Source: Phycisphaerae bacterium | Lineage (GTDB): Bacteria > Planctomycetota > Phycisphaerae > UBA1845 > PWPN01 | Reading direction: 5' to 3' | Assembly: GCA_018003015.1 (NCBI GenBank) | Contig: JAGNEZ010000009.1 | Coordinates: forward strand, 62,001 to 126,000 | DNA: 64,000 nucleotides | Shown: piece by piece, positions 1 to 64,000 of the stretch | How the letters are laid out: each line of letters begins with the position of its first letter | Position numbering within the stretch: the first letter of the stretch is position 1 | Translations under genes and position numbers: made by a program | Notes under the pieces: generated by a model | What the model was told of the DNA's origin: nothing | Databases searched by the model: none | The model's input: the letters and a program-made list of their open reading frames with translations, nothing else

Positions 1-496
<496 letters not shown>

Positions 497-501
497 GCCG
501 A

Positions 502-530
502 TTGGCGAGCCGGCGGAATCCACGTAGAAT
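502..530 (+). promoter_or_regulatory. Promoter for the TIGR03790 gene, leaderless geometry
   Basis: TTGGCG (502-507), 17-nt spacer, TAGAAT (525-530). Only six bases separate the -10 box from the GTG at 537, so the expected start of transcription coincides with the start codon. No Shine-Dalgarno sequence is present. Confidence 0.5.
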
Positions 531-536
531 GAACGC

Positions 537-2300
537 GTGGACCCAGGCAAGAGCCGAGACGCAAGCACGACTCGATCGATCGGGCATGTGGTCTGCCTCG
601 CCATTGGCATGATCGTCATTGGGGCCGGCGTTCCCGTATCGGCGGGGGTGCTTGCCGCCGATGAGCTGCTGCTCATCTACAATGACGCCGATCCGGCCGG
701 CAAGGGGCTGGCTGAGCGATACGCCGAGGTTCGCGGGGTGCCCGCGGACCGGCTCTGCCCACTCATCGTGCTGGGCAGGTCTGAGGAGATTGTGCCGGGC
801 CAGTTCGAGAGGCTGATCCGCCAGCCGGTGCGAGACTATCTCGAGCGGCACGGACTTCGCGAGAAGGTGCGATGCCTGGTGCCCTTCTACGGTCTGCCGA
901 TCCGTGTGAGTCCCCGCAAGAACACGGCCGCGGAACGGGTGTTGCTGCTGCAATGGCGTCGCCAGCTCCAGGAGACGCTGATCGAACTGGACAAGGTTGA
1001 CGCCGAGTTGGCCGTTCTCGCCGGTGAGGACCCGGCGACGCGTCCGACCACCACGCAGCCGAGCGACAAGGATCTGGCGCGTCTGGCCGAGGATTACGAG
1101 CGGCTGCGGGCTTCGGCCTTCGCGCGAATCATGCCCAATCCGCCGACCCGGGAGCCCCCGCCAGCGTTTCATCGGTGGGTTAAGCTGGTGGAGACGGGTG
1201 AAGGGGCGGCTCGACTGCTGGCCCAGATCAGCACGCGGGCGGACGCCGGGGAGGATGCTTCCCGGGCGCTAGCCGACTCACAGCGACAAGGGCGTGAGGT
1301 CTTGTTGCAGGCCCGAGCGCTGATGTCTCGCGCGTTCACCGATCCCGAGCGGGAGAAGGCCCGGCCACTGCTCCGTCAGTGGGGAGGTCTGCTCGACGTG
1401 GCGTATAGTCTGCAGAGCGACATGCAGGAGGTTGAGGGGCGGGAGACCGAGGCGGCGGTGGACAGCGAGCTGATGCTGCTCTGGTGGGACCACCATCCGC
1501 GCTACCGCTGGCAGCCGAACCGGCTCAATTGGCGGCAGCGAGTGGCGTACCCGACAGGCAGCCCCGGCGCGCCGGAAGGCATCGGCACGCAGCCGGCAGG
1601 GCGGGACGAACGGCGTACCCTGCTGGTCTGCCGGATCGACGGGCCGACGGCCGGTGTGGCCCGCCGGATCATCGACGAGTCGATCGCCGTCGAGAGAGCT
1701 GGCCTTCGCGGGAACGTGGCCATCGATGCCCGAGGCATACGAGGAAGCCAGGGGCACGGTGAGTATGACACGGATCTTCGCAGCCTCGCCCAGCTGCTGA
1801 AGGACAATACTTCCCTGCCGGTCCACCTGGACGACCGTTCGGCGCTGTTCGCGGACGGCGACTGCCCGGAGACGATGCTCTACTGCGGCTGGTACAGCCT
1901 TCGCCGATACGTCCGGGCCTGCGCGTTCGTTCCCGGATCGGTGGGCTATCACATTGCCAGTTTCGAGGCCGCCGGTCTCAAGCAGCCGAAGGAGACGGGC
2001 TGGTGCCGGGGTCTGCTGCTGGACGGCATGGCTGCCACGCTGGGTCCGGTGGCGGAGCCTTATCTCCATGCTTTCCCGAAGCCCACGGAGTTCTTCGGCC
2101 TGCTCCTCAGCGGGAGGATGACGCTGGCGGAGTGCTACGCCTACACCACTCCCTGCACATCGTGGATGATGATGATGATCGGTGACCCGCTGTACCGACC
2201 GTTCGGCGCCAAGCCGGTGCTAACGATTGACCAGGTATTCCCGGCGGAGCTGATCCCCCCCGAATGGGCAGGTGGACGACCGGCCTCACCGGCGAACTGA
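537..2300 (+). CDS. TIGR03790 family secreted protein
   Basis: A 587-residue exported protein resembling the uncharacterised TIGR03790 family. A hydrophobic segment near residues 17-40 serves as signal peptide or anchor. The family-like opening ELLLIYNDADPAGKGLAERY, in which a stretch of time or data is tied to a retreating list of strings, is followed by LVPFYGLPIRV. A charged, probably helical insertion covers about residues 140-310. The C-terminal part includes the glycine-rich GWYSLRRY and TPCTSWMMMMIGDPLYRPF. No catalytic function is established for the family. GTG at 537 is chosen because a promoter ends six bases before it; the alternative is the in-frame ATG at 609, just before the hydrophobic stretch. 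Confidence 0.72.
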   Translation: MDPGKSRDASTTRSIGHVVCLAIGMIVIGAGVPVSAGVLAADELLLIYNDADPAGKGLAERYAEVRGVPADRLCPLIVLGRSEEIVPGQFERLIRQPVRDYLERHGLREKVRCLVPFYGLPIRVSPRKNTAAERVLLLQWRRQLQETLIELDKVDAELAVLAGEDPATRPTTTQPSDKDLARLAEDYERLRASAFARIMPNPPTREPPPAFHRWVKLVETGEGAARLLAQISTRADAGEDASRALADSQRQGREVLLQARALMSRAFTDPEREKARPLLRQWGGLLDVAYSLQSDMQEVEGRETEAAVDSELMLLWWDHHPRYRWQPNRLNWRQRVAYPTGSPGAPEGIGTQPAGRDERRTLLVCRIDGPTAGVARRIIDESIAVERAGLRGNVAIDARGIRGSQGHGEYDTDLRSLAQLLKDNTSLPVHLDDRSALFADGDCPETMLYCGWYSLRRYVRACAFVPGSVGYHIASFEAAGLKQPKETGWCRGLLLDGMAATLGPVAEPYLHAFPKPTEFFGLLLSGRMTLAECYAYTTPCTSWMMMMIGDPLYRPFGAKPVLTIDQVFPAELIPPEWAGGRPASPAN

Positions 2301-2320
2301 GGACACGCGGTCAGCCGGTG

Positions 2321-4144
2321 TCACTGCGGGTGTTCGGTCGGAGTGGCGTGGACAGCCCGAGCGACGAGGTCTTCGTACTGCTGGCGAAGATAGGCACGAT
2401 CGGGGCCGCTGGCGATGTGGTCCCACGGGAGAATCTCGCTCACCGGGCGCTCGCGGTGGGCATAGAAGCCCGGATCGAGGCCGGTCTGCTCGAACGCCTT
2501 TTGCCAGAGGTCAAATCGGAAGCACTCGTCCCACCCGTCCATGCGGGCGCCGAGCCGATAGGCGGCCTCGATCACCCCGCTCAGCCGGCGATCGCCGCGA
2601 GACAGCACGCCCTCGAGAATCGAGCGCTCGACCTTGTGGGTCTTGATGCGGACGGCCGAGCGGAACTGCTCGGAAGTGCGGCGGAGCAGGATCCGAGCCT
2701 CGTGGAAGTAATCCGCGTGAGGCTGGGCAGCCCACTGAAGGGGTGTATGCGGCTTGGGGATGAGCCAACCCACACTGGCCGTGATCGAAGCCGGCCCCCC
2801 CCCGACCGCCCGCTTGGCGAGGCTCAGCTTCCGTGACAGGTGGAAGATGTCGGCGATGTCTTGCTCGCGCTCGCCGGGGAAGCCGCACATGAAGTAGAGT
2901 TTCACCGAGTTCCAGCCGGCCGCGTACGCCTGTTTCAGGCCGGCGAACAGGTCCTCGTCGGTCACCTTCTTGCGGATCGCGCTGCGTAGCCGCGAGCTGG
3001 CCGCTTCGACCGCCACGGTGAGGCCGCTCTTGCGGACGCTGGATACCAGCCAAGGGATATCCGAGAGCATCTTGTCGACCCGGAGCGAGGGGACCGACAG
3101 ACTCACGTGCCGTTCATGGAACTGTTTGTTGAGCCGCCCGGCCAGTTCCGCCAAGTGCGGGTAGTCGGCGGTATTGAGGCTCAGCAAGCCGATTTCCTCG
3201 CAGCCGGTCGCCTCCCAGGCGTGTTCGGCGATTCCCAGGATACGATCGACGCTGCGAGCGCGAACCGGGCGTTTCGTGTAGCCTGCATGGCAGAAGCGGC
3301 AGCGCTGGGGGCAGCCGCGCATGATCTCAATGCTAACGCGATCGTGAACGACCTCGGTGTGAGCGACCAGCGGCCGGAGCGGCACGAAGGCATCCTCGAA
3401 GTCGGGCGTCTGACAGCAAGCGATGTGTTGAGGTGGCGTGAAGCCGGCCGGACACCGACCACGCGGGCGGAATGCAGCCATGGTGCCGTCGGTGTGGTAA
3501 TCCACATCGTACAGCGCCGGGGCGTAGATCCACTCGAACTTCCGGGCCATCTCCCTCACCATGTCCGACCGGCTGGCACCCTCGCGTTTCATGCGGCGGT
3601 AGAGCTCGACGATGGCCGCCATGCTGTGCTCGCCTTCGCCGATCACCACCAGATCGACGAAATCGGCGATCGGCTCGGGGTTATCCGCCTGGGGTCCGCC
3701 GACGATGACCAACGGATCCTGTTCTTCCCGCTCCTCGCCACGCAGGGGAATGCCGGCCAGATCAAGGAGCAGCAGCAGGTTGGTGTATCCCAACTCGTAG
3801 TTGAGCGAGACGGCGAAGATGTGGGCATTGCGGGCGGGCTGGCGTGTGTCCCAGGTGAACAGTGGGATATCGCGCCGCCGCATGATCTGTTCGGCATCGC
3901 CCCAGGGCGCGTAGACCCGCTCGGCACAGACTCCCGGCATCTGATTGCACAGGGCGTAGAGGATCTGGCAACCGAGGTGGCTCATGCCGATGGAGTAGGT
4001 GTCCGGGAATGCCAGCGCGACGCGTACGTCCGCCCGTTCCCAGTCGCCTGGGCGCACAGGCTGGTTCCACTCATGGCCGATGTATTGTCCCGGCTGCCGG
4101 ACAAAAGGGAGAAGCTCTTCGCTGATCCGTTGACGGAGGCTCAT
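2321..4144 (-). CDS. B12-binding-type radical SAM protein, TIGR03960-like
   Basis: A 607-residue radical SAM protein. Residues about 30-215 form a cobalamin-binding-like Rossmann domain (FPDTYSIGMSHLGCQILY, VIGEGEH). The radical SAM core follows, with the cluster motif CPQRCRFC (C278, C282, C285) and then HAGYTKRPVR. The arrangement matches TIGR03960, whose members often sit with or are fused to the DUF2344 protein TIGR03936. No such partner is visible here. The family's reaction is unknown. It converges on the TIGR03790 gene with a 20-nt gap. Confidence 0.82.
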   Translation of the reverse strand: MSLRQRISEELLPFVRQPGQYIGHEWNQPVRPGDWERADVRVALAFPDTYSIGMSHLGCQILYALCNQMPGVCAERVYAPWGDAEQIMRRRDIPLFTWDTRQPARNAHIFAVSLNYELGYTNLLLLLDLAGIPLRGEEREEQDPLVIVGGPQADNPEPIADFVDLVVIGEGEHSMAAIVELYRRMKREGASRSDMVREMARKFEWIYAPALYDVDYHTDGTMAAFRPRGRCPAGFTPPQHIACCQTPDFEDAFVPLRPLVAHTEVVHDRVSIEIMRGCPQRCRFCHAGYTKRPVRARSVDRILGIAEHAWEATGCEEIGLLSLNTADYPHLAELAGRLNKQFHERHVSLSVPSLRVDKMLSDIPWLVSSVRKSGLTVAVEAASSRLRSAIRKKVTDEDLFAGLKQAYAAGWNSVKLYFMCGFPGEREQDIADIFHLSRKLSLAKRAVGGGPASITASVGWLIPKPHTPLQWAAQPHADYFHEARILLRRTSEQFRSAVRIKTHKVERSILEGVLSRGDRRLSGVIEAAYRLGARMDGWDECFRFDLWQKAFEQTGLDPGFYAHRERPVSEILPWDHIASGPDRAYLRQQYEDLVARAVHATPTEHPQ

Positions 4145-4248
4145 GCGGGATCAAAGGCTGAACGGAGGAGGGTGGCAGGCCGTCCCTGTGCGCAAGGTTG
4201 AGTGTGGGGGAGGATCGGGCGTGAAGCGACCGAGCCCGTTCCGCCGTT

Positions 4249-4476
4249 TCACCGCTGGCGATACACGATCCGCCCGCGTCCCAGATCGTAGGGGGAGACT
4301 TCCACGGTCACGATGTCACCGGGAACGATGCGGATGAAGTTCTTCCGCATCTTGCCGGCAATGTGGGCAAGCACTTCGTGCTTGACTCCGCCGGTCTCTG
4401 CCTCGACGATGAACTGGGCGTTGGGCAGGGCCTTGATTACCTTGGCCTCGAACTGAATACTCTGGGCCTGGGCCAC
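4249..4476 (-). CDS. infA: Translation initiation factor IF-1
   Basis: A 75-residue IF-1, the single OB-fold factor that occupies the A site of the 30S subunit during initiation. The sequence runs from [20 protein letters not shown] through [13 protein letters not shown] to [15 protein letters not shown], the family's typical C-terminus; usual length is about 72. The reading frame is open further upstream, but GTG at 4476 is chosen because GAGGA lies about 9 nt before it and the length then fits. It lies between the radical SAM gene and the divergent rsmB. Confidence 0.92.
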
Positions 4477-4592
4477 GTCGCACCATCCTCGCAAAACCAC
4501 CGATCGGACACCTGGAGCCTTATGGTGAATCCACAGGCGGCCGAAGGCGCATTATCGTCTGCCTTGCGAGAAAAGGCAAATGGGCGGCGCGT

Positions 4593-4622
4593 GTGACGGG
4601 TGCCGACCATCTGCGGTATAAT
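4593..4622 (+). promoter_or_regulatory. Promoter for rsmB
   Basis: GTGACG (4593-4598), 18-nt spacer and a perfect TATAAT (4617-4622). Transcription would start near 4629, giving a leader of about 23 nt before the GTG at 4652. Confidence 0.5.
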
Positions 4623-4651
4623 CGCTTCGTTGAGAAAACCGAAGCGACCTG

Positions 4652-6061
4652 GTGAGCAGAACGAATCCATCCAGACACGGCGTTTCTCCGGCGCGCGCGG
4701 CGGCCCTGGTGGCCTTATCCGAGTTGCGTCTCGGCCGGCATGTCGCGGGCGAATCGGTGGAGCATCTGCTGACCGCCGCAGCCCTCAGCGAGCGCGATCG
4801 GCACTTGGCCGTCGAGTTGGTCATGGGTGCTCTACGGCATCGCCAGACGCTGGCGGCCGTCTTCGGCACGTTCGCGATCAACGGGTGGAAACGGGTCAAG
4901 CCGGAGCTGCAGCAGATTCTCCTGCTCGGCGGCTATCAGCTCCTCTGGCTCGACGGAATACCGGCCTTCGCTGCCGTGGACGAGGCCGTGGCTCAGGCCA
5001 AGGGCGAGGGGGGATCGCGCGCAGGCCAGTTCGTCAACGCTTTGCTCCGCTCGCTGCAGCGCGAGATCGAGCAGCGCCGAGTACCCGCAGCGGAGGCCGA
5101 TGCGGTCAGGGCCATCCCGATTGACCCCTGGCAGTACTGCCAGTTCCGTCGGGCGGTGCTGCCGGATCCGCACCGGCATCCGATCGATCATCTTGCGGCC
5201 GCCGCTTCCCAGCCGAACTGGCTGGTGAAAAGGTGGTGCGAAGCCTTCGGGCTGGAGCGGGCGCGAGAGGTGTGCCTGGCGGGGCTATGCCGGCCGCCGA
5301 TCGTCCTCCGCCCCAACCGGCTGCGAACCACGGCGCAGGCTCTGGCCGATCGTCTCTGCGAGGAAGCTGCCGCGGCGGAGCCGGTTCTGAGGGGCGACGT
5401 GGTCGTGGTGAGCCATTGGGGACCGCTCTCATTGACGGGCGCCTTTCTCGAAGGCTGGTTTCAGCCCCAGGACCGCACGGCCATGGGGGTGATCCAAGCG
5501 ATGGCGCCGGCGTCTGGCCAGCGCGTTGTCGATCTCTGCGCCGGTCCGGGCACCAAGACCACGCAGATGGCGGAACTGATGAACAACACGGGGGTGATCC
5601 TGGCCAGTGACAAGGATGACAGCCGGCTGGCACCCGTTCGGGAAAACGGTGCCCGGCTCGGGCTGAGCATCATTGACACGGTTCTCCCCGGAGATCTCGA
5701 GGCGGCGGCGCGTGCCCTCGGGCCCATCGACTGGATTCTGGTGGATGCGCCGTGCAGCAATACCGGCGTACTGGCTCGCCGCCCGGAGGCCCGGTATCGA
5801 ATCCGCATGCGGGCCCTTCAATCGCTCTCCGCCCTGCAGTTCCAGCTTCTGGATTTCGCCGCCCGCCTGGCCACCCCCCAGAGCCGGATCGCCTACAGCA
5901 CCTGCAGCCTGGAAATTGAGGAGAATGAAGCCCTGGTCACGCGGTTCCTGGAGCGTCACCCGGACTGGCGGCTCGAGCGGTCGGCCAGGATCCTGCCTTG
6001 GGCGGGTGCGGCGCCGGCCGACTATCACGACGGGGGTTACTGGGCGATTCTGGCCCGATGA
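4652..6061 (+). CDS. rsmB: 16S rRNA (cytosine-967 C5) methyltransferase
   Basis: A 469-residue RsmB/Sun protein that methylates C967 of 16S rRNA using S-adenosylmethionine. Residues about 12-145 form the NusB-like RNA-binding domain (ARAAALVALSELRLGRH). The catalytic domain has the SAM loop VVDLCAGPGTKTTQ (about 292-305). The two catalytic cysteines are C368 in DAPCSNTG and C418 in YSTCSLEIEENE. Length and order are normal for the family. The start is GTG at 4652, and a promoter lies just upstream. It is divergent from infA. Confidence 0.93.
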   Translation: MSRTNPSRHGVSPARAAALVALSELRLGRHVAGESVEHLLTAAALSERDRHLAVELVMGALRHRQTLAAVFGTFAINGWKRVKPELQQILLLGGYQLLWLDGIPAFAAVDEAVAQAKGEGGSRAGQFVNALLRSLQREIEQRRVPAAEADAVRAIPIDPWQYCQFRRAVLPDPHRHPIDHLAAAASQPNWLVKRWCEAFGLERAREVCLAGLCRPPIVLRPNRLRTTAQALADRLCEEAAAAEPVLRGDVVVVSHWGPLSLTGAFLEGWFQPQDRTAMGVIQAMAPASGQRVVDLCAGPGTKTTQMAELMNNTGVILASDKDDSRLAPVRENGARLGLSIIDTVLPGDLEAAARALGPIDWILVDAPCSNTGVLARRPEARYRIRMRALQSLSALQFQLLDFAARLATPQSRIAYSTCSLEIEENEALVTRFLERHPDWRLERSARILPWAGAAPADYHDGGYWAILAR

Positions 6062-6144
6062 CTCATTTCCTGGGGGAGGTCAACTGGTTTCAGACAAGAT
6101 CCGATGAAAGAGGCAGGTCCTGTAGTCTTGGCGAGGCAAGAATC

Positions 6145-6369
6145 ATGCCCCCTCCGGATTATCAGACGCTGCTGACGGTGCTGTTTGCCTTGCTGGGGGG
6201 CGGCATATTCCTTCGTGTCGTCGGGAAGGAGAAGCACCGGCGCGAGAAGTGGCTTCAGTACCGTCTCGAGGAGAAGCTGAAGGAGCTCAGGGCTAAGCAG
6301 ATGGAAAGCCCGGACGGGGAGGCAAGCAACGAGCCAATCACCGCAACTCCAACCGAGATCGAAAGTTAG
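6145..6369 (+). CDS. Small single-pass membrane protein
   Basis: A predicted 74-residue protein of unknown function. A hydrophobic helix (LLTVLFALLGGGIFLRVVG, about residues 8-26) is followed by a highly charged, probably helical segment (KEKHRREKWLQYRLEEKLKE) and a Glu/Thr-rich tail. ATG at 6145 is chosen because it opens directly onto the membrane helix; the frame is open further upstream but that part overlaps rsmB. It lies 83 nt after rsmB and 104 nt before the next membrane protein. I recognise no family. Confidence 0.55.
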   Translation: MPPPDYQTLLTVLFALLGGGIFLRVVGKEKHRREKWLQYRLEEKLKELRAKQMESPDGEASNEPITATPTEIES

Positions 6370-6473
6370 ATGCTGGCCGGTCGTGTTGACTTGGCCGCCG
6401 ACAGCCCTTAGAGTGCCTCTGGACTCGGGATGCTGAGCCGCGACGGCAAGCCGCAGCCCCAGGAGCAAGTAAC

Positions 6474-7517
6474 GTGTTCGAACTACCCAATCCTGAACGG
6501 AACCGGTCAATCCGATCCATGTCGCTGGCGATTGCGATTGGGGGCGCTGTGGTGGGCGGTGCCTTCGCGTTGGTTGGGCTGTACCAGTTCACCCCCTGGT
6601 CGAGCGCTCACGGATCTGGTGTCTTTCTGCTGGCCGCGGGGTGCATTCTGATGACGGTCTCGCTGTTCGCCTACTGCCTGCTGGAGCTCACCGCCCAGGC
6701 GGAGGAGAACGTCAACCGCATTCACCAGATCGCCGTGGATCTGCTGGTCATCGCCCGGCGTATTGAGCCCCACTTCAAGACCATCGCGGACAACGTGCGG
6801 CTGTCTGACACGGCCAAGTCGCTCGCTCACCGGGAGCTGGAACGGGAGGCGCTTCGGCAGGCAATCCACGAGGAGATGTACGGCGGGGATGCAGAGGCCG
6901 TCCAGTATCTCATCAACGAGATGGAGCGTCGTTTCGGCTACAAGCAGGAAGCTCAGAAGCTGCGTGAGGAAGTCAGCCTGAAGCGTGAGATGACCATTGA
7001 GGAGAAGATCAACGAGGCCCTCTCGCACATCGAGAAGATGATGGACGAGCATCGGTGGGACCGGGCCCAGGTCGAGTCAGACCGTCTGACCAAGCTGTTT
7101 CCCCGTCACGAGCGGGTGAGTTCTCTGTCCGCCGAGTTGGATCGCCGCCGGGATGTCCGCAAGCAGGAGCTTTTGGACCAATGGAAGTTGGCGGTCCAGC
7201 GTGAGGAGATCGACCGTGGCATCGCGATTCTGACCGAACTCGACGCTTACCTGACGAAGGAAGAAGCCCAGGCATTGCAGGATTCCGCCCGCCACGTGTT
7301 CAAAGCCCGGCTGGTCAATCTGGGCGTGCAGTTCGGGCTAGCCGTGACCGAGAGCCGCTGGCGCGACGCCCTCGAAGTCGGGCTCCGCATCCGCCAGGAG
7401 TTCCCGAACAGCCGGATGGCCCAAGAGGTCTCGCAGAAGCTGGAGACGCTTCAGGTCAAAGCGGGTTTCGTGGCCGACGCCGATCTCATCGAGCAGCGTC
7501 CGGTCCCGGCAGAGTGA
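6474..7517 (+). CDS. Two-helix membrane protein with long cytoplasmic helical domain
   Basis: A 347-residue protein without a family name I can give. GTG at 6474 lies downstream of CAGGAGC. Two adjacent membrane helices (about residues 17-37 and 49-70) form a hairpin. The remainder is charged, probably helical and soluble: heptad-like stretches at about 70-200, then TPR-like helical pairs such as EEKINEALSHIEKMMDEHRW and ESRWRDALEVGLRIRQEFPN. The pattern suggests a membrane-anchored scaffold. The stop codon overlaps the start of the next reading frame in GTGA. Confidence 0.65.
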   Translation: MFELPNPERNRSIRSMSLAIAIGGAVVGGAFALVGLYQFTPWSSAHGSGVFLLAAGCILMTVSLFAYCLLELTAQAEENVNRIHQIAVDLLVIARRIEPHFKTIADNVRLSDTAKSLAHRELEREALRQAIHEEMYGGDAEAVQYLINEMERRFGYKQEAQKLREEVSLKREMTIEEKINEALSHIEKMMDEHRWDRAQVESDRLTKLFPRHERVSSLSAELDRRRDVRKQELLDQWKLAVQREEIDRGIAILTELDAYLTKEEAQALQDSARHVFKARLVNLGVQFGLAVTESRWRDALEVGLRIRQEFPNSRMAQEVSQKLETLQVKAGFVADADLIEQRPVPAE

Positions 7518-7822
7518 CTGAAGTGCTGATTCGACTTGCGAGGCCGGCCGATCTCGTGGCCATCAACGACATCTACAACTACGACGTGCTGCAATCCAAC
7601 TGTACCTACCAGACCAAGCCGGAGTCGCCGGATGAGCGGCGTGCGTGGTTCGAGGAACACGGCGAAGGGCATCCGGTGACGGTGGCGGAGCGTTCGGGCG
7701 AGGTTGTCGGATGGGGCTCCCTGTCGTCGTTTCGTTCCCGCGCCGCCTATGCCCGGATCGGTGGAGGCCGTTACCGAGGTCAGAGTCCGGCGCCGAAGGA
7801 GTCGTTCTCGCCCGCGGCCTGA
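7514..7822 (+). pseudogene. Truncated phosphinothricin-type N-acetyltransferase
   Basis: The first ~82 residues match the amino-terminal half of the GNAT acetyltransferases annotated as phosphinothricin acetyltransferase: IRLARPADLVAINDIYNYDV, then YQTKPESPDERRAWFEEH and VVGWGSLSSFRSRAAYAR. The frame then passes into unrelated sequence and stops at residue 102. The acetyl-CoA-binding part (normally a Q/RxxGxG/A motif after about residue 100) is missing, and no other plus-strand frame restores it before the convergent spoVG gene. Catalysis is therefore not expected. The most likely history is a 3' deletion followed by drift. Confidence 0.72.
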
Positions 7823-8628
7823 GGTGGCGGAGGGACGGTGGGCGCCTTAGGCCCAGCCGTCTCGGAAGAACCGCGATCGGCCCGTGACGGGCGCGGAGCG
7901 GGAGGAGTGGCCTCGCGGCGTGTACCGGAATCCTCGGCCGTCTGGTCAGTCGTGGCCGGGTGGTCCGCGTCGGATCCTCTTCCGTTGGGCTGGCGCCGGC
8001 TTTGGGCATCGCGTTTGAGATCGGCGATGAGCGAGTTGTAGTCGCCGAAGTGGTCGCCGGTTATCTTCCTGCCTTCCCCGGCGCGGGCATCGGCCACGGG
8101 GGCGGGCGGCGTTTCCCTAGGCTGAGGTCGAGGCTCGCGAGCCGGCTTGGGCTGGGGGGCAGGCGCGGCTTCCGCGGGAATGGGGGCGGCAAGATCCTCC
8201 ACGTCCTCATAGTCGTCGAAATCGTCGAACTTGGCAGGCTTGTAGTCGGGTGATTTGGCTTTCTCCTGCTCGGCCTGGTAGGCCTCGACGACCGCCTTCT
8301 GGACCTGCTCGCGGCAGGCGGCGTTAATGGGGTGGGCCACATCGGCGTGGAGCTTGGCTCGGCCCTGAGTGTCCTTGGGGGCCCGGTTCTCGTTCAGGGA
8401 GGCACCGCAATCGTTGCAGAACCGGGATCTCAGATGGTTCTTCGAACCGCACCGGGGACACCTGTCCATCAACTTGCGCGAAGGCATGGCCACAAACACG
8501 CCGTTTGTGCCATCGATGATTTTCAGGTCGCGGATGACGAACGCGCCGTCCAGGGTGATGCTGCAGAAAGCCCGAAGTCGCTCTCGTGCGTTCTCCACCA
8601 ATTTGATCCGTACTTCCGTGATTTCCAT
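7780..8628 (-). CDS. spoVG: SpoVG family protein with inserted zinc ribbon and long acidic/proline tail
   Basis: A 282-residue SpoVG-family protein; typical members have about 90-100 residues. Residues 1-55 carry the SpoVG beta fold ([35 protein letters not shown]). A zinc ribbon follows (C57-x2-C60, C71-x2-C74), after which the SpoVG fold resumes with [20 protein letters not shown] at about 95-115. The remainder is low complexity: acidic ([12 protein letters not shown]), then Pro/Ala/Arg-rich and probably disordered. ATG at 8628 is preceded by GGAGGTTGCACCC. It lies 46 nt after ispE, a neighbourhood also seen in Bacillus. Family members bind nucleic acid and affect division or expression; the role here is not known. 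Confidence 0.87.
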
Positions 8629-8674
8629 GGGTGCAACCTCCGAAAAGGCGAAAAGGTGCAGAGCTCCGCGGACG

Positions 8675-9532
8675 TCAATTCTGCTCCAACGGCCGTACCA
8701 CGCAAGCGTCCACATCGAGGTCTTGGGCCGCTCGGTCGGCAAATGTCCGAGCCTGGGACTCCTCGTCGAAAGCCGTAAACAAGGTCGATCCGCTGCCCGA
8801 CATCCGCACCGGACGGCCGGCGAGGGCTGCGGCCCGATCGCGCCACGCGCGCAAGGCCGGGCTCAGTTGGAAAGCGGGCCCTTCCAACATATTGTAGCTC
8901 TGTTCCATCCACCTGACCGCCGGCAATCGCTCCGTGGGCCAAGTGGCGATGGTCGGGGGAGAGGGTGTCTCGGCCGGGCGCCACGCGGCGTAGACCTCGG
9001 CGGTTGAGACCGACACACCCGGCAGCAGGAGGACGATCCAGCCGCTCCAGGCCAGGGGAACGGGCCGGACGTGCTCGCCCCGGCCGCTGATGACGACCGG
9101 AGCACCGTAGAGGAAGAGGGGGACGTCGCTGCCCAGCCGCGCCGCGAGTGGCAGGAGGCGATCTGTCGGCCAGTGGAGGCCCCAGAGCCGGTTCAGGCCG
9201 ATCAGGGTGGTGGCGGCATTGGAGCTTCCGCCGCCCAGCCCGCCCCCCATCGGAATACGTTTCGTGAGTCGGCAGGTCATTCCCGACCGTGCTCCGGCCT
9301 CGGCGGCAAGCACAGAGGCGGCCCGCCAGATGAGGTTGCCTTGTCCCGCGGGCAGGTCCTGCCGGTCACAGATCACCTCGAACCGCGCATCCGCCCTCTC
9401 TGAGAACGCCAGATCGTCGAAGAGTGTGATGGTGCTGACGAGGGACTCGATGTCGTGATAGCCATCCGGCCGGCGTCCCACGACTCGCAGCGTCCAGTTG
9501 ATCTTGGCGGGCGATTGAAGCGTTAGGTCCAT
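8675..9532 (-). CDS. ispE: 4-diphosphocytidyl-2-C-methyl-D-erythritol kinase
   Basis: A 285-residue IspE, the GHMP kinase that phosphorylates the 2-hydroxyl of CDP-methylerythritol in the non-mevalonate (MEP) isoprenoid pathway. Motif 1 is [20 protein letters not shown] near residues 7-26, and the phosphate-binding glycine loop is [14 protein letters not shown] near residue 94. The C-terminal GHMP motif is [16 protein letters not shown] at 9532 begins exactly at the conserved [12 protein letters not shown]; the longer frame upstream lacks similarity. ispG of the same pathway is found separately at 24.4 kb. Confidence 0.94.
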
Positions 9533-9825
9533 GATCACTGTTGCCCGAATTCGCGCCGGCCGCCGCACGTCAGACTCTGCCTCCGCCCTTCACTGGCGGC
9601 GCGATTCTAGCAGGCGGGGACGACCTGTCAACGACGCACGCGCGTGGCTTGGGGGCGGGGATCATGGCCAAGGTGGCTATTCTCGGACTCTCCCCCGTTC
9701 CGAGGCTAGAGCGACCCTCGGGCCGGTCCCGGGGGCCATTTTCAACTCATCCCCCGGGCTCGCCGACCCGATTTTATCAGTATCCGGGCTCAGGGAAGCT
9801 CCAGGCAGACGAGGACCAAGCGCAC

Positions 9826-10005
9826 ATGGCTGTCACGCTGATCTGTCCCAATCTCAAGTGCCGAACGATCCTCCAGGTCCCCGACAAGGCTCGGGGCAAG
9901 AAGGTCCGTTGCGGGAAGTGCGGCAAGAACTTCATTGTCCCTGATCCCACCCAGAAGCGGGCGGCGGCCCCGGGTAGTGAGACGGCCAGCCCGGCCGGCA
10001 AGTAG
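9826..10005 (+). CDS. Small MJ0042-type zinc-ribbon protein
   Basis: A 59-residue protein: LICPNLKCRTILQVPDKARG with a C-x4-C pair, then VRCGKCGKNFIVP with C-x2-C. This pattern is the MJ0042-type zinc finger common in Planctomycetota and Myxococcota, often at the start of larger proteins. Here it stands alone with a short polar tail. ATG at 9826 starts at the conserved region. The preceding 293 bases after ispE contain no other gene I can support. Confidence 0.68.
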   Translation: MAVTLICPNLKCRTILQVPDKARGKKVRCGKCGKNFIVPDPTQKRAAAPGSETASPAGK

Positions 10006-10035
10006 CTCCCGCCTGGCCGCGAGGTTCCTCTTTCA

Positions 10036-11454
10036 TCAATCCTCCGGCAGGGGCCGGTCCTTGGTTTCCGGCGCCCAGATCAACGCAAGCAGTCCCAGCA
10101 GATAGAACCCGCAGAGCACCACCGCCCCCCAGCGGAAGACCTCGACCACGCCGACGTTCCGCAGGAAGTCGGTCAGCAGGTTCGAGAACAGCAGGATGGC
10201 GGCGGTCAACACACGAGCGGCGTTGTAGCAGAAGGCCGTGCCACTCGATCTCAGACGAGTTGGATAGATCTCTGGGAAATAGATCGAGTAGCCACCAAAC
10301 ACGCTCAGGGTCACGAAGCCCACGAGGGGCAGCAGCACGTAGACCTGCCACTCCTGCCTGAGGGTGAGGAATACCGCAGCGACAACGATCAACGCCACGG
10401 CAAATGAAGCTCCGAAGCTGATTTTCCGGCCGAACCGGGTAGCCAGGATGGTGAACACGAACATGCCGAAGAAAGCCCCGACATCCTGGAGCAGCGTGCC
10501 CAGGGCCTTGACCGTGCCGATCTTCTCCCTGGTCAGGCCGGAACCCTTGAACGCCTCGTTGATCAGTTCCGGAGACCAAAAGCCGACGCCCCACAGACCC
10601 ACGACGCCTGCAGAGGCCAGGGCCACACCGGCCAGCGTGTTTCGCCGCCAACGCGGATCGGTGAACATGCTGCGTATGTCGCCCATCTGTTTGTGGAGCT
10701 TGTCCTGGGCGTTCTGTCGCGCCGCAAGCCAGGTTTCCGGCTCCTTGATGGTCTTCATGATCAAGAACACGAGCACGGCCGGCACAGCCCCGAGGAAGAA
10801 CAGCAATCGCCAGCCGGGGATGCCGTTGGGGAAGAGGCTACTCAGGTAGCCGTCGGCGCAGAGGCCCTTCAGATAGAAGCTCTCGGGCAAGACCAGCGTC
10901 CAGGCCAGCGCCGAGGCGGTGATGTTGCCCACGGCGGACAGGGCCTGGAACATGCCCAGGGCAAACGGCCGAGAATGGGACGGTAGAGTCTCGGCGATCA
11001 GGGTAGCCGCGGTCGCGAAGGCTCCGCCGATGCCGCAGCCCATCAGGAACCGCCAGCAGCAAAAGTCCCACCAGTAGACGGAGAAGCCGGACAGTCCGGT
11101 GAAAAGCGAGTAGATGAGTACCGACATCGAGAGCGTCTTGGCCCGCCCCCACTTGTCGCCCACGATCCCGAAGTAGAAGCCGCCGACCGCCCAGCCGATC
11201 ATCATCGCGGCGGTGGCGTAGTTGCCGTAGGTGCGAACCAAGGCGGCGGTTTGATCCAGACTGGTCAGGTCACCCAAGGCGGGGGCGCGGGCGAGGACGA
11301 AGATTCGCTGGGCCATGGTATCCAGCGTCCAGGCCAGGGCTCCGATGAACAAGACCCACCAGTGGTAATTCGACATGCCCTGGTACCACCGCTGGCTCGG
11401 TGATCCGGCCCCATCGGTTGACGTTGCGCCAGAATTGGTGGTCTGATGGCTCAT
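10036..11454 (-). CDS. MFS transporter, sugar/organic-acid type
   Basis: A 472-residue inner-membrane transporter of the major facilitator superfamily with about twelve helices. It shows the loop-2 signature GDKWGRAKTLSMSVLIYS (the G-x3-D/K-x-G-R/K pattern), a C-half repeat RFGRKISFG and the motif FPEIYPTRLRSSGTAFCYNA. ATG at 11454 (MSHQTTNS) follows GGGAGCAGCC; an in-frame ATG 14 codons earlier has no ribosome site. The resemblance is to sugar or aromatic-acid:proton symporters, but the substrate cannot be read from the sequence. The end converges on the zinc-ribbon gene with a 30-nt gap. Confidence 0.85.
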   Translation of the reverse strand: MSHQTTNSGATSTDGAGSPSQRWYQGMSNYHWWVLFIGALAWTLDTMAQRIFVLARAPALGDLTSLDQTAALVRTYGNYATAAMMIGWAVGGFYFGIVGDKWGRAKTLSMSVLIYSLFTGLSGFSVYWWDFCCWRFLMGCGIGGAFATAATLIAETLPSHSRPFALGMFQALSAVGNITASALAWTLVLPESFYLKGLCADGYLSSLFPNGIPGWRLLFFLGAVPAVLVFLIMKTIKEPETWLAARQNAQDKLHKQMGDIRSMFTDPRWRRNTLAGVALASAGVVGLWGVGFWSPELINEAFKGSGLTREKIGTVKALGTLLQDVGAFFGMFVFTILATRFGRKISFGASFAVALIVVAAVFLTLRQEWQVYVLLPLVGFVTLSVFGGYSIYFPEIYPTRLRSSGTAFCYNAARVLTAAILLFSNLLTDFLRNVGVVEVFRWGAVVLCGFYLLGLLALIWAPETKDRPLPED

Positions 11455-11842
11455 CAGGCTGCTCCCGCGATCGGAGTCATGGAAGCTGTTCCTCACATGG
11501 TTCAGCTTGCGGCAGTAGAGAGGTTCGCTGCCCCGCTGTCAACCTCGACGTTCCCGACCGGTCCTCCGCGCGCCTAAGACCGGGTTGAAAAACGGGTTGC
11601 GACGATGATCAGCCTCGACCATTCGATCCTCGGATCAGCAGGCGGACATCCCGTTGGCTGCCTTCGCCCGATGGCGTTCGGGCTGTCATCGGGGGGATGA
11701 ACCAGAACGGGGATTGGGTCACATGATGGGTTGACGAGAACAACTGGGTTACTCGAATTGGCCCCGGTCGCGTACGGCGATCCGCAAGGCATAAAAAAAG
11801 CGGAGCGCGGTGGTGCGCTCCGCTTGGTTGAGCAGGAGTGAC
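11455..11842. other. Non-coding interval between MFS and PEP-CTERM genes
   Basis: About 390 bases with no supportable gene. It holds the upstream region of the MFS gene and, at 11793-11825, the terminator of the PEP-CTERM gene. Confidence 0.6.
11793..11825 (-). terminator. Intrinsic terminator of the PEP-CTERM gene
   Basis: A perfect 11-bp stem, AAGCGGAGCGC (11798-11808) with GCGCTCCGCTT (11815-11825), and a 6-nt loop. Read on the minus strand it is followed by seven T (11799-11793, partly shared with the stem). It begins 18 nt beyond the stop codon at 11843. Confidence 0.9.
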
Positions 11843-12679
11843 TTACTTGCCGACGCGCCGGGTCAAACCGAAGAGCCCGCCAAGGACGAGCAGGAGTGAC
11901 ATGGCCGCCGGTTCCGGAACGATCAGCGCGGTAGTGGTGCTGCCCATCCCGGCGATCTCGCCAGTCGTCAAGGCGCGATTCCACACTGCGGCTGTGGCGA
12001 CGAGTCCCCAGGCGTCCTCCCAGTCGTTGTCCGCGAAGAGCAGGAAAGTCGGATCGAGGGAGAACCTGCCGTCAACGCCCTGAGCGGGGCCGTCGAGGTA
12101 CAGCGCGCCGTCAACATAGACTCTGAAGAAGCTGCTGTTGTCGACGGACCAGACGATTCGGTGCCATTGGGACGAATCGAAGGTCAGGGTTGAGTAGCCT
12201 GTATCAGCGGTGCCGATGACGGATTCGGTGCGAGACGGCCCCTTGATGAACAGATCGCCGTCATTGGAGTTGCCCATGTTGGTCTGGAACAGGCTGTTGT
12301 AGTAATTGCCGTTCCACATGGCCGTTTCCGTTGTCTGGAGGTAGTCGACAGCGACGGTGTACTGATTCACGCAGCTGCCGCCGCCGTTGGCGCCGATGTT
12401 GTGCGTGACCGTCAGGTAGTGCCAGCTCAGTTCCTGAACGACACCCGCGTCGCTCATCCCCGGCTCGATGACAACCATGGGACCCGGCATCCAGGTACTG
12501 TTTTCGGGATTGCTGGTGGTCAGGTCTGTACCCACGGTTGCCTTCAGCTTGTCTTCGCTGGTTTGGAACCGCCAGAGCCCGGTGACGCCTGCTGGGACAT
12601 TGCCAGCAGCCGCCACACCCGCCGCCACAAGAACCGCCATGACCGAGACGATACGTGCAGACCAGTTAGATACTCTCAC
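11843..12679 (-). CDS. Secreted LamG-like protein with PEP-CTERM anchor
   Basis: A 278-residue exported protein. A signal peptide spans about residues 1-25 (IVSVMAVLVAAGVAAAG). The body resembles a LamG/concanavalin-like beta sandwich (VTGLWRFQTSEDKLKATVG, WHRIVWSVDNSSFFRVYVDG, YLDGPAQ). The C-terminus has the PEP-CTERM signal: VPEPAAMSLLLVLGGLFGL followed by TRRVGK, recognised and cleaved by an exosortase. The protein is therefore probably surface-attached or released after sorting; its ligand is unknown. GTG at 12679 is preceded by GGAGGGAAAA. Exosortase itself is not in the window. Confidence 0.85.
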   Translation of the reverse strand: MRVSNWSARIVSVMAVLVAAGVAAAGNVPAGVTGLWRFQTSEDKLKATVGTDLTTSNPENSTWMPGPMVVIEPGMSDAGVVQELSWHYLTVTHNIGANGGGSCVNQYTVAVDYLQTTETAMWNGNYYNSLFQTNMGNSNDGDLFIKGPSRTESVIGTADTGYSTLTFDSSQWHRIVWSVDNSSFFRVYVDGALYLDGPAQGVDGRFSLDPTFLLFADNDWEDAWGLVATAAVWNRALTTGEIAGMGSTTTALIVPEPAAMSLLLVLGGLFGLTRRVGK

Positions 12680-13221
12680 TTTTCCCTCCGTTCAGAACGA
12701 TATACACCAAACACAGAAGCCCAACGGACAACCCGTGACTGGACCCCCCGTAGTTGGTTAATCTTATCCCAACACCTGCGGCTTTTCAACGATCTGTGTC
12801 TGGCAACCGGCGTTCCCACCCCAGGTCCGCGTGCTCCGTGGTCGGTCGCGGGCTACGACGACGGCCGCTCGGATGATGCCCGGTTCTCCGCGACTGGATT
12901 TATTGGACCTCCGCAGGAGCAGGTTGGGAGGGCATGGGGTAGGAGAGCGACTTGCTCACTTGGAGGGATGGCCCGGGCAGATCTGCGGGTGTCCACCCCC
13001 GCTCGCGTAGTCACGTAGCCGTCGCCGCCGGCTTGTGGGTCGCGTGGTGCGGCAGCTCTTGGCGAGGGGGGGACCATGCACGGGGAAAGGCATCCCTGGT
13101 GGTGAGACAGGGACCTGAACGGGGCGAGCGGCTGGACGCCTTTCCGGGCGTTTTCGCACCGGTTGTGCCCGGCGCCGCGGTCCTGGAGCGTTGTCTCCTG
13201 GCCGAGTTGCGGATTCCGGCC
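12680..13221. other. Non-coding interval
   Basis: About 540 bases upstream of the PEP-CTERM gene. Frames open here are short, Arg/Pro-rich and lack ribosome sites or any domain. I see no RNA gene. Confidence 0.5.
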
Positions 13222-13692
13222 TCACTCCGGAGGCTGAGGCTGGAGCCGGCCGCCCCTAAGCGTGGAGTTCGAACCGGAGAAGCCGCGACGCGACGCAACC
13301 GCCGCCCCGCATTCCGGGCAGACTCCGCTGGTGTTTCCGGTGAGGTCGTAGTTGCAGTGGCCGCAGTAACCGCTGAGCTTGCGGGCCAATCGCCGCCTGA
13401 AGGATCGCGTCTGAGCTGTTGCCCGGGCCATTAGGATCGCAGCTCCTGCGAGGACCAATCCGGCGCCCGCCAGGCCCAGGACCCAGCATGGGCGCAGCTG
13501 TTCACGCTCGTACGCGAGGTAGGCGGCCGACACGACGGGGATGGCAGGGCCGTTGCCGATGAGCTTATCTTGCAGATTAGCAGCTATGAGAGTCCCTGAG
13601 ATCCAAGCCCCAAGAACGGCGAGCAGCCCGACGACGATCATCGTTGCGCTCACCCATAGCACGGAAATCCCGCCAGCCTTCACCTTCCCCAT
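13222..13692 (-). CDS. Membrane protein with planctomycete C-terminal zinc ribbon
   Basis: A 156-residue protein with two predicted membrane helices (about residues 12-36 and 67-90, the second GLAGAGLVLAGAAILMA) and a C-terminal zinc ribbon GYCGHCNYDLTGNTSGVCPECG. The CxYDLxGNxxGxCPECG ribbon is a hallmark of small planctomycete membrane proteins of unknown role. ATG at 13692 is chosen because GGAGGCGACG precedes it; another ATG lies four codons earlier. The frame stays open far upstream, but that part looks non-coding. Confidence 0.72.
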   Translation of the reverse strand: MGKVKAGGISVLWVSATMIVVGLLAVLGAWISGTLIAANLQDKLIGNGPAIPVVSAAYLAYEREQLRPCWVLGLAGAGLVLAGAAILMARATAQTRSFRRRLARKLSGYCGHCNYDLTGNTSGVCPECGAAVASRRGFSGSNSTLRGGRLQPQPPE

Positions 13693-14102
13693 CGTCGCCT
13701 CCATAGCACGCCACGGCCCGCCCCTCGAATTGGATCCAGTATACGAGTTCCTTTCCGAGCCATCAAGGATCGGCCGGACGGCCAGGCCCGCAATCTGCAC
13801 GAGGGGGGTTACAGTCTGACCATGGACAGGTACGCCCAAACGGTCCACAGGAATCGAGCCACGGCCCTGGCGGTCTTGCCGGATCTCTCCATCCCTCCGG
13901 TCCAGGAACTGGAGGCCACGGGAACGGACGGGGCCGGTGTCAAAGGGGGCTTCGTCTGGGCGCCTAGTTGGGCGCAAAACAGGCAACAACCGGAGGCTGT
14001 AGTAGACGATGGCGGACAAACACCACTAGAACCTAAAAGCAGTACAAGGCGCAACAACACCCGCAAAACCGCTGAAATCGGCAAGTCTACGGGCGATTCT
14101 AA
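13693..14102. other. Non-coding interval before tRNA-Ser
   Basis: About 410 bases without a supportable gene. Open frames on both strands run into the tRNA and are artefacts of it. Confidence 0.5.
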
Positions 14103-14189
14103 CGGAGGCGGAGGGATTCGAACCCCCGGTGCAGTTTCCCGCACGCCGGTTTTCAAAACCGGTCCCTTCAGCCGCTCGGGCACGCCTCC
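14103..14189 (-). tRNA. tRNA-Ser(UGA)
   Basis: Acceptor stem GGAGGCG (14189-14183) pairs with CGCCTCC (14110-14104); the discriminator G is at 14103. The anticodon arm is CCGGT-TTTGAAA-ACCGG, giving anticodon UGA. A long variable arm (CGTGCGGGAAACTGCACCGG) identifies a class II serine tRNA. The T arm has GGTTCGAATCC. The 3' CCA is not encoded. Confidence 0.96.
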
Positions 14190-14499
14190 GGGAAAGCCGT
14201 CGGCCCGCGACCAACGATGACGAACTCGGGCAGGGACTCGGAATCCCACTCAGCGCCGGGCAGTCACGCGGCTTGAGGCCACTGAGGCACCACGCGACGA
14301 CGGGGAGCCCCACTCTGTTTCATCGCGGACGAAGCGTAACGGCAACACGGCTCTCACGCAACCCTGCCGCACGGTCCCGGGCGGCCTGCACCTCGCGGAT
14401 CCGGTCTCTGAGGAGGCAGATCGGCGAGAATCCCGAGGCCTCCGTAGGAGCTTTCCCCGCCAGGTATCGCGGCACGCTTGGGGGAGTCTTCGCAGCAAC
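14190..14499. other. Non-coding interval, possibly decayed coding sequence
   Basis: About 310 bases between tRNA-Ser and the receiver remnant. One minus-strand frame has a short helical stretch (LRDRIREVQAARDRAAGLRE) that could be a decayed continuation of the remnant, but I cannot establish this. Confidence 0.4.
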
Positions 14500-14676
14500 T
14501 CAGGATCCCGTGCTCCGGGCGACGAGCTCACTTTCGAGATCCTCGATGCGGGCCCGCACCTTCCTGGTCAGCGCCCACTTCGCGGTGAGAGCCTCGGCCA
14601 ACTGGCGGACTTCGATGGTATCGAACGGCTTCTTCAGAATAAGCAGCCGGTCGCTGGGTCCCAGTCTGCTCACCCG
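14500..14676 (-). pseudogene. Remnant of a response-regulator receiver domain
   Basis: The minus-strand frame reads SDRLLILKKPFDTIEVRQLA and continues ALTAKWALTRKVRARIEDLE before stopping. This resembles the last strand and helix of receiver domains from hybrid signalling proteins, with the conserved Lys-Pro of the KP(F/L) motif, plus the start of a coiled-coil linker. The phosphoacceptor aspartate and all earlier strands are missing, and no start with a ribosome site precedes the block. It looks like the surviving fragment of a larger two-component gene. Confidence 0.6.
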
Positions 14677-14784
14677 TTGTTGATGACCTGGGTGCGCACG
14701 TGGTATTCTCCGGCCAGCCACACGCGTACGGTCAACCGCTTCGGGGCGGATACCCTGCGGCGATCGCCGTACGGTCCCACGAGC

Positions 14785-16572
14785 TCAGTCCGGCATGTAC
14801 GACGTGTCGATGCCGTGGTAGAGCATGAGAACGACCTCGATGAAGTACGCGCTGGTATCGAGAAACCGCTCGTAGCCCTGGGCCGACTGCGTTCTGTCAT
14901 CCACCCGCCGCCAGTCCACGATTCCGTTGCCTACGCCGGCTTCGCGTTCACCGGTTACCCCGAACCACAATCCGGATCGAGCGGAGTCTGCCACCCACAG
15001 GAACCGCCACCAAGCGCGCTGCAGCGTCTCCAGATCTCCGGTCCGCACCGCTTGGCGCCACTCCATGCGTGCCAACTGGAGACCTGCTCCGGGTGAGAGC
15101 AGCTGATTCTCGGGACGCGCGGTGTCGAAGTAATGATGAAGATGAGTTCCATAGAAACGCCAGTCCGTGGGATCAGCCGTGTGCGGCGTCATTCGGATCG
15201 ACGATGAGCCTCGGTCGCCGACTGTCCAGAAATCGCTGATCGATCTGGCCAGGGGGTCACCGGCATCGAGCACACCCGCCTCGTAGGGCAGGAAACAGAG
15301 TTGGTCAATCTGGTCACCGTGACATGGCATGTAGCCTCCGGACGCATCGCGGTATCGAAAGAAGCCCTTCCAGACTCCGGCATCGGCCATCGCTCTCACG
15401 CCGGCGCTCAAGACCGTCGCCGCAGCGGCGTAGTCCCGAACCGGGCTCTGGCCGGCGGCCTCACTCCACAGCGCCAGGGTTCGCATGGCCGCCGCAGAGA
15501 AGACCGCGTCGGTGAGCCACAAATCCTCGCCGCTCGAGTTTGAGCGGACCATTTGATGTGTTGTGTTGACGTGGCGAGCGATAAACTCGCCCCCGTCTCG
15601 AGCCGCTGGCCAGGCGTCCTGCAACCATTGGTCCGCAAGGCTCGCCCGCCCGATAGCCCGCTTGTATTGGCCGTATTTCCACATGGTGACGATCATCTGC
15701 CCGGTCACCGCGGCATTCGGCCCGCTGCAGCCCTCTCGTTTCCCCAGCGCGTCGTACTCCACGTCGCTGCAGATAGCACCACGGTCGTCACCGGCGTCGG
15801 CCACGATCGGCTGACGTCGCTGCAGAAGCCAGGTCTGGAAGAAGCGATCCAGGATCCGGTCATATCGACCGATACTGACCGAGTCGCCGTGCAACTTCCG
15901 GGCACCGGCCATCAGACCGATCGCGCCCATGGCTGCCTCGCCGGGCCGGACCCAATCCGGGCCCTTCCAGTGAATCCGGTTGTCATTGAGAACACCGTAC
16001 CCATCCGCGTCGGGAGCGACCGCTGCGTGGTTGGTCGCATCTTCGCTGAACGAACAGTCGGCAATGTAGTCGCACTCCTTGACCAGGGTCTGCCTGGCCC
16101 ACTGGCGATCGCCGGGCATCGGCAGCCACGTCCCGGACACACAGGCGGGGTTGGCCGGCGTGGCCGGACCACTGAAGCACCGTTGGAGCAGGCCGAAGTC
16201 ATCCTGATCGACATCGCCGTCGCGATCGCCGTCTGCCGGCATTCGGCCGGCCGCGTCGGCCGTCAGCGCGCAGCCCGGCGGCAAGGCATCAGCTTCGAGG
16301 GGCACGCCCGCACCGGCCATACAGGGAAGGAAGAGCGTGAAGTCATCACCGTCAACATCCGCATCGCCGTTGACATCGCCGGGAATGAGCCCAGCCTGAG
16401 CGACGACGCCGGCCGACATGGGGGCAAGAGCCGATCCGGCGATCGTGAGGCCCACCAGGATGTGCCTCCACGTTCGGATCGCCCCTTGAGGGCGTGCCGC
16501 TCGGTGCCGAGCGTTTACGCCCCCTTCAGCACTCTCCACAGCCCCAGGCCACACCGCCGTTTGACCTCTCAA
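14785..16572 (-). CDS. Secreted protein with dockerin-like repeats and alpha/alpha-barrel-like domain
   Basis: A 595-residue exported protein. The signal peptide lies around residues 34-60 (HILVGLTIAGSALAPMSAGV). Two calcium-binding dockerin-type repeats follow: GDVNGDADVDGDDFTLFLPC and DGDRDGDVDQDDFGLLQRC. The remaining ~440 residues are rich in aromatic residues and paired helices and resemble six-hairpin glycosidase or polysaccharide-processing folds, but I see no defining catalytic motif. TTG at 16572 is supported by GGGGAG six bases upstream; later starts are possible. The substrate is unknown. Confidence 0.7.
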   Translation of the reverse strand: MRGQTAVWPGAVESAEGGVNARHRAARPQGAIRTWRHILVGLTIAGSALAPMSAGVVAQAGLIPGDVNGDADVDGDDFTLFLPCMAGAGVPLEADALPPGCALTADAAGRMPADGDRDGDVDQDDFGLLQRCFSGPATPANPACVSGTWLPMPGDRQWARQTLVKECDYIADCSFSEDATNHAAVAPDADGYGVLNDNRIHWKGPDWVRPGEAAMGAIGLMAGARKLHGDSVSIGRYDRILDRFFQTWLLQRRQPIVADAGDDRGAICSDVEYDALGKREGCSGPNAAVTGQMIVTMWKYGQYKRAIGRASLADQWLQDAWPAARDGGEFIARHVNTTHQMVRSNSSGEDLWLTDAVFSAAAMRTLALWSEAAGQSPVRDYAAAATVLSAGVRAMADAGVWKGFFRYRDASGGYMPCHGDQIDQLCFLPYEAGVLDAGDPLARSISDFWTVGDRGSSSIRMTPHTADPTDWRFYGTHLHHYFDTARPENQLLSPGAGLQLARMEWRQAVRTGDLETLQRAWWRFLWVADSARSGLWFGVTGEREAGVGNGIVDWRRVDDRTQSAQGYERFLDTSAYFIEVVLMLYHGIDTSYMPD

Positions 16573-17179
16573 AAGAACTCCCCATTCCCCTGAGCCGCCG
16601 CCCTGCAGGCCACTCCACTTTCAGCTCGATCGCAGCATCCGCCGATCAAGGCCCCGCGCGCAGGTCGCCGGACCGGCGCGGCCGTGGACCGGCCACCAGG
16701 CGTCCTCGCAGCCGACCTTCCGCATCCTGACCATGAGCCTCTCTCCAACCCACCGGGAGGCGGCGTTTCTGTTCGGCGTCTGGCACCCGAACACGCCGTT
16801 GCCTTGCCTGAAGGTCGACCGGCCGAGCCAAGCATCGCGGGTACGCCGGAATGCTGCCGAGCAGTCACCTCTTCATGATACGACACAACCAAGGGGTGAC
16901 CATCCTGTGTGGGCCAAGCGTTGCCGGGATCCGGAACGCGCGAAAGTTCACCGCGATTGAACCATCCGGTCAGTTATCGGCCGTTGTAGTCCTATCGCGA
17001 GGACGATACGGTGCCGAATCAATTCTCCAAATCATCTAAAGTCGCTATTTTCTGTCTTTTTGGCTGTACAAAACGCAAATAGGCGGTGTAGGATGTCTGG
17101 AAATACTCACCCATCTTGCCTTGGGCAGGACGCTCCGCGAGGAAGAGCGAGGGGGGTTGAACTTGGAGAGGAGAACGGG
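16573..17179. other. Non-coding interval
   Basis: About 600 bases between two genes pointing away from each other. Frames are short, low in recognisable sequence and without ribosome sites. The last ~150 bases are AT-richer than their surroundings and probably hold promoters, though I cannot pick a clear one. Confidence 0.5.
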
Positions 17180-17449
17180 ATGTGGTTTGAGCATAGGTTC
17201 GAGGTGGTTGGGCATGTGCCTTTTCCGATTGACATGTTGCGGTACGACAGTTGCTTTCCGGCGACGGTGCAGGACTCCAAGGCCATCACCGAGTCGCTGG
17301 AAGGCCCGCATAGCAGTATGAAGACCGTGGCGCTTGTCTGTCTCACCCACAAGACCGACTGGAGGCCGGCGGCGGACCGCTGGCGGGCATGCGGCTGGAC
17401 GATCCGGCTGCATTCAAAGCAGAAGACGCCGAGCTTCCCGGAGCGTTGA
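17180..17449 (+). CDS. Small protein of unknown function (MWFEHRFEV type)
   Basis: A predicted 89-residue soluble protein beginning MWFEHRFEVVGHVPFPIDML and continuing RYDSCFPATVQDSKAI. Strong support for the start comes from GGAGAGGAGAACGGG directly before ATG 17180. The second half (VALVCLTHKTDWRPAADRW) looks like a small alpha/beta fold. No signal peptide or cysteine motif is seen. I cannot assign a family. Confidence 0.55.
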   Translation: MWFEHRFEVVGHVPFPIDMLRYDSCFPATVQDSKAITESLEGPHSSMKTVALVCLTHKTDWRPAADRWRACGWTIRLHSKQKTPSFPER

Positions 17450-17481
17450 TATCCCGGCTCAGGGGTTGCCGGGCATTGTGA

Positions 17482-18300
17482 TCACGAGGAAGACGATGCT
17501 GGTGCCGGGGTCGAGCTGTCTCGCGAGGTCTCTGCTGGCGAGGTGGCCGTTGCCGGCCGACGTCTGCGGTCGGGGTGGAACTTCACGGCCGCCGTTGTGG
17601 CCGTCTTGCCGTCTTGGACCTTGACCGCCACGGTACGAGTCCCGAGTATCTCATGCCACAGCTCGATCTCGTACTCCCCGGTCGGCAGCCCTTGAACGGC
17701 CGCCTGTCCTTTGGCGTCGGATATTGCGAAGAACGGGTGATCGACCACGTGGCACCAGGCGAGTTCCCACGGATGGACATCGCATTTGAGCTTGATCACC
17801 TCCGGGTATTCCAGGACCACGCGGCGTCTCTGGCCTTCCGGAATATTGAAGCTGAACTCCTTGTTTCGCCTGGCGAAGCCGTGGGGGACCTCCAGCGTCT
17901 TGGTGTCGTTGTGAAATTCGAGCGGCTGGCCGACCATGACACCCACCACGTGAGGTGTGAACCAGCACTTCTCGTTGACACGCACGGGTTCACTGGGCGC
18001 CGGCCACTTGCTGTCTTTGGGTAGGCCTTTGACCACGGCAACGAACACGTTCTGGAGTTCCCGATCCTTGCTCACCAGGAGTGTGTCTTCCGTCCTCGGC
18101 TTCTCTCTGACCAACTGGGCGCAGTAGGGATCTTCGCTGCAGTCGACCTCCTTGGGTTCCGGCGGATTGCCGTCGTACAGCACCTTGACTACGAACGAAG
18201 GTGCCGGGCGCTGCTCCGCGAAGAGAATGCGGCCGGCCGCCAGCCCCCCCACCGTGAACGCCGCCCGACCCATGAAGTCCCGTCGACCTATCTCTGTCAT
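17482..18300 (-). CDS. Tat-exported cupredoxin-like protein
   Basis: A 272-residue protein with a twin-arginine signal (RRDFMGRAAFTVGGLAAG, residues 6-23), so it is probably exported folded with a bound cofactor. Residues about 35-185 resemble a cupredoxin-type beta sandwich. Candidate copper ligands are H130, C173 and H176 in LKCDVHPWELAW, and H184. Residues about 187-235 look like a carboxypeptidase-regulatory-like beta domain (GQAAVQGLPTGEYEIELWHE). The tail is Ser/Thr/Pro/Ala-rich. Such proteins are usually electron carriers or copper-binding accessory proteins. The next gene on the same strand lies 17 nt upstream. Confidence 0.72.
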   Translation of the reverse strand: MTEIGRRDFMGRAAFTVGGLAAGRILFAEQRPAPSFVVKVLYDGNPPEPKEVDCSEDPYCAQLVREKPRTEDTLLVSKDRELQNVFVAVVKGLPKDSKWPAPSEPVRVNEKCWFTPHVVGVMVGQPLEFHNDTKTLEVPHGFARRNKEFSFNIPEGQRRRVVLEYPEVIKLKCDVHPWELAWCHVVDHPFFAISDAKGQAAVQGLPTGEYEIELWHEILGTRTVAVKVQDGKTATTAAVKFHPDRRRRPATATSPAETSRDSSTPAPASSSS

Positions 18301-18317
18301 CGGTGTTCCCTTTCGCG

Positions 18318-19193
18318 TCAGAGATCAAGCACTTCGTATCTTTTGGCCAGATAGGTGCATCCCACGTTGATGCACTCGATATGCCCGCACCGAAGCCGGT
18401 CCAGCCTATGGCTGTGGCCGCACACGAGCATGCGGACTTTCGGTTGTCCCAGCAGCGCCCTTCCGAACCAATCGCTGCCCAGGAACGCGCCGGCAAACGC
18501 CCAGGAGGGGGTGTCCGTAGCGGGCACCAACTCGGCAAAAGGCACGTGATGCATTCCCACGACGATTGGATCGCACTGCCCGGCCACTTCCGTCAGATGT
18601 CGGCTGAGCCGATCCACCAGTCGCTGGCAGAACTCGACGTCGGTCATCCTGAGCCGAGTGTGTTCGCCGTCCATCCAGCGGGTGCCGATACTGAAAGCCG
18701 CTTCGGGCACATCCGATCGATCGGCCAGCAGGTGCTGGAAGCCGGGGAGGCGATCAGCGGCTCCCGGAGCGATTTTAGCCTCATAGAAGCGGAGCGGAAT
18801 CCCCAGCTGCCGTGGCCGGTAGCTGAAATCGTACCATCCGATCGAGCCGACCAGGCCAACATGGCCGAGCACCGCCGGCTCGATGTCGAGAGGGTGGAAG
18901 CCTGCCTGACGGCAGATCGCGGGCAGCTCGCGTTCCAGTTTGTCAAGGGAGTCGCCGCCAGGGCCCGTCCAGATGTCATGGTTGCCAGCCACGAAGAACT
19001 TCCGCCCCTTGAAGCGGTCGAAAAGCCGAAGGGCCTCCAGTACAATGCCCGAGTCTCGCCCGGCGACATCGCCAAGGACCAGTAGGGCATCGGCCTCGAG
19101 CCCGCAGATCTCCTCGGCAATAAGTCGGGTCGGCTCGCGACTGCGAGTGATATCGTAGTGAAGGTCGGCGGTGGCAACGATCCGCATGGTCAT
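18318..19193 (-). CDS. Calcineurin-like metallophosphoesterase
   Basis: A 291-residue metallophosphoesterase with all the family motifs in order: TADLHYD (residues 8-14), LGDVAGRD, AGNHDIW, GMHHVPF and CGHSHRLD. These supply the Asp, His and Asn ligands of a dinuclear metal site. No signal peptide is present, so it is cytoplasmic. The substrate cannot be told from the sequence. ATG at 19193 follows CGAGGTCA; a second ATG two codons later is equally possible. It is divergent from the ABC transporter genes and probably co-transcribed with the cupredoxin gene. Confidence 0.87.
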   Translation of the reverse strand: MTMRIVATADLHYDITRSREPTRLIAEEICGLEADALLVLGDVAGRDSGIVLEALRLFDRFKGRKFFVAGNHDIWTGPGGDSLDKLERELPAICRQAGFHPLDIEPAVLGHVGLVGSIGWYDFSYRPRQLGIPLRFYEAKIAPGAADRLPGFQHLLADRSDVPEAAFSIGTRWMDGEHTRLRMTDVEFCQRLVDRLSRHLTEVAGQCDPIVVGMHHVPFAELVPATDTPSWAFAGAFLGSDWFGRALLGQPKVRMLVCGHSHRLDRLRCGHIECINVGCTYLAKRYEVLDL

Positions 19194-19253
19194 TGACCTC
19201 GATGATCCAGTGTAGGAGCCGTTTCAGCCGACTACAAGATGGCGCGGAGTGAC

Positions 19254-19994
<741 letters not shown>

Positions 19995-22900
19995 GCCCGG
20001 ACGGACAGCCGGTGCCCTCGCTGCCATCGCCCTCGGCGTTGGCGTGGTGATCTGGGTGACTTGCGCCTATGAGTCCGTGCGGCTGGCCCTTCGTGATCAG
20101 GTCTGGCTGTGGGTGGGTAAGAGCCACGCCGCCATTGAAAGCGGTTACGGAGCCGACGGCAACGTCTTCCAGTCGGTCAGCGAAGAAGTCCGGAGGATCC
20201 CCAACGTCAAGCACGTGACCTACCAGCTCAAGCGGCGAATGCTGCTTCGGAGGCTCGATCCGACCACCTCCCGCCCGGAGACCGATCTCCCTCTTGCGGT
20301 CCCCACTTCTCAGCCCCCGCCGCTCGCCAGTCTGCCGGCCGACGTTGCCTTCGACGACGAAGCGGACCCCAGCATGCTCGATCAACTCGTGCAGGCCATC
20401 GGCATCGAGCCGGATCTCGAGTACATCTTCCGCGACTACGACCAGGAGCGTGTTGCGGGACGAATGCTGCGGCAGGACGACACCGACGCGGCGGTGATTG
20501 ACTACCAGTTCGCCAACATGCTCGGCCTCAAGCTCGGCGACAAGTTCACCCTGCGCGCGGCGGCCCTCAACGAATATGACCGCCCGACCGAGTCGGTGGC
20601 CGTGTTCACCGTGGTCGGCACGCTCAAGCACCGCCGGGTGGCCAAGACTCAGCGTCCGGTAGTACTGGCCAAGCTCGATCGCATCCAAGCACTGTCCGGC
20701 TATGGACGCGATCCGAAGCGGGTCACCAAGATCGATGTAATCCTGGAGAACACCACAGACCAGGCGATCGTCCGGGCCGAGTCCGATTTGAGCATGATCG
20801 TTCGCAAGTACCAGGAGGGTTACCTGGTTACCTCCTCGCGTGCCAAGATGAGACAGGTCCAGATGGCCCAGGATCAGACTGGTGTGGTCATGGGAATGTT
20901 CTCCACCGTAGCCCTTTTCACCGCCCTGTTCACCATTCTCTCGACGCTGAGCATGGGGATGGTGGAACGGATCGGCCAGATGGGCACACTCCGCTGTCTG
21001 GGCATGACCCGTGTCCAGATGGCCCTCCTGGTCCTGGGCGAAGCCTTGCCAACTGGCATTGTCGGCATCCTCCTCGGTATCCCGGTTGGACTGGGTCTCG
21101 CCAAGATGAGCGTCTGGCTGGCCCCCGAGTACATCGGTGAATTGGCGATCAACAAGTCCGGGCTGGCCCTCGCCCTGGCCGGCGGGCTCGCTACAACGCT
21201 GGCCGGTGCGTTGCTGCCGATGATGCAGGCCCTGCGCGTCTCACCCTTGGCCGCTTCCCGGCCCCAGGCCCAGCCCCCTTCGGGCATTCTAGCCTGGCTG
21301 GCGGCGCTTTTTGGCGTCGCGATGATTGTCACTCACTCGGTGATGCTGGTTCGCATTCCCGCCAACCAGTGGTTCCTCAAGCCCCACCTCAGCTTCATCG
21401 GCGTAGGGCTTCTGTTCACCGGTTACGGGCTGATCATGCCCCTGACCATCCGACTGGTGGGCCCGCTCGCGGTTCATCTGATGACCGTCGTCCTCGCCCT
21501 GCCCCGGCGGCTGCTGGGCGACCAGATCGGGCGGGCGGTATGGCGCTCGTCGGCCATCTGCTGCGGACTGATGGTCGGGCTATCACTCATCGTCACGCTG
21601 GTCGTCCTAAGCGCCTCCCTGGCGGCCGGATGGGATTTCCCGAAAAACTTCTGCGAGGCCTTTGTGTACACCCTGCCCCCGATCGACTGGACCGTGGCCG
21701 ACCAGGCCAGGCGGACGGAAGGCGTCAGGAACTCCAACATCAAGGGCAAGGAGGAATGCGCCCTCATCAATACCGGCATCAAATGCCGGACCATTGGCGC
21801 CGGGCTCTTCGACTTCCCCGTTTCTCTCTTTGTCGCCGGCGATCCGGAGGAGTTTTTCCGGATCGCCAAGCTCGAGTTCGTCGAGGGCAACCGCGATGAG
21901 GCCGAGGCCAAGCTCAAGCGCGGCGGCTACATCCTGGTCACGCCCGAGTTTGTCCGTACCAAGAAAAAGACTTACAAGGACAAGGTGCTCGTCCGGCAAG
22001 GCGCCCTGTTCGGTCAAGGACGCTACTTCGAGATCGCCGGCGTGGTCACCAGCCCGGCCCTGGACATCGCCGCCAACTACTTCAATGCCGGGGACATGCT
22101 GGTTGCAGCCGCGGTCCACGTCGTGCTCGGCACGTTGGACGATGCCAGCAAGGTCTTCGGGCTGCCCCGCCAGACGAGCCTGTTCCTGGTCAACTTCGAC
22201 ATCCCCTTCTCGGCCCACGTGCCGCCTGAGTTCAAGGAAGCCAGACCACCGCTGACCAGCGACCCGCTTCGAATGGTCAGCCAGCTGAGATCGTGGGCTC
22301 CTTTGATGCCCGAACGAAAGGCCGAGATCGACTTGATCATGGGTGATGTCGAGAATCGCCAGGCCAGCCCCGGCAGCCGCGTCGCCTGGGACCAGGTACC
22401 TCTCCTTCGCCTCTTCCGCGAGGCCCTCACGCCGCAACTGGCTCCTCCCTGGCCCGATCTCACCCCGGAAGAGCGATGGCAGACCTACCGCGAGGAGCTG
22501 GTGATGCGGCTGATCGCCAGGCGGACCGGCAGCTCCAACACCATGCACGCCTCGGTCCGGGCACTCAAGTCCCAGATCGACCACGATCTGGGCCGAGCGA
22601 CCCGGCTCTGCTCGGCGATTCCAATCGTGGCCCTGATCGTGGCCGCCCTGGGCGTGGCCAACCTCATGATGGCCAACGTCACCAACCGCATCCGTCAGAT
22701 CGCCATGCTCCGATCCGTCGGAGCTACCCGGTGGCAGATCACCCGACTGGTCATCGGTGAAGCCCTAGTGCTGGGTGTCCTTGGATCGCTGATCGGCGTC
22801 GCCCTGGGGATGCACGCCGCCTTCGGCATTAACGCCATGACCGAGGCCATCTGGGGTTTCCGCCCCGAGGCGACCGTTCCCTGGGGCTGGCTCAGCCTCG

Positions 22901-23154
22901 CCATCGGCCTGACCCTGACCGTATGCCTGATCGCAGGTGTTCTCCCTGCCCGGCGAGCCGCCAGCACGAACATCATCGACGCGTTGCGCACGACCTGACG
23001 GTCGTGCGAGCGGTCGGCTTTCCATCAGCTTCCGGTTTGGTGATCGCAGCCCCGGAGCGTTCCGGGAGACGCCCCGAGGGGCCGAGGGCAACAGGCGCCT
23101 CCCTTCTGCACCGTCGTTCTGACATCCCAGTGTTTCGAGGAGTTGGCGCTTTCC

Positions 23155-24273
23155 CTACTTCCTCTCCACTCTGCGTTTCTGCGCGAAAGCGCGGCCCAGG
23201 GCGGGCTCGCGGATGTCGACAGCAGCTGACTGAGCGAGCTCACTCTCCAGCGTCTCCTGCCGAACGCGGCTCAGCCGGTCGCTCAGGCTCTTGCGAAGCC
23301 CGTCCTTGCCGACGCTCTCGAATCTGGCGTTGCTGGCGGGGAACCGACGTTCCAGCTTGATGAGGTGATAGGTGTTCTGTTCATGGATGGCGGTTGAGAC
23401 TTCGCCCTCTTTGAGGCTGAAAGCGGTCTCGCGGATGAGTGGCGGAATGCCCGGGTCATTTCGCGTGAACGGTGAGACCAACCCGCCTCGAGCCGCGTTG
23501 AACTCGTTCTCGCTCAACTGCCGGGCAACCAGTTCGAAGTCTTTCCCGCTGGCAAGCAGGGCCTTCGCCCTGGTGACCGCGGCCAGCGAACCGAGTTGGA
23601 TGTGACGCACCTGGACCTTCTCGCCGTAAGCCAAGGCATATTCCTCACGGAGCATCTTCTCGGTGATCTCCATCCTGGCCACTTCGGCGGCAGCGATCTT
23701 GGCCAAGTATGCCCGCTGCTCCATGCGCAGCTGCCACTCGCGCGCGGAGATGTTCTTGGCGGCCAGGAACTGATCGAGAAGCGTCTGAGCGGTCGCGGCA
23801 TCAATGCTTGGGCCGTTGGAGGCGCTCAGCGGGGAGGCCAGCCGGCGAAGAGCGTCCTGATGAGCGGCGGCCACATCGGCGGCGGTGACGCTCAGCTGCA
23901 GCTCGCCAGCCCGTTTCTTGGCCGCACTGAGCAGCACGAGATGTTCCAGGATGGTCAGGCCATGGCACTCATAGAGCAGTGTATCCACTTCGGATCGGTA
24001 AATAGGCGTGCCGTCCACCAGGGCCAGGACCTCGCCCGGCTGGGTGGTTGGGGAAGAAGCCGGGTCAGAGGCAACCGAAAGAGCACTCGCCAGCGGCGCG
24101 GGTGATGGAGCCGGGCCCGGCTTGGGGTCCGCGGGCGTCTGGGGAGACTCCAGAACCTGCTCCACCGGCGTGCCCACCGGCTTCTCCTGCGTGGCGCAGC
24201 CCAGCCAACAACAGACGAGCCCTGTCGTCAGGGCGATGAATCCAACCAGACCCGTGTGTTTGACTCGATCCAT
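23155..24273 (-). CDS. Parvulin-type peptidyl-prolyl isomerase, probable lipoprotein
   Basis: A 372-residue exported chaperone/isomerase. The signal peptide (HTGLVGFIALTTGLVCCWLGC) ends at C26, a plausible though not perfect lipidation site. A Pro/Ala/Thr-rich linker leads to a SurA-like helical N domain. The PpiC rotamase domain follows at about residues 225-325 (VQVRHIQLGS, GKDFELVARQLSENE, RGGLVSPFTRND, ETAFSLKEGEVS, YHLIKLERR). It would act in the periplasm on folding of envelope proteins. ATG at 24273 is preceded by GTGGAGGTCGCC; the frame is open upstream but without a ribosome site. It is divergent from ispG. Confidence 0.86.
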   Translation of the reverse strand: MDRVKHTGLVGFIALTTGLVCCWLGCATQEKPVGTPVEQVLESPQTPADPKPGPAPSPAPLASALSVASDPASSPTTQPGEVLALVDGTPIYRSEVDTLLYECHGLTILEHLVLLSAAKKRAGELQLSVTAADVAAAHQDALRRLASPLSASNGPSIDAATAQTLLDQFLAAKNISAREWQLRMEQRAYLAKIAAAEVARMEITEKMLREEYALAYGEKVQVRHIQLGSLAAVTRAKALLASGKDFELVARQLSENEFNAARGGLVSPFTRNDPGIPPLIRETAFSLKEGEVSTAIHEQNTYHLIKLERRFPASNARFESVGKDGLRKSLSDRLSRVRQETLESELAQSAAVDIREPALGRAFAQKRRVERK

Positions 24274-24350
24274 GGCGACCTCCACGGCCGTTCGATGACG
24301 GCCTGAGGCACACCATTTCACTCCCCCTTTCGCCGGTTGGCAAGGGGACC

Positions 24351-24379
24351 ATGACGTGCCCGCCGAACGCACCTATAAT
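24351..24379 (+). promoter_or_regulatory. Promoter for ispG
   Basis: ATGACG (24351-24356), 17-nt spacer and a perfect TATAAT (24374-24379). Transcription would start near 24386, 32 nt before the ATG. Confidence 0.55.
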
Positions 24380-24417
24380 GCTCTCTTCGGCAGTTGCGAA
24401 CGGAGACCTACGGTCCT

Positions 24418-25593
24418 ATGAGCCATGAACCCTCGGAACGGAGCTTCAAACGCCGGTTGACACGGCAGGTCAAGATCGGCAACGTCCACGTGGGCGGCAA
24501 CGCGCCTATCTGCCTGCAGTCCATGACCAGCACTCACACCCATGACGTGGACTCGACAATCGCCCAGATCAACCGGCTTGCAGCCGCCGGGTGCGATGTG
24601 GTTCGAGTGGCCGTGCCGGACCGAAAGGACACGGAGGCGCTCAAGGAGATCGTCCGGCAGAGTCCGATGCCCGTCATTGCCGACGTCCACTTTCACTTCC
24701 AGCGAGCTCTGGAGGCCATCGCGGCCGGCGCGCACAAGATCCGGCTCAACCCCGGGAACATCAAGGATCGCAGGCAGGTCAACGAAGTCATCCGGGCCTG
24801 CCACGATGCGGGCATCCCCATCCGAGTAGGCGTCAATGAAGGCAGCATTGTCGAGCGTCAGGACAAACAGCTCCGGGCGGCGGAGAAGGACAGTCTGGCC
24901 GCCGATCGATCGAATCTCGTGGGACTGATGGTTCGAAAGATGGAGGACTACATCCGCATCTTCGAGGAAAACGACTTCCGCGACGTTGTCCTGGCGGCCA
25001 AGAGCCCGGATCCGATCACTGTAATCGACGCGTACCGGGCGATCAGTCGGAGGTTCGACTACCCGCTGCATTTGGGCGTTACCCACGCCGGGCCGCCAGA
25101 AACGGGACGGATCCGGTCGATCGCCGCTCTGGCATCCCTGCTGGCCGAGGGGATCGGAGACACGATTCGCATCTCGTACGCAGCCGATCCGATCCACGAG
25201 GTCGAGGACGGCAAGGAGTTGCTCTGCAGTCTCGGCCTCCGGCGCAGGACGGAGCCAGAACTGATCGCCTGTCCGACCTGCGGGCGAATCGAGGTGGACC
25301 TGTTCAAACTCGTTACCCAGGTCCGGACGAAGCTGGCATCCCTCAAAACGCCGATCAAAGTGGCGGTCATGGGTTGTGTGGTCAACGGCCCGGGCGAAGC
25401 CGAGGGGGCGGACGTCGCCGTCTTTGCCGGCCGGGGCCGAGGCGTGATCTATGTTCAGGGAGAACAGGTCCGGAGCGTCAACGAAGACCAGATTGTTGAG
25501 GCACTCTACGACGAGGCCCGAGCTTTCGCCTCCCGGGTCGAACGCGGGGAAGCCCGACTGTCGCGGGGCGAAGTCAGCATCACCCCGGCGTGA
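24418..25593 (+). CDS. ispG: 4-hydroxy-3-methylbut-2-enyl diphosphate synthase
   Basis: A 391-residue IspG (GcpE), the iron-sulfur enzyme that converts MEcPP to HMBPP in the MEP isoprenoid pathway. The TIM-barrel part has VGGNAPICLQSMTSTHTHDV and IRLNPGNIKDR. The cluster ligands are C285 and C288 in CPTCGRIEVDLFKL and C320 in VMGCVVNGPGEAEGAD, with the conserved glutamate next to them. Length is typical of the short bacterial form. ATG at 24418 is used; an in-frame TTG eight codons earlier is less likely. Confidence 0.95.
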   Translation: MSHEPSERSFKRRLTRQVKIGNVHVGGNAPICLQSMTSTHTHDVDSTIAQINRLAAAGCDVVRVAVPDRKDTEALKEIVRQSPMPVIADVHFHFQRALEAIAAGAHKIRLNPGNIKDRRQVNEVIRACHDAGIPIRVGVNEGSIVERQDKQLRAAEKDSLAADRSNLVGLMVRKMEDYIRIFEENDFRDVVLAAKSPDPITVIDAYRAISRRFDYPLHLGVTHAGPPETGRIRSIAALASLLAEGIGDTIRISYAADPIHEVEDGKELLCSLGLRRRTEPELIACPTCGRIEVDLFKLVTQVRTKLASLKTPIKVAVMGCVVNGPGEAEGADVAVFAGRGRGVIYVQGEQVRSVNEDQIVEALYDEARAFASRVERGEARLSRGEVSITPA

Positions 25594-25818
25594 CCGTCCG
25601 GCCGCGGGGCTGATGCCCACGCATCATGATGTCGGGTACCTCTTGATTGTCAGTCCGGAGTCTTCGCCACAGCGGTCGCAAGACTTGTTCTTCTCGCTCG
25701 GTGGATGAAGACAAAACACGGATGTGGAGAGAGCTCAACCTCAAAGGATGCTTGCGATCCTCCACTGTTCTGCCCCTCCGGGGTGTGCCTTTGCCAAGGC
25801 CCCGGCCCGGTCCGGCGA

Positions 25819-25849
25819 TTGGCGGTCGGCCCACACTCGCCCCTACAAT
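25819..25849 (+). promoter_or_regulatory. Possible promoter for bioD
   Basis: TTGGCG (25819-25824), a long 19-nt spacer and TACAAT (25844-25849). The -10 match is good, the spacing poor. Confidence 0.3.
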
Positions 25850-25881
25850 GCACACGACCTCGAGGGTTTGGAGTACGATCC

Positions 25882-26619
25882 ATGAACGGCTGGTTCGTGA
25901 CGGGCACGGATACGGGTGTGGGCAAGACAGTGATTGGCGGGGCACTGGCCATGCTGGTCCGGGCGGCGGGTCTGCGCGTCGGAGCGTTCAAGCCGGTGGC
26001 TACCGGCTGTCGGCGGGACATGAGGCTGGGGCTGGTGTGTGAGGATGCCGAGTTCCTGGCTCACTGCGCAGATGCCGCCGAGGACTTGGCGACGATCAAT
26101 CCGGTCCGTTACGCCGGCGACCTGGCCCCCATGGTGGCGGCCGAATGGCGCAAACAACCCATTGACTGGGAAGCTATCGACCAGAGCTGGGGGCGGCTCC
26201 GGCAATCGTCCGACTGGATTATCACCGAGGGGGCCGGCGGCCTGCTCGTGCCCATCGACCGGGACAACACCATGGCCGACCTGGCCCGGCGTCTCGATCT
26301 GCCGCTGGTCATCGTCGCTCGTCCTGGACTGGGGACGATCAACCACACGCTGCTGACCCTAGAGGCCGCCCGAGCGCGGAAGCTAACCGTGGCCGCCGTG
26401 GTGATCAACGGCTACCGTCCGGGATCGGCCACATTGGCGGAGGAGACCAATCCCGAGGTCATCGGCCGGCTGGCGAAAATGCCCATTCCCCTGATCGTGC
26501 CGTTCGATGCCCGAACCGACACTCGCCAGGGAATCATCGGCGAGTCCGTTCTGTACCCGCTCCGCGACTTTGTCAATCATGCGATCGGGCAACAGAGAAA
26601 GGCAAACCGCACGCCGTGA
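25882..26619 (+). CDS. bioD: Dethiobiotin synthetase
   Basis: A 245-residue BioD, which forms the ureido ring of dethiobiotin from diaminopelargonic acid, CO2 and ATP in biotin synthesis. The P-loop GTDTGVGKT is at residues 7-15, followed by FKPVATGC (conserved lysine of the substrate site). EGAGGLLVPID carries the second metal and substrate residues. ATG at 25882 follows TTGGAGTACGATCC. No other biotin gene is in the window. It converges on argG. Confidence 0.93.
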   Translation: MNGWFVTGTDTGVGKTVIGGALAMLVRAAGLRVGAFKPVATGCRRDMRLGLVCEDAEFLAHCADAAEDLATINPVRYAGDLAPMVAAEWRKQPIDWEAIDQSWGRLRQSSDWIITEGAGGLLVPIDRDNTMADLARRLDLPLVIVARPGLGTINHTLLTLEAARARKLTVAAVVINGYRPGSATLAEETNPEVIGRLAKMPIPLIVPFDARTDTRQGIIGESVLYPLRDFVNHAIGQQRKANRTP

Positions 26620-26729
26620 CCGCCCGCTGCCCTCTGCTCGTGACCAGTGAAAGCCGCAGGCCCCAAACCGGGGTCATGCTCGTGTCGACTCCCCGAAGAT
26701 CCTCCCTCCGTTCTTGGTGTTTCGGATTT

Positions 26730-27956
26730 CTACTTCCTCTTCCCCTTCTGTCGCTCGACGATCCCGCTCACCTTGGCAGGCAGCCCGAACAAGCGGATGA
26801 AGCCGATTGCATCGGTTGAGTCGTATTCATCGCCCATGGTAAAGCTGGCCAAGTCGGGCATGTAAAGGGAGAAGGGGCTCCTGCATCCGACCACGCGGCA
26901 GTTGCCCTTGTACAGCTTGACCCGCACCGTGCCGCTCACGTTCTTCTGCGTCGTGTTGAAGAACGCATCCAGAGCCTGGCGCAACGGTGCGTACCAGAGA
27001 CCGTAGTAGACCAGCTCCGCGTAGCGCAGGGCGACTTCCTGCTTGTAGTGGAACGTGTCGCGATCCAGGCAGACGTGCTCGAGCGACTGGTGGGCGGCGT
27101 ACAGGATCGTACCCGCCGGCGTCTCGTACACGCCGCGGGACTTCATGCCCACTAGGCGGTTCTCGACGATATCGACCTGCCCGATGGCGTGCCTGCCGCC
27201 CAGCTCGTTGAGCTTCTCGATGATCTTGACACCGTCCATCGCCCGGCCGTTGAGCCCCACGGGCACGCCGGCCTCGAAGTCGATCTCGACGTAAGCGGCC
27301 TTGTTCGGCGCCTTCTCGATCGGCACGCTCATGACCAGCATCTGGTCCTTGGGCTCGTTCCAGGTGCTCTCCAGCTCGGCGCCCTCGTGGGAGATGTGCC
27401 AGAGATTGCGGTCCCGGGAGTAGATCTTCTTCTTGGTCTGATCGACGGGGATGCCCCGGGCGCTGGCGTACTCCACGGCCGCCTCGCGGCTGCGGAGCTT
27501 GAACCGGGGGTCTTTCCAGGGGGCGATAATCTTGAGCTTGGGATCGAGGGCCATAACGGTGACCTCGAAGCGCACCTGGTCGTTGCCCTTGCCCGTTGCC
27601 CCGTGGGCGACGGCGTCGGCCCCGAACTCGTGGGCAACCTTGACCTGCTCCTTGGCGATCAGCGGGCGGGCGATAGAAGTACCCAGTAGGTACCGGCCCT
27701 CGTAGACCGCCCCGCTCTTGAGCATCGGCCAAAGGAAATCGCTGACGAACTCCGACCGCAAATCGCGAATCACGCACTCGCTCGCCCCGCTGTTGAGGGC
27801 CTTCTTGCGGACCGCCTTGAGTTCATCCCCCTGACCCAGCTCGGCCGCGAAGGCGATGACCTCGCAACCGTAGTTCTCGCGGATCCAGGGCAGAATGACG
27901 CTGGTATCGAGACCACCGGAATACGCAAGAACGACTTTCTTAGGATTCTGTGCCAT
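26730..27956 (-). CDS. argG: Argininosuccinate synthase
   Basis: A 408-residue argininosuccinate synthase, joining citrulline and aspartate with ATP in arginine synthesis. The N-terminal ATP-pyrophosphatase motif is [15 protein letters not shown]. Other family blocks are [14 protein letters not shown] (citrulline/aspartate site), [18 protein letters not shown] and [23 protein letters not shown] at 27956 follows GAGGAACATCAAA. It is the last gene of the minus-strand amino-acid cluster, 107 nt after the methyltransferase. Confidence 0.95.
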
Positions 27957-28063
27957 TTTGATGTTCCTCTTCCATCGGATCCCGTGAAAGCGGGGATTAT
28001 CCGCTCCTCGCCCGCACATGTCCAGCAGCGTGCCCCCGAAGCGTCGCCCCGCAGGTTCCACGA

Positions 28064-28876
28064 TCAGAGCGGCACGGCCTGCATCGGACGACAGTCACGC
28101 TGCCTGGCCGGTACCTTCCACGGCTTGCGTCCCCCCACCATGCACCAGAGATGGTACTTGACGAACACGTCCGCGTTCACGTAGCCGATCTCCTTGAGCC
28201 AGCGGACTTGATCCATGAACGGCTCGTGCAGATCATCGCCCTTGGTCTTCGGCCGGTCGAAACGCTCAACGTTGCGGCGTCGCCAGTTCCTGAAGTGCTC
28301 CCCCCACTGCCGGGCGTGCCCTTGCAGTTCGGGCGGCACATGGGGCATCTGCTCGTCCACGTACCGTACCCACACGTTCAGACTCCCGAGGTACGCGTCC
28401 AGGTCCAAACCCTTCATCTCGTCGGTGTTGAGCAACCAGCCGCCCTCGGCGAGGAGATCGAAACTGCGGGCATAGACCGCCCTTTTCTCGTCGGGCTCGA
28501 GGTGGTGAATGGCGGACATGGAGAAGATGACGTCCACAGGTGCCGACACGCGGCTAACCCAGTCTTCTTCCATCGGCGAGAGCACGTAGGTCACCTGGCC
28601 CCCGAACCTCGCCAGCCGTCGCCGGGCGGTCGCCAGAAACGCCTCCGATGAATCCACCCAGTAACATGAGGCACGCGGGCACACGGTCAGCATCCGCTCC
28701 AGCAACCGACCACTGCCCGCACCAAGGTCAATCACCCGCGGGCCTGCCAGCGAGACCAGATCCACCTGGCGAATCATCTCCTGCTGCAGGAACTCGTACA
28801 TGGGCACGAGGAAGGGGGCCATTTGGTCGTAATCCTCGGCCATCTGGGCGAAACGTCGCCTGTCCACTGATTGCAT
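28064..28876 (-). CDS. Class I SAM-dependent methyltransferase
   Basis: A 270-residue methyltransferase. The SAM-binding motif I is [15 protein letters not shown] (about residues 49-63), followed by the acidic strand [11 protein letters not shown] and motif [13 protein letters not shown]. The C-terminal ~100 residues ([20 protein letters not shown]) are family-specific and include a helical substrate-binding lid. The substrate is not evident. ATG at 28876 follows AAAGGAGGTATAGGC, a near-perfect ribosome site. It lies 45 nt after aroDE and before argG, but no amino-acid role can be assumed. Confidence 0.82.
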
Positions 28877-28921
28877 GCCTATACCTCCTTTGGAGTCCGA
28901 AATCGAAGCGTCAAGGCGGCA

Positions 28922-30517
28922 CTAGCGGCCGAGACGCTCAACGAGGTGAAGTCGAATCGTGGCGATTGGGGCGGGAATGCCGGTCCAGATCTGGAATTGG
29001 GCGGCGGCCTGATTGACGAACATCGCGACGCCGTCGATGATGCGGCAACCGCACTCTCGGGCATCGCGGAGCAACCGGGTTTCGATCGGATTGTAGATCG
29101 TGTCAAACACGACCATGTTGCCCGAGCGCGGACCACCGGGCAGCGGCGAGTCGTCCACCTTTGGCCACATTCCGATACTGGTGCAGTTCACGACCACGTC
29201 GGCCTCGAGCCGGGCGCGATCCTCCCACGGCCGTGCGGTGGCCTGGAATTCGTCAGCCAGTCCGCGGGCCTTGTCGGCGGTGCGGTTGCAGATCGTCACC
29301 CGGCAACCAGCGTCGCGCAGACCGGCCACAATTGCCCGGCTCGCTCCGCCGGCGCCCAGGACGACCACGGCGGCATCGCCAAGATCGCCCCTCCCGGCCA
29401 GGCCGGCCATCAGGGCGTCCATCGCCCCCCGGTAGTCGGTGTTGTAGGCCGAGACTCGGGCGTCGGAGCCGTCCGGTTTCGTGCCTTTCTCCACAGACAG
29501 CGTATTGGCCGCTCCGATCCGGCGAGCCAGCGGCTCGATGTGGCCGCCGCGTTCCTCAACGTAGCGCAGCAGATTCTGCTTGTGTGGAATGGTCACGCTG
29601 CAACCCCGCAGGTCCAGCCATGGCCGGCGCAGGCACCCGTCGACGAAGGCCCTGAAGTCGGCGTAGTCCGGCTCGACCCGCATGGGCAGGTAGACGCCGT
29701 TGTGGCCAACCTCGCCGAACGCCGCGTTCATGATTGCCGGACTCATCGAGTGTGCCACCGGGCAGCCGATGACGCCGTAGACACGGGTCTCGGCGTTGAG
29801 TGCGCCCCAGCGGTACGTCTCGCGCAGCTGCGAAACCGGCATCTGGCCGGGAGCGCTCTCCTGCCCCGCTTCCAAGACTGCAAACGTCAACGCCGCCCCC
29901 CACTTGCGGGCCAGAACGCGGGTGAGTATCCCAGCCTCACCCATGGACAGGGCGATGGTCGGGCGCACAGCGGCAGACGCCCGCAGGGCCTCGAGCATGA
30001 GCAGCGAATCGGTAATCTTGTTTGCCTTGCACGCCAACTTGACAACATGGGCCGGCTCACGAGCGATGTCGGCGAGAATCGATGCCGGGCCGTCGGGGGT
30101 CCTCTCGAAGTCGTGCTTGGACAGGATGAGCCGGGCGCGCGGGCGGCCGCTATCGGCATTCACATCACAGACCAGGCCGATCTTCTGGCGGATACTGGCA
30201 CTCCGCCGCCAGGCCTCATACTCGAAGTCCAGGTAATGAGCGCCGCACAGCCCGGCCAGTTCCATGAGGCTCACCCGCCGCGATTCGTCGCCTTCCCACC
30301 GGCCACCCTCCTCGGCCGGTCTGCAGGTGACGATGATCTCGCCCGGAAATGAACGGGCGGCGTCCATCAGGCCGCGGACCGACGCCAGGTCGTGATCCAG
30401 AAGGTAGTCCAGTCGCAGTTCGATCATGTCAGCATGAGCAGCGGTTGCGGCCCGGATGTCGGCGGCCATGCGCTCATACGTATTCGCTGTCAACGGAACG
30501 CAGAGCTTTGTTGTCAT
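28922..30517 (-). CDS. aroDE: Bifunctional 3-dehydroquinate dehydratase (type I) / shikimate dehydrogenase
   Basis: A 531-residue fusion catalysing two consecutive steps of the shikimate pathway: dehydration of 3-dehydroquinate, then NADPH-dependent reduction of 3-dehydroshikimate. Residues 1-240 are type I AroD, with ELRLDYL, catalytic His135 in LSKHDF, the likely Schiff-base lysine K160 in VVKLAC, and IALSMGEAGILTR. Residues 246-531 are AroE, with GCPVAHSMSP (shikimate site), TIPHKQ (catalytic lysine), AYNTDYRGA and the NADPH loop VLGAGGASRA. ATG at 30517 follows AGGTGACC. The same fusion is known from plants and some bacteria including Chlamydiae and Planctomycetota. Confidence 0.93.
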   Translation of the reverse strand: MTTKLCVPLTANTYERMAADIRAATAAHADMIELRLDYLLDHDLASVRGLMDAARSFPGEIIVTCRPAEEGGRWEGDESRRVSLMELAGLCGAHYLDFEYEAWRRSASIRQKIGLVCDVNADSGRPRARLILSKHDFERTPDGPASILADIAREPAHVVKLACKANKITDSLLMLEALRASAAVRPTIALSMGEAGILTRVLARKWGAALTFAVLEAGQESAPGQMPVSQLRETYRWGALNAETRVYGVIGCPVAHSMSPAIMNAAFGEVGHNGVYLPMRVEPDYADFRAFVDGCLRRPWLDLRGCSVTIPHKQNLLRYVEERGGHIEPLARRIGAANTLSVEKGTKPDGSDARVSAYNTDYRGAMDALMAGLAGRGDLGDAAVVVLGAGGASRAIVAGLRDAGCRVTICNRTADKARGLADEFQATARPWEDRARLEADVVVNCTSIGMWPKVDDSPLPGGPRSGNMVVFDTIYNPIETRLLRDARECGCRIIDGVAMFVNQAAAQFQIWTGIPAPIATIRLHLVERLGR

Positions 30518-30639
30518 GGGGTCACCTGCTGACTTCTTTTCCCCGGTCAACGTTGTCTCCGCCTGACCGAGGAGGCCACTTCATCCGGTATGGTCGCTGG
30601 ATGCTATCGTCAACACCCGGGCCGCTGTAGATCCCGCTG

Positions 30640-32226
30640 TCAGTCCTTGGCGGCCGCGGGCGGACTAAGCGCCTTGGCAAGCCCCCTGACGACCCGGTTG
30701 ACGGCATTGAGGAACGCCAGAGCGCTGGCTTCGATCACATCGGTGGACCGGCCGCGCCCGCGATACGATTTGCCGCGGGCCACGAGTTCCAGCTGGACTT
30801 CGCCCTGGGCGTCGCGCCCACCAGTCAAGGCGTGCAGGTCATACTCCTTGAGCACCGCATCCACGCCGGTCATGCGCAGGATACAGGTGAACGCGGCGTC
30901 GATCGGCCCGTCACCGGTGGCGGCGTCGGTCACAACCTCGTCGTTCTGGTGGTTCTTCAGACGAACGGTCGCGGTTGGCACGACGCCGGTTCCGCCAGTC
31001 GTCTGCAGGGCGACCAGTTCCCAAGCCCGGCCATCGTCGGCTTCGTCCAGGATCTGGCGGACAATCGCCTCCAGATCCTCGTCGAAGACCTCCTTCTTGC
31101 GGTCGGCCAAGCTCTTGAACTGGGCAAACACCTGATCCAGCCGGCTGTCGTCCAGATCAAAACCCAACTGCATCAGCCGCTCGCGGAGCGCATGCCGGCC
31201 AGAATGCTTGCCGAGCACCAACGTCGAGGCGGTAATGCCCACGTCCTCAGGATTCATGATTTCGTAGGTGGACCGGTGAGCGAGCATACCATGCTGATGG
31301 ATGCCGGCTTCATGGGCAAACGCGTTCTCCCCGACGATGGCCTTGTTCCGCTGGACATGCAGGCCGGTCAATGCACTTACCAGGCGGGACAGCGGATACA
31401 GCCGCTTGGTGTTGATCCGTGTCTGACACCGGAAGACGTCGGCCCGGGTGCGGATGGCCATGACGACTTCTTCCAGACTCGCATTCCCCGCCCGTTCGCC
31501 GATGCCGTTGATGGTGCACTCGACCTGCCGAGCACCCGCCCGAACGGCCGCCAGCGAGTTGGCCACCGCCAAACCCAGATCGTTGTGGCAGTGGACGCTG
31601 ATGACCGCCTTGCTGATGCTCTTCACGTTGGCGAAGAGATACTTGATGATGTCCTCGAAGTGATCGGGGGTCGAATAGCCTACAGTGTCGGGGATGTTCA
31701 CCGTCGTCGCCCCGGCCTCGATGACGGCTTCGACGACCTCGGCCAGAAAGGGCAACTCGGTCCGGGACGCATCTTCCGGCGAGAATTCGACGTCGTCGAC
31801 GAAGCCTTTGGCCAGCTTTACGCCTTCGACGCTCAGCTTGATGATCTCCTTCTCGGCTCGCTTCAGCTTGTACTGGCGGTGAATGGCCGAGGTCGCACAG
31901 AAAGCGTGGATGCGCGGCTTGGCCGCACCCTTGACTGCCTCCGCGGCCCGAACGATGTCTTTCTCCGTACAGCGGGCCAGTCCCGCGACCGCGCTGTTCC
32001 TGATCACGCCGGCGATCTGCCGGACGGCCTCGAAGTCGTCGGGCGAGGTGATGGGAAAACCGGCTTCGATGACGTCCACGTTAAGGAGCTCGAGCTGCTT
32101 GGCGATCTCCAGCTTCTGAGTGGTGTTCAACGACGCTCCCGGAGACTGCTCCCCGTCCCGGAGCGTGGTATCGAAGATGCGGATCATGGGCCGATCTTTC
32201 GTTCCCGACGGCTCGCTCGCGCTCAT
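30640..32226 (-). CDS. leuA: 2-isopropylmalate synthase
   Basis: A 528-residue LeuA, which condenses acetyl-CoA with 2-oxoisovalerate as the first committed step of leucine synthesis. The metal-binding [13 protein letters not shown] lies near residues 18-30, [18 protein letters not shown] near 205-222, and the helix [14 protein letters not shown] after it. The C-terminal ~140 residues are the leucine-binding regulatory domain ([20 protein letters not shown]), so feedback inhibition is expected. ATG at 32226 follows GGAGGTAGACAGGCC. It is preceded by a leader ORF and terminator that look like a leucine attenuator (32331-32536). Confidence 0.94.
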
Positions 32227-32330
32227 GGCCTGTCTACCTCCAACTCCCTTAGGCGTACACGTTACCCCGGGTCCACCGGGGTTACCAGCCCACCGGTCAC
32301 CCGGCGAGGCGGCAGTTGAACTCACCAACG

Positions 32331-32363
32331 AAAAAAGCCCCACGCTTGGTTGCGTAGGGCTTC
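32331..32363 (-). terminator. Attenuator terminator upstream of leuA
   Basis: On the minus strand AAGCCCTACGC (32362-32352) pairs with GCGTGGGGCTT (32345-32335): 11 bp including one U-G pair, with a 6-nt loop AACCAA. Six T follow at 32336-32331. It lies about 105 nt upstream of the leuA start and inside the leader transcript, so it would stop transcription before leuA. Confidence 0.85.
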
Positions 32364-32409
32364 TCGATTCCAGCTTCTTCTTTCGGTCAGCCGGCCGAAG
32401 ACCCTACGC
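32352..32409 (-). promoter_or_regulatory. Antiterminator pairing segments of the leu attenuator
   Basis: GCGTAGGGTCTTC (32409-32397), within the last codons of the leader ORF, is complementary to GAAGCCCTACGC (32363-32352), the 5' arm of the terminator, with one bulged T. The two pairings (antiterminator, terminator) exclude each other. A ribosome at the leader stop codon would cover most of the first segment; one stalled at the Leu codons would leave it free. Confidence 0.75.
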
Positions 32410-32500
32410 GCAGACCAACAAGCAGCAGGCCAAGGGCGAGCCCCAGCTCTGCTGCCCCGCTCACGCGCAAGGTCGAGTTATAGGCCGAAACCGACATCAT
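32387..32500 (-). CDS. leuL: Leucine-rich leader peptide of leuA
   Basis: A 37-codon ORF beginning with tandem ATG codons at 32500 and 32497 and ending in TGA at 32389-32387. Codons 19-30 encode LGLALGLLLVGL, seven leucines in twelve residues, including three consecutive Leu codons (CTG CTG CTT). There is no Shine-Dalgarno sequence. The -10 box of a near-consensus promoter ends seven bases before the first ATG, so the message would be leaderless. An in-frame ATG at 32512 lies inside the -10 box and is unlikely to be used. The peptide probably has no function of its own; its translation senses charged tRNA-Leu. Confidence 0.78.
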   Translation of the reverse strand: MMSVSAYNSTLRVSGAAELGLALGLLLVGLRVGSSAG

Positions 32501-32507
32501 ACTGGGG

Positions 32508-32536
32508 ATCATATCGGCTCGAGCCACGCTTGTCAA
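32508..32536 (-). promoter_or_regulatory. Promoter of the leuL-leuA transcript
   Basis: Consensus TTGACA (32536-32531), exactly 17-nt spacer, TATGAT (32513-32508). It is the best sigma-70-type promoter I found in the window. The predicted start of transcription is at or next to the leader ATG at 32500. Confidence 0.82.
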
Positions 32537-32661
32537 CAAGTGAATTCGTGTTTTCCGGGCCGGGTAGCGGCTGGCCAAGCTCTGGTGTATCCTGCCCACG
32601 GGAACGGACAGCTGCTGTCTGGGCTCGTCCGGCCCCTCAACCACGATCCTTCGAGGTGTCT

Positions 32662-35013
32662 ATGAAACCCAGTGTGTTTGTGATGGCGGTGGCCATGACC
32701 CTGGCCGCGGGACTCCAACTGCGGGCCGAGCCCCCTTCGCATGCCCGATTGCAGGCCGTGCCCTTCACCCAAGTCCAGATCCAGGACGAGTTCTGGCTGC
32801 CGCGGATCGAAACCAACCGGAAGGTCACCCTGCCCCATAACATCAAACTGTGCGAGGACACCAAACGAATCGACAACTTCGCCGTCGCCGGCAAGAGAAA
32901 GGAGGGCAAGTTCGAGGGAATCTACTACAACGACTCCGACGTCTACAAGGTCATCGAAGGCGCCGCCTACACACTGGCTCTGCACCCCGACAAGGAGTTG
33001 GAGGCCAAGACCGATGAGATCATCGACCTCATCACCTCGGCTCAGCAGCCGGACGGCTACCTGAACACCTACTACACGCTGGTTGAGCCCGGCAAGCGAT
33101 GGACCGACCTGCCGGTCAAGCATGAGCTGTACTGTGCCGGCCACATGTTCGAGGCGGCGGTGGCCTATTGCCAGGCGACCGGCAAGCGCAAGTTCCTCGA
33201 GGCCTCCTGTCGCATGGCCGATCATATCGACGATGTGTTCGGACCGGGCAAGCTGATTGGCTACTCGGGCCACGAGGAGATCGAACTGGCCCTGGTCAAG
33301 CTCTACCGTGCCACCGGCAACGAGAAGTACCGGAAGCTGGCGGAGAGGTTCGTCGCCATCCGCGGCCAGGAGCGCAACCCGAAGGAGGAGTACCGCCAGG
33401 CCCATCTGCCGGTCAAGGAGCAGAGAGAAATCGTGGGGCATGCGGTACGGGCCATGTACCTGTACAGCGGCGTGGCCGACATCGCCGCGATGACCGGCGA
33501 CCAGGGCTACAACGATGCCATGGAGCGGCTTTGGCAGAACGTCACTGGCCGCAAGATGTACCTGACAGGCGGCATCGGGGCCGAGGCCCGCAACGAGGGT
33601 TTCTCCGCCGACTTTGACCTGCCCAACGACTCCGCCTACGCCGAGACCTGCGCCGCGATCGGCATGTGCTATTGGAACCACCGTCTGCTGCTGCTGCATG
33701 CCGACGGGCGGTTCACCGACATCCTCGAGCGGGTCATGTACAACGGGGCCCTGGCCGGCGTCTCGCTGGGCGGCGACCGGTTCTTCTACGTGAACCCGCT
33801 GGCCAGCCGCGGCGGGCACCATCGCCAAGCGTGGTTCGGCACCGCCTGCTGCCCGAGCAACGTGGTTCGCTGGCTGCCCTCGCTGGGCGGGTACATCTAT
33901 GCCCAGAACGACAAGGGCGTTTGGGTCAATCTCTATGTGGCCAGCACCGCCAAGATGACGCTGGCGGGCAACGAGGTGAGGCTGGTCCAGGAGACCCAGT
34001 ATCCCTGGTCCGGTCAGGTCAAGATCAAGCTGGAGACGGCCAAGCCCACCAGCTTCAGCGTGAATCTGCACATCCCCGCGTGGTGCGAGGCCTTCGCAGT
34101 CAGCGTGAACGGAGGGGAGATTGCCGGGGTGAAGCCGGAAAAGGGCTACCTGCCCCTCTGCCGGGAGTTCAAGAGCGGGGACGTGATCGACCTCAATCTG
34201 GCCATGCCGGCGCGGCGAGTGGAGTCGGACCCGCGGATCAAGGGCAACGTCGGGCGGGTAGCCATCGAGCGCGGCCCGCTGGTCTACTGCCTCGAGGGCA
34301 CGGACAACGCCGGCAGAGTCCGCAACGCGGCACTTCCCCGAGAAGCCAAGTTGACCGAGAAGCTGGAGCCGAAGCTGCTCGACGGGGTGGTGGTGATTAC
34401 CGCGGATGCGCTGGCGGCCGGCCGGGCCGACTGGGGTGGGGCGCTGTACGGCAAAGCGAGCGAGGCCGCCAAGGCGAAGCTGACCGCGGTGCCGTACTAC
34501 GCTTGGGACAACCGCGAGCCGGGCGAAATGGTCGTCTGGATCCCCGAGGCCACCGGCTTGGCCGAGGCGTCGCTTCCGCCGACCAAGGCAACCCGGGCCA
34601 AGGTCATCGCCTCCCGATGCTGGGAACGTGACACGGTCGCCGCGGTGAATGACGGGGCCATGCCGGCGCACTCGAACGACACCGGCGCCCCGCGGTTCAC
34701 CTGGTGGCCGAATAAGGGCACTCAGGAGTGGATCGAGTACCGCTTCGAGCGCCCCGAGATGGTCTCCTCCGCCGAGGTGTACTGGTTCGATGACTCGACC
34801 ACCCAGGGAGGCTGCCGCGTGCCGAAGTCCTGGAAGCTGCTCTGGAAAAAGGGCGACCAGTGGGAACCAGTGCAGGCCCCGGCGGGATTCCCGGTCCAGC
34901 GCGACCAGTTCAACCGGGTGACGTTCACTCCGGTACCTACGATGACGCTCCGGATCGAGGTCCAACTCCAGGATGGGATGAGCGGGGGGATTCTGGAGTG
35001 GCGAGTACCGTAG
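32662..35013 (+). CDS. GH127-type beta-L-arabinofuranosidase, secreted
   Basis: A 783-residue exported glycoside hydrolase. A signal peptide covers residues 1-22 (VFVMAVAMTLAAGLQLRAE). The catalytic alpha/alpha barrel has the GH127 zinc site: E328 and C330 in YAETCAAIGM, and C396/C397 in GTACCPSN. In the characterised family member HypBA1 the equivalent cysteine is the nucleophile. Beta-sandwich domains follow. The last ~150 residues (WIEYRFERPEMVSSAEVYWF) resemble a discoidin/F5-8C-type carbohydrate-binding module. It probably releases L-arabinofuranose from plant or algal glycans in the periplasm. The start follows CGAGGTGTCT. Confidence 0.9.
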   Translation: MKPSVFVMAVAMTLAAGLQLRAEPPSHARLQAVPFTQVQIQDEFWLPRIETNRKVTLPHNIKLCEDTKRIDNFAVAGKRKEGKFEGIYYNDSDVYKVIEGAAYTLALHPDKELEAKTDEIIDLITSAQQPDGYLNTYYTLVEPGKRWTDLPVKHELYCAGHMFEAAVAYCQATGKRKFLEASCRMADHIDDVFGPGKLIGYSGHEEIELALVKLYRATGNEKYRKLAERFVAIRGQERNPKEEYRQAHLPVKEQREIVGHAVRAMYLYSGVADIAAMTGDQGYNDAMERLWQNVTGRKMYLTGGIGAEARNEGFSADFDLPNDSAYAETCAAIGMCYWNHRLLLLHADGRFTDILERVMYNGALAGVSLGGDRFFYVNPLASRGGHHRQAWFGTACCPSNVVRWLPSLGGYIYAQNDKGVWVNLYVASTAKMTLAGNEVRLVQETQYPWSGQVKIKLETAKPTSFSVNLHIPAWCEAFAVSVNGGEIAGVKPEKGYLPLCREFKSGDVIDLNLAMPARRVESDPRIKGNVGRVAIERGPLVYCLEGTDNAGRVRNAALPREAKLTEKLEPKLLDGVVVITADALAAGRADWGGALYGKASEAAKAKLTAVPYYAWDNREPGEMVVWIPEATGLAEASLPPTKATRAKVIASRCWERDTVAAVNDGAMPAHSNDTGAPRFTWWPNKGTQEWIEYRFERPEMVSSAEVYWFDDSTTQGGCRVPKSWKLLWKKGDQWEPVQAPAGFPVQRDQFNRVTFTPVPTMTLRIEVQLQDGMSGGILEWRVP

Positions 35014-35143
35014 CAGCGGATCGCGCGTGCGTCGTCCCGCCGATCTCCTGTGAGGGCGAGACCTCGCCCCTCTCACAAGGCCGATGAGACACCGAGCAGG
35101 CAATCATGAAGACAAGATACACTGCATCCAGCGAGGAACGCCC

Positions 35144-36997
35144 ATGACTCCGGCGATCGCAACCCAACGCAACCCCTGGGCCTGGATCCCGTCGCTGTAC
35201 TTCGTCCAGGGCATTCCGTACGTCATGGCCAACGTGGTTTCGGTCATCCTGTACAAGCGGCTGGGAATCTCCAACACGGACATTGCCCTGTACACGAGCT
35301 GGCTCTACCTGCCCTGGGCCCTCAAACCGCTGTGGAGTCCCTTTGTGGACATGTTCGGAACCAAGCGGCGGTGGGTGCTGGCGATGCAGATCCTCCTGGG
35401 CGCACTCCTCGCCTGCGTGGCCCTTACCATCCCGATGCCCAGGTTCTTCCAGTACACGCTCGCTTTCTTCTGGCTGCTGGCCTTCAGCTCGGCGACCTAT
35501 GACATCGCGGCCGACGGATTCTATATGCTTGGCCTTCAACAGCATCAGCAGGCCGCCTTCGTGGGCGTACGCAGCACGTTCTATCGTATCGCGACCATTG
35601 CCTCCCAGGGCCTGCTGGTGATTCTGGCCGGGGCGATTGAAAGCCACAGCGGTCTGCCACCGGTGGAGTTCCAGGTCATGGCCAGGACACAAGTGGCCGC
35701 AACGACTTCCACGCCGACTACGCCGCCGAGTCCCGCCGCCGACGACGGTCCGGTCCACATCGTCGTCGAATCGGCCCGCGTGGAAATGGGCTTGACGCCG
35801 CCGGACAAGGCCGTGCTCCAGGAGCTTCTGCAACAGGCCCGGTCGAGCAACATCGAGAACGGTTTCTGCCCAGCCCCGCAAACCGGCGGGAAACAGGAGC
35901 CCTCCTTCTGGACTCGACGCGTGGCAACGCCGCTCAAGGAATCACTGAAGAAGCACTTCGGTGACCCGCGCAAGAGCACCGACAAGCGAGCCGGAAGCCT
36001 CGCCACGGCGACCATTCGCCTTTCGGGGCCACCGCAACCGGGCCAGACCGTCGCGGTCGTGGTCAGCCGAACCAGAGGTGACGAGAATATCGAGGCGATC
36101 GAAGGGGCACGGCTGGCATTCACCGACCAGAACTGGAACCGGCCGGCGCGGGTCGTCCTCCAGGTCGATCCCAAGCTGGACAAGGAGGTGACCACCACGT
36201 TCCAGGCCTCCGCCGGGAACATCCCGTTGGCATGGAGCACAGTATTCGCGGTTCTGGCGGCGGTGTTTGTGGCCTTTTGCATCTACCACCGGTTCATCCT
36301 GCCCTATCCCGCGGCCGACCGGCCCTCCCTGTCCACAACCGAAAGCAGTCCGCTCGGGGAGTTCTTCCGTACTTTCGCGCTGTTCTTCCAGAAGAAGCGA
36401 ATCTTGGCTGCGATTCTCTTTCTTCTGTTCTTCCGATTCGCCGAAGCCCAGCTGGTCAAGATGGTCTCCCCCTTCCTGCTCGACGGCCGCGAGGTGGGCG
36501 GCCTGGGCCTGACCACAAGCGAGGTTGGCGTGGCCTACGGAACGGTAGGGATTGCCGCCCTGACGGTCGGCGGTCTGCTCGGAGGGTATGTCATCTACCG
36601 GGAGGGTCTGCGCTTCTGGCTCTGGCCCATGGTGCTCATCATGCACCTGCCGGATCTGGCGTTCGTCTACCTTTCCTACGCCCAGCCGGAGAACATGTAC
36701 CTGATCAGTGCCGCGGTCGCAACCGAGCAGTTCGGGTATGGCTTCGGCTTCACCGCCTACATGATGTTCATGATCCTGCTGGCCGAGGGGGAACACAAGA
36801 CCGCCCACTACGCGATCTGTACCGGCTTCATGGCACTGGGCATGATGATCCCGGGCATGTACAGCGGCTGGCTCCAGGAGACCATCGGCTACCAGCACTT
36901 CTTCGTCTGGGTCCTGTTGTCGACCATCCCGGGTTTCCTGGTCGCCGCCCTGGTCAAGATCCCGTCCGACTTCGGGCGTAAGAAGCAGGCGGCGTAG
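35144..36997 (+). CDS. AmpG-like MFS transporter with a ~195-residue extra domain
   Basis: A 617-residue inner-membrane transporter. The N half has helices from residue 13 onward, with WIPSLYFVQGIPYVMANVVS and LPWALKPLWSPFVDMFGTKR, typical of AmpG-like or acetyl-CoA-transporter-like MFS proteins. Between helices near 150-165 and 362-383 lies a hydrophilic insertion. It begins with a Thr/Pro-rich linker (AATTSTPTTPPSPAADDGP) and contains beta-rich sequence (VHIVVESARVEMGL, TATIRLSGPPQPGQTVAVVV). The C half then completes the helices. ATG at 35144 follows GCGAGGAACGCCC. It lies 130 nt after the GH127 gene, so sugar or muropeptide uptake is a reasonable guess. Confidence 0.82.
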   Translation: MTPAIATQRNPWAWIPSLYFVQGIPYVMANVVSVILYKRLGISNTDIALYTSWLYLPWALKPLWSPFVDMFGTKRRWVLAMQILLGALLACVALTIPMPRFFQYTLAFFWLLAFSSATYDIAADGFYMLGLQQHQQAAFVGVRSTFYRIATIASQGLLVILAGAIESHSGLPPVEFQVMARTQVAATTSTPTTPPSPAADDGPVHIVVESARVEMGLTPPDKAVLQELLQQARSSNIENGFCPAPQTGGKQEPSFWTRRVATPLKESLKKHFGDPRKSTDKRAGSLATATIRLSGPPQPGQTVAVVVSRTRGDENIEAIEGARLAFTDQNWNRPARVVLQVDPKLDKEVTTTFQASAGNIPLAWSTVFAVLAAVFVAFCIYHRFILPYPAADRPSLSTTESSPLGEFFRTFALFFQKKRILAAILFLLFFRFAEAQLVKMVSPFLLDGREVGGLGLTTSEVGVAYGTVGIAALTVGGLLGGYVIYREGLRFWLWPMVLIMHLPDLAFVYLSYAQPENMYLISAAVATEQFGYGFGFTAYMMFMILLAEGEHKTAHYAICTGFMALGMMIPGMYSGWLQETIGYQHFFVWVLLSTIPGFLVAALVKIPSDFGRKKQAA

Positions 36998-37342
36998 GTC
37001 CTCGGCCAAACCGATACGGCGCGTGGCGACGGAGGATTTCGGCGCGCGTCGTCGGGCCGCCTTTCGGTTTTCGGCCTTCTCTCCACTACTCCCCTACTCC
37101 GCTTTCCGTCCTCCGCCCAACCCGAAAACAAGACCGAGAAGCCCCCTTGGCACCCCGGCGAGCGGCTGGCGTCAACCTGCAGAACTGGAGAACCCTCCAA
37201 ACCGGGGTAGGTGTAACAAGGGGGCGGTAGTATAATGGTGGAAAACGACCCGGCCGCGTAACCGGGCAAGGTCACATGGGAAATCGGATAAGCAGTACCG
37301 GTTCATCTCCTTGGGTCCATAACCGAACAGGAGGATATCCTC
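36998..37342. other. Intergenic region with a promoter and structured leader
   Basis: About 345 bases. A perfect TATAAT at 37231-37236 (weak -35) would give a leader of about 100 nt for the next gene. Within it, GACCCGG (37247 onward) and CCGGG-CAA-GGTC can form a hairpin. No known riboswitch was recognised. Confidence 0.45.
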
Positions 37343-37894
37343 ATGTACCCGAGAATCCGTAGATCCTCTGCGGCGGCCTTGCTGTGCCTGGGGCTGCTCA
37401 CCTTCGCGGTGGGCGGGCCTACGTGCTGGCCGTCACCCACCAGCTGGAACCAGAAGACGGTCACGTTCCCGGCTTATTCATTCCCGGTCGGCGAACCGAG
37501 CTACTGGTTCGACCTGACCGAGTGGACGCGGCCCGACCGACCCACGACCTTCACCGTCGATTTCACCACCACCAAGTCCCTCGATTTCGTCAACGACGCC
37601 AACGGCGACGGCACCTACAATCCCGAGGAACTGGATGATGTGCGCGCGTGGGCCATGCTCCAGAACGGCCACGGCGGGGGGACGACCAGTTACCTGCCGA
37701 TGAAACTGAAGTTCATTTCGTACCATAAATACCAGGCAACGCTTGTGGGCCTGGCTCCCGACTTTGCCACTGGACAAGGGTCACCTGCCAAATGGAAGGT
37801 CCGAGTGGACAAACGATACCATGGCGACCCGGACCTCGACTTTACCATGGAGGTCAACTGCCAGGTCACGTTCACGCCGTGGGGACAGCTTTGA
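37343..37894 (+). CDS. Small secreted protein with an EF-hand-like loop
   Basis: A 183-residue exported protein of unknown function. The signal peptide is at residues about 7-25 (SSAAALLCLGLLTFAVGGP). The mature part is beta-rich (PTTFTVDFTTTKSLDFV) and contains a calcium-binding-like loop DANGDGTYNPEELDD. ATG at 37343 follows CAGGAGGATATCCTC, a strong ribosome site. I recognise no family. Confidence 0.7.
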   Translation: MYPRIRRSSAAALLCLGLLTFAVGGPTCWPSPTSWNQKTVTFPAYSFPVGEPSYWFDLTEWTRPDRPTTFTVDFTTTKSLDFVNDANGDGTYNPEELDDVRAWAMLQNGHGGGTTSYLPMKLKFISYHKYQATLVGLAPDFATGQGSPAKWKVRVDKRYHGDPDLDFTMEVNCQVTFTPWGQL

Positions 37895-38868
37895 CCGTTG
37901 CTCGCATTTCGAGCACCCTGGATGCGCCGCGAACCCCCGCATCTCGCCCCCCATGTGGCCGTACGCGCGAAGCACCCTTGTGCGAACCTGAGCAGAGATA
38001 CCGAGTACTGAGCCAACGCCTGAGGGCTGAATAATCGCTGACTGAGCAGCCGCTGGCCCATGGGCGGCGGTAGGAGGATCAGTGCGGCCGCTGCCGCAAC
38101 CGGGATCGTGCCCACCGCGTCGGTCGTCATTCGCGACCGCGTCCGGGTAGAGAACGCCACTCTTTGCGGCATCCGCCGCCATCATCGCATTGGGCAAACC
38201 CTACACCGTCAGAAACGCCGGGATAGTAGTGAGGCAATCCCCGTCTCGCTCGCCCTCCAAGCGATCACCTGCCCGATGGGCCTGGAGAATCCTCGGCCAC
38301 CGGATTGCGGGAAACAGACCGCGCGGGCGCCCCGAACATGATCAGCTGTTCTGCCCCCTCCCGAAAAAAACAACGACCATGGCCGTTTCCGGCCTCTTGC
38401 CGGAAACACTCTACAGGCGACAACGCAGGAGCGGCCGTACAGATGATCTGCACAACGATGGAGAGTCTGAGGCCCGCGTTGAATTCCATCAGCCCTGTCG
38501 GCACAATGGTACTTGGGAGAATCACCGGAAAACGACACAGCCGCGGGACTGGCCGCCCATGAAGTCCTTCCGCAGCGGTGATCCGCTGCTGAGCGGGGGA
38601 GCCCCTGGCCGCGCCAAAGGCTGGGGGCACTTTTCTGCCCCTCGGTATTACATAATAGCACCGTGCTCAGCCTGCGCCGTCTTGCCAGACAGTCCCTTAC
38701 GGCGTAGATGGGTGACTTCGCCTGTAACCGCTGAAAACTCGCCTTGGCTTCCCTTGGCGCCGAGCCTCCGGCGGAATCCAAGGTGACAGCCGTCTTCGCG
38801 GCATCCAGAGCAGGAGAGCGTGGTCGTTTCGATATCGACCAACAGAAGGGAGAGCCTGCTTGGGAAGT
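37895..38868. other. Long non-coding interval
   Basis: Nearly 1 kb without a supportable gene on either strand. Frames of 100-190 codons exist but are Arg/Ser/Pro-rich, overlap each other and lack ribosome sites. A perfect 9-bp inverted repeat lies at 38385-38407. The region may hold decayed genes. Confidence 0.5.
38385..38407. repeat. Perfect inverted repeat
   Basis: GTTTCCGGC (38385-38393), 5-nt loop, GCCGGAAAC (38399-38407). A run of seven A lies about 15 nt to the left, too far for a standard terminator on the minus strand. Confidence 0.6.
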
Positions 38869-39339
38869 TCATTGGATCGCCTTGGCCAGGAGGATGACCT
38901 CCCGGCCGAGGAAGATGTCGGGCTCGTAGACCTGCCGGCCGGTTTCGGTCATGCCCATGGACCGGTAGAAGGCGGCGGAGCTGTCCACGAGGGCGGCCAC
39001 AGTGGCTTCGCGATGGCCGGCGGCACATATCAGGTTGACGCCAGCGTCGAACAGGGCCTTGCCAACGCCTCGCCGGTGATAGCGAGGGTGAACGTAAAGC
39101 CGGGCGATCTCGTTGTCCTTGACCGCGACCACACCCAGAATCACACCCTTCTCGCGAGCAACCAGGTGCGGGCGGCTCCTGGATTCCTCGCCAACCGTCT
39201 CGACCGACGAACGCTCATCAACCAGAAATGCGGTCTGCGCCGCGGTAAAATGCTCGCGCTCGGCCAGCCAGCGGAAGCAAGCCTTGAGCAGGTCGCTCAC
39301 TTCGGGAATATCCTCGGCTCTCATGCTCTCGATCAGCAT
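38869..39339 (-). CDS. GNAT family N-acetyltransferase
   Basis: A 156-residue acetyltransferase of the GNAT fold. It opens IESMRAEDIPEVSDLLKACF. The acetyl-CoA-binding block is VAVKDNEIARLYVHPRYHRRGVGKAL in two halves, of which RRGVGKAL is the pyrophosphate-binding motif A. AFYRSMGMTETGR is the usual C-terminal block. The acceptor is unknown. It begins 45 nt after the stop of the large glycosidase-like gene on the same strand. Confidence 0.87.
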   Translation of the reverse strand: MLIESMRAEDIPEVSDLLKACFRWLAEREHFTAAQTAFLVDERSSVETVGEESRSRPHLVAREKGVILGVVAVKDNEIARLYVHPRYHRRGVGKALFDAGVNLICAAGHREATVAALVDSSAAFYRSMGMTETGRQVYEPDIFLGREVILLAKAIQ

Positions 39340-39384
39340 GATGGTCGGTCCTTGTCAAGCACCCGGCACCACGGCAGGCAATAC

Positions 39385-42300
39385 TCAAGGCGACAGAAGG
39401 AACACCTCGACACTGCGCGGAGCAACCTGTCCTCGAAGTACCCACGATCCGCCCTCGTCTTGATTCGCGACAGCCCGACCGCTCCACAGGCTTCGAACCT
39501 GACCAGAGTGGGGCAGACGGAGAAGATCACCTTTCACGTCCGTGTACCGCCCGTTGTAGACCGTGAGAATCGTCTCCGACGAAGTGGTAAACCGATTGGC
39601 GTAGACACCCTCGACAAGAGTGGGCACGAGCGGCTCGCAGTCCGACGAACGGAAGGTCGCCGCGTGATCGCTCAGGATCCGGCGGGCGCGCCGGGCAGTC
39701 TCCTGGAAGCCGGGCGCATACCACGAGTCGCCGCGGCCTTTGAGCCAGATACCCAGGCCGTGGAACAGGCAGCGGTGCAAGTCGTCCTCGGTGACGGGTA
39801 CCGGGCGGATGCCTTGGCTGACCATCTCGATGGGTACAACCTCGGGGAACACGAACCGCGACAGGGGCAACCGGGCTACATGGCGAGCGGAATCCTCGCC
39901 GGACATGCCGTAGTCAAAGGCTCCATCCACCAGGCCCATGGTCGCGTCGCACGGCAACTGCTCGATGTAAATAGCCGTTCGCAGGCCGCGGCGATCGAGG
40001 GCGGAGCGGATCTCGGCGAGCATGGCCTGTTCCTCGACCAGGGGATTGGACGGAACGGAGTGGCCGTGCTCGGATGACCAGCAGGCCTTTGCGGCATCGG
40101 CGAAACCGAACTCATCCACATAGACGGCGTCCGCCCCGGTGTCGGCGGCTACGTGGGCAATGGCCTGGGAGAGCTCGTGCCTCCAGGCGGCCACGCCGGG
40201 GCAAGCGTAGAACTCCATCTCGCCGGGCCACCACATCAGTTTTTGCTGGGCGTCGAGGATCTGCCAGGCGGGCAGGGCCCGAGCCGCCAGTGGCGCCCGC
40301 CGATCGATCAGGTACCCCTCGAAATACAGGCCGACCTGGACGCCCCGCTGGTGAGCCGCCTCGACGGCCTCGCCCAGCCTCGCCAGCCCGCCCAAATCGT
40401 TGGTGCGGTACTCCCCGACTCTGCCCGTCTTCTCGTGATAGGCCCAACCGGAGATATCGATCATGTCGACGCCGCCAAAGCAGCGGATGGATTCGTTGAC
40501 CAGGGACTGTGTCCTGTACCTGGAGGCGTGAACATCGAACAGGTAGTCTGTGCCACCCAGGGGGTAGTCCCGGCGGCAGTAGAACAGACGACCGAAGCCG
40601 CCAGCGCGCCGATTCTCAACCAGGGCTCGGATCGAGTGGCGATACACATCGTAGGCGTCGTGCCAATCGCCGAGATGAGTCAAGAGGATGCAAGGGGGAA
40701 GCGTGACCTTCCCGTTGGCCGGAACTGGCATTCGGGGGTACTCGACCGACATGGCCGTCGCGTCTGCATCCTGGCTGAAATGAAACGTCTTGGGCAGCAG
40801 GGAAGCATCCTCGATCGCAAGTCCGATCCCCCCGCCGTCGGTCGGGCTGAAGAGGTCCATCAACTGCAGCGGGAACGCCCCACCGTAAAGCTGATCAACC
40901 CGCACAGGGCGATGGTCCAGGACGGTGCTCCGCGTACCTAGGAGATACCATCGCTCCTCGGGATTGGTGGAAATGCGGCAGCCGGCCAGGCGCGGACAAC
41001 AAACGGTGATATTCCGAGGTGGGGCGACCGGGCTGGACAGCGCAGGCGTCAGGCGGATCCGGCCGTCATCGGTTGCCTCCAGCCGCAGGTTCACCTCAAA
41101 ACCAGTATCCGCGCCATCCGTCGCCCATGCGAGTTCGGTCACAGTGCCGGCTTCCCGGCGGCTGATGCGGCCTCCACGATAATGCAGGGCGAGCAGCTGT
41201 CCCTTGTCGTCGCGGATCTCCAGCAGGGTAGCGGGCGATAGGCATGACGCGATCACCTCCCGCTGTAGCGGCACGATCTCGAGGCGACGGATGCTGAGAC
41301 CAGCCTGCACGTCGGCGACCAGGTCCAGCCAGGCATTCCGAATGAACAACGTGTCTGCTTCGAGCCGCGCAGACGTCTCGGTCGTGGCCGGGGCCGGAAG
41401 GCTCAAAGGCCGACGTGCCGGGGCAGCGTCCACCGGATGCAGGGCCGGGTGATTCGGCGGGCGAACACTCGCGGCCAGCAGAAAGACCTGACCAGCGGTC
41501 ATGCGATCTTCGATCTCAATGCGGATCAGGGTGTGATCGGGGTCGAGGGGAACAACGTATGCTTCGGGGACCGTCTTCACCGAAGCCTCGCGCCGGGTGA
41601 GCGACCAGGGCATGGCCGAGCGTCGCGAACCATCATCGTAGTACGAGTGGACGACCAGTTCATGAGGGGAGACGATCGGCCCTCGCGAACGCACCGATCC
41701 GGTGCCTGGCCAGGGGGAACCTGTGCCGAAGACGCGGCTCGCCAGGAGCAAGGCCAGTTCGCATCCTCGCCAATGACCTTCCAGTACGAGACTGTGGCTT
41801 GCGTCAACGGCGGTGGCAACGGCTGCCCGAGCTGCCGAGCCCAGGCGGAACTGAGCACCACCCTGTTCGAAGATCATCCCGTCAGACCACAAGCAACGCA
41901 GGCCGAGAGCACGAGACAGCCAGCCCTGGTTGACCGGCTGACCAACTGCCAACCCGATCGGCAGCCAAGCACCCGCGGCCACCCGCGACGCCGCAGGAGA
42001 GGCTGGCGGCCAAGCCGTTGCCGGGGCGGGCGCAAGGTCCGTCGACGTGGCTCGCGGATCGGCGGCAAGGAAGGCTATCCGGCGGAGTCTGAATGTCGCC
42101 GGTCCCCGCGTGCCGCGCAGGACGATGCTGACTCGTGCCACGCGGTCGGACTTGAGCAGGCCGGTGAGGTTGACGAGATGCAGCCCCCCCGTTGCCGGGA
42201 GGTCGATTCGGGTGCGGCCGCCGCTGGCCAGGGGGTTTTCCGGATTGAGGGCGCCAGGGGTGATCGGCCCCGTGGAGTCATCGCTGAGGAGGATGTCGAC

Positions 42301-42609
42301 TTCGGGCTCCGGTCCCTGAAGCTCGTAATCCACGGCAAGCCAGGGAAACGCCTCGATCCAGACCGGGCACGTGGTCCGGGTCCAGGCCATGGCCTTGCCC
42401 GCAGCCGAAATGGAGAAGACTCCTCCTCGGTCGCCGAACGCGGCGCCGGACTGGTGGTCGGGGCTGTGAACGAGCCACGGTTCCAACCGCCAGGCTTCGC
42501 TGCTGCTGAAGCGGGCCTCCCAACCCACTTCGACCAACGAACGCCCATAATCCGCCGAGGCTGTCGGAATAACGGACATCCACAGAGCGGCGGCAAGGAA
42601 CGGCAGCAT
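39385..42609 (-). CDS. Large secreted TIM-barrel glycosidase-like protein (DUF6259-like)
   Basis: A 1074-residue exported protein. The signal peptide covers residues 1-19 (LPFLAAALWMSVIPTASA). The first ~330 residues look like beta-sandwich carbohydrate-binding modules. A central beta-rich domain at about 420-640 has SPVAPPRNITVCCPRLAGC. The C-terminal ~400 residues form a TIM barrel with IDISGWAYHEKTG, QVGLYFEGYLIDRRAPLA and DAVYVDEFGFADAAKA, whose Asp-Glu pair is a good candidate for the catalytic site. The layout resembles DUF6259 and GH36/GH101-like enzymes. Substrate unknown. ATG at 42609 follows AGGAAGG. Confidence 0.68.
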   Translation of the reverse strand: MLPFLAAALWMSVIPTASADYGRSLVEVGWEARFSSSEAWRLEPWLVHSPDHQSGAAFGDRGGVFSISAAGKAMAWTRTTCPVWIEAFPWLAVDYELQGPEPEVDILLSDDSTGPITPGALNPENPLASGGRTRIDLPATGGLHLVNLTGLLKSDRVARVSIVLRGTRGPATFRLRRIAFLAADPRATSTDLAPAPATAWPPASPAASRVAAGAWLPIGLAVGQPVNQGWLSRALGLRCLWSDGMIFEQGGAQFRLGSAARAAVATAVDASHSLVLEGHWRGCELALLLASRVFGTGSPWPGTGSVRSRGPIVSPHELVVHSYYDDGSRRSAMPWSLTRREASVKTVPEAYVVPLDPDHTLIRIEIEDRMTAGQVFLLAASVRPPNHPALHPVDAAPARRPLSLPAPATTETSARLEADTLFIRNAWLDLVADVQAGLSIRRLEIVPLQREVIASCLSPATLLEIRDDKGQLLALHYRGGRISRREAGTVTELAWATDGADTGFEVNLRLEATDDGRIRLTPALSSPVAPPRNITVCCPRLAGCRISTNPEERWYLLGTRSTVLDHRPVRVDQLYGGAFPLQLMDLFSPTDGGGIGLAIEDASLLPKTFHFSQDADATAMSVEYPRMPVPANGKVTLPPCILLTHLGDWHDAYDVYRHSIRALVENRRAGGFGRLFYCRRDYPLGGTDYLFDVHASRYRTQSLVNESIRCFGGVDMIDISGWAYHEKTGRVGEYRTNDLGGLARLGEAVEAAHQRGVQVGLYFEGYLIDRRAPLAARALPAWQILDAQQKLMWWPGEMEFYACPGVAAWRHELSQAIAHVAADTGADAVYVDEFGFADAAKACWSSEHGHSVPSNPLVEEQAMLAEIRSALDRRGLRTAIYIEQLPCDATMGLVDGAFDYGMSGEDSARHVARLPLSRFVFPEVVPIEMVSQGIRPVPVTEDDLHRCLFHGLGIWLKGRGDSWYAPGFQETARRARRILSDHAATFRSSDCEPLVPTLVEGVYANRFTTSSETILTVYNGRYTDVKGDLLRLPHSGQVRSLWSGRAVANQDEGGSWVLRGQVAPRSVEVFLLSP

Positions 42610-42657
42610 GAAAACCTTCCTGATCCACGGACTAGTCGTGCCGGCAACGGCAGGCGG

Positions 42658-45600
42658 TCATTGAATGTCGGCATGGTACTCCTGGAGTGACTTGACTCCA
42701 CCTCTGCCGCGACGACGAGCAGCGATGCCCTCAGCCGAGGCCAGCGCAGCGCTGATCGTGGTGATGTACGGTATCTTGTGCTTGATCGCTGACTTGCGTA
42801 TGTAGGAGTCGTCACGCTGACTCTGCTCACCCGCCGGTGTATTGATCACCAGCTGAATCTCCCGGTTGGTAATCGCGTCCAGAATATGGGGCCGGCCTTC
42901 CTTGAGCTTCCGAATAGGCTCGGCTTTAACACCGTTGGCGGTCAGGAACATCTGCGTCCCCTCGGTGGACAGGATACGGAAGCCAAGCTCCTGGAACCGC
43001 CTGGCGGCGGGCAAGATGGCCGGCTGATCGTCACGGTTGACCGAAATCAGCACCGTACCCTCGGTGGGCAGGGTCTGCTTGGCAGCGTCCTCGGCCTTGT
43101 AGAAAGCCAGGCCGAAACTGTCGGCCATGCCCAGGACCTCGCCGGTCGAGCGCATTTCCGGCCCGAGCACTGGATCGACCTCCGGGAACATGAGGAACGG
43201 GAACACCGCCTCCTTGACACCGAAGTGGCGGATCGTACCCCCCTTCAGACCGAGGTCGGCCAACTTCCTGCCGAGCATGAGCTGGGTGGCGTGGCGGGCC
43301 ATCGGTATGTTGCAGACCTTCGAGACCAACGGCACGGTCCGCGACGCCCGAGGGTTGGCCTCCAGGACATAGACCACGTCCCTGGCAATCGCGTACTGCA
43401 TGTTCATCAGGCCGACCACGCCGAGTTCGCGAGCGATCCGCCGGGTGTAGTCCTCGATCGTACGAAGGTGATTCTCCGGGATGCTGATCGGCGGGATCAC
43501 GCACGCGGAATCGCCGGAGTGAATCCCGGCCTGCTCGATGTGCTCCATGATCGCGGGCACGAGCACATCCCTGCCGTCCGAAACCGCGTCCGCCTCGGCC
43601 TCGGTCGCGTCCTGAAGGAACCGGTCGATGAGGATGGGCCGCTCCGGGGTGACATCGACGGCCGCGGCTACGTACTCGCGCAGCATCCGGTCGTTGTGAA
43701 CGACCTTCATGCCCCGACCACCGAGCACGTAGGACGGGCGAACCATCAGCGGGTAGCCGATGCGGCCGGCAATGGCCAGAGCCTCATCCAGCGTGCTGGC
43801 CATTCCGGACTCGGCCATGGGGATGCCCATGCGGTCCATCATCTGGCGGAACAGGTCGCGGTCCTCGGCCAGATCGATCGTATCGGGGCTCGTGCCGAGG
43901 ATGCGGACCCCTTCGGCGGCGAGTTCCTGGGCGATATTCAACGGGGTCTGACCGCCAAACTGGACGATCACACCCTCGGGCTTCTCCTTCCGGTAGATGC
44001 TCAGCACGTCTTCGACGGTCAGCGGCTCGAAGTAGAGCTTGTCCGAGGTATCGTAGTCGGTCGAAACGGTCTCCGGGTTGCAGTTGACCATGATGGTCTC
44101 GTAACCCAGATCGCGCAGGGCGAAAGCCGCGTGGACGCAACAGTAGTCGAACTCGATACCCTGGCCAATACGGTTCGGCCCACCACCAAGGACCATAACC
44201 TTCTTCCGACCGCTGACGGAGACTTCGTCGGGTGCGTTGTAGGTCGAGTAGTAATAGGCGGCGCTCTCCACCCCGCTGACCGGCACGGCCTGCCAGGTTT
44301 CGACCACGCCGAGCGCGAGCCGCCGCTTCCGAATGTCCGCTTCCGGTACGCCCAGCAACCCGGCGAGGTATCGGTCGGCGAAGCCGTCCTTCTTGGCCCG
44401 GGTCAGCAGGTCGTCGGGCAGAAGCCGGCCTTTGTACCGGAGGACTATCTCCTCGAGCTCGACCAGTTCCTTCATCTGCTGAATGAAGAAGGCTTTGATG
44501 TAGGTCAGCTCATGGAGCTGCTCGACCGTTGCCCCTTTCCGCAGGGCCTCGTACATGATGAACTGTCGCTCGCTGGACGGCTCGCGGAGCATGGCCAGGA
44601 GTTCGTCCAACGGGCGGCGATTGAAGTCCTTGGCGAAGCCCAGGCCGTAGCGGCCGTTTTCGAGGGATCGGATCGCCTTGAGCAGAGCTTCCTTGTAGGT
44701 CTTCCCGATGCTCATGACCTCGCCGACGGCCCGCATCTGGGTGCCAAGCCTGTCCTCAGCGTCGCGGAACTTCTCAAAGGCCCACCGGGCGAACTTGACC
44801 ACGACATAATCGCCGGAGGGTGTGTACTTGTCGAGCGTGCCGTCGCGCCAGTACGGAATCTCGTCGAGAGTCAGTCCGGCCGCCAGCTTGGACGACACCA
44901 GGGCGATCGGGAAGCCGGTGGCCTTGGATGCCAAGGCCGAGGAACGCGAAGTGCGAGGGTTAATCTCAATCACCACAACCCGGCCGGTCTTGGGATCGTG
45001 GGCAAACTGAATATTGGTCCCACCGATGACCTGGATCGCCTCGACAATGTCGTAGGAGTGCTTCTGCAGTCGCTGCTGCAGTTCAGGGGCAATCGTCAGC
45101 ATGGGAGCGGTGCAGTAGGAGTCACCGGTGTGCACGCCCATGGCGTCCACGTTCTCGATGAAGCAGACAGTGATCATCTGCCCCTTGGCATCCCGGACCA
45201 CCTCGAGCTCCAGTTCCTCCCACCCGAGCACGGATTCCTCGACCAGGATCTGGCCGATCAGGCTGGCAACGATGCCACGGCTGGCGACAGTCCGCAGTTC
45301 CTCGACATTGTAGACCAGACCACCGCCGGTACCCCCCATGGTGTAGGCCGGTCGGATCACCACCGGGTAGCCGAGTTCAGCAGCCACCTTCTCGGCATCC
45401 TCGACCGAATAGACCGCGGTGCTCTTGGGCATGTCGATGCCGAGCTTGTTCATCGTGTTCTTGAAGGCGATGCGATCCTCGCCACGCTCGATGGCATCAG
45501 CCTGAACTCCGATGATCTGAACGCCGTACTTCTCCAGCACGCCGGCCTTGTCGAGTTCGGACGCCAGGTTCAGGCCGGTCTGGCCGCCGAGATTGGGCAA

Positions 45601-45858
45601 GAGGGCGTCGGGCCGCTCCTTGGCGATGATGTCGGTCATGGCTTCGAGGGTGAGCGGCTCGATATAGGTGGCGTCGGCCATGCCGGGATCGGTCATGATG
45701 GTGGCCGGATTCGAGTTGACCAGCACAATCTTGTAGCCCAGTCCGTGCAGAGCCTTGCATGCCTGGGTGCCTGAGTAGTCGAACTCGCAGGCCTGCCCAA
45801 TGATGATGGGCCCCGAACCGATGATCATGACCTTGTGGATATCGCTCCGCTTGGGCAT
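42658..45858 (-). CDS. carB: Carbamoyl-phosphate synthase large subunit
   Basis: A 1066-residue CarB, which makes carbamoyl phosphate from bicarbonate, ammonia and two ATP for pyrimidines and arginine. It has the usual duplicated layout: synthetase unit 1 from KVMIIGSGPIIIGQACEFDY with ATP-grasp TMGGTGGGLVYN, an oligomerisation domain at about 400-545, unit 2 from KVMVLGGGPNRIGQGIEFDY, and a C-terminal MGS-like allosteric domain (TEGTVLISVNRDDQPAILPA). ATG at 45858 follows AAGGAGCGGC. carA is not in the window. argG at 26.7 kb uses its product indirectly. Confidence 0.97.
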   Translation of the reverse strand: MPKRSDIHKVMIIGSGPIIIGQACEFDYSGTQACKALHGLGYKIVLVNSNPATIMTDPGMADATYIEPLTLEAMTDIIAKERPDALLPNLGGQTGLNLASELDKAGVLEKYGVQIIGVQADAIERGEDRIAFKNTMNKLGIDMPKSTAVYSVEDAEKVAAELGYPVVIRPAYTMGGTGGGLVYNVEELRTVASRGIVASLIGQILVEESVLGWEELELEVVRDAKGQMITVCFIENVDAMGVHTGDSYCTAPMLTIAPELQQRLQKHSYDIVEAIQVIGGTNIQFAHDPKTGRVVVIEINPRTSRSSALASKATGFPIALVSSKLAAGLTLDEIPYWRDGTLDKYTPSGDYVVVKFARWAFEKFRDAEDRLGTQMRAVGEVMSIGKTYKEALLKAIRSLENGRYGLGFAKDFNRRPLDELLAMLREPSSERQFIMYEALRKGATVEQLHELTYIKAFFIQQMKELVELEEIVLRYKGRLLPDDLLTRAKKDGFADRYLAGLLGVPEADIRKRRLALGVVETWQAVPVSGVESAAYYYSTYNAPDEVSVSGRKKVMVLGGGPNRIGQGIEFDYCCVHAAFALRDLGYETIMVNCNPETVSTDYDTSDKLYFEPLTVEDVLSIYRKEKPEGVIVQFGGQTPLNIAQELAAEGVRILGTSPDTIDLAEDRDLFRQMMDRMGIPMAESGMASTLDEALAIAGRIGYPLMVRPSYVLGGRGMKVVHNDRMLREYVAAAVDVTPERPILIDRFLQDATEAEADAVSDGRDVLVPAIMEHIEQAGIHSGDSACVIPPISIPENHLRTIEDYTRRIARELGVVGLMNMQYAIARDVVYVLEANPRASRTVPLVSKVCNIPMARHATQLMLGRKLADLGLKGGTIRHFGVKEAVFPFLMFPEVDPVLGPEMRSTGEVLGMADSFGLAFYKAEDAAKQTLPTEGTVLISVNRDDQPAILPAARRFQELGFRILSTEGTQMFLTANGVKAEPIRKLKEGRPHILDAITNREIQLVINTPAGEQSQRDDSYIRKSAIKHKIPYITTISAALASAEGIAARRRGRGGVKSLQEYHADIQ

Positions 45859-46073
45859 CAAAGCCGCTCCTTGTCTGCAGGACGTGAGACGCACCCTGGT
45901 TTCGTGCCGGAATACTAGCGGAAGCGACCCTGTTCGCCAATAGATCGCAAACCACCGGTCGCCTTCAGGGGCGAGAAACGCGGCGCAGACCTATCACTCT
46001 CCGGGCATACAAGGCCTCCCCTTCGGCAACGGACGCCGACATCGGCCAGATTGCTGCTCGGCCAAACGGACGG

Positions 46074-47348
46074 TCAGATCTTCGGGTACGCGTAGCCCTT
46101 ACGCCGCGGACGCGACAGCAACTTGTTGGCCTCATCGTCGCCCACGAACTTCTCGGTCTTGGGGTCCCACTTCAGTCTGCGGCCGAGGTCGCGGCAGATG
46201 TTGACCAAATGGCAGACGCTGTTCGACCGGTGAGCGATCTCGACGTCGGCGTTCGGCCGCTTGCGGGTGCGAAGACATTCGAAGAAGTTGTCGAAGTGCC
46301 ACTTGACCTCGCCGGGAACGTTGGCGGGCATGGTAGCGGGCTGGTCCTTGAGCAGTTCCGGGCGGTCGGTCAGGAAGGAGCCGCGGAGTATCTCGATCTT
46401 GCCTTTGTCGCCTATGAAGATCGCCCCGAGGTCGGCCAGGTCCCGCTTGGGGCCTTCAAGCTTGAGCAGCGTGCCGCTTTCGTACTTCAGGGTGACCTTG
46501 GCCTGGGGGCCGGAGCCCTCGGTCCACATCTCGACCGGGCCGGTGTAGTCGGTACCCAGGGCGCACTGGACCTGGTCAAGGGCGTGCGTTCCCCAGCCGC
46601 TGACGCCCCACGATTGTCCGCCGCCATCGTAGTCCCACCAGATGCCCCACTTGCCGTAGAGGTCGGGATGATACGGCCGGAGTGCGGTCTGATTGCACCA
46701 CTGGTCCCAGTCCAGCCCTTCCGGTACCGGCTGGCCGGGTTGGTCTGTCCAACGGGTCGGCGGTTCGAAGTTGCAGGCAATGACGGTGTCAACCTTGCCG
46801 ATGGCCCCCTCGCGGACCAACCTGCTGGCGTAAACATTCGACGGCTGGGACCGCTGCTGCGTGCCGACCTGAAGGACGCGGTTGAGTTTCCGAGCCGCCT
46901 TGACCAGGACCTGCCCCTCCTCGATGGTCAGAGTCAGTGGCTTCTCGGCATAGACGTCGAGACCAGCCTGCATGGCGTGCAGGCAGATCAGAGCTCGAGC
47001 GTGAGTGGTGGTCGGAACGAACACCGCATCGAGTTTCTCCTTCTCGAGCATCTTGCGGTAGTCCTGATACTTGTTCCACCGCTCGCCGCCGGGGACTGCT
47101 TTGGCGGCATCCTCCACCCTCCTCAGATAGCAGTCGGTCGCAGCCACAATCACCGCGTGGTCGGCCAGGTTCTCGCCGGCCATCAGATGCCGGCCACGGC
47201 CACCGGTACCGATGAAGCCCACGGCGAACTTGTCGTTCGGGCCCTTCCGGCCGGGAGCGGCCAGCACGCCGGACGGGATGAAATACGGGAAAGACACACC
47301 TGCCGCCGCCGCGGCCACCGAATTGCGGAGGAAATCACGACGTCTCAT
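46074..47348 (-). CDS. Gfo/Idh/MocA family oxidoreductase, Tat-exported
   Basis: A 424-residue NAD(P)-dependent oxidoreductase-like protein with a twin-arginine signal (RRRDFLRNSVAAAAAGVSF). The Rossmann domain has GFIGTGGRGRHLM, and the family motif AEKPLT follows at about residue 140. The C-terminal alpha/beta domain has WGVSGWGTHALDQVQCALG, characteristic of planctomycete members. These proteins usually act on sugars or inositol derivatives; exported ones are numerous in this phylum and mostly uncharacterised. ATG at 47348 starts the RRRDF signal and follows AAGGGGCTAG. It is divergent from the ABC sugar importer. Confidence 0.88.
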   Translation of the reverse strand: MRRRDFLRNSVAAAAAGVSFPYFIPSGVLAAPGRKGPNDKFAVGFIGTGGRGRHLMAGENLADHAVIVAATDCYLRRVEDAAKAVPGGERWNKYQDYRKMLEKEKLDAVFVPTTTHARALICLHAMQAGLDVYAEKPLTLTIEEGQVLVKAARKLNRVLQVGTQQRSQPSNVYASRLVREGAIGKVDTVIACNFEPPTRWTDQPGQPVPEGLDWDQWCNQTALRPYHPDLYGKWGIWWDYDGGGQSWGVSGWGTHALDQVQCALGTDYTGPVEMWTEGSGPQAKVTLKYESGTLLKLEGPKRDLADLGAIFIGDKGKIEILRGSFLTDRPELLKDQPATMPANVPGEVKWHFDNFFECLRTRKRPNADVEIAHRSNSVCHLVNICRDLGRRLKWDPKTEKFVGDDEANKLLSRPRRKGYAYPKI

Positions 47349-47670
47349 CGCGTCTAGCCCCTTTCGTCGACCAAGCCTCGGATCCAAAGGCCGGATTGCG
47401 ACCAGCCCGGCGGCACCAGATGCACGCCAATTCATGCCCTCTACAGTACGCCAGGTCGACGAGATCCGCAATCTCAGAACTGGCCGAGTCACGGCGGACA
47501 TGACCCGAATGGGCCGACTGGCAGGGACCCTGAATCCGAAGGCGACACGGCAGGAAGACCACGCCACCGATTGCCCGCCAAGCGGCCCAGTCCAACCGCG
47601 GGATGTAGGCCAAACGGAAGCCAACGCTATCTGCCTTGTGCAGGCCGCCGACTGCGGTCATACTATCCCC
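47349..47670. other. Divergent intergenic region
   Basis: About 320 bases between the oxidoreductase and the importer operon. TACTAT at 47661-47666 lies 4-7 nt before the GTG codons of the next gene, with a weak TTGTGC 19 nt upstream; this may be another leaderless arrangement. Confidence 0.4.
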
Positions 47671-48954
47671 GTGGTGCGAACCACGACCTGCTATTGGCTG
47701 CCCCATGCCCTTCTTGTCACGACCCTTCTATCGGCTGTCGGAGGCCATATCGGCTGCCGCGATCAGGATGCCGGTCTGCCCGCCAAGCTGATCATCGCCG
47801 ACACGGGGACCACTGAAGTCAACAAGGCCACCTGGGATCGGGCGATCGAGCTGTTCAAGCAGCGGCATCCGGATATGGATGCCGAGCGGCAGGTGCTCAA
47901 GGACGACGACTACACAACCTACGGTCTGCCCTCGCTGATGCGCAGCCGCCGGCCGCCGGACATCTACTTCGCCTGGGCGGGGTACTCCATTCAACGCGAC
48001 GTCGGCGAAGGCGTGGCCCTGGACCTGACCTCGGCCCTGAGCGGCGATTGGCTGGCCACTTTCGACCCACGGGCCTTCACCGGCTCAACGCTGGAGGGAC
48101 GGTACTACATGGTGCCGGACTCGATCGCCTTGTCCAACGTGATCTGGTACTGGCGGTCGATTCTCAGGCGTCAAGACATCGAGCCGCCACGAACCTGGCA
48201 GGCGTTCACCGACGCCTGCCGGCGATTGTCGGCCGCCGGGGTGTGCCCGATCGTGCACGGTAACCAGGCGGGCTGGCCGGCCGGCAATTGGGCGGCGCAT
48301 CTGGTCGAGCAGTACGCCGGAGTGGAAATGTACCAGGCGGCCGGCGTGCGCGGCTCGATCGTGCACCTCAATCAGCGGCCCTTCGTGCGCGCCCTGCGGC
48401 TGCTTGAGGACCTGGCGGCCATGGGGACGTTCAATCGTGACATGAACACGATCAACGACGCCGAGGGCGCGGCTCGCTTCAGCGCCAAAGGGGGAGCATT
48501 CCACTTCAACGGCCAATGGCTGCTGCAGGACATCGAGGATCAGGACGACATCGGCTTCATCGGCGTGTTGCCGCTGCCCGACCTGCCAGCCGAGCCATAC
48601 AGCGTCTTGGCCACGGCGTCGGGTTACTTGATCCACGCGCAATCCCCTCGCCGCGAAATGGCAATCGAGCTGCTGAAAGCCTACATGCTGCCGGAAACCC
48701 AGCGGATCGCGGTGGCCGGCGGCGTGTTCTCCGGTACGCGGGAGGCAAACGTGGGCCAGAAGCGCTCGCCGTTGATGGCTCAAACCGTGAAGGTGCTGGC
48801 CGGTGCGGACCACTTCGTCCCTGCGCCGGACATCTCCTGGCACCCGCGAATAGCAGACCGGTTCTATCACGCGGTTCGCCAGGTCGTGGGCGGCAGTGCC
48901 ACGGCACAGGCAGCCCTGGATGCCGCCGCCGCGGACGTGGCTGGTTACAGGTAA
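47671..48954 (+). CDS. ABC transporter sugar-binding protein
   Basis: A 427-residue extracellular solute-binding protein of the carbohydrate (family 1) type. The signal segment (LPHALLVTTLLSAVGGHIGC) ends at a cysteine that may be lipidated. Family features include ATWDRAIELFKQRHPDMD, PPDIYFAWAGYSIQRDV, YYMVPDSIALSNVIWYW, FNGQWLLQDI and LATASGYLIHAQSPRREMAI. It would capture an oligosaccharide outside the membrane for the two permeases that follow. The start is one of two adjacent GTG codons at 47671/47674. The first permease begins 18 nt after the stop. Confidence 0.85.
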   Translation: MVRTTTCYWLPHALLVTTLLSAVGGHIGCRDQDAGLPAKLIIADTGTTEVNKATWDRAIELFKQRHPDMDAERQVLKDDDYTTYGLPSLMRSRRPPDIYFAWAGYSIQRDVGEGVALDLTSALSGDWLATFDPRAFTGSTLEGRYYMVPDSIALSNVIWYWRSILRRQDIEPPRTWQAFTDACRRLSAAGVCPIVHGNQAGWPAGNWAAHLVEQYAGVEMYQAAGVRGSIVHLNQRPFVRALRLLEDLAAMGTFNRDMNTINDAEGAARFSAKGGAFHFNGQWLLQDIEDQDDIGFIGVLPLPDLPAEPYSVLATASGYLIHAQSPRREMAIELLKAYMLPETQRIAVAGGVFSGTREANVGQKRSPLMAQTVKVLAGADHFVPAPDISWHPRIADRFYHAVRQVVGGSATAQAALDAAAADVAGYR

Positions 48955-48972
48955 GGGCGATCAAACGCTACT

Positions 48973-49857
48973 ATGAGCTCTTCGCACTACAGACCAACCT
49001 GGCACTGCTGGTGGATGCTCGCACCGGCCGGGGCGGTATATGGACTTTTCGTCATCGTGCCGTTTCTGGAAACGGTATGGCTGAGCTTCCGCGAATCGTC
49101 AGGACTCGGACTGACCTCCCGCTGGGTCGGGCTGGCCAACTACCGGCGAGCGCTTCAGGATGCGGTGCTGGGCCGAGCCCTGCTCAACAACGCGGCATAC
49201 GGCTGCATCACCCTGATCGTTGAGGTCATGCTCGGGCTGGCCCTGGCGGTGCTGATTCATCGCTGCCGGCGCGGACAGACACTCTACCGGATCGCCCTGG
49301 CCGCTCCCCTGCTCATCGCCCTTGTGGCCAGCGCTATCCTGTGGCGCAACCTGCTGGGACTCCACGGACCAATCAATACCGCTCTGCAGGTACTCGGGCT
49401 CGACAGCCTGGCCCGGGTCTGGCTCGGACCCGAACGGATTGTCTACACCATCAGCATCATGTCCGGCTGGGCGTATTGCGGCTTCTACATGCTCCTGTTC
49501 TCGGCCGGTCTGCAACGCGTCGGGCAGGAGCTGCGCGAGGCTGCCCGCCTGGACGGAGCTGAGGGCTGGCGGCTCTTCTGGCACATCGAGCGACCGCTGC
49601 TCAGACCGGTCCTGGTGGTGTCCGTTGTGCTCTGCGTTACCGGGGCGTTCCGGGTCTTCGACCTGTTCTACGTCATGGTTGGAGCGTCGGGAGTGCCCGA
49701 GGCCGAAGTGGCCGCAACCTGGGTAGTCAAGTCGGCATTCAAGTTCCAGGAGCTTGGTTACGCGGCGGCCATGGCGGTGCTGGTCGCGGTCTTGTTGGCA
49801 GTTCTGTCGGCGGTCCTGCTGAGACTGGTCAACCGGACCAAGGAGGTCGAGCTGTGA
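48973..49857 (+). CDS. ABC sugar transporter permease, MalF type
   Basis: A 294-residue inner-membrane permease with six predicted helices. The cytoplasmic EAA loop that docks the ATPase is ELREAARLDGAEGWRLFWHI, with the conserved Glu-Ala-Ala and Gly. VWLSFRESSGLG and WVGLANYRRAL are typical of the N-terminal part of MalF/UgpA proteins. The end overlaps the next permease by 4 nt (GTGA), indicating coupled translation. Confidence 0.9.
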   Translation: MSSSHYRPTWHCWWMLAPAGAVYGLFVIVPFLETVWLSFRESSGLGLTSRWVGLANYRRALQDAVLGRALLNNAAYGCITLIVEVMLGLALAVLIHRCRRGQTLYRIALAAPLLIALVASAILWRNLLGLHGPINTALQVLGLDSLARVWLGPERIVYTISIMSGWAYCGFYMLLFSAGLQRVGQELREAARLDGAEGWRLFWHIERPLLRPVLVVSVVLCVTGAFRVFDLFYVMVGASGVPEAEVAATWVVKSAFKFQELGYAAAMAVLVAVLLAVLSAVLLRLVNRTKEVEL

Positions 49858-50705
49858 GCGAACGCCCCAGGCCCGCCGCCGGCTCAAACGCTCCTGGCGG
49901 CTGCCCGCGCCACGCGGCACTCCTCGTCGCCTCGGCGGCCACGGTCCTGCCGCTGGCCTGGATGGTGGTGGCTTCGATGCGGCCGGGGGCGGAGATCCTG
50001 GCCAATCCCCTGGCCTGGCCGGAGAAGCTGACCCTCGAACCGTTCATCCGAGCATGGCAGATCGGCGAGTTTCAACGCCACTTCCTGGCGAGCGCCGTGG
50101 TGTCGACGGCGAGCGTGACCGGCATCGTCCTGTGTGGCTCGCTCGCCGGTTTCGGCCTGGCCCGGTTCAGCATCCCGGGTGGACGATGGCTGTATAGCCT
50201 CCTGCTGTTGGGTTTTCTGCTGCCGACCGAGGCCATCGTGCTGTCCCTGGCCGGGCTGACCGAGAAGCTGGGAATCAGCGGTACGTGGCTGGCCCTGATC
50301 GGTCCGTACATGGCGATCGAGCTGCCGACGGCCGTGTTTATCTACCGCAGCTTCTTCGTCTCCATCCCCCAGGCATTCCACGAAGCCGCCTGGCTCGATG
50401 GAGCCAGCACCTGGCAGGTCTATTGGAGAATCTTCCTGCCTATGGCTTGGCCGGCGACGGCCGTGGTGGGCATCGTCAGCTTCCTGGCGGTCTGGAACGA
50501 GTTCCTGCTAGCCACCCTGCTGGTCGTTGATCCTGACCTGCAGACCATGCCGGCGGCATTCAATGCGTTCTACGGCTACCGGCGAAGCGACCACCAACTC
50601 ATCCTCGCCGGCCTGACCGTCTACGTCCTGCCGGCGATCGTGGTGTACCTGGTTTTCAATCGGGTCATCTCACGCTCGGTCACTGAGGCAACGTTGAAGG
50701 GTTAA
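49854..50705 (+). CDS. ABC sugar transporter permease, MalG type
   Basis: A 283-residue inner-membrane permease, the second half of the channel. The first helix is at about residues 22-42 (AALLVASAATVLPLAWMVVA). The EAA loop is FHEAAWLDGASTWQVYWRIF. NEFLLATLLV and the C-terminal helix fit the MalG/UgpE family. No ATP-binding protein follows. In many bacteria a shared MsmK/UgpC-type ATPase is encoded elsewhere. Its last 26 nt overlap the convergent gene on the other strand. Confidence 0.9.
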   Translation: MSERPRPAAGSNAPGGCPRHAALLVASAATVLPLAWMVVASMRPGAEILANPLAWPEKLTLEPFIRAWQIGEFQRHFLASAVVSTASVTGIVLCGSLAGFGLARFSIPGGRWLYSLLLLGFLLPTEAIVLSLAGLTEKLGISGTWLALIGPYMAIELPTAVFIYRSFFVSIPQAFHEAAWLDGASTWQVYWRIFLPMAWPATAVVGIVSFLAVWNEFLLATLLVVDPDLQTMPAAFNAFYGYRRSDHQLILAGLTVYVLPAIVVYLVFNRVISRSVTEATLKG

Positions 50706-52968
50706 GTCTCGGCGGATCAGGATCCAAGTAGACGGCCACAGGCCTGCCCAGCCCGGCCGGCACATCCTCGACACGCAACCCGGCGGCAACCTGCTGTGTC
50801 CCGCCATCAACCCAATCTCCGCGGGTGCAGTCATACCAGGCCACGTGATATCGCCCTGCCTCCATCTGCACCCCAAAAGTGTCGCCGGTCCTCAAGTAGG
50901 CGATGTATGTCTTTCCAGGATCGGCCAGCACGTAGGTTGTGTTTGCCCGGGCAAGATCGTCCCGCGGCGAGGTCCGGCTGAATCGCGTCGCCTGCATGAA
51001 GCGAACGAGCCGACCGCAGGTCTCGAGATCACTCACCGGCGTGGACGCGATGTCCATTCCGAGAATCATCGAATAGCCTCCGCCCATGGCGATCGACCAG
51101 ACCTTGTCGCGGAGCACGTCTCCGGTGCCCGACGACGGCCCACCCATCCTGGAATCGGCAAACTCGGCCATGTTGACGTTCACCCGGCCACCCACGCGTT
51201 GCCACGCCTCCACTGTTCCAGCGTGCAGATCCCTGGCTGTATCCCTGTTCCACTGCACGGCGAACTGGCCGGGAACGCCGCTGCCATCGAAGTCAAACGT
51301 CAACCCGTCGTTCTGGTGGATCGCCACTGGATGGTCGTTGTCGTCTTTCTCGGCCACCTGCTCGGCGATACGGCGGGCATGATCGCGACTGAGCCCTTCG
51401 GCGTATTCCTCGGCCACGCACCAGATCAAATGGCGGTGATGCTTGAAGCGATCAACAAGACCGGTGATGAAGGCCGCCTCTTTGAGCTCCAGCCGGCCGT
51501 CGGGGGGAAGGTCCTTGCCGAACGGGGCCACACCGTCGTCATAGAAAACGAAGTAGATCACGATGCCGCGAGCATCCATCGCGGTGAACCACGTTTCCCA
51601 CTGCTCGAGCACGAGTTCGTTCAGACCTTTGGCCGGGTCGTTGTCGCGAAACGGATTCTCGCTCGCATCCCCGTCCCCGCCGTGGCTGCGGACGGCCATC
51701 AGGTAGATGCAGTTCGCCCCCGTCCCCCCCAGCTTGTTGATGAGGGTCATCTGGTCGCCTTCGCGGGTACCGTTGGGATTGCGCTTGCCGCGGTACAGAA
51801 ACCCCTCCGGATCACCCGGCCCGCACATGTAGAAAGGGCCGCCGCCCTGGTGCTTGAGCCACGCGGGATACTCGGGATCCACGATGATCGAGCCCGGCTC
51901 CATCGACTGCATCAGCAGCCTGAAAGCCTCGTCGCGAGGGTTGCCCGGCTTATCTCCCAGCGTGGTGTCGTTCCAGGAGATGACCAGATCGAGGCTCGGA
52001 ATGACCACCACCGCACGCTGGCCGTTCGCGTGGCCGAAGGCACCATAGGTGTCCAACGGGGCACCGGGCCAGAAACGATGGCCTCGACGATCGATGCCAT
52101 TGGTCCACCAGAGGTAGCTGTAGCTGCCGTGGTGATCGGTCTGGTTGTCGGGGATCCTGCGCGAACCGAGGCTGCGCTGATCGCGGCACAGTTCGGCTCG
52201 CTCCGCCCTGGTTCGAGGAATGGAGTTGGGCAAGGGGCTGGTCACCGCCATGATCGCATGATCCTTGCTGATCAGCTGCCTGCCGCGCCAGTTGCCCTGC
52301 CGCAGATAGAGCAAGCCGAACCGAGCGAAATCACGCGCCGATATGCCCAGACGCCCTTCCGTACCGTCGGGACCGAACGCGAGAAACGTCGGGTCATCCT
52401 CACACTGGAGAGGGTCCGTCAGCAGCGGGTGCAGGACCTTCTCGTCCACCTCCGCGTAGGTCACCCCGTATACCTTGAGAAACAGGGTATCCTCCAGCAG
52501 AGCCATTTGCCAGTCATTGTAGTCGAAGGCTTCGCCAGGCAACTCCCGCACGCCATAACAGGAGGTCTGCGTCGCCATATGCCGGAAGGTCATCATCCGG
52601 TCCTTGTAACCAAGGTCCGCGTTGATGTCCTTCAGGCAGGGAACCCACTCCACCACCGGCTGATCAAGGCTCGGCAGTCTGCCGCTCTCAACACCCTTGA
52701 AGAGCAGATGGGCAATCACCGGCTTGCAGGCCGAGGCCACGTCGCGGCGGGCACTCGGGTCGCCCCACTCGTAAACCATGTACCCATGGCGCACCACGCA
52801 GCCGCAACCACCGAGATAGCTGGCGAACGCACCGAGCCGGGTGGAGCTCATTCCGACGTCAGCCGGCGCCCGACGAATCCATGATTCCGCCGGAAAGAGC
52901 TGGCCACGCGGTGCGGAGGCAATCATGAAAAAGGCCACGCAAGCTCGAAGGATCAAGACCATGGTCAT
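50680..52968 (-). CDS. Secreted fusion of a serine beta-lactamase-like hydrolase and a glycosidase-like TIM barrel
   Basis: A 762-residue exported protein. The signal peptide is at residues about 4-24 (VLILRACVAFFMIASAP). Residues about 35-360 are a class C beta-lactamase/esterase-like domain, with the SxxK motif S79-A-C-K82, a Tyr motif YND at 151-153 and GHANGQRAVVVIP near the C-terminal catalytic strand. Residues about 375-680 form a TIM barrel of DUF4038/apiosidase-like type, with the probable acid/base in HLIWCVAEEYAEG. The last ~80 residues (TYIAYLRTGDTFGVQMEAGR) look like the PF12904 collagen-binding-like beta domain. It may deacylate and cleave a modified glycan, but both substrates are unknown. 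Confidence 0.75.
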   Translation of the reverse strand: MTMVLILRACVAFFMIASAPRGQLFPAESWIRRAPADVGMSSTRLGAFASYLGGCGCVVRHGYMVYEWGDPSARRDVASACKPVIAHLLFKGVESGRLPSLDQPVVEWVPCLKDINADLGYKDRMMTFRHMATQTSCYGVRELPGEAFDYNDWQMALLEDTLFLKVYGVTYAEVDEKVLHPLLTDPLQCEDDPTFLAFGPDGTEGRLGISARDFARFGLLYLRQGNWRGRQLISKDHAIMAVTSPLPNSIPRTRAERAELCRDQRSLGSRRIPDNQTDHHGSYSYLWWTNGIDRRGHRFWPGAPLDTYGAFGHANGQRAVVVIPSLDLVISWNDTTLGDKPGNPRDEAFRLLMQSMEPGSIIVDPEYPAWLKHQGGGPFYMCGPGDPEGFLYRGKRNPNGTREGDQMTLINKLGGTGANCIYLMAVRSHGGDGDASENPFRDNDPAKGLNELVLEQWETWFTAMDARGIVIYFVFYDDGVAPFGKDLPPDGRLELKEAAFITGLVDRFKHHRHLIWCVAEEYAEGLSRDHARRIAEQVAEKDDNDHPVAIHQNDGLTFDFDGSGVPGQFAVQWNRDTARDLHAGTVEAWQRVGGRVNVNMAEFADSRMGGPSSGTGDVLRDKVWSIAMGGGYSMILGMDIASTPVSDLETCGRLVRFMQATRFSRTSPRDDLARANTTYVLADPGKTYIAYLRTGDTFGVQMEAGRYHVAWYDCTRGDWVDGGTQQVAAGLRVEDVPAGLGRPVAVYLDPDPPRLNPSTLPQ

Positions 52969-53334
52969 CGTCCCGTGTGCCGCAACTGAGGACTCGATGG
53001 AGGCAGCTCCCCTCCGGGTCTTCGTTCAGACCGCGCTCGGTGAGCTTGTCCGACTTGTACAGGGCCATACCCCTTTCGCCTCTCGACCGCCAGGCGTAGT
53101 ACGTCGCTCCATGTTTGGTGCTCTACGGATCAGCTTCCGCGTCGATCAGGTTGACGGAAACCGGGCGATTGGCCGCCGTCGGTGCGTCCGCGGCCATGAC
53201 GCATATCAGACAGGCGGTCCGGGCGAGCCGCCATACCCAATCTCGATGGAGCAGCGCCCCTAGCCCCCTGCCCCGCCTCACCGATTAGACTACAATAGGC
53301 TGTACAAAGCCGCAAAGTCCAAGGAAGAAGGTAG
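52969..53334. other. Non-coding interval upstream of clpS
   Basis: About 365 bases. TACAAT at 53291-53296 is a probable -10 box for clpS, but no convincing -35 element lies in front of it. Nothing else is seen. Confidence 0.45.
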
Positions 53335-53694
53335 ATGGCCAACTCCAACGCCAACCAGACCGCGGTGGCAACACCCGAGATCGGAAAGCAAAGGAAGCCC
53401 TCCGCAACCCGGCCGCGGCCGCAGCCGCCTTACCATGTCATCCTGCACGATGATGACGATCACAGCTACGAGTACGTGATCGAAATGCTGGGCAGACTGT
53501 TCGGGCACAGCTCGGCCAGGGCTTTCCGCATGGCCGCCGAAGTCGATACCACCGGCCGGGTGATTGTCGAAACCACCACCTTGGAGCGAGCCGAGCTCAA
53601 ACGCGACCAGATCCATGCCTACGGGCCCGATCCTCGCATCCGGCGCTGCAAGGGATCCATGCGTGCCACGATCGAGCCGGCCACCGATCCATAG
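53335..53694 (+). CDS. clpS: ATP-dependent Clp protease adaptor
   Basis: A 119-residue ClpS, the adaptor that delivers N-degron substrates to ClpA/ClpC. After a disordered N-terminal extension of about 30 residues the core opens with YHVILHDDDDHSYEYVIEML; the usual asparagine of the HNDD loop is Asp here. GHSSARAFRMAAEVDTTGR carries the hydrophobic pocket residues, followed by LERAELKRDQIHAYG. ATG at 53335 follows GGAAGAAGGTAG. No clpA is adjacent. Confidence 0.9.
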   Translation: MANSNANQTAVATPEIGKQRKPSATRPRPQPPYHVILHDDDDHSYEYVIEMLGRLFGHSSARAFRMAAEVDTTGRVIVETTTLERAELKRDQIHAYGPDPRIRRCKGSMRATIEPATDP

Positions 53695-53931
53695 GTGACG
53701 GTCTCACGGAGGGGAAACCCTGATCGTGAGCAGCATGGCGCAAGACCGCGAGCACGTGGCCCCGACGATGCCTCAGCCTCTCGGGATCGGCGCACCCCTG
53801 CGCTGCATGGGCGATACGCCCGAACGCGAGCTGTCGCGATTCCCGGGCAGCTGGCTCCGTGGTATAACCCCGTGAGCCTGAATAGCCCGAGCCGGACTCA
53901 AGCAGCCTATGGCAGAAGGATCGGCAACGTC

Positions 53932-55767
53932 ATGAATTCAATGCACCGACACGCGCCGCCACTCCTTGCCATCTGCATCTTGGCGACCCCGGCCACGGCC
54001 GGCAGTCTGAGTTTCAAGGACGACGCTCTGGCCAGACTGGTCGACGCCGTGCCTGGCATTCTCGAGAACTACGATCCCGCGACCGGCCACTTCGGGAAGG
54101 GCATCTGGATCTGCAGCGACCAGAACGTGATCTACCCGCTCGCAGTGGCCTATGCCACACCGGGGCCGGGAAACAAGCACCACAAGGACACAAAGCTCCT
54201 CGAAGTGATCATGAACGCCGGTGATGCCCTGATCACCGACGCAGACGCCGGAGGCCAATGGGTCTTCCGCAAGAAGGACGGCAGCACGTGGGGTAAGATT
54301 CACATGCCCTGGACCTACTCGCGGTGGGTCCGGGCTTACAGCCTGATTAAGGCCGACATGCCGACCAACCGGCGCGAGAAATGGGCCAGAGCCCTCACCC
54401 TCGGATATGCCAGAATCGAACGCAGCCAGTTCGGACACGTACACAACATCCCCACCCATCATGCCATGGGCCTCTATCTGGCAGGACAGGCCTTGGATCG
54501 GCCGGAATGGTGCACCCGGGCGTCCCAGTTCATGGCCCAGGTCATCAAGGCCCAATCCGAGGGCGGCTTCTGGTCCGAGGGCGGCGGCCCGATCATCAAC
54601 TATAACTTCGTGTATGTCGACGCCGTTGGAGTCTACTTCGCGGCCAGCGGCGATAAGACCTCCCTGGAGGCTCTGCAGCGAGCAGCCCGGTACCATCGCC
54701 ACTTCACCTATCCCAACGGCCGAAACGTCGAGACCATCGACCAGCGCAATCCCTACCACGACACGGTGGCCGAGGCCAACGTCGGGTTCACGTTCACGCC
54801 GGCCGGGCGCGCTTATCTGCACAACCAGTGGCTCAGGCTCGGACGGAAGAGACTGAGCACAGACCTGTGCGCGTCACTGCTGCTGTACGGTCAGGAAGGA
54901 ACCACTGAAGAACCCGGGTCGCCGAACCGCCAAGGCGAGCTCACCGGATTGGCCAGGAATGCCGAACACCGCCATGATCAGAAACCGGCGAAAGACGACC
55001 CCGGTTTCGAGGCCCTCAGGCAGCTGTTCGTGCTCCGAGACCGTGGGACCGATCAGGCCATGACGGTTTCGCAGGGACCGTGGTTCATCTGCCTCTCCGC
55101 CTTCACCTCGCCCCTGTCCACTTCGCGATGGATCCAGGACCGCCAGAATCTGGTAAGTATCTACCACGAGAAGACCGGCCTCATCCTCGGCGGCGGGAAC
55201 ACCAAGCTCCAACCGGCGTGGAGCAGCTTCACGGTCGGTGATACCGCCCTTTTCGCCCACAAGAGCGGCGATACCGACCCAGACTTCAAGCCCAAGGGCA
55301 CCCTCTTCCACATTCCATCCCGCAGCACACTCGTCAGCCAGCCTTCGCCCGGGCTGGATTGCACCTACGGCCAGGAGACGTGCGCCATTCGCGTCCGGCC
55401 TCGTGACCAGCAAACACTGGTCTACACCGTGGAGGCAACCGCCCGATCGGGTCTGCCCGTAACCGCTCACCTGACCCTGCTGCCACACTTGGGCAAGACA
55501 TTGGATACACACCGTGGAACAACACACAAGCTGGGCAACTCGCCGATTGACCTGTCGCCCGAGGAACTGGGCGGTGGCCTCACCTTCAAGGGTTACCGGC
55601 TCGCCTTGCCATCGACCGCGAGCCTGCACTGGCCCGCCCTACCGCACAATCCCTACCGCAAGGACGGCCGGGCGGAGGTGTCTGAGAGCCGGATCGAAAT
55701 ACGAATACCCCTTGACGCCCAACACCCACGCTGTGACGTGACCTTCGAGGTGGACACCGAGGGGTAG
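53932..55767 (+). CDS. Secreted alpha/alpha-toroid protein, polysaccharide-lyase-like
   Basis: A 611-residue exported protein. The signal peptide covers residues 1-24 (APPLLAICILATPATAG). The N-terminal ~400 residues are helical repeats with many Trp/Tyr/His (GHFGKGIWICSDQNVIYPLA, MPWTYSRWVRAYSLI, FGHVHNIPTHHAMGLYLAGQ, GGFWSEGGGPIINYNFVYVD), typical of an alpha/alpha toroid. A beta-sandwich C-terminal domain resembles the heparinase/lyase supersandwich. The HNIPTHHAMG block is a candidate active site. No named family can be fixed. ATG at 53932 is used; ATG three codons later is possible. Confidence 0.65.
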   Translation: MNSMHRHAPPLLAICILATPATAGSLSFKDDALARLVDAVPGILENYDPATGHFGKGIWICSDQNVIYPLAVAYATPGPGNKHHKDTKLLEVIMNAGDALITDADAGGQWVFRKKDGSTWGKIHMPWTYSRWVRAYSLIKADMPTNRREKWARALTLGYARIERSQFGHVHNIPTHHAMGLYLAGQALDRPEWCTRASQFMAQVIKAQSEGGFWSEGGGPIINYNFVYVDAVGVYFAASGDKTSLEALQRAARYHRHFTYPNGRNVETIDQRNPYHDTVAEANVGFTFTPAGRAYLHNQWLRLGRKRLSTDLCASLLLYGQEGTTEEPGSPNRQGELTGLARNAEHRHDQKPAKDDPGFEALRQLFVLRDRGTDQAMTVSQGPWFICLSAFTSPLSTSRWIQDRQNLVSIYHEKTGLILGGGNTKLQPAWSSFTVGDTALFAHKSGDTDPDFKPKGTLFHIPSRSTLVSQPSPGLDCTYGQETCAIRVRPRDQQTLVYTVEATARSGLPVTAHLTLLPHLGKTLDTHRGTTHKLGNSPIDLSPEELGGGLTFKGYRLALPSTASLHWPALPHNPYRKDGRAEVSESRIEIRIPLDAQHPRCDVTFEVDTEG

Positions 55768-56529
55768 CCGCTCGTCGGGCAACCTGAGCGTAGCTCACGG
55801 CCAACTTGTCGGCCCACCCCACGCATGCTCTGGGCCTGCAAGTAATCCCGCCCCTCGGTCCGACGGCAATCCGTCAAGCAGGCACATTCCCATCGGCACG
55901 GCGAACAGATCAGCACCCCAGCCGTCGGCGAAAGAAAGAAAGTGCCGCCCCCCGTCCCCGATGTGGGTTGTCTCCGCCGTCCCTGGCGGGATTGATGGCA
56001 TGAAGGTCGGTGCCAACAATGTGGACCAGACAAACCGAAAACCATCCGGCCCAGCGGTCGAGGTACCTGCCGCAGTGATGCTGGCAAGCTCGTGCGATGG
56101 GCGAAAAGGGCCGAGCAGAAGGGGTAACTACCCGAGCCCAAGCGGGGCATCCACCCGGCATAGCCCCAGACCGGCCTTCAGAACCCGTTGACAGGCCACT
56201 TGTCCCGATGATGTCACACGAGCGTGCATCGGCTGGCCCCGCCTTACAGATGGACGCCGCTTCAGAAACACCGCCAGCCCCCGCGGAAGGGTCAACAAAC
56301 TGGGCTGCAACGAGCTGGCAGGGCTTGACGTCGAACCGCAACGGGGGATAATGTGCGGGTAGCGTTTGTGGGCCCCATGGGTGGTCGAATGCGGGCAGTC
56401 CGCTCTCACCTTCCCTTTCGGTGCACTTGCCAAGGCTCAACAGACACTTGGTTGGAGTTGCTTGAGACCTTCTGCGAGCCCATTTCGCCATAGGATTATG
56501 GCCTGTCCCTGAACCGGAGAATGTTGCCC
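55768..56529. other. Long non-coding interval
   Basis: About 760 bases with no supportable gene. A 208-codon minus-strand frame exists but shows no domain, ribosome site or codon pattern like its neighbours. Confidence 0.5.
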
Positions 56530-56916
56530 ATGTCATTCGAGGACAAAACGATCACCTGTGTGGACTGCGGCCAGCCCTTCGTGCATTCCGCCGAAGACCA
56601 AGCCCGCTACGCTGAGCGTGGTTTCACCAACGAACCCAAGCGTTGCCGGGATTGCCGCGAGAAGCGCAAGAAGACTGGCGGTGCCGGACGCGGGGGAGCC
56701 CGCAGGACCGGCAGTGGCTCGCCCGGGAATGAGGCCTTCGGCAACCGCGGCGGCGGCGATCGGCCCTTCAGTGGCGGACGCGGTAGCACAGGCGCGCCCC
56801 GCGAGTCATTCGAGGCCGTCTGTGCCGAGTGCGGGGCAACCACAACGGTGCCTTTCAAGCCCACACAGGGCCGCCCGGTCTACTGCCGCGATTGCTTCCG
56901 TGCCAAGCGCGGGTGA
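56530..56916 (+). CDS. Double zinc-ribbon protein (CxxC-x17-CxxC type)
   Basis: A 128-residue protein. The N-terminal ribbon is CVDC-x25-CRDC (ITCVDCGQPFVHSAEDQARY, then NEPKRCRDC), as in the zinc-ribbon proteins found across bacteria. A Gly/Arg-rich flexible linker spans about residues 45-90. The C-terminal domain is exactly CAEC-x17-CRDC, the CxxC-x17-CxxC domain. The basic, RGG-like linker suggests contact with nucleic acid. ATG at 56530 lies 10 nt after GGAG, better spaced than the ATG at 56521. Confidence 0.82.
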   Translation: MSFEDKTITCVDCGQPFVHSAEDQARYAERGFTNEPKRCRDCREKRKKTGGAGRGGARRTGSGSPGNEAFGNRGGGDRPFSGGRGSTGAPRESFEAVCAECGATTTVPFKPTQGRPVYCRDCFRAKRG

Positions 56917-57124
56917 GCAACCGTGATACCAGCCCTCGTCGAGGTTCCGGGTCGGGCCGCGAGGGCACCCGTGGGTCCCTATTCTCGTCTTCTCAACCTC
57001 ATCCGCACGCCTGCGGACTGTGTGTGGGTCGATGCCTTTTCTGGCACGTAAGGCGCTGCGCGGAGACGGCTGCGTAACCGCACGATCCGCATGAGCCAGA
57101 GTCAATCACGGACTGCTGGCCGAC

Positions 57125-58012
57125 TCAACTCGGCGTGAGTGTGGCCTCGGTAGCGGTTGGGATACGTTCCGGACGCGGGCAGGCGGCCAGCCCCGAGGTC
57201 TGAACGGCGCTGCTCAGCTTGATCGCCTCGCAACGGGTACACTCCAGGCAACGGATACAGCGGGAGTTGTTGAGGTTCCTGGCTGGAAGGACGCCGTATT
57301 TGCACATCTTGTCGCAGGCCCCGCAGCTTCGGCACGCGTCGCTCTCGAACCGGAGGACCAACAGGGAGAACCGGTTGAACAAGCCGAAGATGGCCCCCAG
57401 AGGGCACAGCAGGGTGCACCAGGGTCGCCACTTGATGAACATGGCCGCAAGGACGAGCCCCAGAAGGGTCAACTTGGCGGTGCTTGGCCAGGCAATGCGG
57501 GTGTGGGCAATGGCCGCCTCCACCACGCTGGGTACGGCACCCTCCAGCGCCCCCGCCGGGCACAGCCGGCAGAAGAAGAGAGCGTGCTCCTCACCGTACA
57601 GGAATGGTGCAACCAGCACCAGGCCGATGAGCACCACGTACCGGAACAGACCTGTCCAGGCGGGGAGACGGAACTTTCGAGTCGGCACGCGGCCGATCAG
57701 ATCCTGCAGGAATCCGAAGGGACAGACCCAGCCGCAGACCGCCCCACCAATCAACGCCCCAACCAACACCAGCGTGCCGACGGCCAGGAACGGGAACACG
57801 TGCAAGGCGCTGAAGTTGGCGATGACGCCTACCGGGCAAGCGAAGGTGGCTAGCGGGCAGGAATAGCAGTGAAATACCGGCGAGCACACGTTGTGCATCC
57901 GGAACAAGAGCGGATCGAGCCAGACCAGCAGAAAGGCAGCCTGAATCCAGGCTCGTCGGCGGCTCCAGCGTCTTGCGAAGGAATCCTCGGATGGGTTGGC
58001 CATGGCCACCAT
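57125..58012 (-). CDS. NapH/NosR-like polyferredoxin membrane protein
   Basis: A 295-residue inner-membrane iron-sulfur protein with about five helices. It has the paired cysteine motifs of the family between helices (CYSCPLATFACPVG, CGWVCPFGFLQD, CRLCPAGALEG, CTLLCPLGAIFGLF). A soluble C-terminal domain with two cluster motifs follows: CRSCGACDKMCKYGV and CIRCLECTRC. Such proteins pass electrons from the membrane to a periplasmic or cytoplasmic partner. It is the last gene of the selD-selC cluster, 18 nt after the preceding gene. ATG at 58012 follows AAAGGTC. The partner is unknown. Confidence 0.85.
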   Translation of the reverse strand: MVAMANPSEDSFARRWSRRRAWIQAAFLLVWLDPLLFRMHNVCSPVFHCYSCPLATFACPVGVIANFSALHVFPFLAVGTLVLVGALIGGAVCGWVCPFGFLQDLIGRVPTRKFRLPAWTGLFRYVVLIGLVLVAPFLYGEEHALFFCRLCPAGALEGAVPSVVEAAIAHTRIAWPSTAKLTLLGLVLAAMFIKWRPWCTLLCPLGAIFGLFNRFSLLVLRFESDACRSCGACDKMCKYGVLPARNLNNSRCIRCLECTRCEAIKLSSAVQTSGLAACPRPERIPTATEATLTPS

Positions 58013-58030
58013 GACCTTTCATCAGTGTAC

Positions 58031-58390
58031 TCAGGTAGGGCACAAAGAGGGCATGTCGCCGAAGTAGGTCCGCCGGATGAGGCCCTTGTCCTCTCCCGAA
58101 CGGACCAGGGTCAGGCCACCAACGGTCACGTCTCTCACCATGACCGGCTCGCAGAGCGTCTCCTTGATCCAGACCTTCTCCTTGCGCGGCGGAGGCGCAG
58201 GCGGCTGCGGCTGGGCACCAAATATCGACAGACCCGGAATCTTCGGCCTGGCTGGAACAGGCACCTGGATCGTGATCTCCTCCTGCACTTCTACCGTTCT
58301 GGCATGCAGGCGGACGCCATAGGACACGGCCGCTGCACCCAGGATGACGAGGAGCACCGGAGGTATCAGTCTTCGAACCGCACTCAGCAT
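58031..58390 (-). CDS. Small membrane-anchored protein of the selenium cluster
   Basis: A 119-residue protein with an N-terminal membrane helix (LIPPVLLVILGAAAVSYGV, about residues 8-26), a Pro-rich linker (PQPPAPPPRKEK) and a short C-terminal domain (ETLCEPVMVRDVTVGGLTLV). It would lie mostly outside the membrane. ATG at 58390 follows GAGGGTG and lies only 24 nt after the CCA end of selC. The two C-terminal cysteines are far apart and form no CxxC motif. I recognise no family. Confidence 0.65.
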   Translation of the reverse strand: MLSAVRRLIPPVLLVILGAAAVSYGVRLHARTVEVQEEITIQVPVPARPKIPGLSIFGAQPQPPAPPPRKEKVWIKETLCEPVMVRDVTVGGLTLVRSGEDKGLIRRTYFGDMPSLCPT

Positions 58391-58414
58391 GAGCCCACAC
58401 CCTCAATCGGCAAA

Positions 58415-58511
58415 TGGCGGAGGTGAATGGGAATCGAACCCACCCAGGACCCTCATCGAGCCCCACACTGGTTTTGAAGACCAGGAGCACCACCAGGCAC
58501 CTGTCACCTCC
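58415..58511 (-). tRNA. selC: Selenocysteine tRNA, tRNA-Sec(UCA)
   Basis: A 97-nt tRNA including an encoded CCA (58417-58415). The acceptor stem has eight pairs, GGAGGTGA (58511-58504) with TCACCTCC (58426-58419), one more than ordinary tRNAs. The anticodon arm CTGGT-CTTCAAA-ACCAG gives anticodon UCA, which reads UGA. A long variable arm (TGTGGGGCTCGATGAGGGTC) and the T arm GTGGG-TTCGATT-CCCAT complete it. Layout and variable-arm sequence are close to E. coli selC. It lies between selD (26 nt) and a membrane-protein gene (24 nt), so it must be cut out of a mixed mRNA/tRNA transcript unless it has its own promoter. Confidence 0.95.
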
Positions 58512-58537
58512 GAGTCGAGTCGGCCCGGACTACCGGG

Positions 58538-60136
58538 TCAACCCTTCGAATGGGCATTATACCACACCATGAGCGGCGAGCCGCCAAAGGAAATCGCCAT
58601 CCAGGCGGCTTCATCGATTTCATCCTGGCAGAAGCCCTTCTCTCGGGCTTTCTTCAGGTGCATTTTCAGGCAGGGTTCACAGCGGGCCATGACCGACAAG
58701 GCAATCGCAATCGCCTGCTTGGTGTGAGCATCGAGAGCACCCGGCTGGTTCACAGTCTTGAGAAAATCCTGGTACCTTCGCTGAGTCTCGCTCACACCGC
58801 GGTCGCCGGCTGCCATGCCGCCGACGGCGTCGCTGCAACAGGGCACTTCATCACCGTGTGAAGACATGCTCGGATGCTCCTCGATTCGGGTCACGGGCCA
58901 CTCCACCCGCTTGCCAGCAGTCGATGGCACTGGAAGACACCTCTGACCTGTCGTCCGAACGGTCACCCTTCCGCTGCCCGGCGTCACCGCCCTGCCGATG
59001 ACGGCCGCGCACCCCATCCCGGCGTCACGCAAACGGGCCACGAATCGGGACGCCTCGTTCTCGGGCAGAGCGATGAGCAGTCCGCCCGAGGTCTGCGGGT
59101 CGAAGCACAGGTCAAGCATCACCGGCTCCAAACCGTCAGCCGAGACATGGTCGCCACTGGATTCCCGGTTCCGCTCGACGCCGCCGGGCAGGATGCCCTG
59201 GACCAGGCATTCCAGCACACCGGGCAACAGCGGCAGATCGTCCCACACGACCTCAACATCCACCTCGCTGGCGGCAGCCATGGCCGTCAGGTGACCCATC
59301 AGTCCGAAGCCGGTGATATCCGTACAGGCGTGGGCACCAGACGTGAACATGAGTTCCGCGGCCGCCTTGTTGAGCGTGGTCATGGATCGTGCAGCCGCCT
59401 CCAGGGCCCCCGGTGGGCAGCGATCGATCTGGGCGGCAAAAGCGATGACGCCCGTACCCAGGGCCTTGGTCAGGACAAGTGCGTCACCCGGGCGCACACC
59501 CGCGTTGGCGACAATCCGCCTGGGATCTATCAGACCGGTCACGGCGAAGCCCGCCTTGATCTCTCGATCCTGCACGCTGTGCCCACCAATGACAGCCACA
59601 CCGGCCTCGGCCATCTTGTCGATCCCCCCGCGCAGGACGTCGTGCAGGACGGAATCGGGCACTTCGCGAATCGGGAAGCCGACGATAGACAAAGCGGTGA
59701 TCGGCTCGCCTCCCATGGCGTAGACATCGCTCACCGAGTTGGCCGCCGCGATCTGGCCAAAGAGATAGGGGTCGTCCACCGAGGGAGTGAAGACGTCGAC
59801 GGTCTGAACCAGGGCCTGCTCGTTTCCGAGCGAGTACACGCCTGCGTCGTCGCCGGCGGGAACACCGATGAGAACCTTGGGATCCTCGGACACCGGAAGT
59901 CCCTGCAACACCCTGCGGAGCGCCGCCTGGTCGATCTTTGACGCACAGCCGGCCTTCTCGACCAAATGGGTCAGCCGCACCGGGCCTCCCGTCGACTGCA
60001 CCCGCTCGCCGGCACAGAGACACACATCCTTCTGGCGCAGCAGGTCACACGGGCACGGCGTCTTGGGATCGCAAATGCAGTGCCCGAGGCGGATGGACCG
60101 CTCCATGACTCGGCGGCGCTTCTCAGTCTGTTTCAC
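58538..60136 (-). CDS. selD: Selenide, water dikinase fused to an AhpD-like (CMD) domain
   Basis: A 532-residue protein. Residues about 50-405 are SelD, which makes selenophosphate from selenide and ATP. The catalytic pair is C64 and K67 in KAGCASKI (Cys rather than selenocysteine), and GVPAGDDAGVYSLGNEQALV and DITGFGLMGHLTAM carry metal and ATP residues. Before it stands a Cys-rich leader: GHCICDPKTPCPCD and DVCLCAGERV. After a linker, residues about 445-530 are a carboxymuconolactone-decarboxylase/AhpD-like domain with C486-E-P-C489-xxx-H493, the AhpD redox motif. GTG at 60136 lies 7 nt after a -10-like box; ATG at 60106 is the alternative start. Confidence 0.88.
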   Translation of the reverse strand: MKQTEKRRRVMERSIRLGHCICDPKTPCPCDLLRQKDVCLCAGERVQSTGGPVRLTHLVEKAGCASKIDQAALRRVLQGLPVSEDPKVLIGVPAGDDAGVYSLGNEQALVQTVDVFTPSVDDPYLFGQIAAANSVSDVYAMGGEPITALSIVGFPIREVPDSVLHDVLRGGIDKMAEAGVAVIGGHSVQDREIKAGFAVTGLIDPRRIVANAGVRPGDALVLTKALGTGVIAFAAQIDRCPPGALEAAARSMTTLNKAAAELMFTSGAHACTDITGFGLMGHLTAMAAASEVDVEVVWDDLPLLPGVLECLVQGILPGGVERNRESSGDHVSADGLEPVMLDLCFDPQTSGGLLIALPENEASRFVARLRDAGMGCAAVIGRAVTPGSGRVTVRTTGQRCLPVPSTAGKRVEWPVTRIEEHPSMSSHGDEVPCCSDAVGGMAAGDRGVSETQRRYQDFLKTVNQPGALDAHTKQAIAIALSVMARCEPCLKMHLKKAREKGFCQDEIDEAAWMAISFGGSPLMVWYNAHSKG

Positions 60137-60143
60137 GCAGAGA

Positions 60144-60173
60144 GTTATACCGTGGAGGGCAACGACAGAGCAA
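60144..60173 (-). promoter_or_regulatory. Possible promoter of the selD-selC operon
   Basis: TTGCTC (60173-60168), 18-nt spacer, TATAAC (60149-60144). Transcription would start at or next to the GTG at 60136. The -35 match is weak. Confidence 0.4.
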
Positions 60174-60418
60174 TGAGGACATGGGAGGTCATCCTGGGGT
60201 CCCCCAGGTAGGCAACGGCCTCTTCGGACATGAGGTCGGCCGGGGCGTCCTTGGGCACACGGACGGTAATCCAGATGGGTTACGCCTGCTGGGCCTGGAG
60301 ATCGAGCGGGCCAGTCAGCGGAGGCAAAGGGTCAGAATAAGGCATCTGCTCGCGCTTGACGGGCCCCGCTACCGTACCGTGGCCCCCTTGTTGCGTCTGG
60401 AAGGCTTGGCAAAACCGC

Positions 60419-60447
60419 TTGCGAAACCAACCGCCACATCATACAAT
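60419..60447 (+). promoter_or_regulatory. Promoter upstream of the zinc-ribbon membrane protein
   Basis: TTGCGA (60419-60424), 17-nt spacer, TACAAT (60442-60447). Transcription would start near 60454, leaving a leader of about 180 nt. Confidence 0.45.
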
Positions 60448-60632
60448 AGAATCGAATCCGGCAGGGTGCTGCGAGCGGTTGGCATCCCAGAATTCAGCTC
60501 CAAGTCGGCCGATACGCTCGGTATCCAAGATGCCGCATCTCTTTCGGGGCCAACTCGGCGCCTTTTGACGAGGTTGCAGACGCAGCCAGGCCAACCGTGA
60601 GCTGGCCGCGAGACGGGGTATACGGCAATCAC

Positions 60633-60980
60633 ATGACCCGACAACGCTTCTGGATAGCAGTGGCGGCGGCAGGCGCGGTTGGCTTGATTGCCTTCGCAGC
60701 CCGATCAATGTTGTCCGCGGGCGGCGCTGAGCACGAGACCATCACCCTGCTCAGACCGTTGGCCTGCTCCGCCTGCGGGCACCGATATGAGGGCTCGATT
60801 TCGCGGCCGCCCCTGAGATGCCCGAAATGCAGCCAGGAAGCGGTGTGGCCCGCCGTTCAATGCGCGAAGTGCGGCACCGTCCTGCCCTGCGATCGGCGCA
60901 AGTTCAGGCGGGAAGGGCGAGATCCCTACTGTCCCAAGTGCCATTCGACCCAGTTGAACTCGGTTCGAACTGGCGGTTAA
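60633..60980 (+). CDS. Membrane-anchored zinc-ribbon protein
   Basis: A 115-residue protein with an N-terminal membrane helix (FWIAVAAAGAVGLIAFAA, about residues 6-23) and a cytoplasmic or periplasmic part with four cysteine pairs: ACSACGHRYEG, LRCPKCSQEAV, VQCAKCGTVLPC and YCPKCHSTQL. They can form two zinc ribbons. ATG at 60633 is chosen at the start of the helix; a GTG 12 codons earlier is possible. It is followed 40 nt later by the prepilin-type gene, with which it is probably co-transcribed. Function unknown. Confidence 0.65.
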   Translation: MTRQRFWIAVAAAGAVGLIAFAARSMLSAGGAEHETITLLRPLACSACGHRYEGSISRPPLRCPKCSQEAVWPAVQCAKCGTVLPCDRRKFRREGRDPYCPKCHSTQLNSVRTGG

Positions 60981-61020
60981 AGGCGTTCATCGACTGGCGA
61001 CTCGAGGGAGGAACCTGGGT

Positions 61021-61941
61021 ATGAAGTCTCACATCGCAGACCGCAGGACGATCCCGACAGATGGCCGCCCAAGCGTGTCCGGCCGGACCGCGTTCACGCT
61101 GATCGAAGTGCTGGTCGTGGTAGCCATCATTGCCTTGCTGCTGGCGATTCTCCTGCCTTCCCTGTCGGGAGCCAGGGCCCAGGCCAGGGCGATCCTCTGC
61201 CTCAACAACCTGAGCCACTTTGGCAAATCGGCCAGCGCCTACGCCCATGACCACAGGGGCTTCATCCCCCGCGACTACTACTACGGGCAATACGATTCTC
61301 GCGACGACAGCAAAGGCGGCCACGGCCTCCCGCATGTGCTCGTCCCTGAGGTCATGTCCGGCTATCTGGGTGGACCCAAGTATCCGCTGATCCAGTTCGA
61401 GCAGGACCCGCACAACCAGAGCCGGGACAAGAGGCTGGCTCCCATCTTCGCCCGCATACCGACCCTGCAATGCCCGGTATTCCCGCAAGGAGGGGACACG
61501 GCCAGCGATTTCGCGGGCAAACCGATCAGGGAACAGCCGTACGATTACGTGGCCAACGCCTTCAACTTCGAGGAGGAGAGAATCAACAAGCGCGGCAGTA
61601 ACCAGTACTTCAACTCTCAGGGCTTGACCATGATCTCTCGGGTTCCCACCACCAGTCGCCTGATCTACATCACCGAGGCTAATGCGGATCTGCCTTTCGA
61701 CATGTTCGGATGGCATGACATGTTCCAACCTGAGCATCTCTGGTGGGGAGCGGATGCCCGCATGATCAACGACTACCGGCACGGCACCGGAGGTCTCAAA
61801 CAACCTGGCCGTGGAGTAGCCATGGCCCTCTTCTTCGATTCTCACGCCGAGAAGATGATGTTCAAGCAGATGACCATCAACCGGTTCACGAACAACTACA
61901 CCAGCCGGGAAATCCCCCTTCCAAGGGAAGTCGGCAGCTGA
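61021..61941 (+). CDS. Prepilin-type secreted protein (planctomycete pseudopilin-like family)
   Basis: A 306-residue protein with a type IV prepilin signal: a basic leader ending in GRTA, then FTLIEVLVVVAIIALLLAIL, with the cleavage-site glycine replaced by an Ala/Gly context and the conserved glutamate five residues into the helix. The rest is a globular domain (LCLNNLSHFGKSASAYAHDH, CPVFPQGGD, YDYVANAFN) ending in ALFFDSHAEKM. The ending matches the H-x9-DG-type tail of the very abundant planctomycete family. These proteins are exported and assembled or anchored by a type II/IV secretion-like system. ATG at 61021 follows GGGAGGAACCTGGGT. Confidence 0.87.
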   Translation: MKSHIADRRTIPTDGRPSVSGRTAFTLIEVLVVVAIIALLLAILLPSLSGARAQARAILCLNNLSHFGKSASAYAHDHRGFIPRDYYYGQYDSRDDSKGGHGLPHVLVPEVMSGYLGGPKYPLIQFEQDPHNQSRDKRLAPIFARIPTLQCPVFPQGGDTASDFAGKPIREQPYDYVANAFNFEEERINKRGSNQYFNSQGLTMISRVPTTSRLIYITEANADLPFDMFGWHDMFQPEHLWWGADARMINDYRHGTGGLKQPGRGVAMALFFDSHAEKMMFKQMTINRFTNNYTSREIPLPREVGS

Positions 61942-62030
61942 GGGAACCCCCCGGTTCGGACGGCGTTTCGCCAGTAACGGAAGGTCCCCATTGCACGGAC
62001 GCATCCCTCTCCGCTATTCTTGCCCATGCC

Positions 62031-63143
62031 ATGCCCGCTCAGGAGATGGACATCACGGCTCTCTCTCATGCCCCCGTCCCGCTCGCCCGACCGCGCGTCA
62101 TCTACCTGGACAACCTCAAGGTACTGCTCACGATTCTCGTCATCACCCACCATGCCGCCCTGGCCTACGGGCCTTTTCGCGGAATATGGCACGTCGAGAA
62201 TGCGGAGCGCGCCAACGTGCTCGGCAGTCTGATCGTGGTCAACTCCATGTTCTTCATGGGTCTTTTCTTCTTCATCGCCGGCTACTTCACCATGCCCGCC
62301 TACGATCGGAAGGGCGCCCGCCGATTCGTTCTGGACCGTGCGCTTCGACTGGGGCCCCCGTCTTTGGCATGGCTCGCGGCGAGCATCCTGGTGCTCCGCC
62401 AGGTGGGATACGCCCACATGTGGTTCGCCGTCGACCTGCTGGCCCTCTCGATCCTCTACGCCGTCTTCCGGCTCTGGCAAACGCGCACCGGACGACCCCG
62501 TCACGGCCGATCCCCCGCGGCCCCACCGGGCCGCCTCACAATCACGGTCTTCATCATCGTGCTGGGACTGGCAACGGCCGCGGTCCGACGCTACTACCCC
62601 ATCGGCCACTGGATCGCCTTCCTCGGCTTTCTGCCGCTTGAGGTGAACCACTGGGTGCAGTACCTGAGCCTGTTCCTGCTGGGAATCGTCGCCTATCGGA
62701 ACCGCTGGCTTGAGGGACCCGGACTGGTGCGAAACACGCCTTGGCTCCCGATGACCCTCGCCCTGGTCCTGTTCTTCCTGGGTGGGAGCCTGTGGCCGGC
62801 GAGAATCCAGGCTTTCTTCAATGTCGGCGGCGGGTCCGGAGGCATGATACTCTACTCGCTGCTCGAGGCCATCCTGTGCGTGTCCCTGTCCATCAGTCTG
62901 CTCTGGGCATTCCGGCGATGGCTCAACATCGAGACGCCGTTTTCCCGGGTGCTGGCGGCCAATACCTACGGCATCTACTTCATACACTACGCTCCAGTGC
63001 TGATCCTGCAGTATGTGCTGCTGGACATGCCACTTCATCCGATCGCCAAGTTCGCTATGGTCACCGCCGGATCGCTCGTCCTGTCACTGGCGGCGAGCGT
63101 TCTCCTGCTGCGCAGCACGCAATGGGGACGGCGGGTCTTCTGA
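62031..63143 (+). CDS. Acyltransferase 3 family membrane protein
   Basis: A 370-residue inner-membrane acyltransferase with about ten helices. The opening RVIYLDNLKVLLTILVITHH has the catalytic-type histidines of the family. FFIAGYFTMPAYDRKGARRF follows, with the Arg-rich loop after helix 3, and the C-terminal LAANTYGIYFIHYAPVLILQ is the family's last conserved block. These enzymes transfer acyl groups to glycans or lipids at the membrane. The start is ATG 62031 or ATG 62046; neither has a clear ribosome site. Confidence 0.83.
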   Translation: MPAQEMDITALSHAPVPLARPRVIYLDNLKVLLTILVITHHAALAYGPFRGIWHVENAERANVLGSLIVVNSMFFMGLFFFIAGYFTMPAYDRKGARRFVLDRALRLGPPSLAWLAASILVLRQVGYAHMWFAVDLLALSILYAVFRLWQTRTGRPRHGRSPAAPPGRLTITVFIIVLGLATAAVRRYYPIGHWIAFLGFLPLEVNHWVQYLSLFLLGIVAYRNRWLEGPGLVRNTPWLPMTLALVLFFLGGSLWPARIQAFFNVGGGSGGMILYSLLEAILCVSLSISLLWAFRRWLNIETPFSRVLAANTYGIYFIHYAPVLILQYVLLDMPLHPIAKFAMVTAGSLVLSLAASVLLLRSTQWGRRVF

Positions 63144-63749
63144 TCGGCGATGTGGACGTCGTGCGGAGCGCAGCAAAGGTCGGAGCAGGCCTGGACCTGA
63201 GGGTGAAAGAGGAACTCCAGTTCAACCGGATAGTCGCCTTACTTCCTCGCTCGCTTGGCCTCCATTCTGGGCTCGGCGAGCATAAATGAGAAGAGGGGAT
63301 GGCAGATGAGCCCATGCAATGAACCGCATCTTTCATTGCCGGGCTGTGGGAACGCCGCTGCGCTGCGAGTTGCATCCAGGCTCACGTCTGAAATGCAGGG
63401 TGGCAGCGGCGACACCAAAGTCCATGCCCTCCCAGCAACCCCAGCGGTGGCATCGCGGCTCCTGGGAAGGCAGAGCCTCCGCCAGGAACGGATCCCAGCG
63501 ATCGAAGGGGTCGCCGGACAGGTAACCGATTCAGGAAAGGACCAGACGCGCGACGGGCAAACCCGTCGCAGCTGAAACTGCCTGCCCTGGCCGGTCGGTT
63601 TCCGCCGGTCGGAATCGCCGTATCGGCTTTCCGACACAGTCCAACATGTTCCTACGACTCCGGACTTCCTCAATAGGGGCCGCCGGGTTATACTACGAGT
63701 GCCAGTCGATCATGAAGAGCGATCTGAGCGAGACCGGCTGAGAGGTGCC
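63144..63749. other. Non-coding interval
   Basis: About 600 bases without a supportable gene. TATACT at 63689-63694 is a possible -10 box for the next gene, with a poor -35. Confidence 0.45.
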
Positions 63750-64000
63750 ATGTTCCGGATTCTCCGTTCATTCTTCGATATCTGGAGACCCACGCCCGAG
63801 CGAGTCATCCATGACATCTGGGGCGTGGAGGAGTCCTCGGTCGATCAACTCCTCTCCGGCCGACTTGATCTCGGCACCTTTGTCTACGCCGGACTAGGCT
63901 ACACCGAAGACACGTGGCCGCTGGTCATCGTCGGCCAGTTCTCCCGGATCGCGAGCGAGGGCCGGCGTTCCCGCAGCTATGACTTCCGCCACCACCGCGG
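63750..64000 (+). CDS. Unknown protein, N-terminal part (cut by window edge)
   Basis: The first 83 codons of a gene that continues beyond the window. ATG at 63750 follows GAGAGGTGCC. The visible sequence begins MFRILRSFFDIWRPTPERVI, then DIWGVEESSVDQLLSGRLDL, and is soluble with no signal peptide or recognisable motif. No family can be given. Confidence 0.6.
   Translation, partial: MFRILRSFFDIWRPTPERVIHDIWGVEESSVDQLLSGRLDLGTFVYAGLGYTEDTWPLVIVGQFSRIASEGRRSRSYDFRHHR

Follow-up and report, generated by a model that had tools for sequence, protein, structure and literature searches.

We describe a leader upstream of leuA in a planctomycete genome that reads as a complete classical transcription attenuator, in which translation of a Leu-rich leader peptide is predicted to sense charged tRNA-Leu. 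Judged from comparative and computed evidence, the probability of this reading is about 0.9. The stretch of DNA that we analyzed, here called the window, comprises 64,000 nt of contig JAGNEZ010000009.1 (positions 62,001–126,000) from Phycisphaerae bacterium GCA_018003015.1, a 6.9-Mb assembly, and the putative attenuator occupies positions 32536–32331 of its minus strand. A close relative of this genome, the Planctomycetota MAG JAKLEZ010000007, shares 98% LeuA identity with it.

Leader elements and gene neighborhood

The initial annotation had proposed a promoter, a Leu-rich ORF, an antiterminator, and a terminator ahead of leuA, and all four are present, base for base, where it placed them (Table 1). 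The promoter, with 17 nt between its two boxes, agrees with the consensus at 11 of 12 positions and is the top promoter-like site within the surrounding 12 kb. The CCGA that abuts the -10 box (32514–32517) recurs as GCCGAT in several Phycisphaerae and is possibly an extended -10 element or a regulator site. The terminator helix formed by strands 3 and 4 contains one G-U pair and is followed by six T at 32336–32331; the U-run terminator lies ~105 nt ahead of leuA. Folding of the 173-nt leader gave -88 kcal/mol (z = -5.2), a stability reached by 0 of 200 shuffled sequences. The initial annotation overlooked one further helix, in which GACCTTGCGCG (32474–32464) pairs with CGCGTAGGGTC; with this helix 1:2, the textbook three-helix arrangement is complete in the window leader.

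Table 1. Features of the leuA leader and neighboring genes in the window
Feature	Position	Strand	Details or evidence
-35 box TTGACA	32531..32536	-	TTGACA/TTGACG in 10/10 family leaders
-10 box TATGAT	32508..32513	-	CCGA just before it in 9/10 family leaders
Leader peptide ORF, 37 codons, MMSVSAYNSTLRVSGAAELGLALGLLLVGLRVGSSAG	32387..32500	-	ATG at 32500, TGA at 32389–32387
Strand 1, GACCTTGCGCG, partner of strand 2	32464..32474	-	Minimum free energy fold; duplex z -2.4
Regulatory codons 19–30, LGLALGLLLVGL	32411..32446	-	7 Leu in 12 codons, two of them rare CTT
Strand 2, GCGTAGGGTCTTC, antiterminator 5' arm	32397..32409	-	TAG inside
Strand 3, GAAGCCCTACGC, common to antiterminator and terminator	32352..32363	-	
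Strand 4, GCGTGGGGCTT (32345–32335), and U-run; intrinsic terminator with strand 3	32331..32345	-	
GGAGGT, likely Shine-Dalgarno of leuA	32236..32241	-	Sequence
leuA, 2-isopropylmalate synthase	30640..32226	-	HMGL-like, post-HMGL, and LeuA dimerisation domains
aroDE fusion (type I 3-dehydroquinase and shikimate dehydrogenase), gene after leuA	28922..30550	-	Domains; adjacency in relatives
Methyltransferase, possible operon member	28064..28876	-	
argG, possible distal operon member	26730..28061	-	Order matches sister species L014

Downstream of the leader, the same-strand gaps separating leuA, aroDE, the methyltransferase gene, and argG measure 89, 45, and 2 nt. An aroDE match adjoins leuA in eight loci of the window's family (L001, L003–L005, L008, and L010–L012) and is not beside it in L006 and L007 (genus g7); a weaker match adjoins leuA in several planctomycetes outside the family. 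Linkage of argG to leuA is seen only within the window's genus, in the sister species. A divergent GH127 gene begins at 32662 on the plus strand. Elsewhere in the window, a tRNA-Sec gene lies at 58415–58511 on the minus strand, so this planctomycete may make selenoproteins.

The ATG of the leader ORF starts 7 nt past the -10 box, a spacing that had also escaped the initial annotation. It leaves no space for a Shine-Dalgarno sequence in front of the ORF, and transcription would be expected to begin with the A of the ATG or right beside it (near 32500), making the leader mRNA probably leaderless. In the wider set of leaders, 48 have a promoter with at least 9 of 12 matches, and the ATG follows the -10 box by 6–10 nt in 25 of these. 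A genome-wide pattern search found an ATG 5–9 nt after a -10 box at 45 sites, against 7 for the reversed-pattern control, which suggests many leaderless mRNAs in this planctomycete, for example at L237 (trpE), L230, and L229; the sites described individually are the first 30 of the 45. The trpE gene has a promoter at its own ATG and is apparently leaderless, which leaves no space for a leader peptide before it.

Candidate leaders were also seen at ilvB. Upstream of the second ilvB copy (L256, G000:C5; L257, G009:C2) lies a leaderless short ORF ending VPSLVLVVR*, whose stop TAG falls in TTAGGCCGCTGG, a segment that pairs with CCAGCGGCC (CCGGCGGCC in L257). In L257 a hairpin and TTTTC precede the gene, and we regard the region in both loci as a candidate ilv attenuator. 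Across the family, the main ilvB copy (L244–L255) has a strongly conserved 5' UTR that contains GGCCGG-N-GCCGG-N-GCTC elements and carries AACCTATTGGAAAGGAGAAAACCATGG at the start codon; it has no match in Rfam and is a possible unnamed cis-regulatory RNA.

Conservation, covariation, and distribution

In the window's family, leuA is present in 12 of 13 genomes, and two of them (G002 and G008) were left unjudged, the leuA match being partial or running off the contig. The whole layout is kept in all 10 intact upstream regions, which represent eight genera and include the window: TTGACA or TTGACG, the -10 box, an ATG 7–8 nt on, a Leu-rich peptide, a G-rich strand 2, the stop codon, the terminator, and the U-run.

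The initial annotation had suggested aligning the leuA upstream regions of relatives, and this comparison revealed that the Leu codons are kept and that both stems carry compensatory changes. For covariation scoring, strands 2, 3, and 4 were aligned as a 17-row block of leaders from the window family, L095, Phycisphaerae, and relatives, with L094 excluded on account of a bulge in its terminator. In these blocks, which were anchored by hand on conserved cores (a procedure that favors core pairing, not matched substitutions), 90% of the cells of helix 2:3 and 88% of those of helix 3:4 are paired. Covariation in helix 2:3 was 0.301, compared with 0.143 for shuffled alignments (0 of 500 as high) and at most 0.098 for slid partners; for helix 3:4 the corresponding values were 0.405, 0.220 (0 of 500), and at most 0.134. 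Changes on both sides were found at 8 of the 13 pairs of the terminator helix. Since strand 3 belongs to both helices, the substitutions are three-way across strands 2, 3, and 4. Columns 3-21-26, for instance, read G-C-G in most rows of the window family and U-A-U in the majority of the other rows. In L009 and L010, columns 7 and 17 changed jointly while column 30 kept its G, and the altered stems still pair. Helix 1:2 is clear in the window, L007, L011, and L016, and weak in the other leaders (median z about -1).

For the wider survey we collected 149 planctomycete leuA upstream regions, a few of them near-duplicates; they came from 392 Planctomycetota genomes, from searches at order and family level, and from a single scan of public genomes. 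In 74 of these regions, leuA is preceded by a short ORF in which 12 codons include at least 6 Leu; the same test gave 16 of 149 for the next residue, Arg. Among 228 regions ahead of other genes, just 2 have such a Leu-rich ORF, and the rate in Markov-1 control sequences is 2.7%. A count of at least 5 Leu in 12 codons proved too permissive, with 14% of Markov controls passing. Demanding 5 or more Leu together with an intrinsic terminator, and removing doubtful and duplicate cases, yielded a set of 74 leaders (68 planctomycete), a number that equals the ORF count by coincidence. Within this set, pairing of a leader's own strand 2 with its own strand 3 beats shuffled sequences at p ≤ 0.05 in 61% of cases, and strand 2 prefers its own strand 3 to those of other species (mean rank 0.157 compared with 0.5 expected). 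At leuA of several lineages no Leu-rich leader is present; the Brocadiaceae locus L020 is one example.

The layout extends, with sequences of its own, to five loci from Verrucomicrobia, Kiritimatiellae, and the PVC group, as in LLLLLREG* followed by GGCGTGTG and ACACCCGCC. About 8 of 30 loci in a further Verrucomicrobiota sample have it, in some cases with a lower number of Leu codons. In the Verrucomicrobiota loci L272, L273, L277, L285, L286, and L300 we noted leucine leaders whose U-run terminators differ in sequence (e.g. CCCACCGC...GCGGTGGG). In other phyla, 3 of 53 loci reach the Leu threshold and only one has a terminator. Outside the PVC group, the Deltaproteobacteria MAG locus L081 carries a Leu-rich leader, NLALNLLSLLGLALLCLL, with a terminator and an antiterminator ahead of leuA.

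Many planctomycete leaders have their stop codon TAG as part of strand 2, in the form TCG TAG GG in Phycisphaerae and TCT TAG G in others, so that a terminating ribosome would sit on the antiterminator. In the window family this TAG is out of frame inside GTA GGG (Val-Gly), and the reading frame ends ~20 nt further downstream; one family member, L011, still stops at the TAG of strand 2. We give even odds to an evolutionary reading of this pattern, in which leucine attenuation of leuA would be an old trait of Planctomycetota, perhaps of the whole PVC group, independent of the proteobacterial leaders. Its design would be a leaderless peptide with the stop TAG placed in the antiterminator strand, so that the ribosome blocks antitermination, and in the window's family the frame would have shifted and the stop moved ~20 nt downstream.

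Ribosome position, codon usage, and alternative readings

In the proposed mechanism, RNA polymerase would initiate at the leader ATG or next to it, and a ribosome would then engage the leaderless 5' end. When leucine is scarce, the ribosome would stall at Leu codons 19–27 and leave strand 2 free to pair with strand 3 ahead of strand 4 synthesis, allowing read-through into leuA and, probably, into aroDE. With ample leucine, the ribosome would advance to the stop region and cover strand 2, strands 3 and 4 would pair, and the transcript would end near 32331 after ~170 nt. In an untranslated leader, strand 1 would take strand 2, and termination would again be expected. Within this model, where transcription starts, how ribosomes occupy the leader, how efficiently transcription terminates, and how leucine alters the outcome are inferred.

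We modeled these states by folding the RNA downstream of a ribosome positioned at each codon, with 12 nt covered from the A site and the transcript stopped before strand 4. The computed antiterminator of the window leader is full with A-site codons 6–27, declines over codons 28–33, and has dropped to 0.00 by codon 34, where it stays up to the stop. The earlier proposal that a stall at the Leu codons frees strand 2 and that a ribosome at the stop codon covers most of it agrees with the calculation, in which helix 2:3 forms at codons 19–27 and is absent from codon 34. Six other leaders (L006, L008, L016, L024, L127, and L041) fold like the window at their Leu codons and near the stop. In naked window RNA, strand 1 sequesters strand 2 and so keeps the antiterminator value at 0.02, whereas the naked RNA of L006, L008, and L016 favors the antiterminator, indicating that helix 1:2 is not general and that the state without translation is uncertain across the family. 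At full-length equilibrium the terminator is still partly formed with a stalled ribosome, which means that the switch has to be decided kinetically, as known attenuators are.

CTT and CTA account for 31% and 14.5% of Leu codons in the leaders, compared with 4.9% and 0.2% in the LeuA genes of the same genomes. This enrichment of rare codons fits a sensor of tRNA-Leu charging and is poorly explained by peptide function or RNA structure alone.

The first alternative, which we consider improbable, is that regulation acts on translation, or that the leader senses a protein in the manner of the actinobacterial LEU element, whose Leu codons base-pair with the ribosome-binding site of leuA. It has a published precedent among attenuator-like leuA leaders: classical attenuation failed mutational tests for that element, and Streptomyces leuA shows that such a leader need not work in the classical way (PMC1262725). 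The LEU element likewise has a Leu-rich leader ORF ahead of leuA but, by its published description, combines a pseudoknot with the Leu codon pairing, whereas the planctomycete leader has a U-run terminator and strands 2:3:4 (PMC1262725). A strong U-run terminator ~105 nt before leuA, the recurrence of terminators in the 74 leaders, and the rare-codon enrichment, which points to ribosome speed as the signal, all argue against this alternative.

Slightly less probable again is a functional product: the Leu-rich ORF would code for a small protein of membrane or signal-peptide-like type with a role of its own, the hairpin would simply be its terminator, and leuA would have a separate promoter downstream. 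The peptide is hydrophobic and the terminator does follow its stop codon. However, the peptide is unconserved except for the Leu run and the codons overlapping strand 2, and the sister species differs from the window ORF at four positions, three of which change the amino acid and none of which removes a Leu codon. The rare-codon enrichment and the covariation of antiterminator with terminator also speak against a protein product as the reason for the ORF, and the interval from the terminator to leuA contains no promoter-like site with at least 9 of 12 matches.

A tRNA-binding T-box or a translation-independent leucine riboswitch is very improbable: T-boxes control leu operons elsewhere, but Rfam returned nothing beyond chance-level matches for the window leader at E up to 10 and no family at gathering score for 20 related loci, the T-box model RF00230 matched neither, and the Leu-coding run would be left unexplained.

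Relation to known leaders and biological meaning

Attenuation by ribosome stalling is our preferred reading, and its nearest counterpart is the enterobacterial leuABCD attenuator (RF00512), which likewise places a Leu-rich peptide and a mutually exclusive antiterminator and intrinsic terminator ahead of leuA. That attenuator also uses rare Leu codons, as the planctomycete leader does. The planctomycete leader differs in belonging to another phylum, in being probably leaderless, in having its stop codon inside strand 2 in many relatives, and in the lack of a covariance-model match: the Leu_leader model was unmatched by the window leader at E up to 10 and by the 20 related loci at gathering score. 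Candidate attenuators at actinobacterial ilvB and leuS have the same peptide, antiterminator, and terminator parts but differ in gene, lineage, and sequence (PMC1262725). The histidine leader peptide upstream of hisS/hisZ in bacilli is an attenuator outside Proteobacteria and Actinobacteria, for a different amino acid and in a different lineage (PMC2965389).

Naville and Gautheret (2010) stated that leader-peptide systems had previously been found only in Proteobacteria and Actinobacteria and added Firmicutes (PMC2965389), and Sun et al. (2013) suggested a gammaproteobacterial origin for amino acid attenuators (PMC3766115). Korolev et al. (2016) counted short leader ORFs in Planctomycetes, with a leucine attenuator undescribed (PMC4833913). 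The initial annotation knew of no planctomycete case, and none turned up in the open-access library that we searched, in agreement with PMC2965389. The mechanism appears to be that of a textbook leu attenuator; the lineage, the leaderless start, and the placement of the stop codon in the antiterminator appear to be new.

A leucine leader across Planctomycetota and part of Verrucomicrobiota and Kiritimatiellota would alter the picture of such systems as confined to Proteobacteria, Actinobacteria, and Firmicutes and as gammaproteobacterial in origin. It also gives planctomycete genomes a regulatory element and a set of small ORFs missing from their annotation. Planctomycetota were once argued to separate transcription and translation by a nucleus-like compartment. 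Attenuation of the kind proposed here would imply that transcription and translation are coupled on the leuA operon in this phylum.

Follow-up and report, generated by a model that had tools for sequence, protein, structure and literature searches.

Many uncultured planctomycete-type bacteria carry a selenophosphate synthetase (SelD) with two extra cysteine-rich parts, a six-Cys module at the N-terminus and a carboxymuconolactone decarboxylase (CMD)/AhpD-type domain at the C-terminus. The fusion is real and widespread, and its architecture and gene linkage are firm. Tentatively, and at somewhat less than an even chance, we read the protein as a selenophosphate synthetase of Cys type that has thiol arms of its own and probably receives electrons from a NapH-like membrane protein. 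Here we describe the fusion found in the window (the whole stretch of 64,000 nucleotides that was analysed), its distribution and gene neighbourhood, and the readings of its function that these allow.

Architecture and distribution of the fusion

The gene and the parts of its product are as follows.

58538..60136, minus strand: fusion gene (532 aa), comprising six-Cys module, SelD, linker with Cys-Cys pair (CC) and CMD domain
60005..60082, minus strand: six-Cys motif H19-C20-x-C22-x5-C28-P-C30-x8-C39-x-C41-A-G-E44, invariant in 52/52 fusions
58952..59983, minus strand: SelD domain, residues 52-395 (TIGR00476 and PRK00943; fold match 2yye, 3u0o)
59936-59947, minus strand: SelD catalytic C64 to K67
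58793..58903, minus strand: flexible linker, residues 412-448 (pLDDT below 50)
58865..58882, minus strand: possible internal start, in-frame ATG at codon 424 with GAGGAG upstream (putative)
58835-58840, minus strand: vicinal C433-C434 in the linker, CC in 52/52 fusions
58568..58789, minus strand: CMD/AhpD-type domain, residues 450-523 (PF02627)
58658-58681, minus strand: C486-E-P-C489-x3-H493 of the CMD domain

The frame (58541-60136, minus strand) is uninterrupted, with its stop at 58538-58540, and opens with a GTG at 60136, a start that is supported by the fusions of relatives, whose proteins open at the same position (MKNLEKRRRVM, MINMERRKRVM). The SelD part scores well above the curated cut-off of TIGR00476 (366.2 bits over residues 54-361, against 125) and above that of PRK00943 (319.7 bits, against 299), and the C-terminal part exceeds the gathering cut-off of PF02627 (59.9 bits over residues 450-523, against 23). 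The original prediction, that one frame joins a SelD with C64 and K67 to a CMD domain with CEPC-x3-H, is borne out by these matches; it was incomplete in that it lacked the six-Cys module, the CC pair of the linker and the adjoining tRNA-Sec. In the AlphaFold2 model of the protein, made from the 52 aligned rows described below (mean pLDDT 86.9), the N-terminal stretch is folded, the SelD part takes the SelD fold with 2yye and 3u0o as its closest PDB matches, the linker has low pLDDT and the C-terminal domain is helical.

A set of 61 whole genomes (the window's own and 60 relatives) contains the fusion in nine, six times complete (G000, G001, G004, G010, G014, G016) and three times cut by contig ends (G007, G011, G012). 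A contig scan that used the CMD part as its query retained 79 loci, 51 of them complete fusion frames from Planctomycetota, Verrucomicrobiota, Acidobacteriota, Sumerlaeota and Omnitrophota; the contigs of five of the 51 (L060, L061, L068, L072, L078) had also been hit in the whole genomes. The 28 other loci (fragments, free CMD frames and unrelated CMD domains) were excluded from the alignment, the 52 rows of which are the window's fusion and the 51 scan fusions. Eleven Cys residues (the six of the N-terminal module, C64, the CC pair and the two of the CxxC), together with K67 and H493, are invariant in 52/52 fusions. The CxxC, on whose conservation the original prediction depended, is thus kept in every aligned row. 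That assembly or a frame error has joined two adjacent genes was raised at the outset as well, and is now a negligible prospect: the CMD part can exist alone, as a free CC-CMD frame without SelD in one record (L069), but the identical join recurs in 51 further complete frames, spread over five phyla, and in 9/61 whole genomes, which refutes this explanation.

The active site of the fused SelD is GCASK, with a single Cys, and the catalytic C64 and K67 are present in 52/52 rows. The catalytic codon is TGC or TGT in 51/51 fusions, in contrast to TGA in 18/22 unfused SelDs from the same order. In a maximum likelihood tree of 74 SelD domains (52 fused and 22 unfused), all 52 fused SelDs are grouped together by one branch (support 100/99); since the unfused SelDs, found by tblastn, all come from the window's order, the tree describes a distinct subfamily rather than a rooted single origin. 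The fusion protein is very probably the working selenophosphate synthetase of its genome, to judge by its being the only SelD match there, with SelA and SelB over cut-off elsewhere in the same genome. In two relatives without a SelD match (G003, G009) SelA is absent too, and a search for SelA in the fusion carrier G012, whose genome is 77% complete, gave no match. Formate dehydrogenase alpha was searched for in the window's genome and not found.

The known SelD fusions, in the available excerpts of PMC2398784 and PMC4561486, are Ndh-SelD (with an NADH dehydrogenase-like partner, COG1252) and NifS-SelD. According to the excerpted text of Mariotti et al. 2015 (PMC4561486), prokaryotic SelD extensions are N-terminal in all cases seen, and the extended SelDs are of Cys type with one exception. 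Ndh-SelD, as described in these excerpts, resembles the present fusion in combining SelD with a redox module, in having a Cys-type SelD and in occurring in Sec-using bacteria, but its partner is N-terminal and of flavin type and its SelD itself has a CxxC, whereas here the six-Cys module precedes, and the CMD domain follows, a SelD with a single catalytic Cys. NifS-SelD, likewise from the excerpts, shares the physical coupling of SelD to a thiol-chemistry partner. Pfam searches of the fusion protein gave no match to an NADH dehydrogenase-like domain or to a cysteine desulfurase domain. Two of the relatives (L011 in G046 and L021 in G027) have SelDs with a catalytic Cys whose open frames run to about 740-750 aa; they branch together and are probably the known Ndh-SelD fusion. 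The SelD-CMD fusion is not named in the excerpts available from reviews of 2022 and 2026 (PMC9312934, PMC13188914) or from PMC4210487, and no paper on it was found in the open-licence PMC literature, supplements excluded; an earlier mention elsewhere is possible.

The cysteine-rich parts

In the excerpted description of M. tuberculosis AhpD (PMC3141380), the proton relay consists of Glu118, Cys130, His132, Cys133 and His137, and the CxxC is a thioredoxin-like active site. The CMD domain of the fusions keeps the CxxC and a His four residues on (C486, C489, H493) in 52/52. The position of the relay Glu, which precedes the first Cys by 12 residues, holds Gln, Arg or Lys in 50/52 (Gln in the window) and Glu in 2/52, while that of His132, before the second Cys, holds Pro in 51 of the 52 and His in one, so that three of the five relay residues are retained and two replaced. 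The replacement of the relay Glu and the middle His weakens the AhpD peroxidase reading of the original prediction; going by these residues, a role as dithiol relay or carrier, or in selenium handover, would be likelier for the CMD domain than peroxidase activity. The wider suggestion of a redox or thiol role for the fused domain stands up better, with CxxC, CC and N-terminal Cys in 52/52 and an Fe-S membrane gene that co-occurs with the fusion. AhpD/CMD thiol proteins and AhpD-domain selenoproteins (NF041537, NF045649) share with the fusion the CMD core, the CxxC and the following His, and the models of the two selenoprotein families match its CMD part weakly. The fusion differs from these proteins in the replaced relay Glu and middle His, in the attachment of the CMD domain to SelD and in having Cys rather than Sec. 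The window's genome has two further CMD domains, in one frame on contig C92.

A protective or reactivating function, in which the CMD dithiol leaves the selenium substrate untouched and serves only to maintain C64 in its reduced state or to clear peroxides from around selenide, would compensate for the Cys in place of Sec. This fits the observation that the fused SelDs are all Cys-type and their sister SelDs mostly Sec-type, and also the thioredoxin-like nature of the AhpD CxxC (excerpts of PMC3141380). We nevertheless regard it as unlikely: the peroxidase relay is incomplete (Glu in 2/52, Pro at the His132 position in 51/52), and the six-Cys module, the CC pair and the NapH-like partner would be left unexplained.

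The N-terminal module (residues 19-44, HC-x-C-x5-CPC-x8-C-x-CAGE) keeps all six Cys and the AGE in 52/52 fusions. It has no Pfam family match and no sequence match in the PDB, and Foldseek returned no match for its separate structure model, which has a pLDDT of about 90 over residues 10-40. A search with the module through a phylum sample of 392 genomes found it in 15, in all of which it reads on into SelD, and among the 392 genomes it was not seen without SelD. The module is a putative binding site for a metal or an Fe-S cluster. The ferredoxin-thioredoxin reductase catalytic chain (PF02943) has the CPC-x8-CxC spacing of the second half of the motif (7bzk segment), but CPC-x16-CPC where the module has CxC-x5-CPC; homology was rejected, with an hhalign probability of only 3.9% and no Pfam, PDB-sequence or Foldseek match, and this reductase is retained as an analogy only. 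A ferredoxin-thioredoxin reductase catalytic chain of Cys type is also encoded in the window's genome (PF02943; L155, contig C94). This was considered as a selenoprotein and set aside, the one TGA inside the match being most simply a normal stop.

The least probable of the functional readings makes the six-Cys module a zinc site with a structural role and has the CMD domain, as an oligomerising helical fold, do no more than assemble SelD into a larger complex, its cysteines being a relic. CMD proteins are commonly oligomeric, the N-terminal module resembles a small metal-binding fold, and in a more distant branch, sampled from the phylum, the final His of the CMD domain is lost in 6/12 readable loci. 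The CxxC is nonetheless retained in that branch, being present in 12/12 loci long enough (with the His kept in six and lost in six), and CxxC and CC are both found in 52/52 fusions; the cysteines are unlikely to be a relic, because a relic would drift.

The linker between SelD and the CMD domain is predicted to be disordered (AlphaFold2 pLDDT <50, residues 412-448), and its CC pair would be suited to act as a swinging arm. Just before the CC lies the in-frame ATG of codon 424, where initiation may additionally yield the CC-CMD part as a separate 109-aa protein. An in-frame ATG 2-9 codons before the CC occurs in 18/51 fusions, and ten of the 18 have a Shine-Dalgarno-like site, compared with 26/478 in-frame ATGs within SelD (Fisher p 3e-8, kinship ignored); the combination is seen in one group of branches, to which the window's gene belongs. 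As a general trait of the fusions an internal start was rejected, since the ATG near the CC (18/51) and its Shine-Dalgarno-like site (10) are limited to some branches. The free CC-CMD protein of the L069 record, from a planctomycete (3527-4267, MSKQPKESACC...), has no SelD in the same frame.

The adjoining tRNA-Sec, CPT-tailed and NapH-like genes

Three features follow the fusion gene on the same strand.

58415..58511, minus strand: tRNA-Sec, anticodon TCA, directly downstream of the fusion (ARAGORN; RF01852, 72.5 bits, cut-off 47)
58031..58390, minus strand: small CPT-tailed protein, 119 aa, with homologues between tRNA-Sec and NapH-like gene
57125..58012, minus strand: NapH-like membrane 4Fe-4S protein, 295 aa (PF12801, 51.8 bits)

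The CPT-tailed protein has an N-terminal membrane helix (assigned by eye), a Pro-rich middle and the conserved end GGL..G.I.RTY.G..PSLCPT, and gave no family match in profile searches. From the positive-inside rule we take it to face the periplasm, a predicted topology that makes it a poor fit to a simple cytosolic relay. The NapH-like protein shares Fer4_5 motifs and cytosolic 4Fe-4S motifs with the NapH/MauN ferredoxin-type proteins (TIGR02163), but differs from them in scoring far under the family cut-off (55.8 bits, against 213) and in having tRNA-Sec as its neighbour, with no nap genes noted.

Among the nine fusion loci of the relatives, tRNA-Sec follows the fusion in seven, and in the other two the contig ends within the fusion gene. 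More widely, only 21 of the 48 complete fusions with enough downstream sequence have a tRNA-Sec starting ≤400 nt away, and 18/62 scan loci (L060-L121) have a NapH-like gene downstream, in the orientation of the fusion. At E ≤ 1e-40, the NapH-like gene is found in 8/9 fusion genomes vs 0/52 other relatives (Fisher p 3e-9, not corrected for kinship); the one carrier without a match, G011, has a genome 55% complete, and in G004, G007 and G010 the gene is on a contig other than that of the fusion. The phylum sample has matches in 20/392 genomes, made up of 8/15 fusion carriers and 12/377 others (Fisher p 5e-8, again not corrected for kinship); fusion carriers account for all five matches at E ≤ 1e-110. 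Sixteen fusion genomes were chosen, seven non-planctomycete and nine planctomycete without a NapH-like gene beside the fusion; 13 of them have the gene, ten at E ≤ 1e-118, and three (those of L113, L117 and L118) gave no match. The NapH-like gene was thus not found in these 3/16 or, at E ≤ 1e-40, in 7/15 fusion genomes of the phylum sample, which means that it is not essential, or has diverged, or was missed in incomplete bins. In 13 NapH-like loci viewed closely, tRNA-Sec is near in six and the CPT-tailed protein in 11; when separate from the fusion, the NapH-like gene is often placed behind tRNA-Sec (6/13). These counts indicate that the trio of tRNA-Sec, CPT-tailed protein and NapH-like gene accompanies the selenium system also where the fusion has another location. 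Five loci (L187, L189, L191, L192, L193) have all three as a conserved trio away from the fusion.

PADLOC found no match to a defence system. The window also encodes, at 56521-56913 (plus strand), a small protein that carries a pair of treble-clef zinc motifs (PF13451, PF23477) and that, among the loci searched, accompanies the NapH-like gene only within the window's own genus, and, at 61021-61941 (plus strand), a prepilin-type protein with the N-terminal methylation-like motif FTLIEVLVVVAIIALLLAILLPSL, presumably typical of planctomycetes.

Possible routes of selenium to SelD

The conserved Cys modules and the co-occurring NapH-like gene are, taken together, most simply read as serving selenium reduction and handover to a Cys-type SelD. 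In the mechanism we tentatively prefer, the SelD part would use C64 and K67 to convert selenide and ATP to selenophosphate, while the CEPC dithiol of the CMD domain and the vicinal CC of the linker would form a relay that reduces thiol-bound selenium (e.g. a selenotrisulfide or perselenide), the selenide then being passed to the SelD active site. The six-Cys module, probably a metal- or Fe-S-binding part, would be the point of electron entry or a docking site for selenium, with the NapH-like membrane Fe-S protein and its small CPT-tailed partner as the probable source of the electrons. The architecture, its conservation, the Cys in place of Sec and the linkage and co-occurrence of the genes are observations; the metal binding, the direction of electron flow and the handover to SelD are inferred. 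Against this mechanism count the N-terminal module's lack of any family, sequence or fold match, the fusion genomes in which the NapH-like gene was not found, the limited share of fusions with tRNA-Sec close by (21/48) and the predicted periplasmic side of the CPT-tailed protein.

Rather improbable, in our estimate, is that the Cys clusters act as a selenium carrier, holding selenium as S-Se-S and releasing it to SelD, with electrons from a general supply (glutathione/thioredoxin) and the NapH-like protein serving another selenium step such as selenium-oxyanion reduction at the membrane. The vicinal CC and CxC motifs would suit soft-ligand handover, and in several genomes the NapH-like gene is linked to tRNA-Sec and not to the fusion; homology to a known selenium-binding protein, however, was not found. 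The thiol-arm mechanism can also be extended to a new selenium-assimilation unit, in which SelD would reduce its own substrate via its Cys modules, the NapH-like and CPT-tailed proteins would form a dedicated electron conduit in the membrane, encoded behind tRNA-Sec, and one of the Cys modules would be a novel domain that binds a metal or an Fe-S cluster. We consider this fuller proposal somewhat unlikely.

Free selenide is toxic and easily oxidised, and its route to SelD in the cell is still debated. A SelD joined to conserved dithiols, and the gene pair co-occurring with it, make the question of selenide delivery testable with one polypeptide and one knockout. The added thiol modules and the contrast between Sec and Cys also hint at the way in which a selenium-metabolising enzyme can manage without selenium in its active site.
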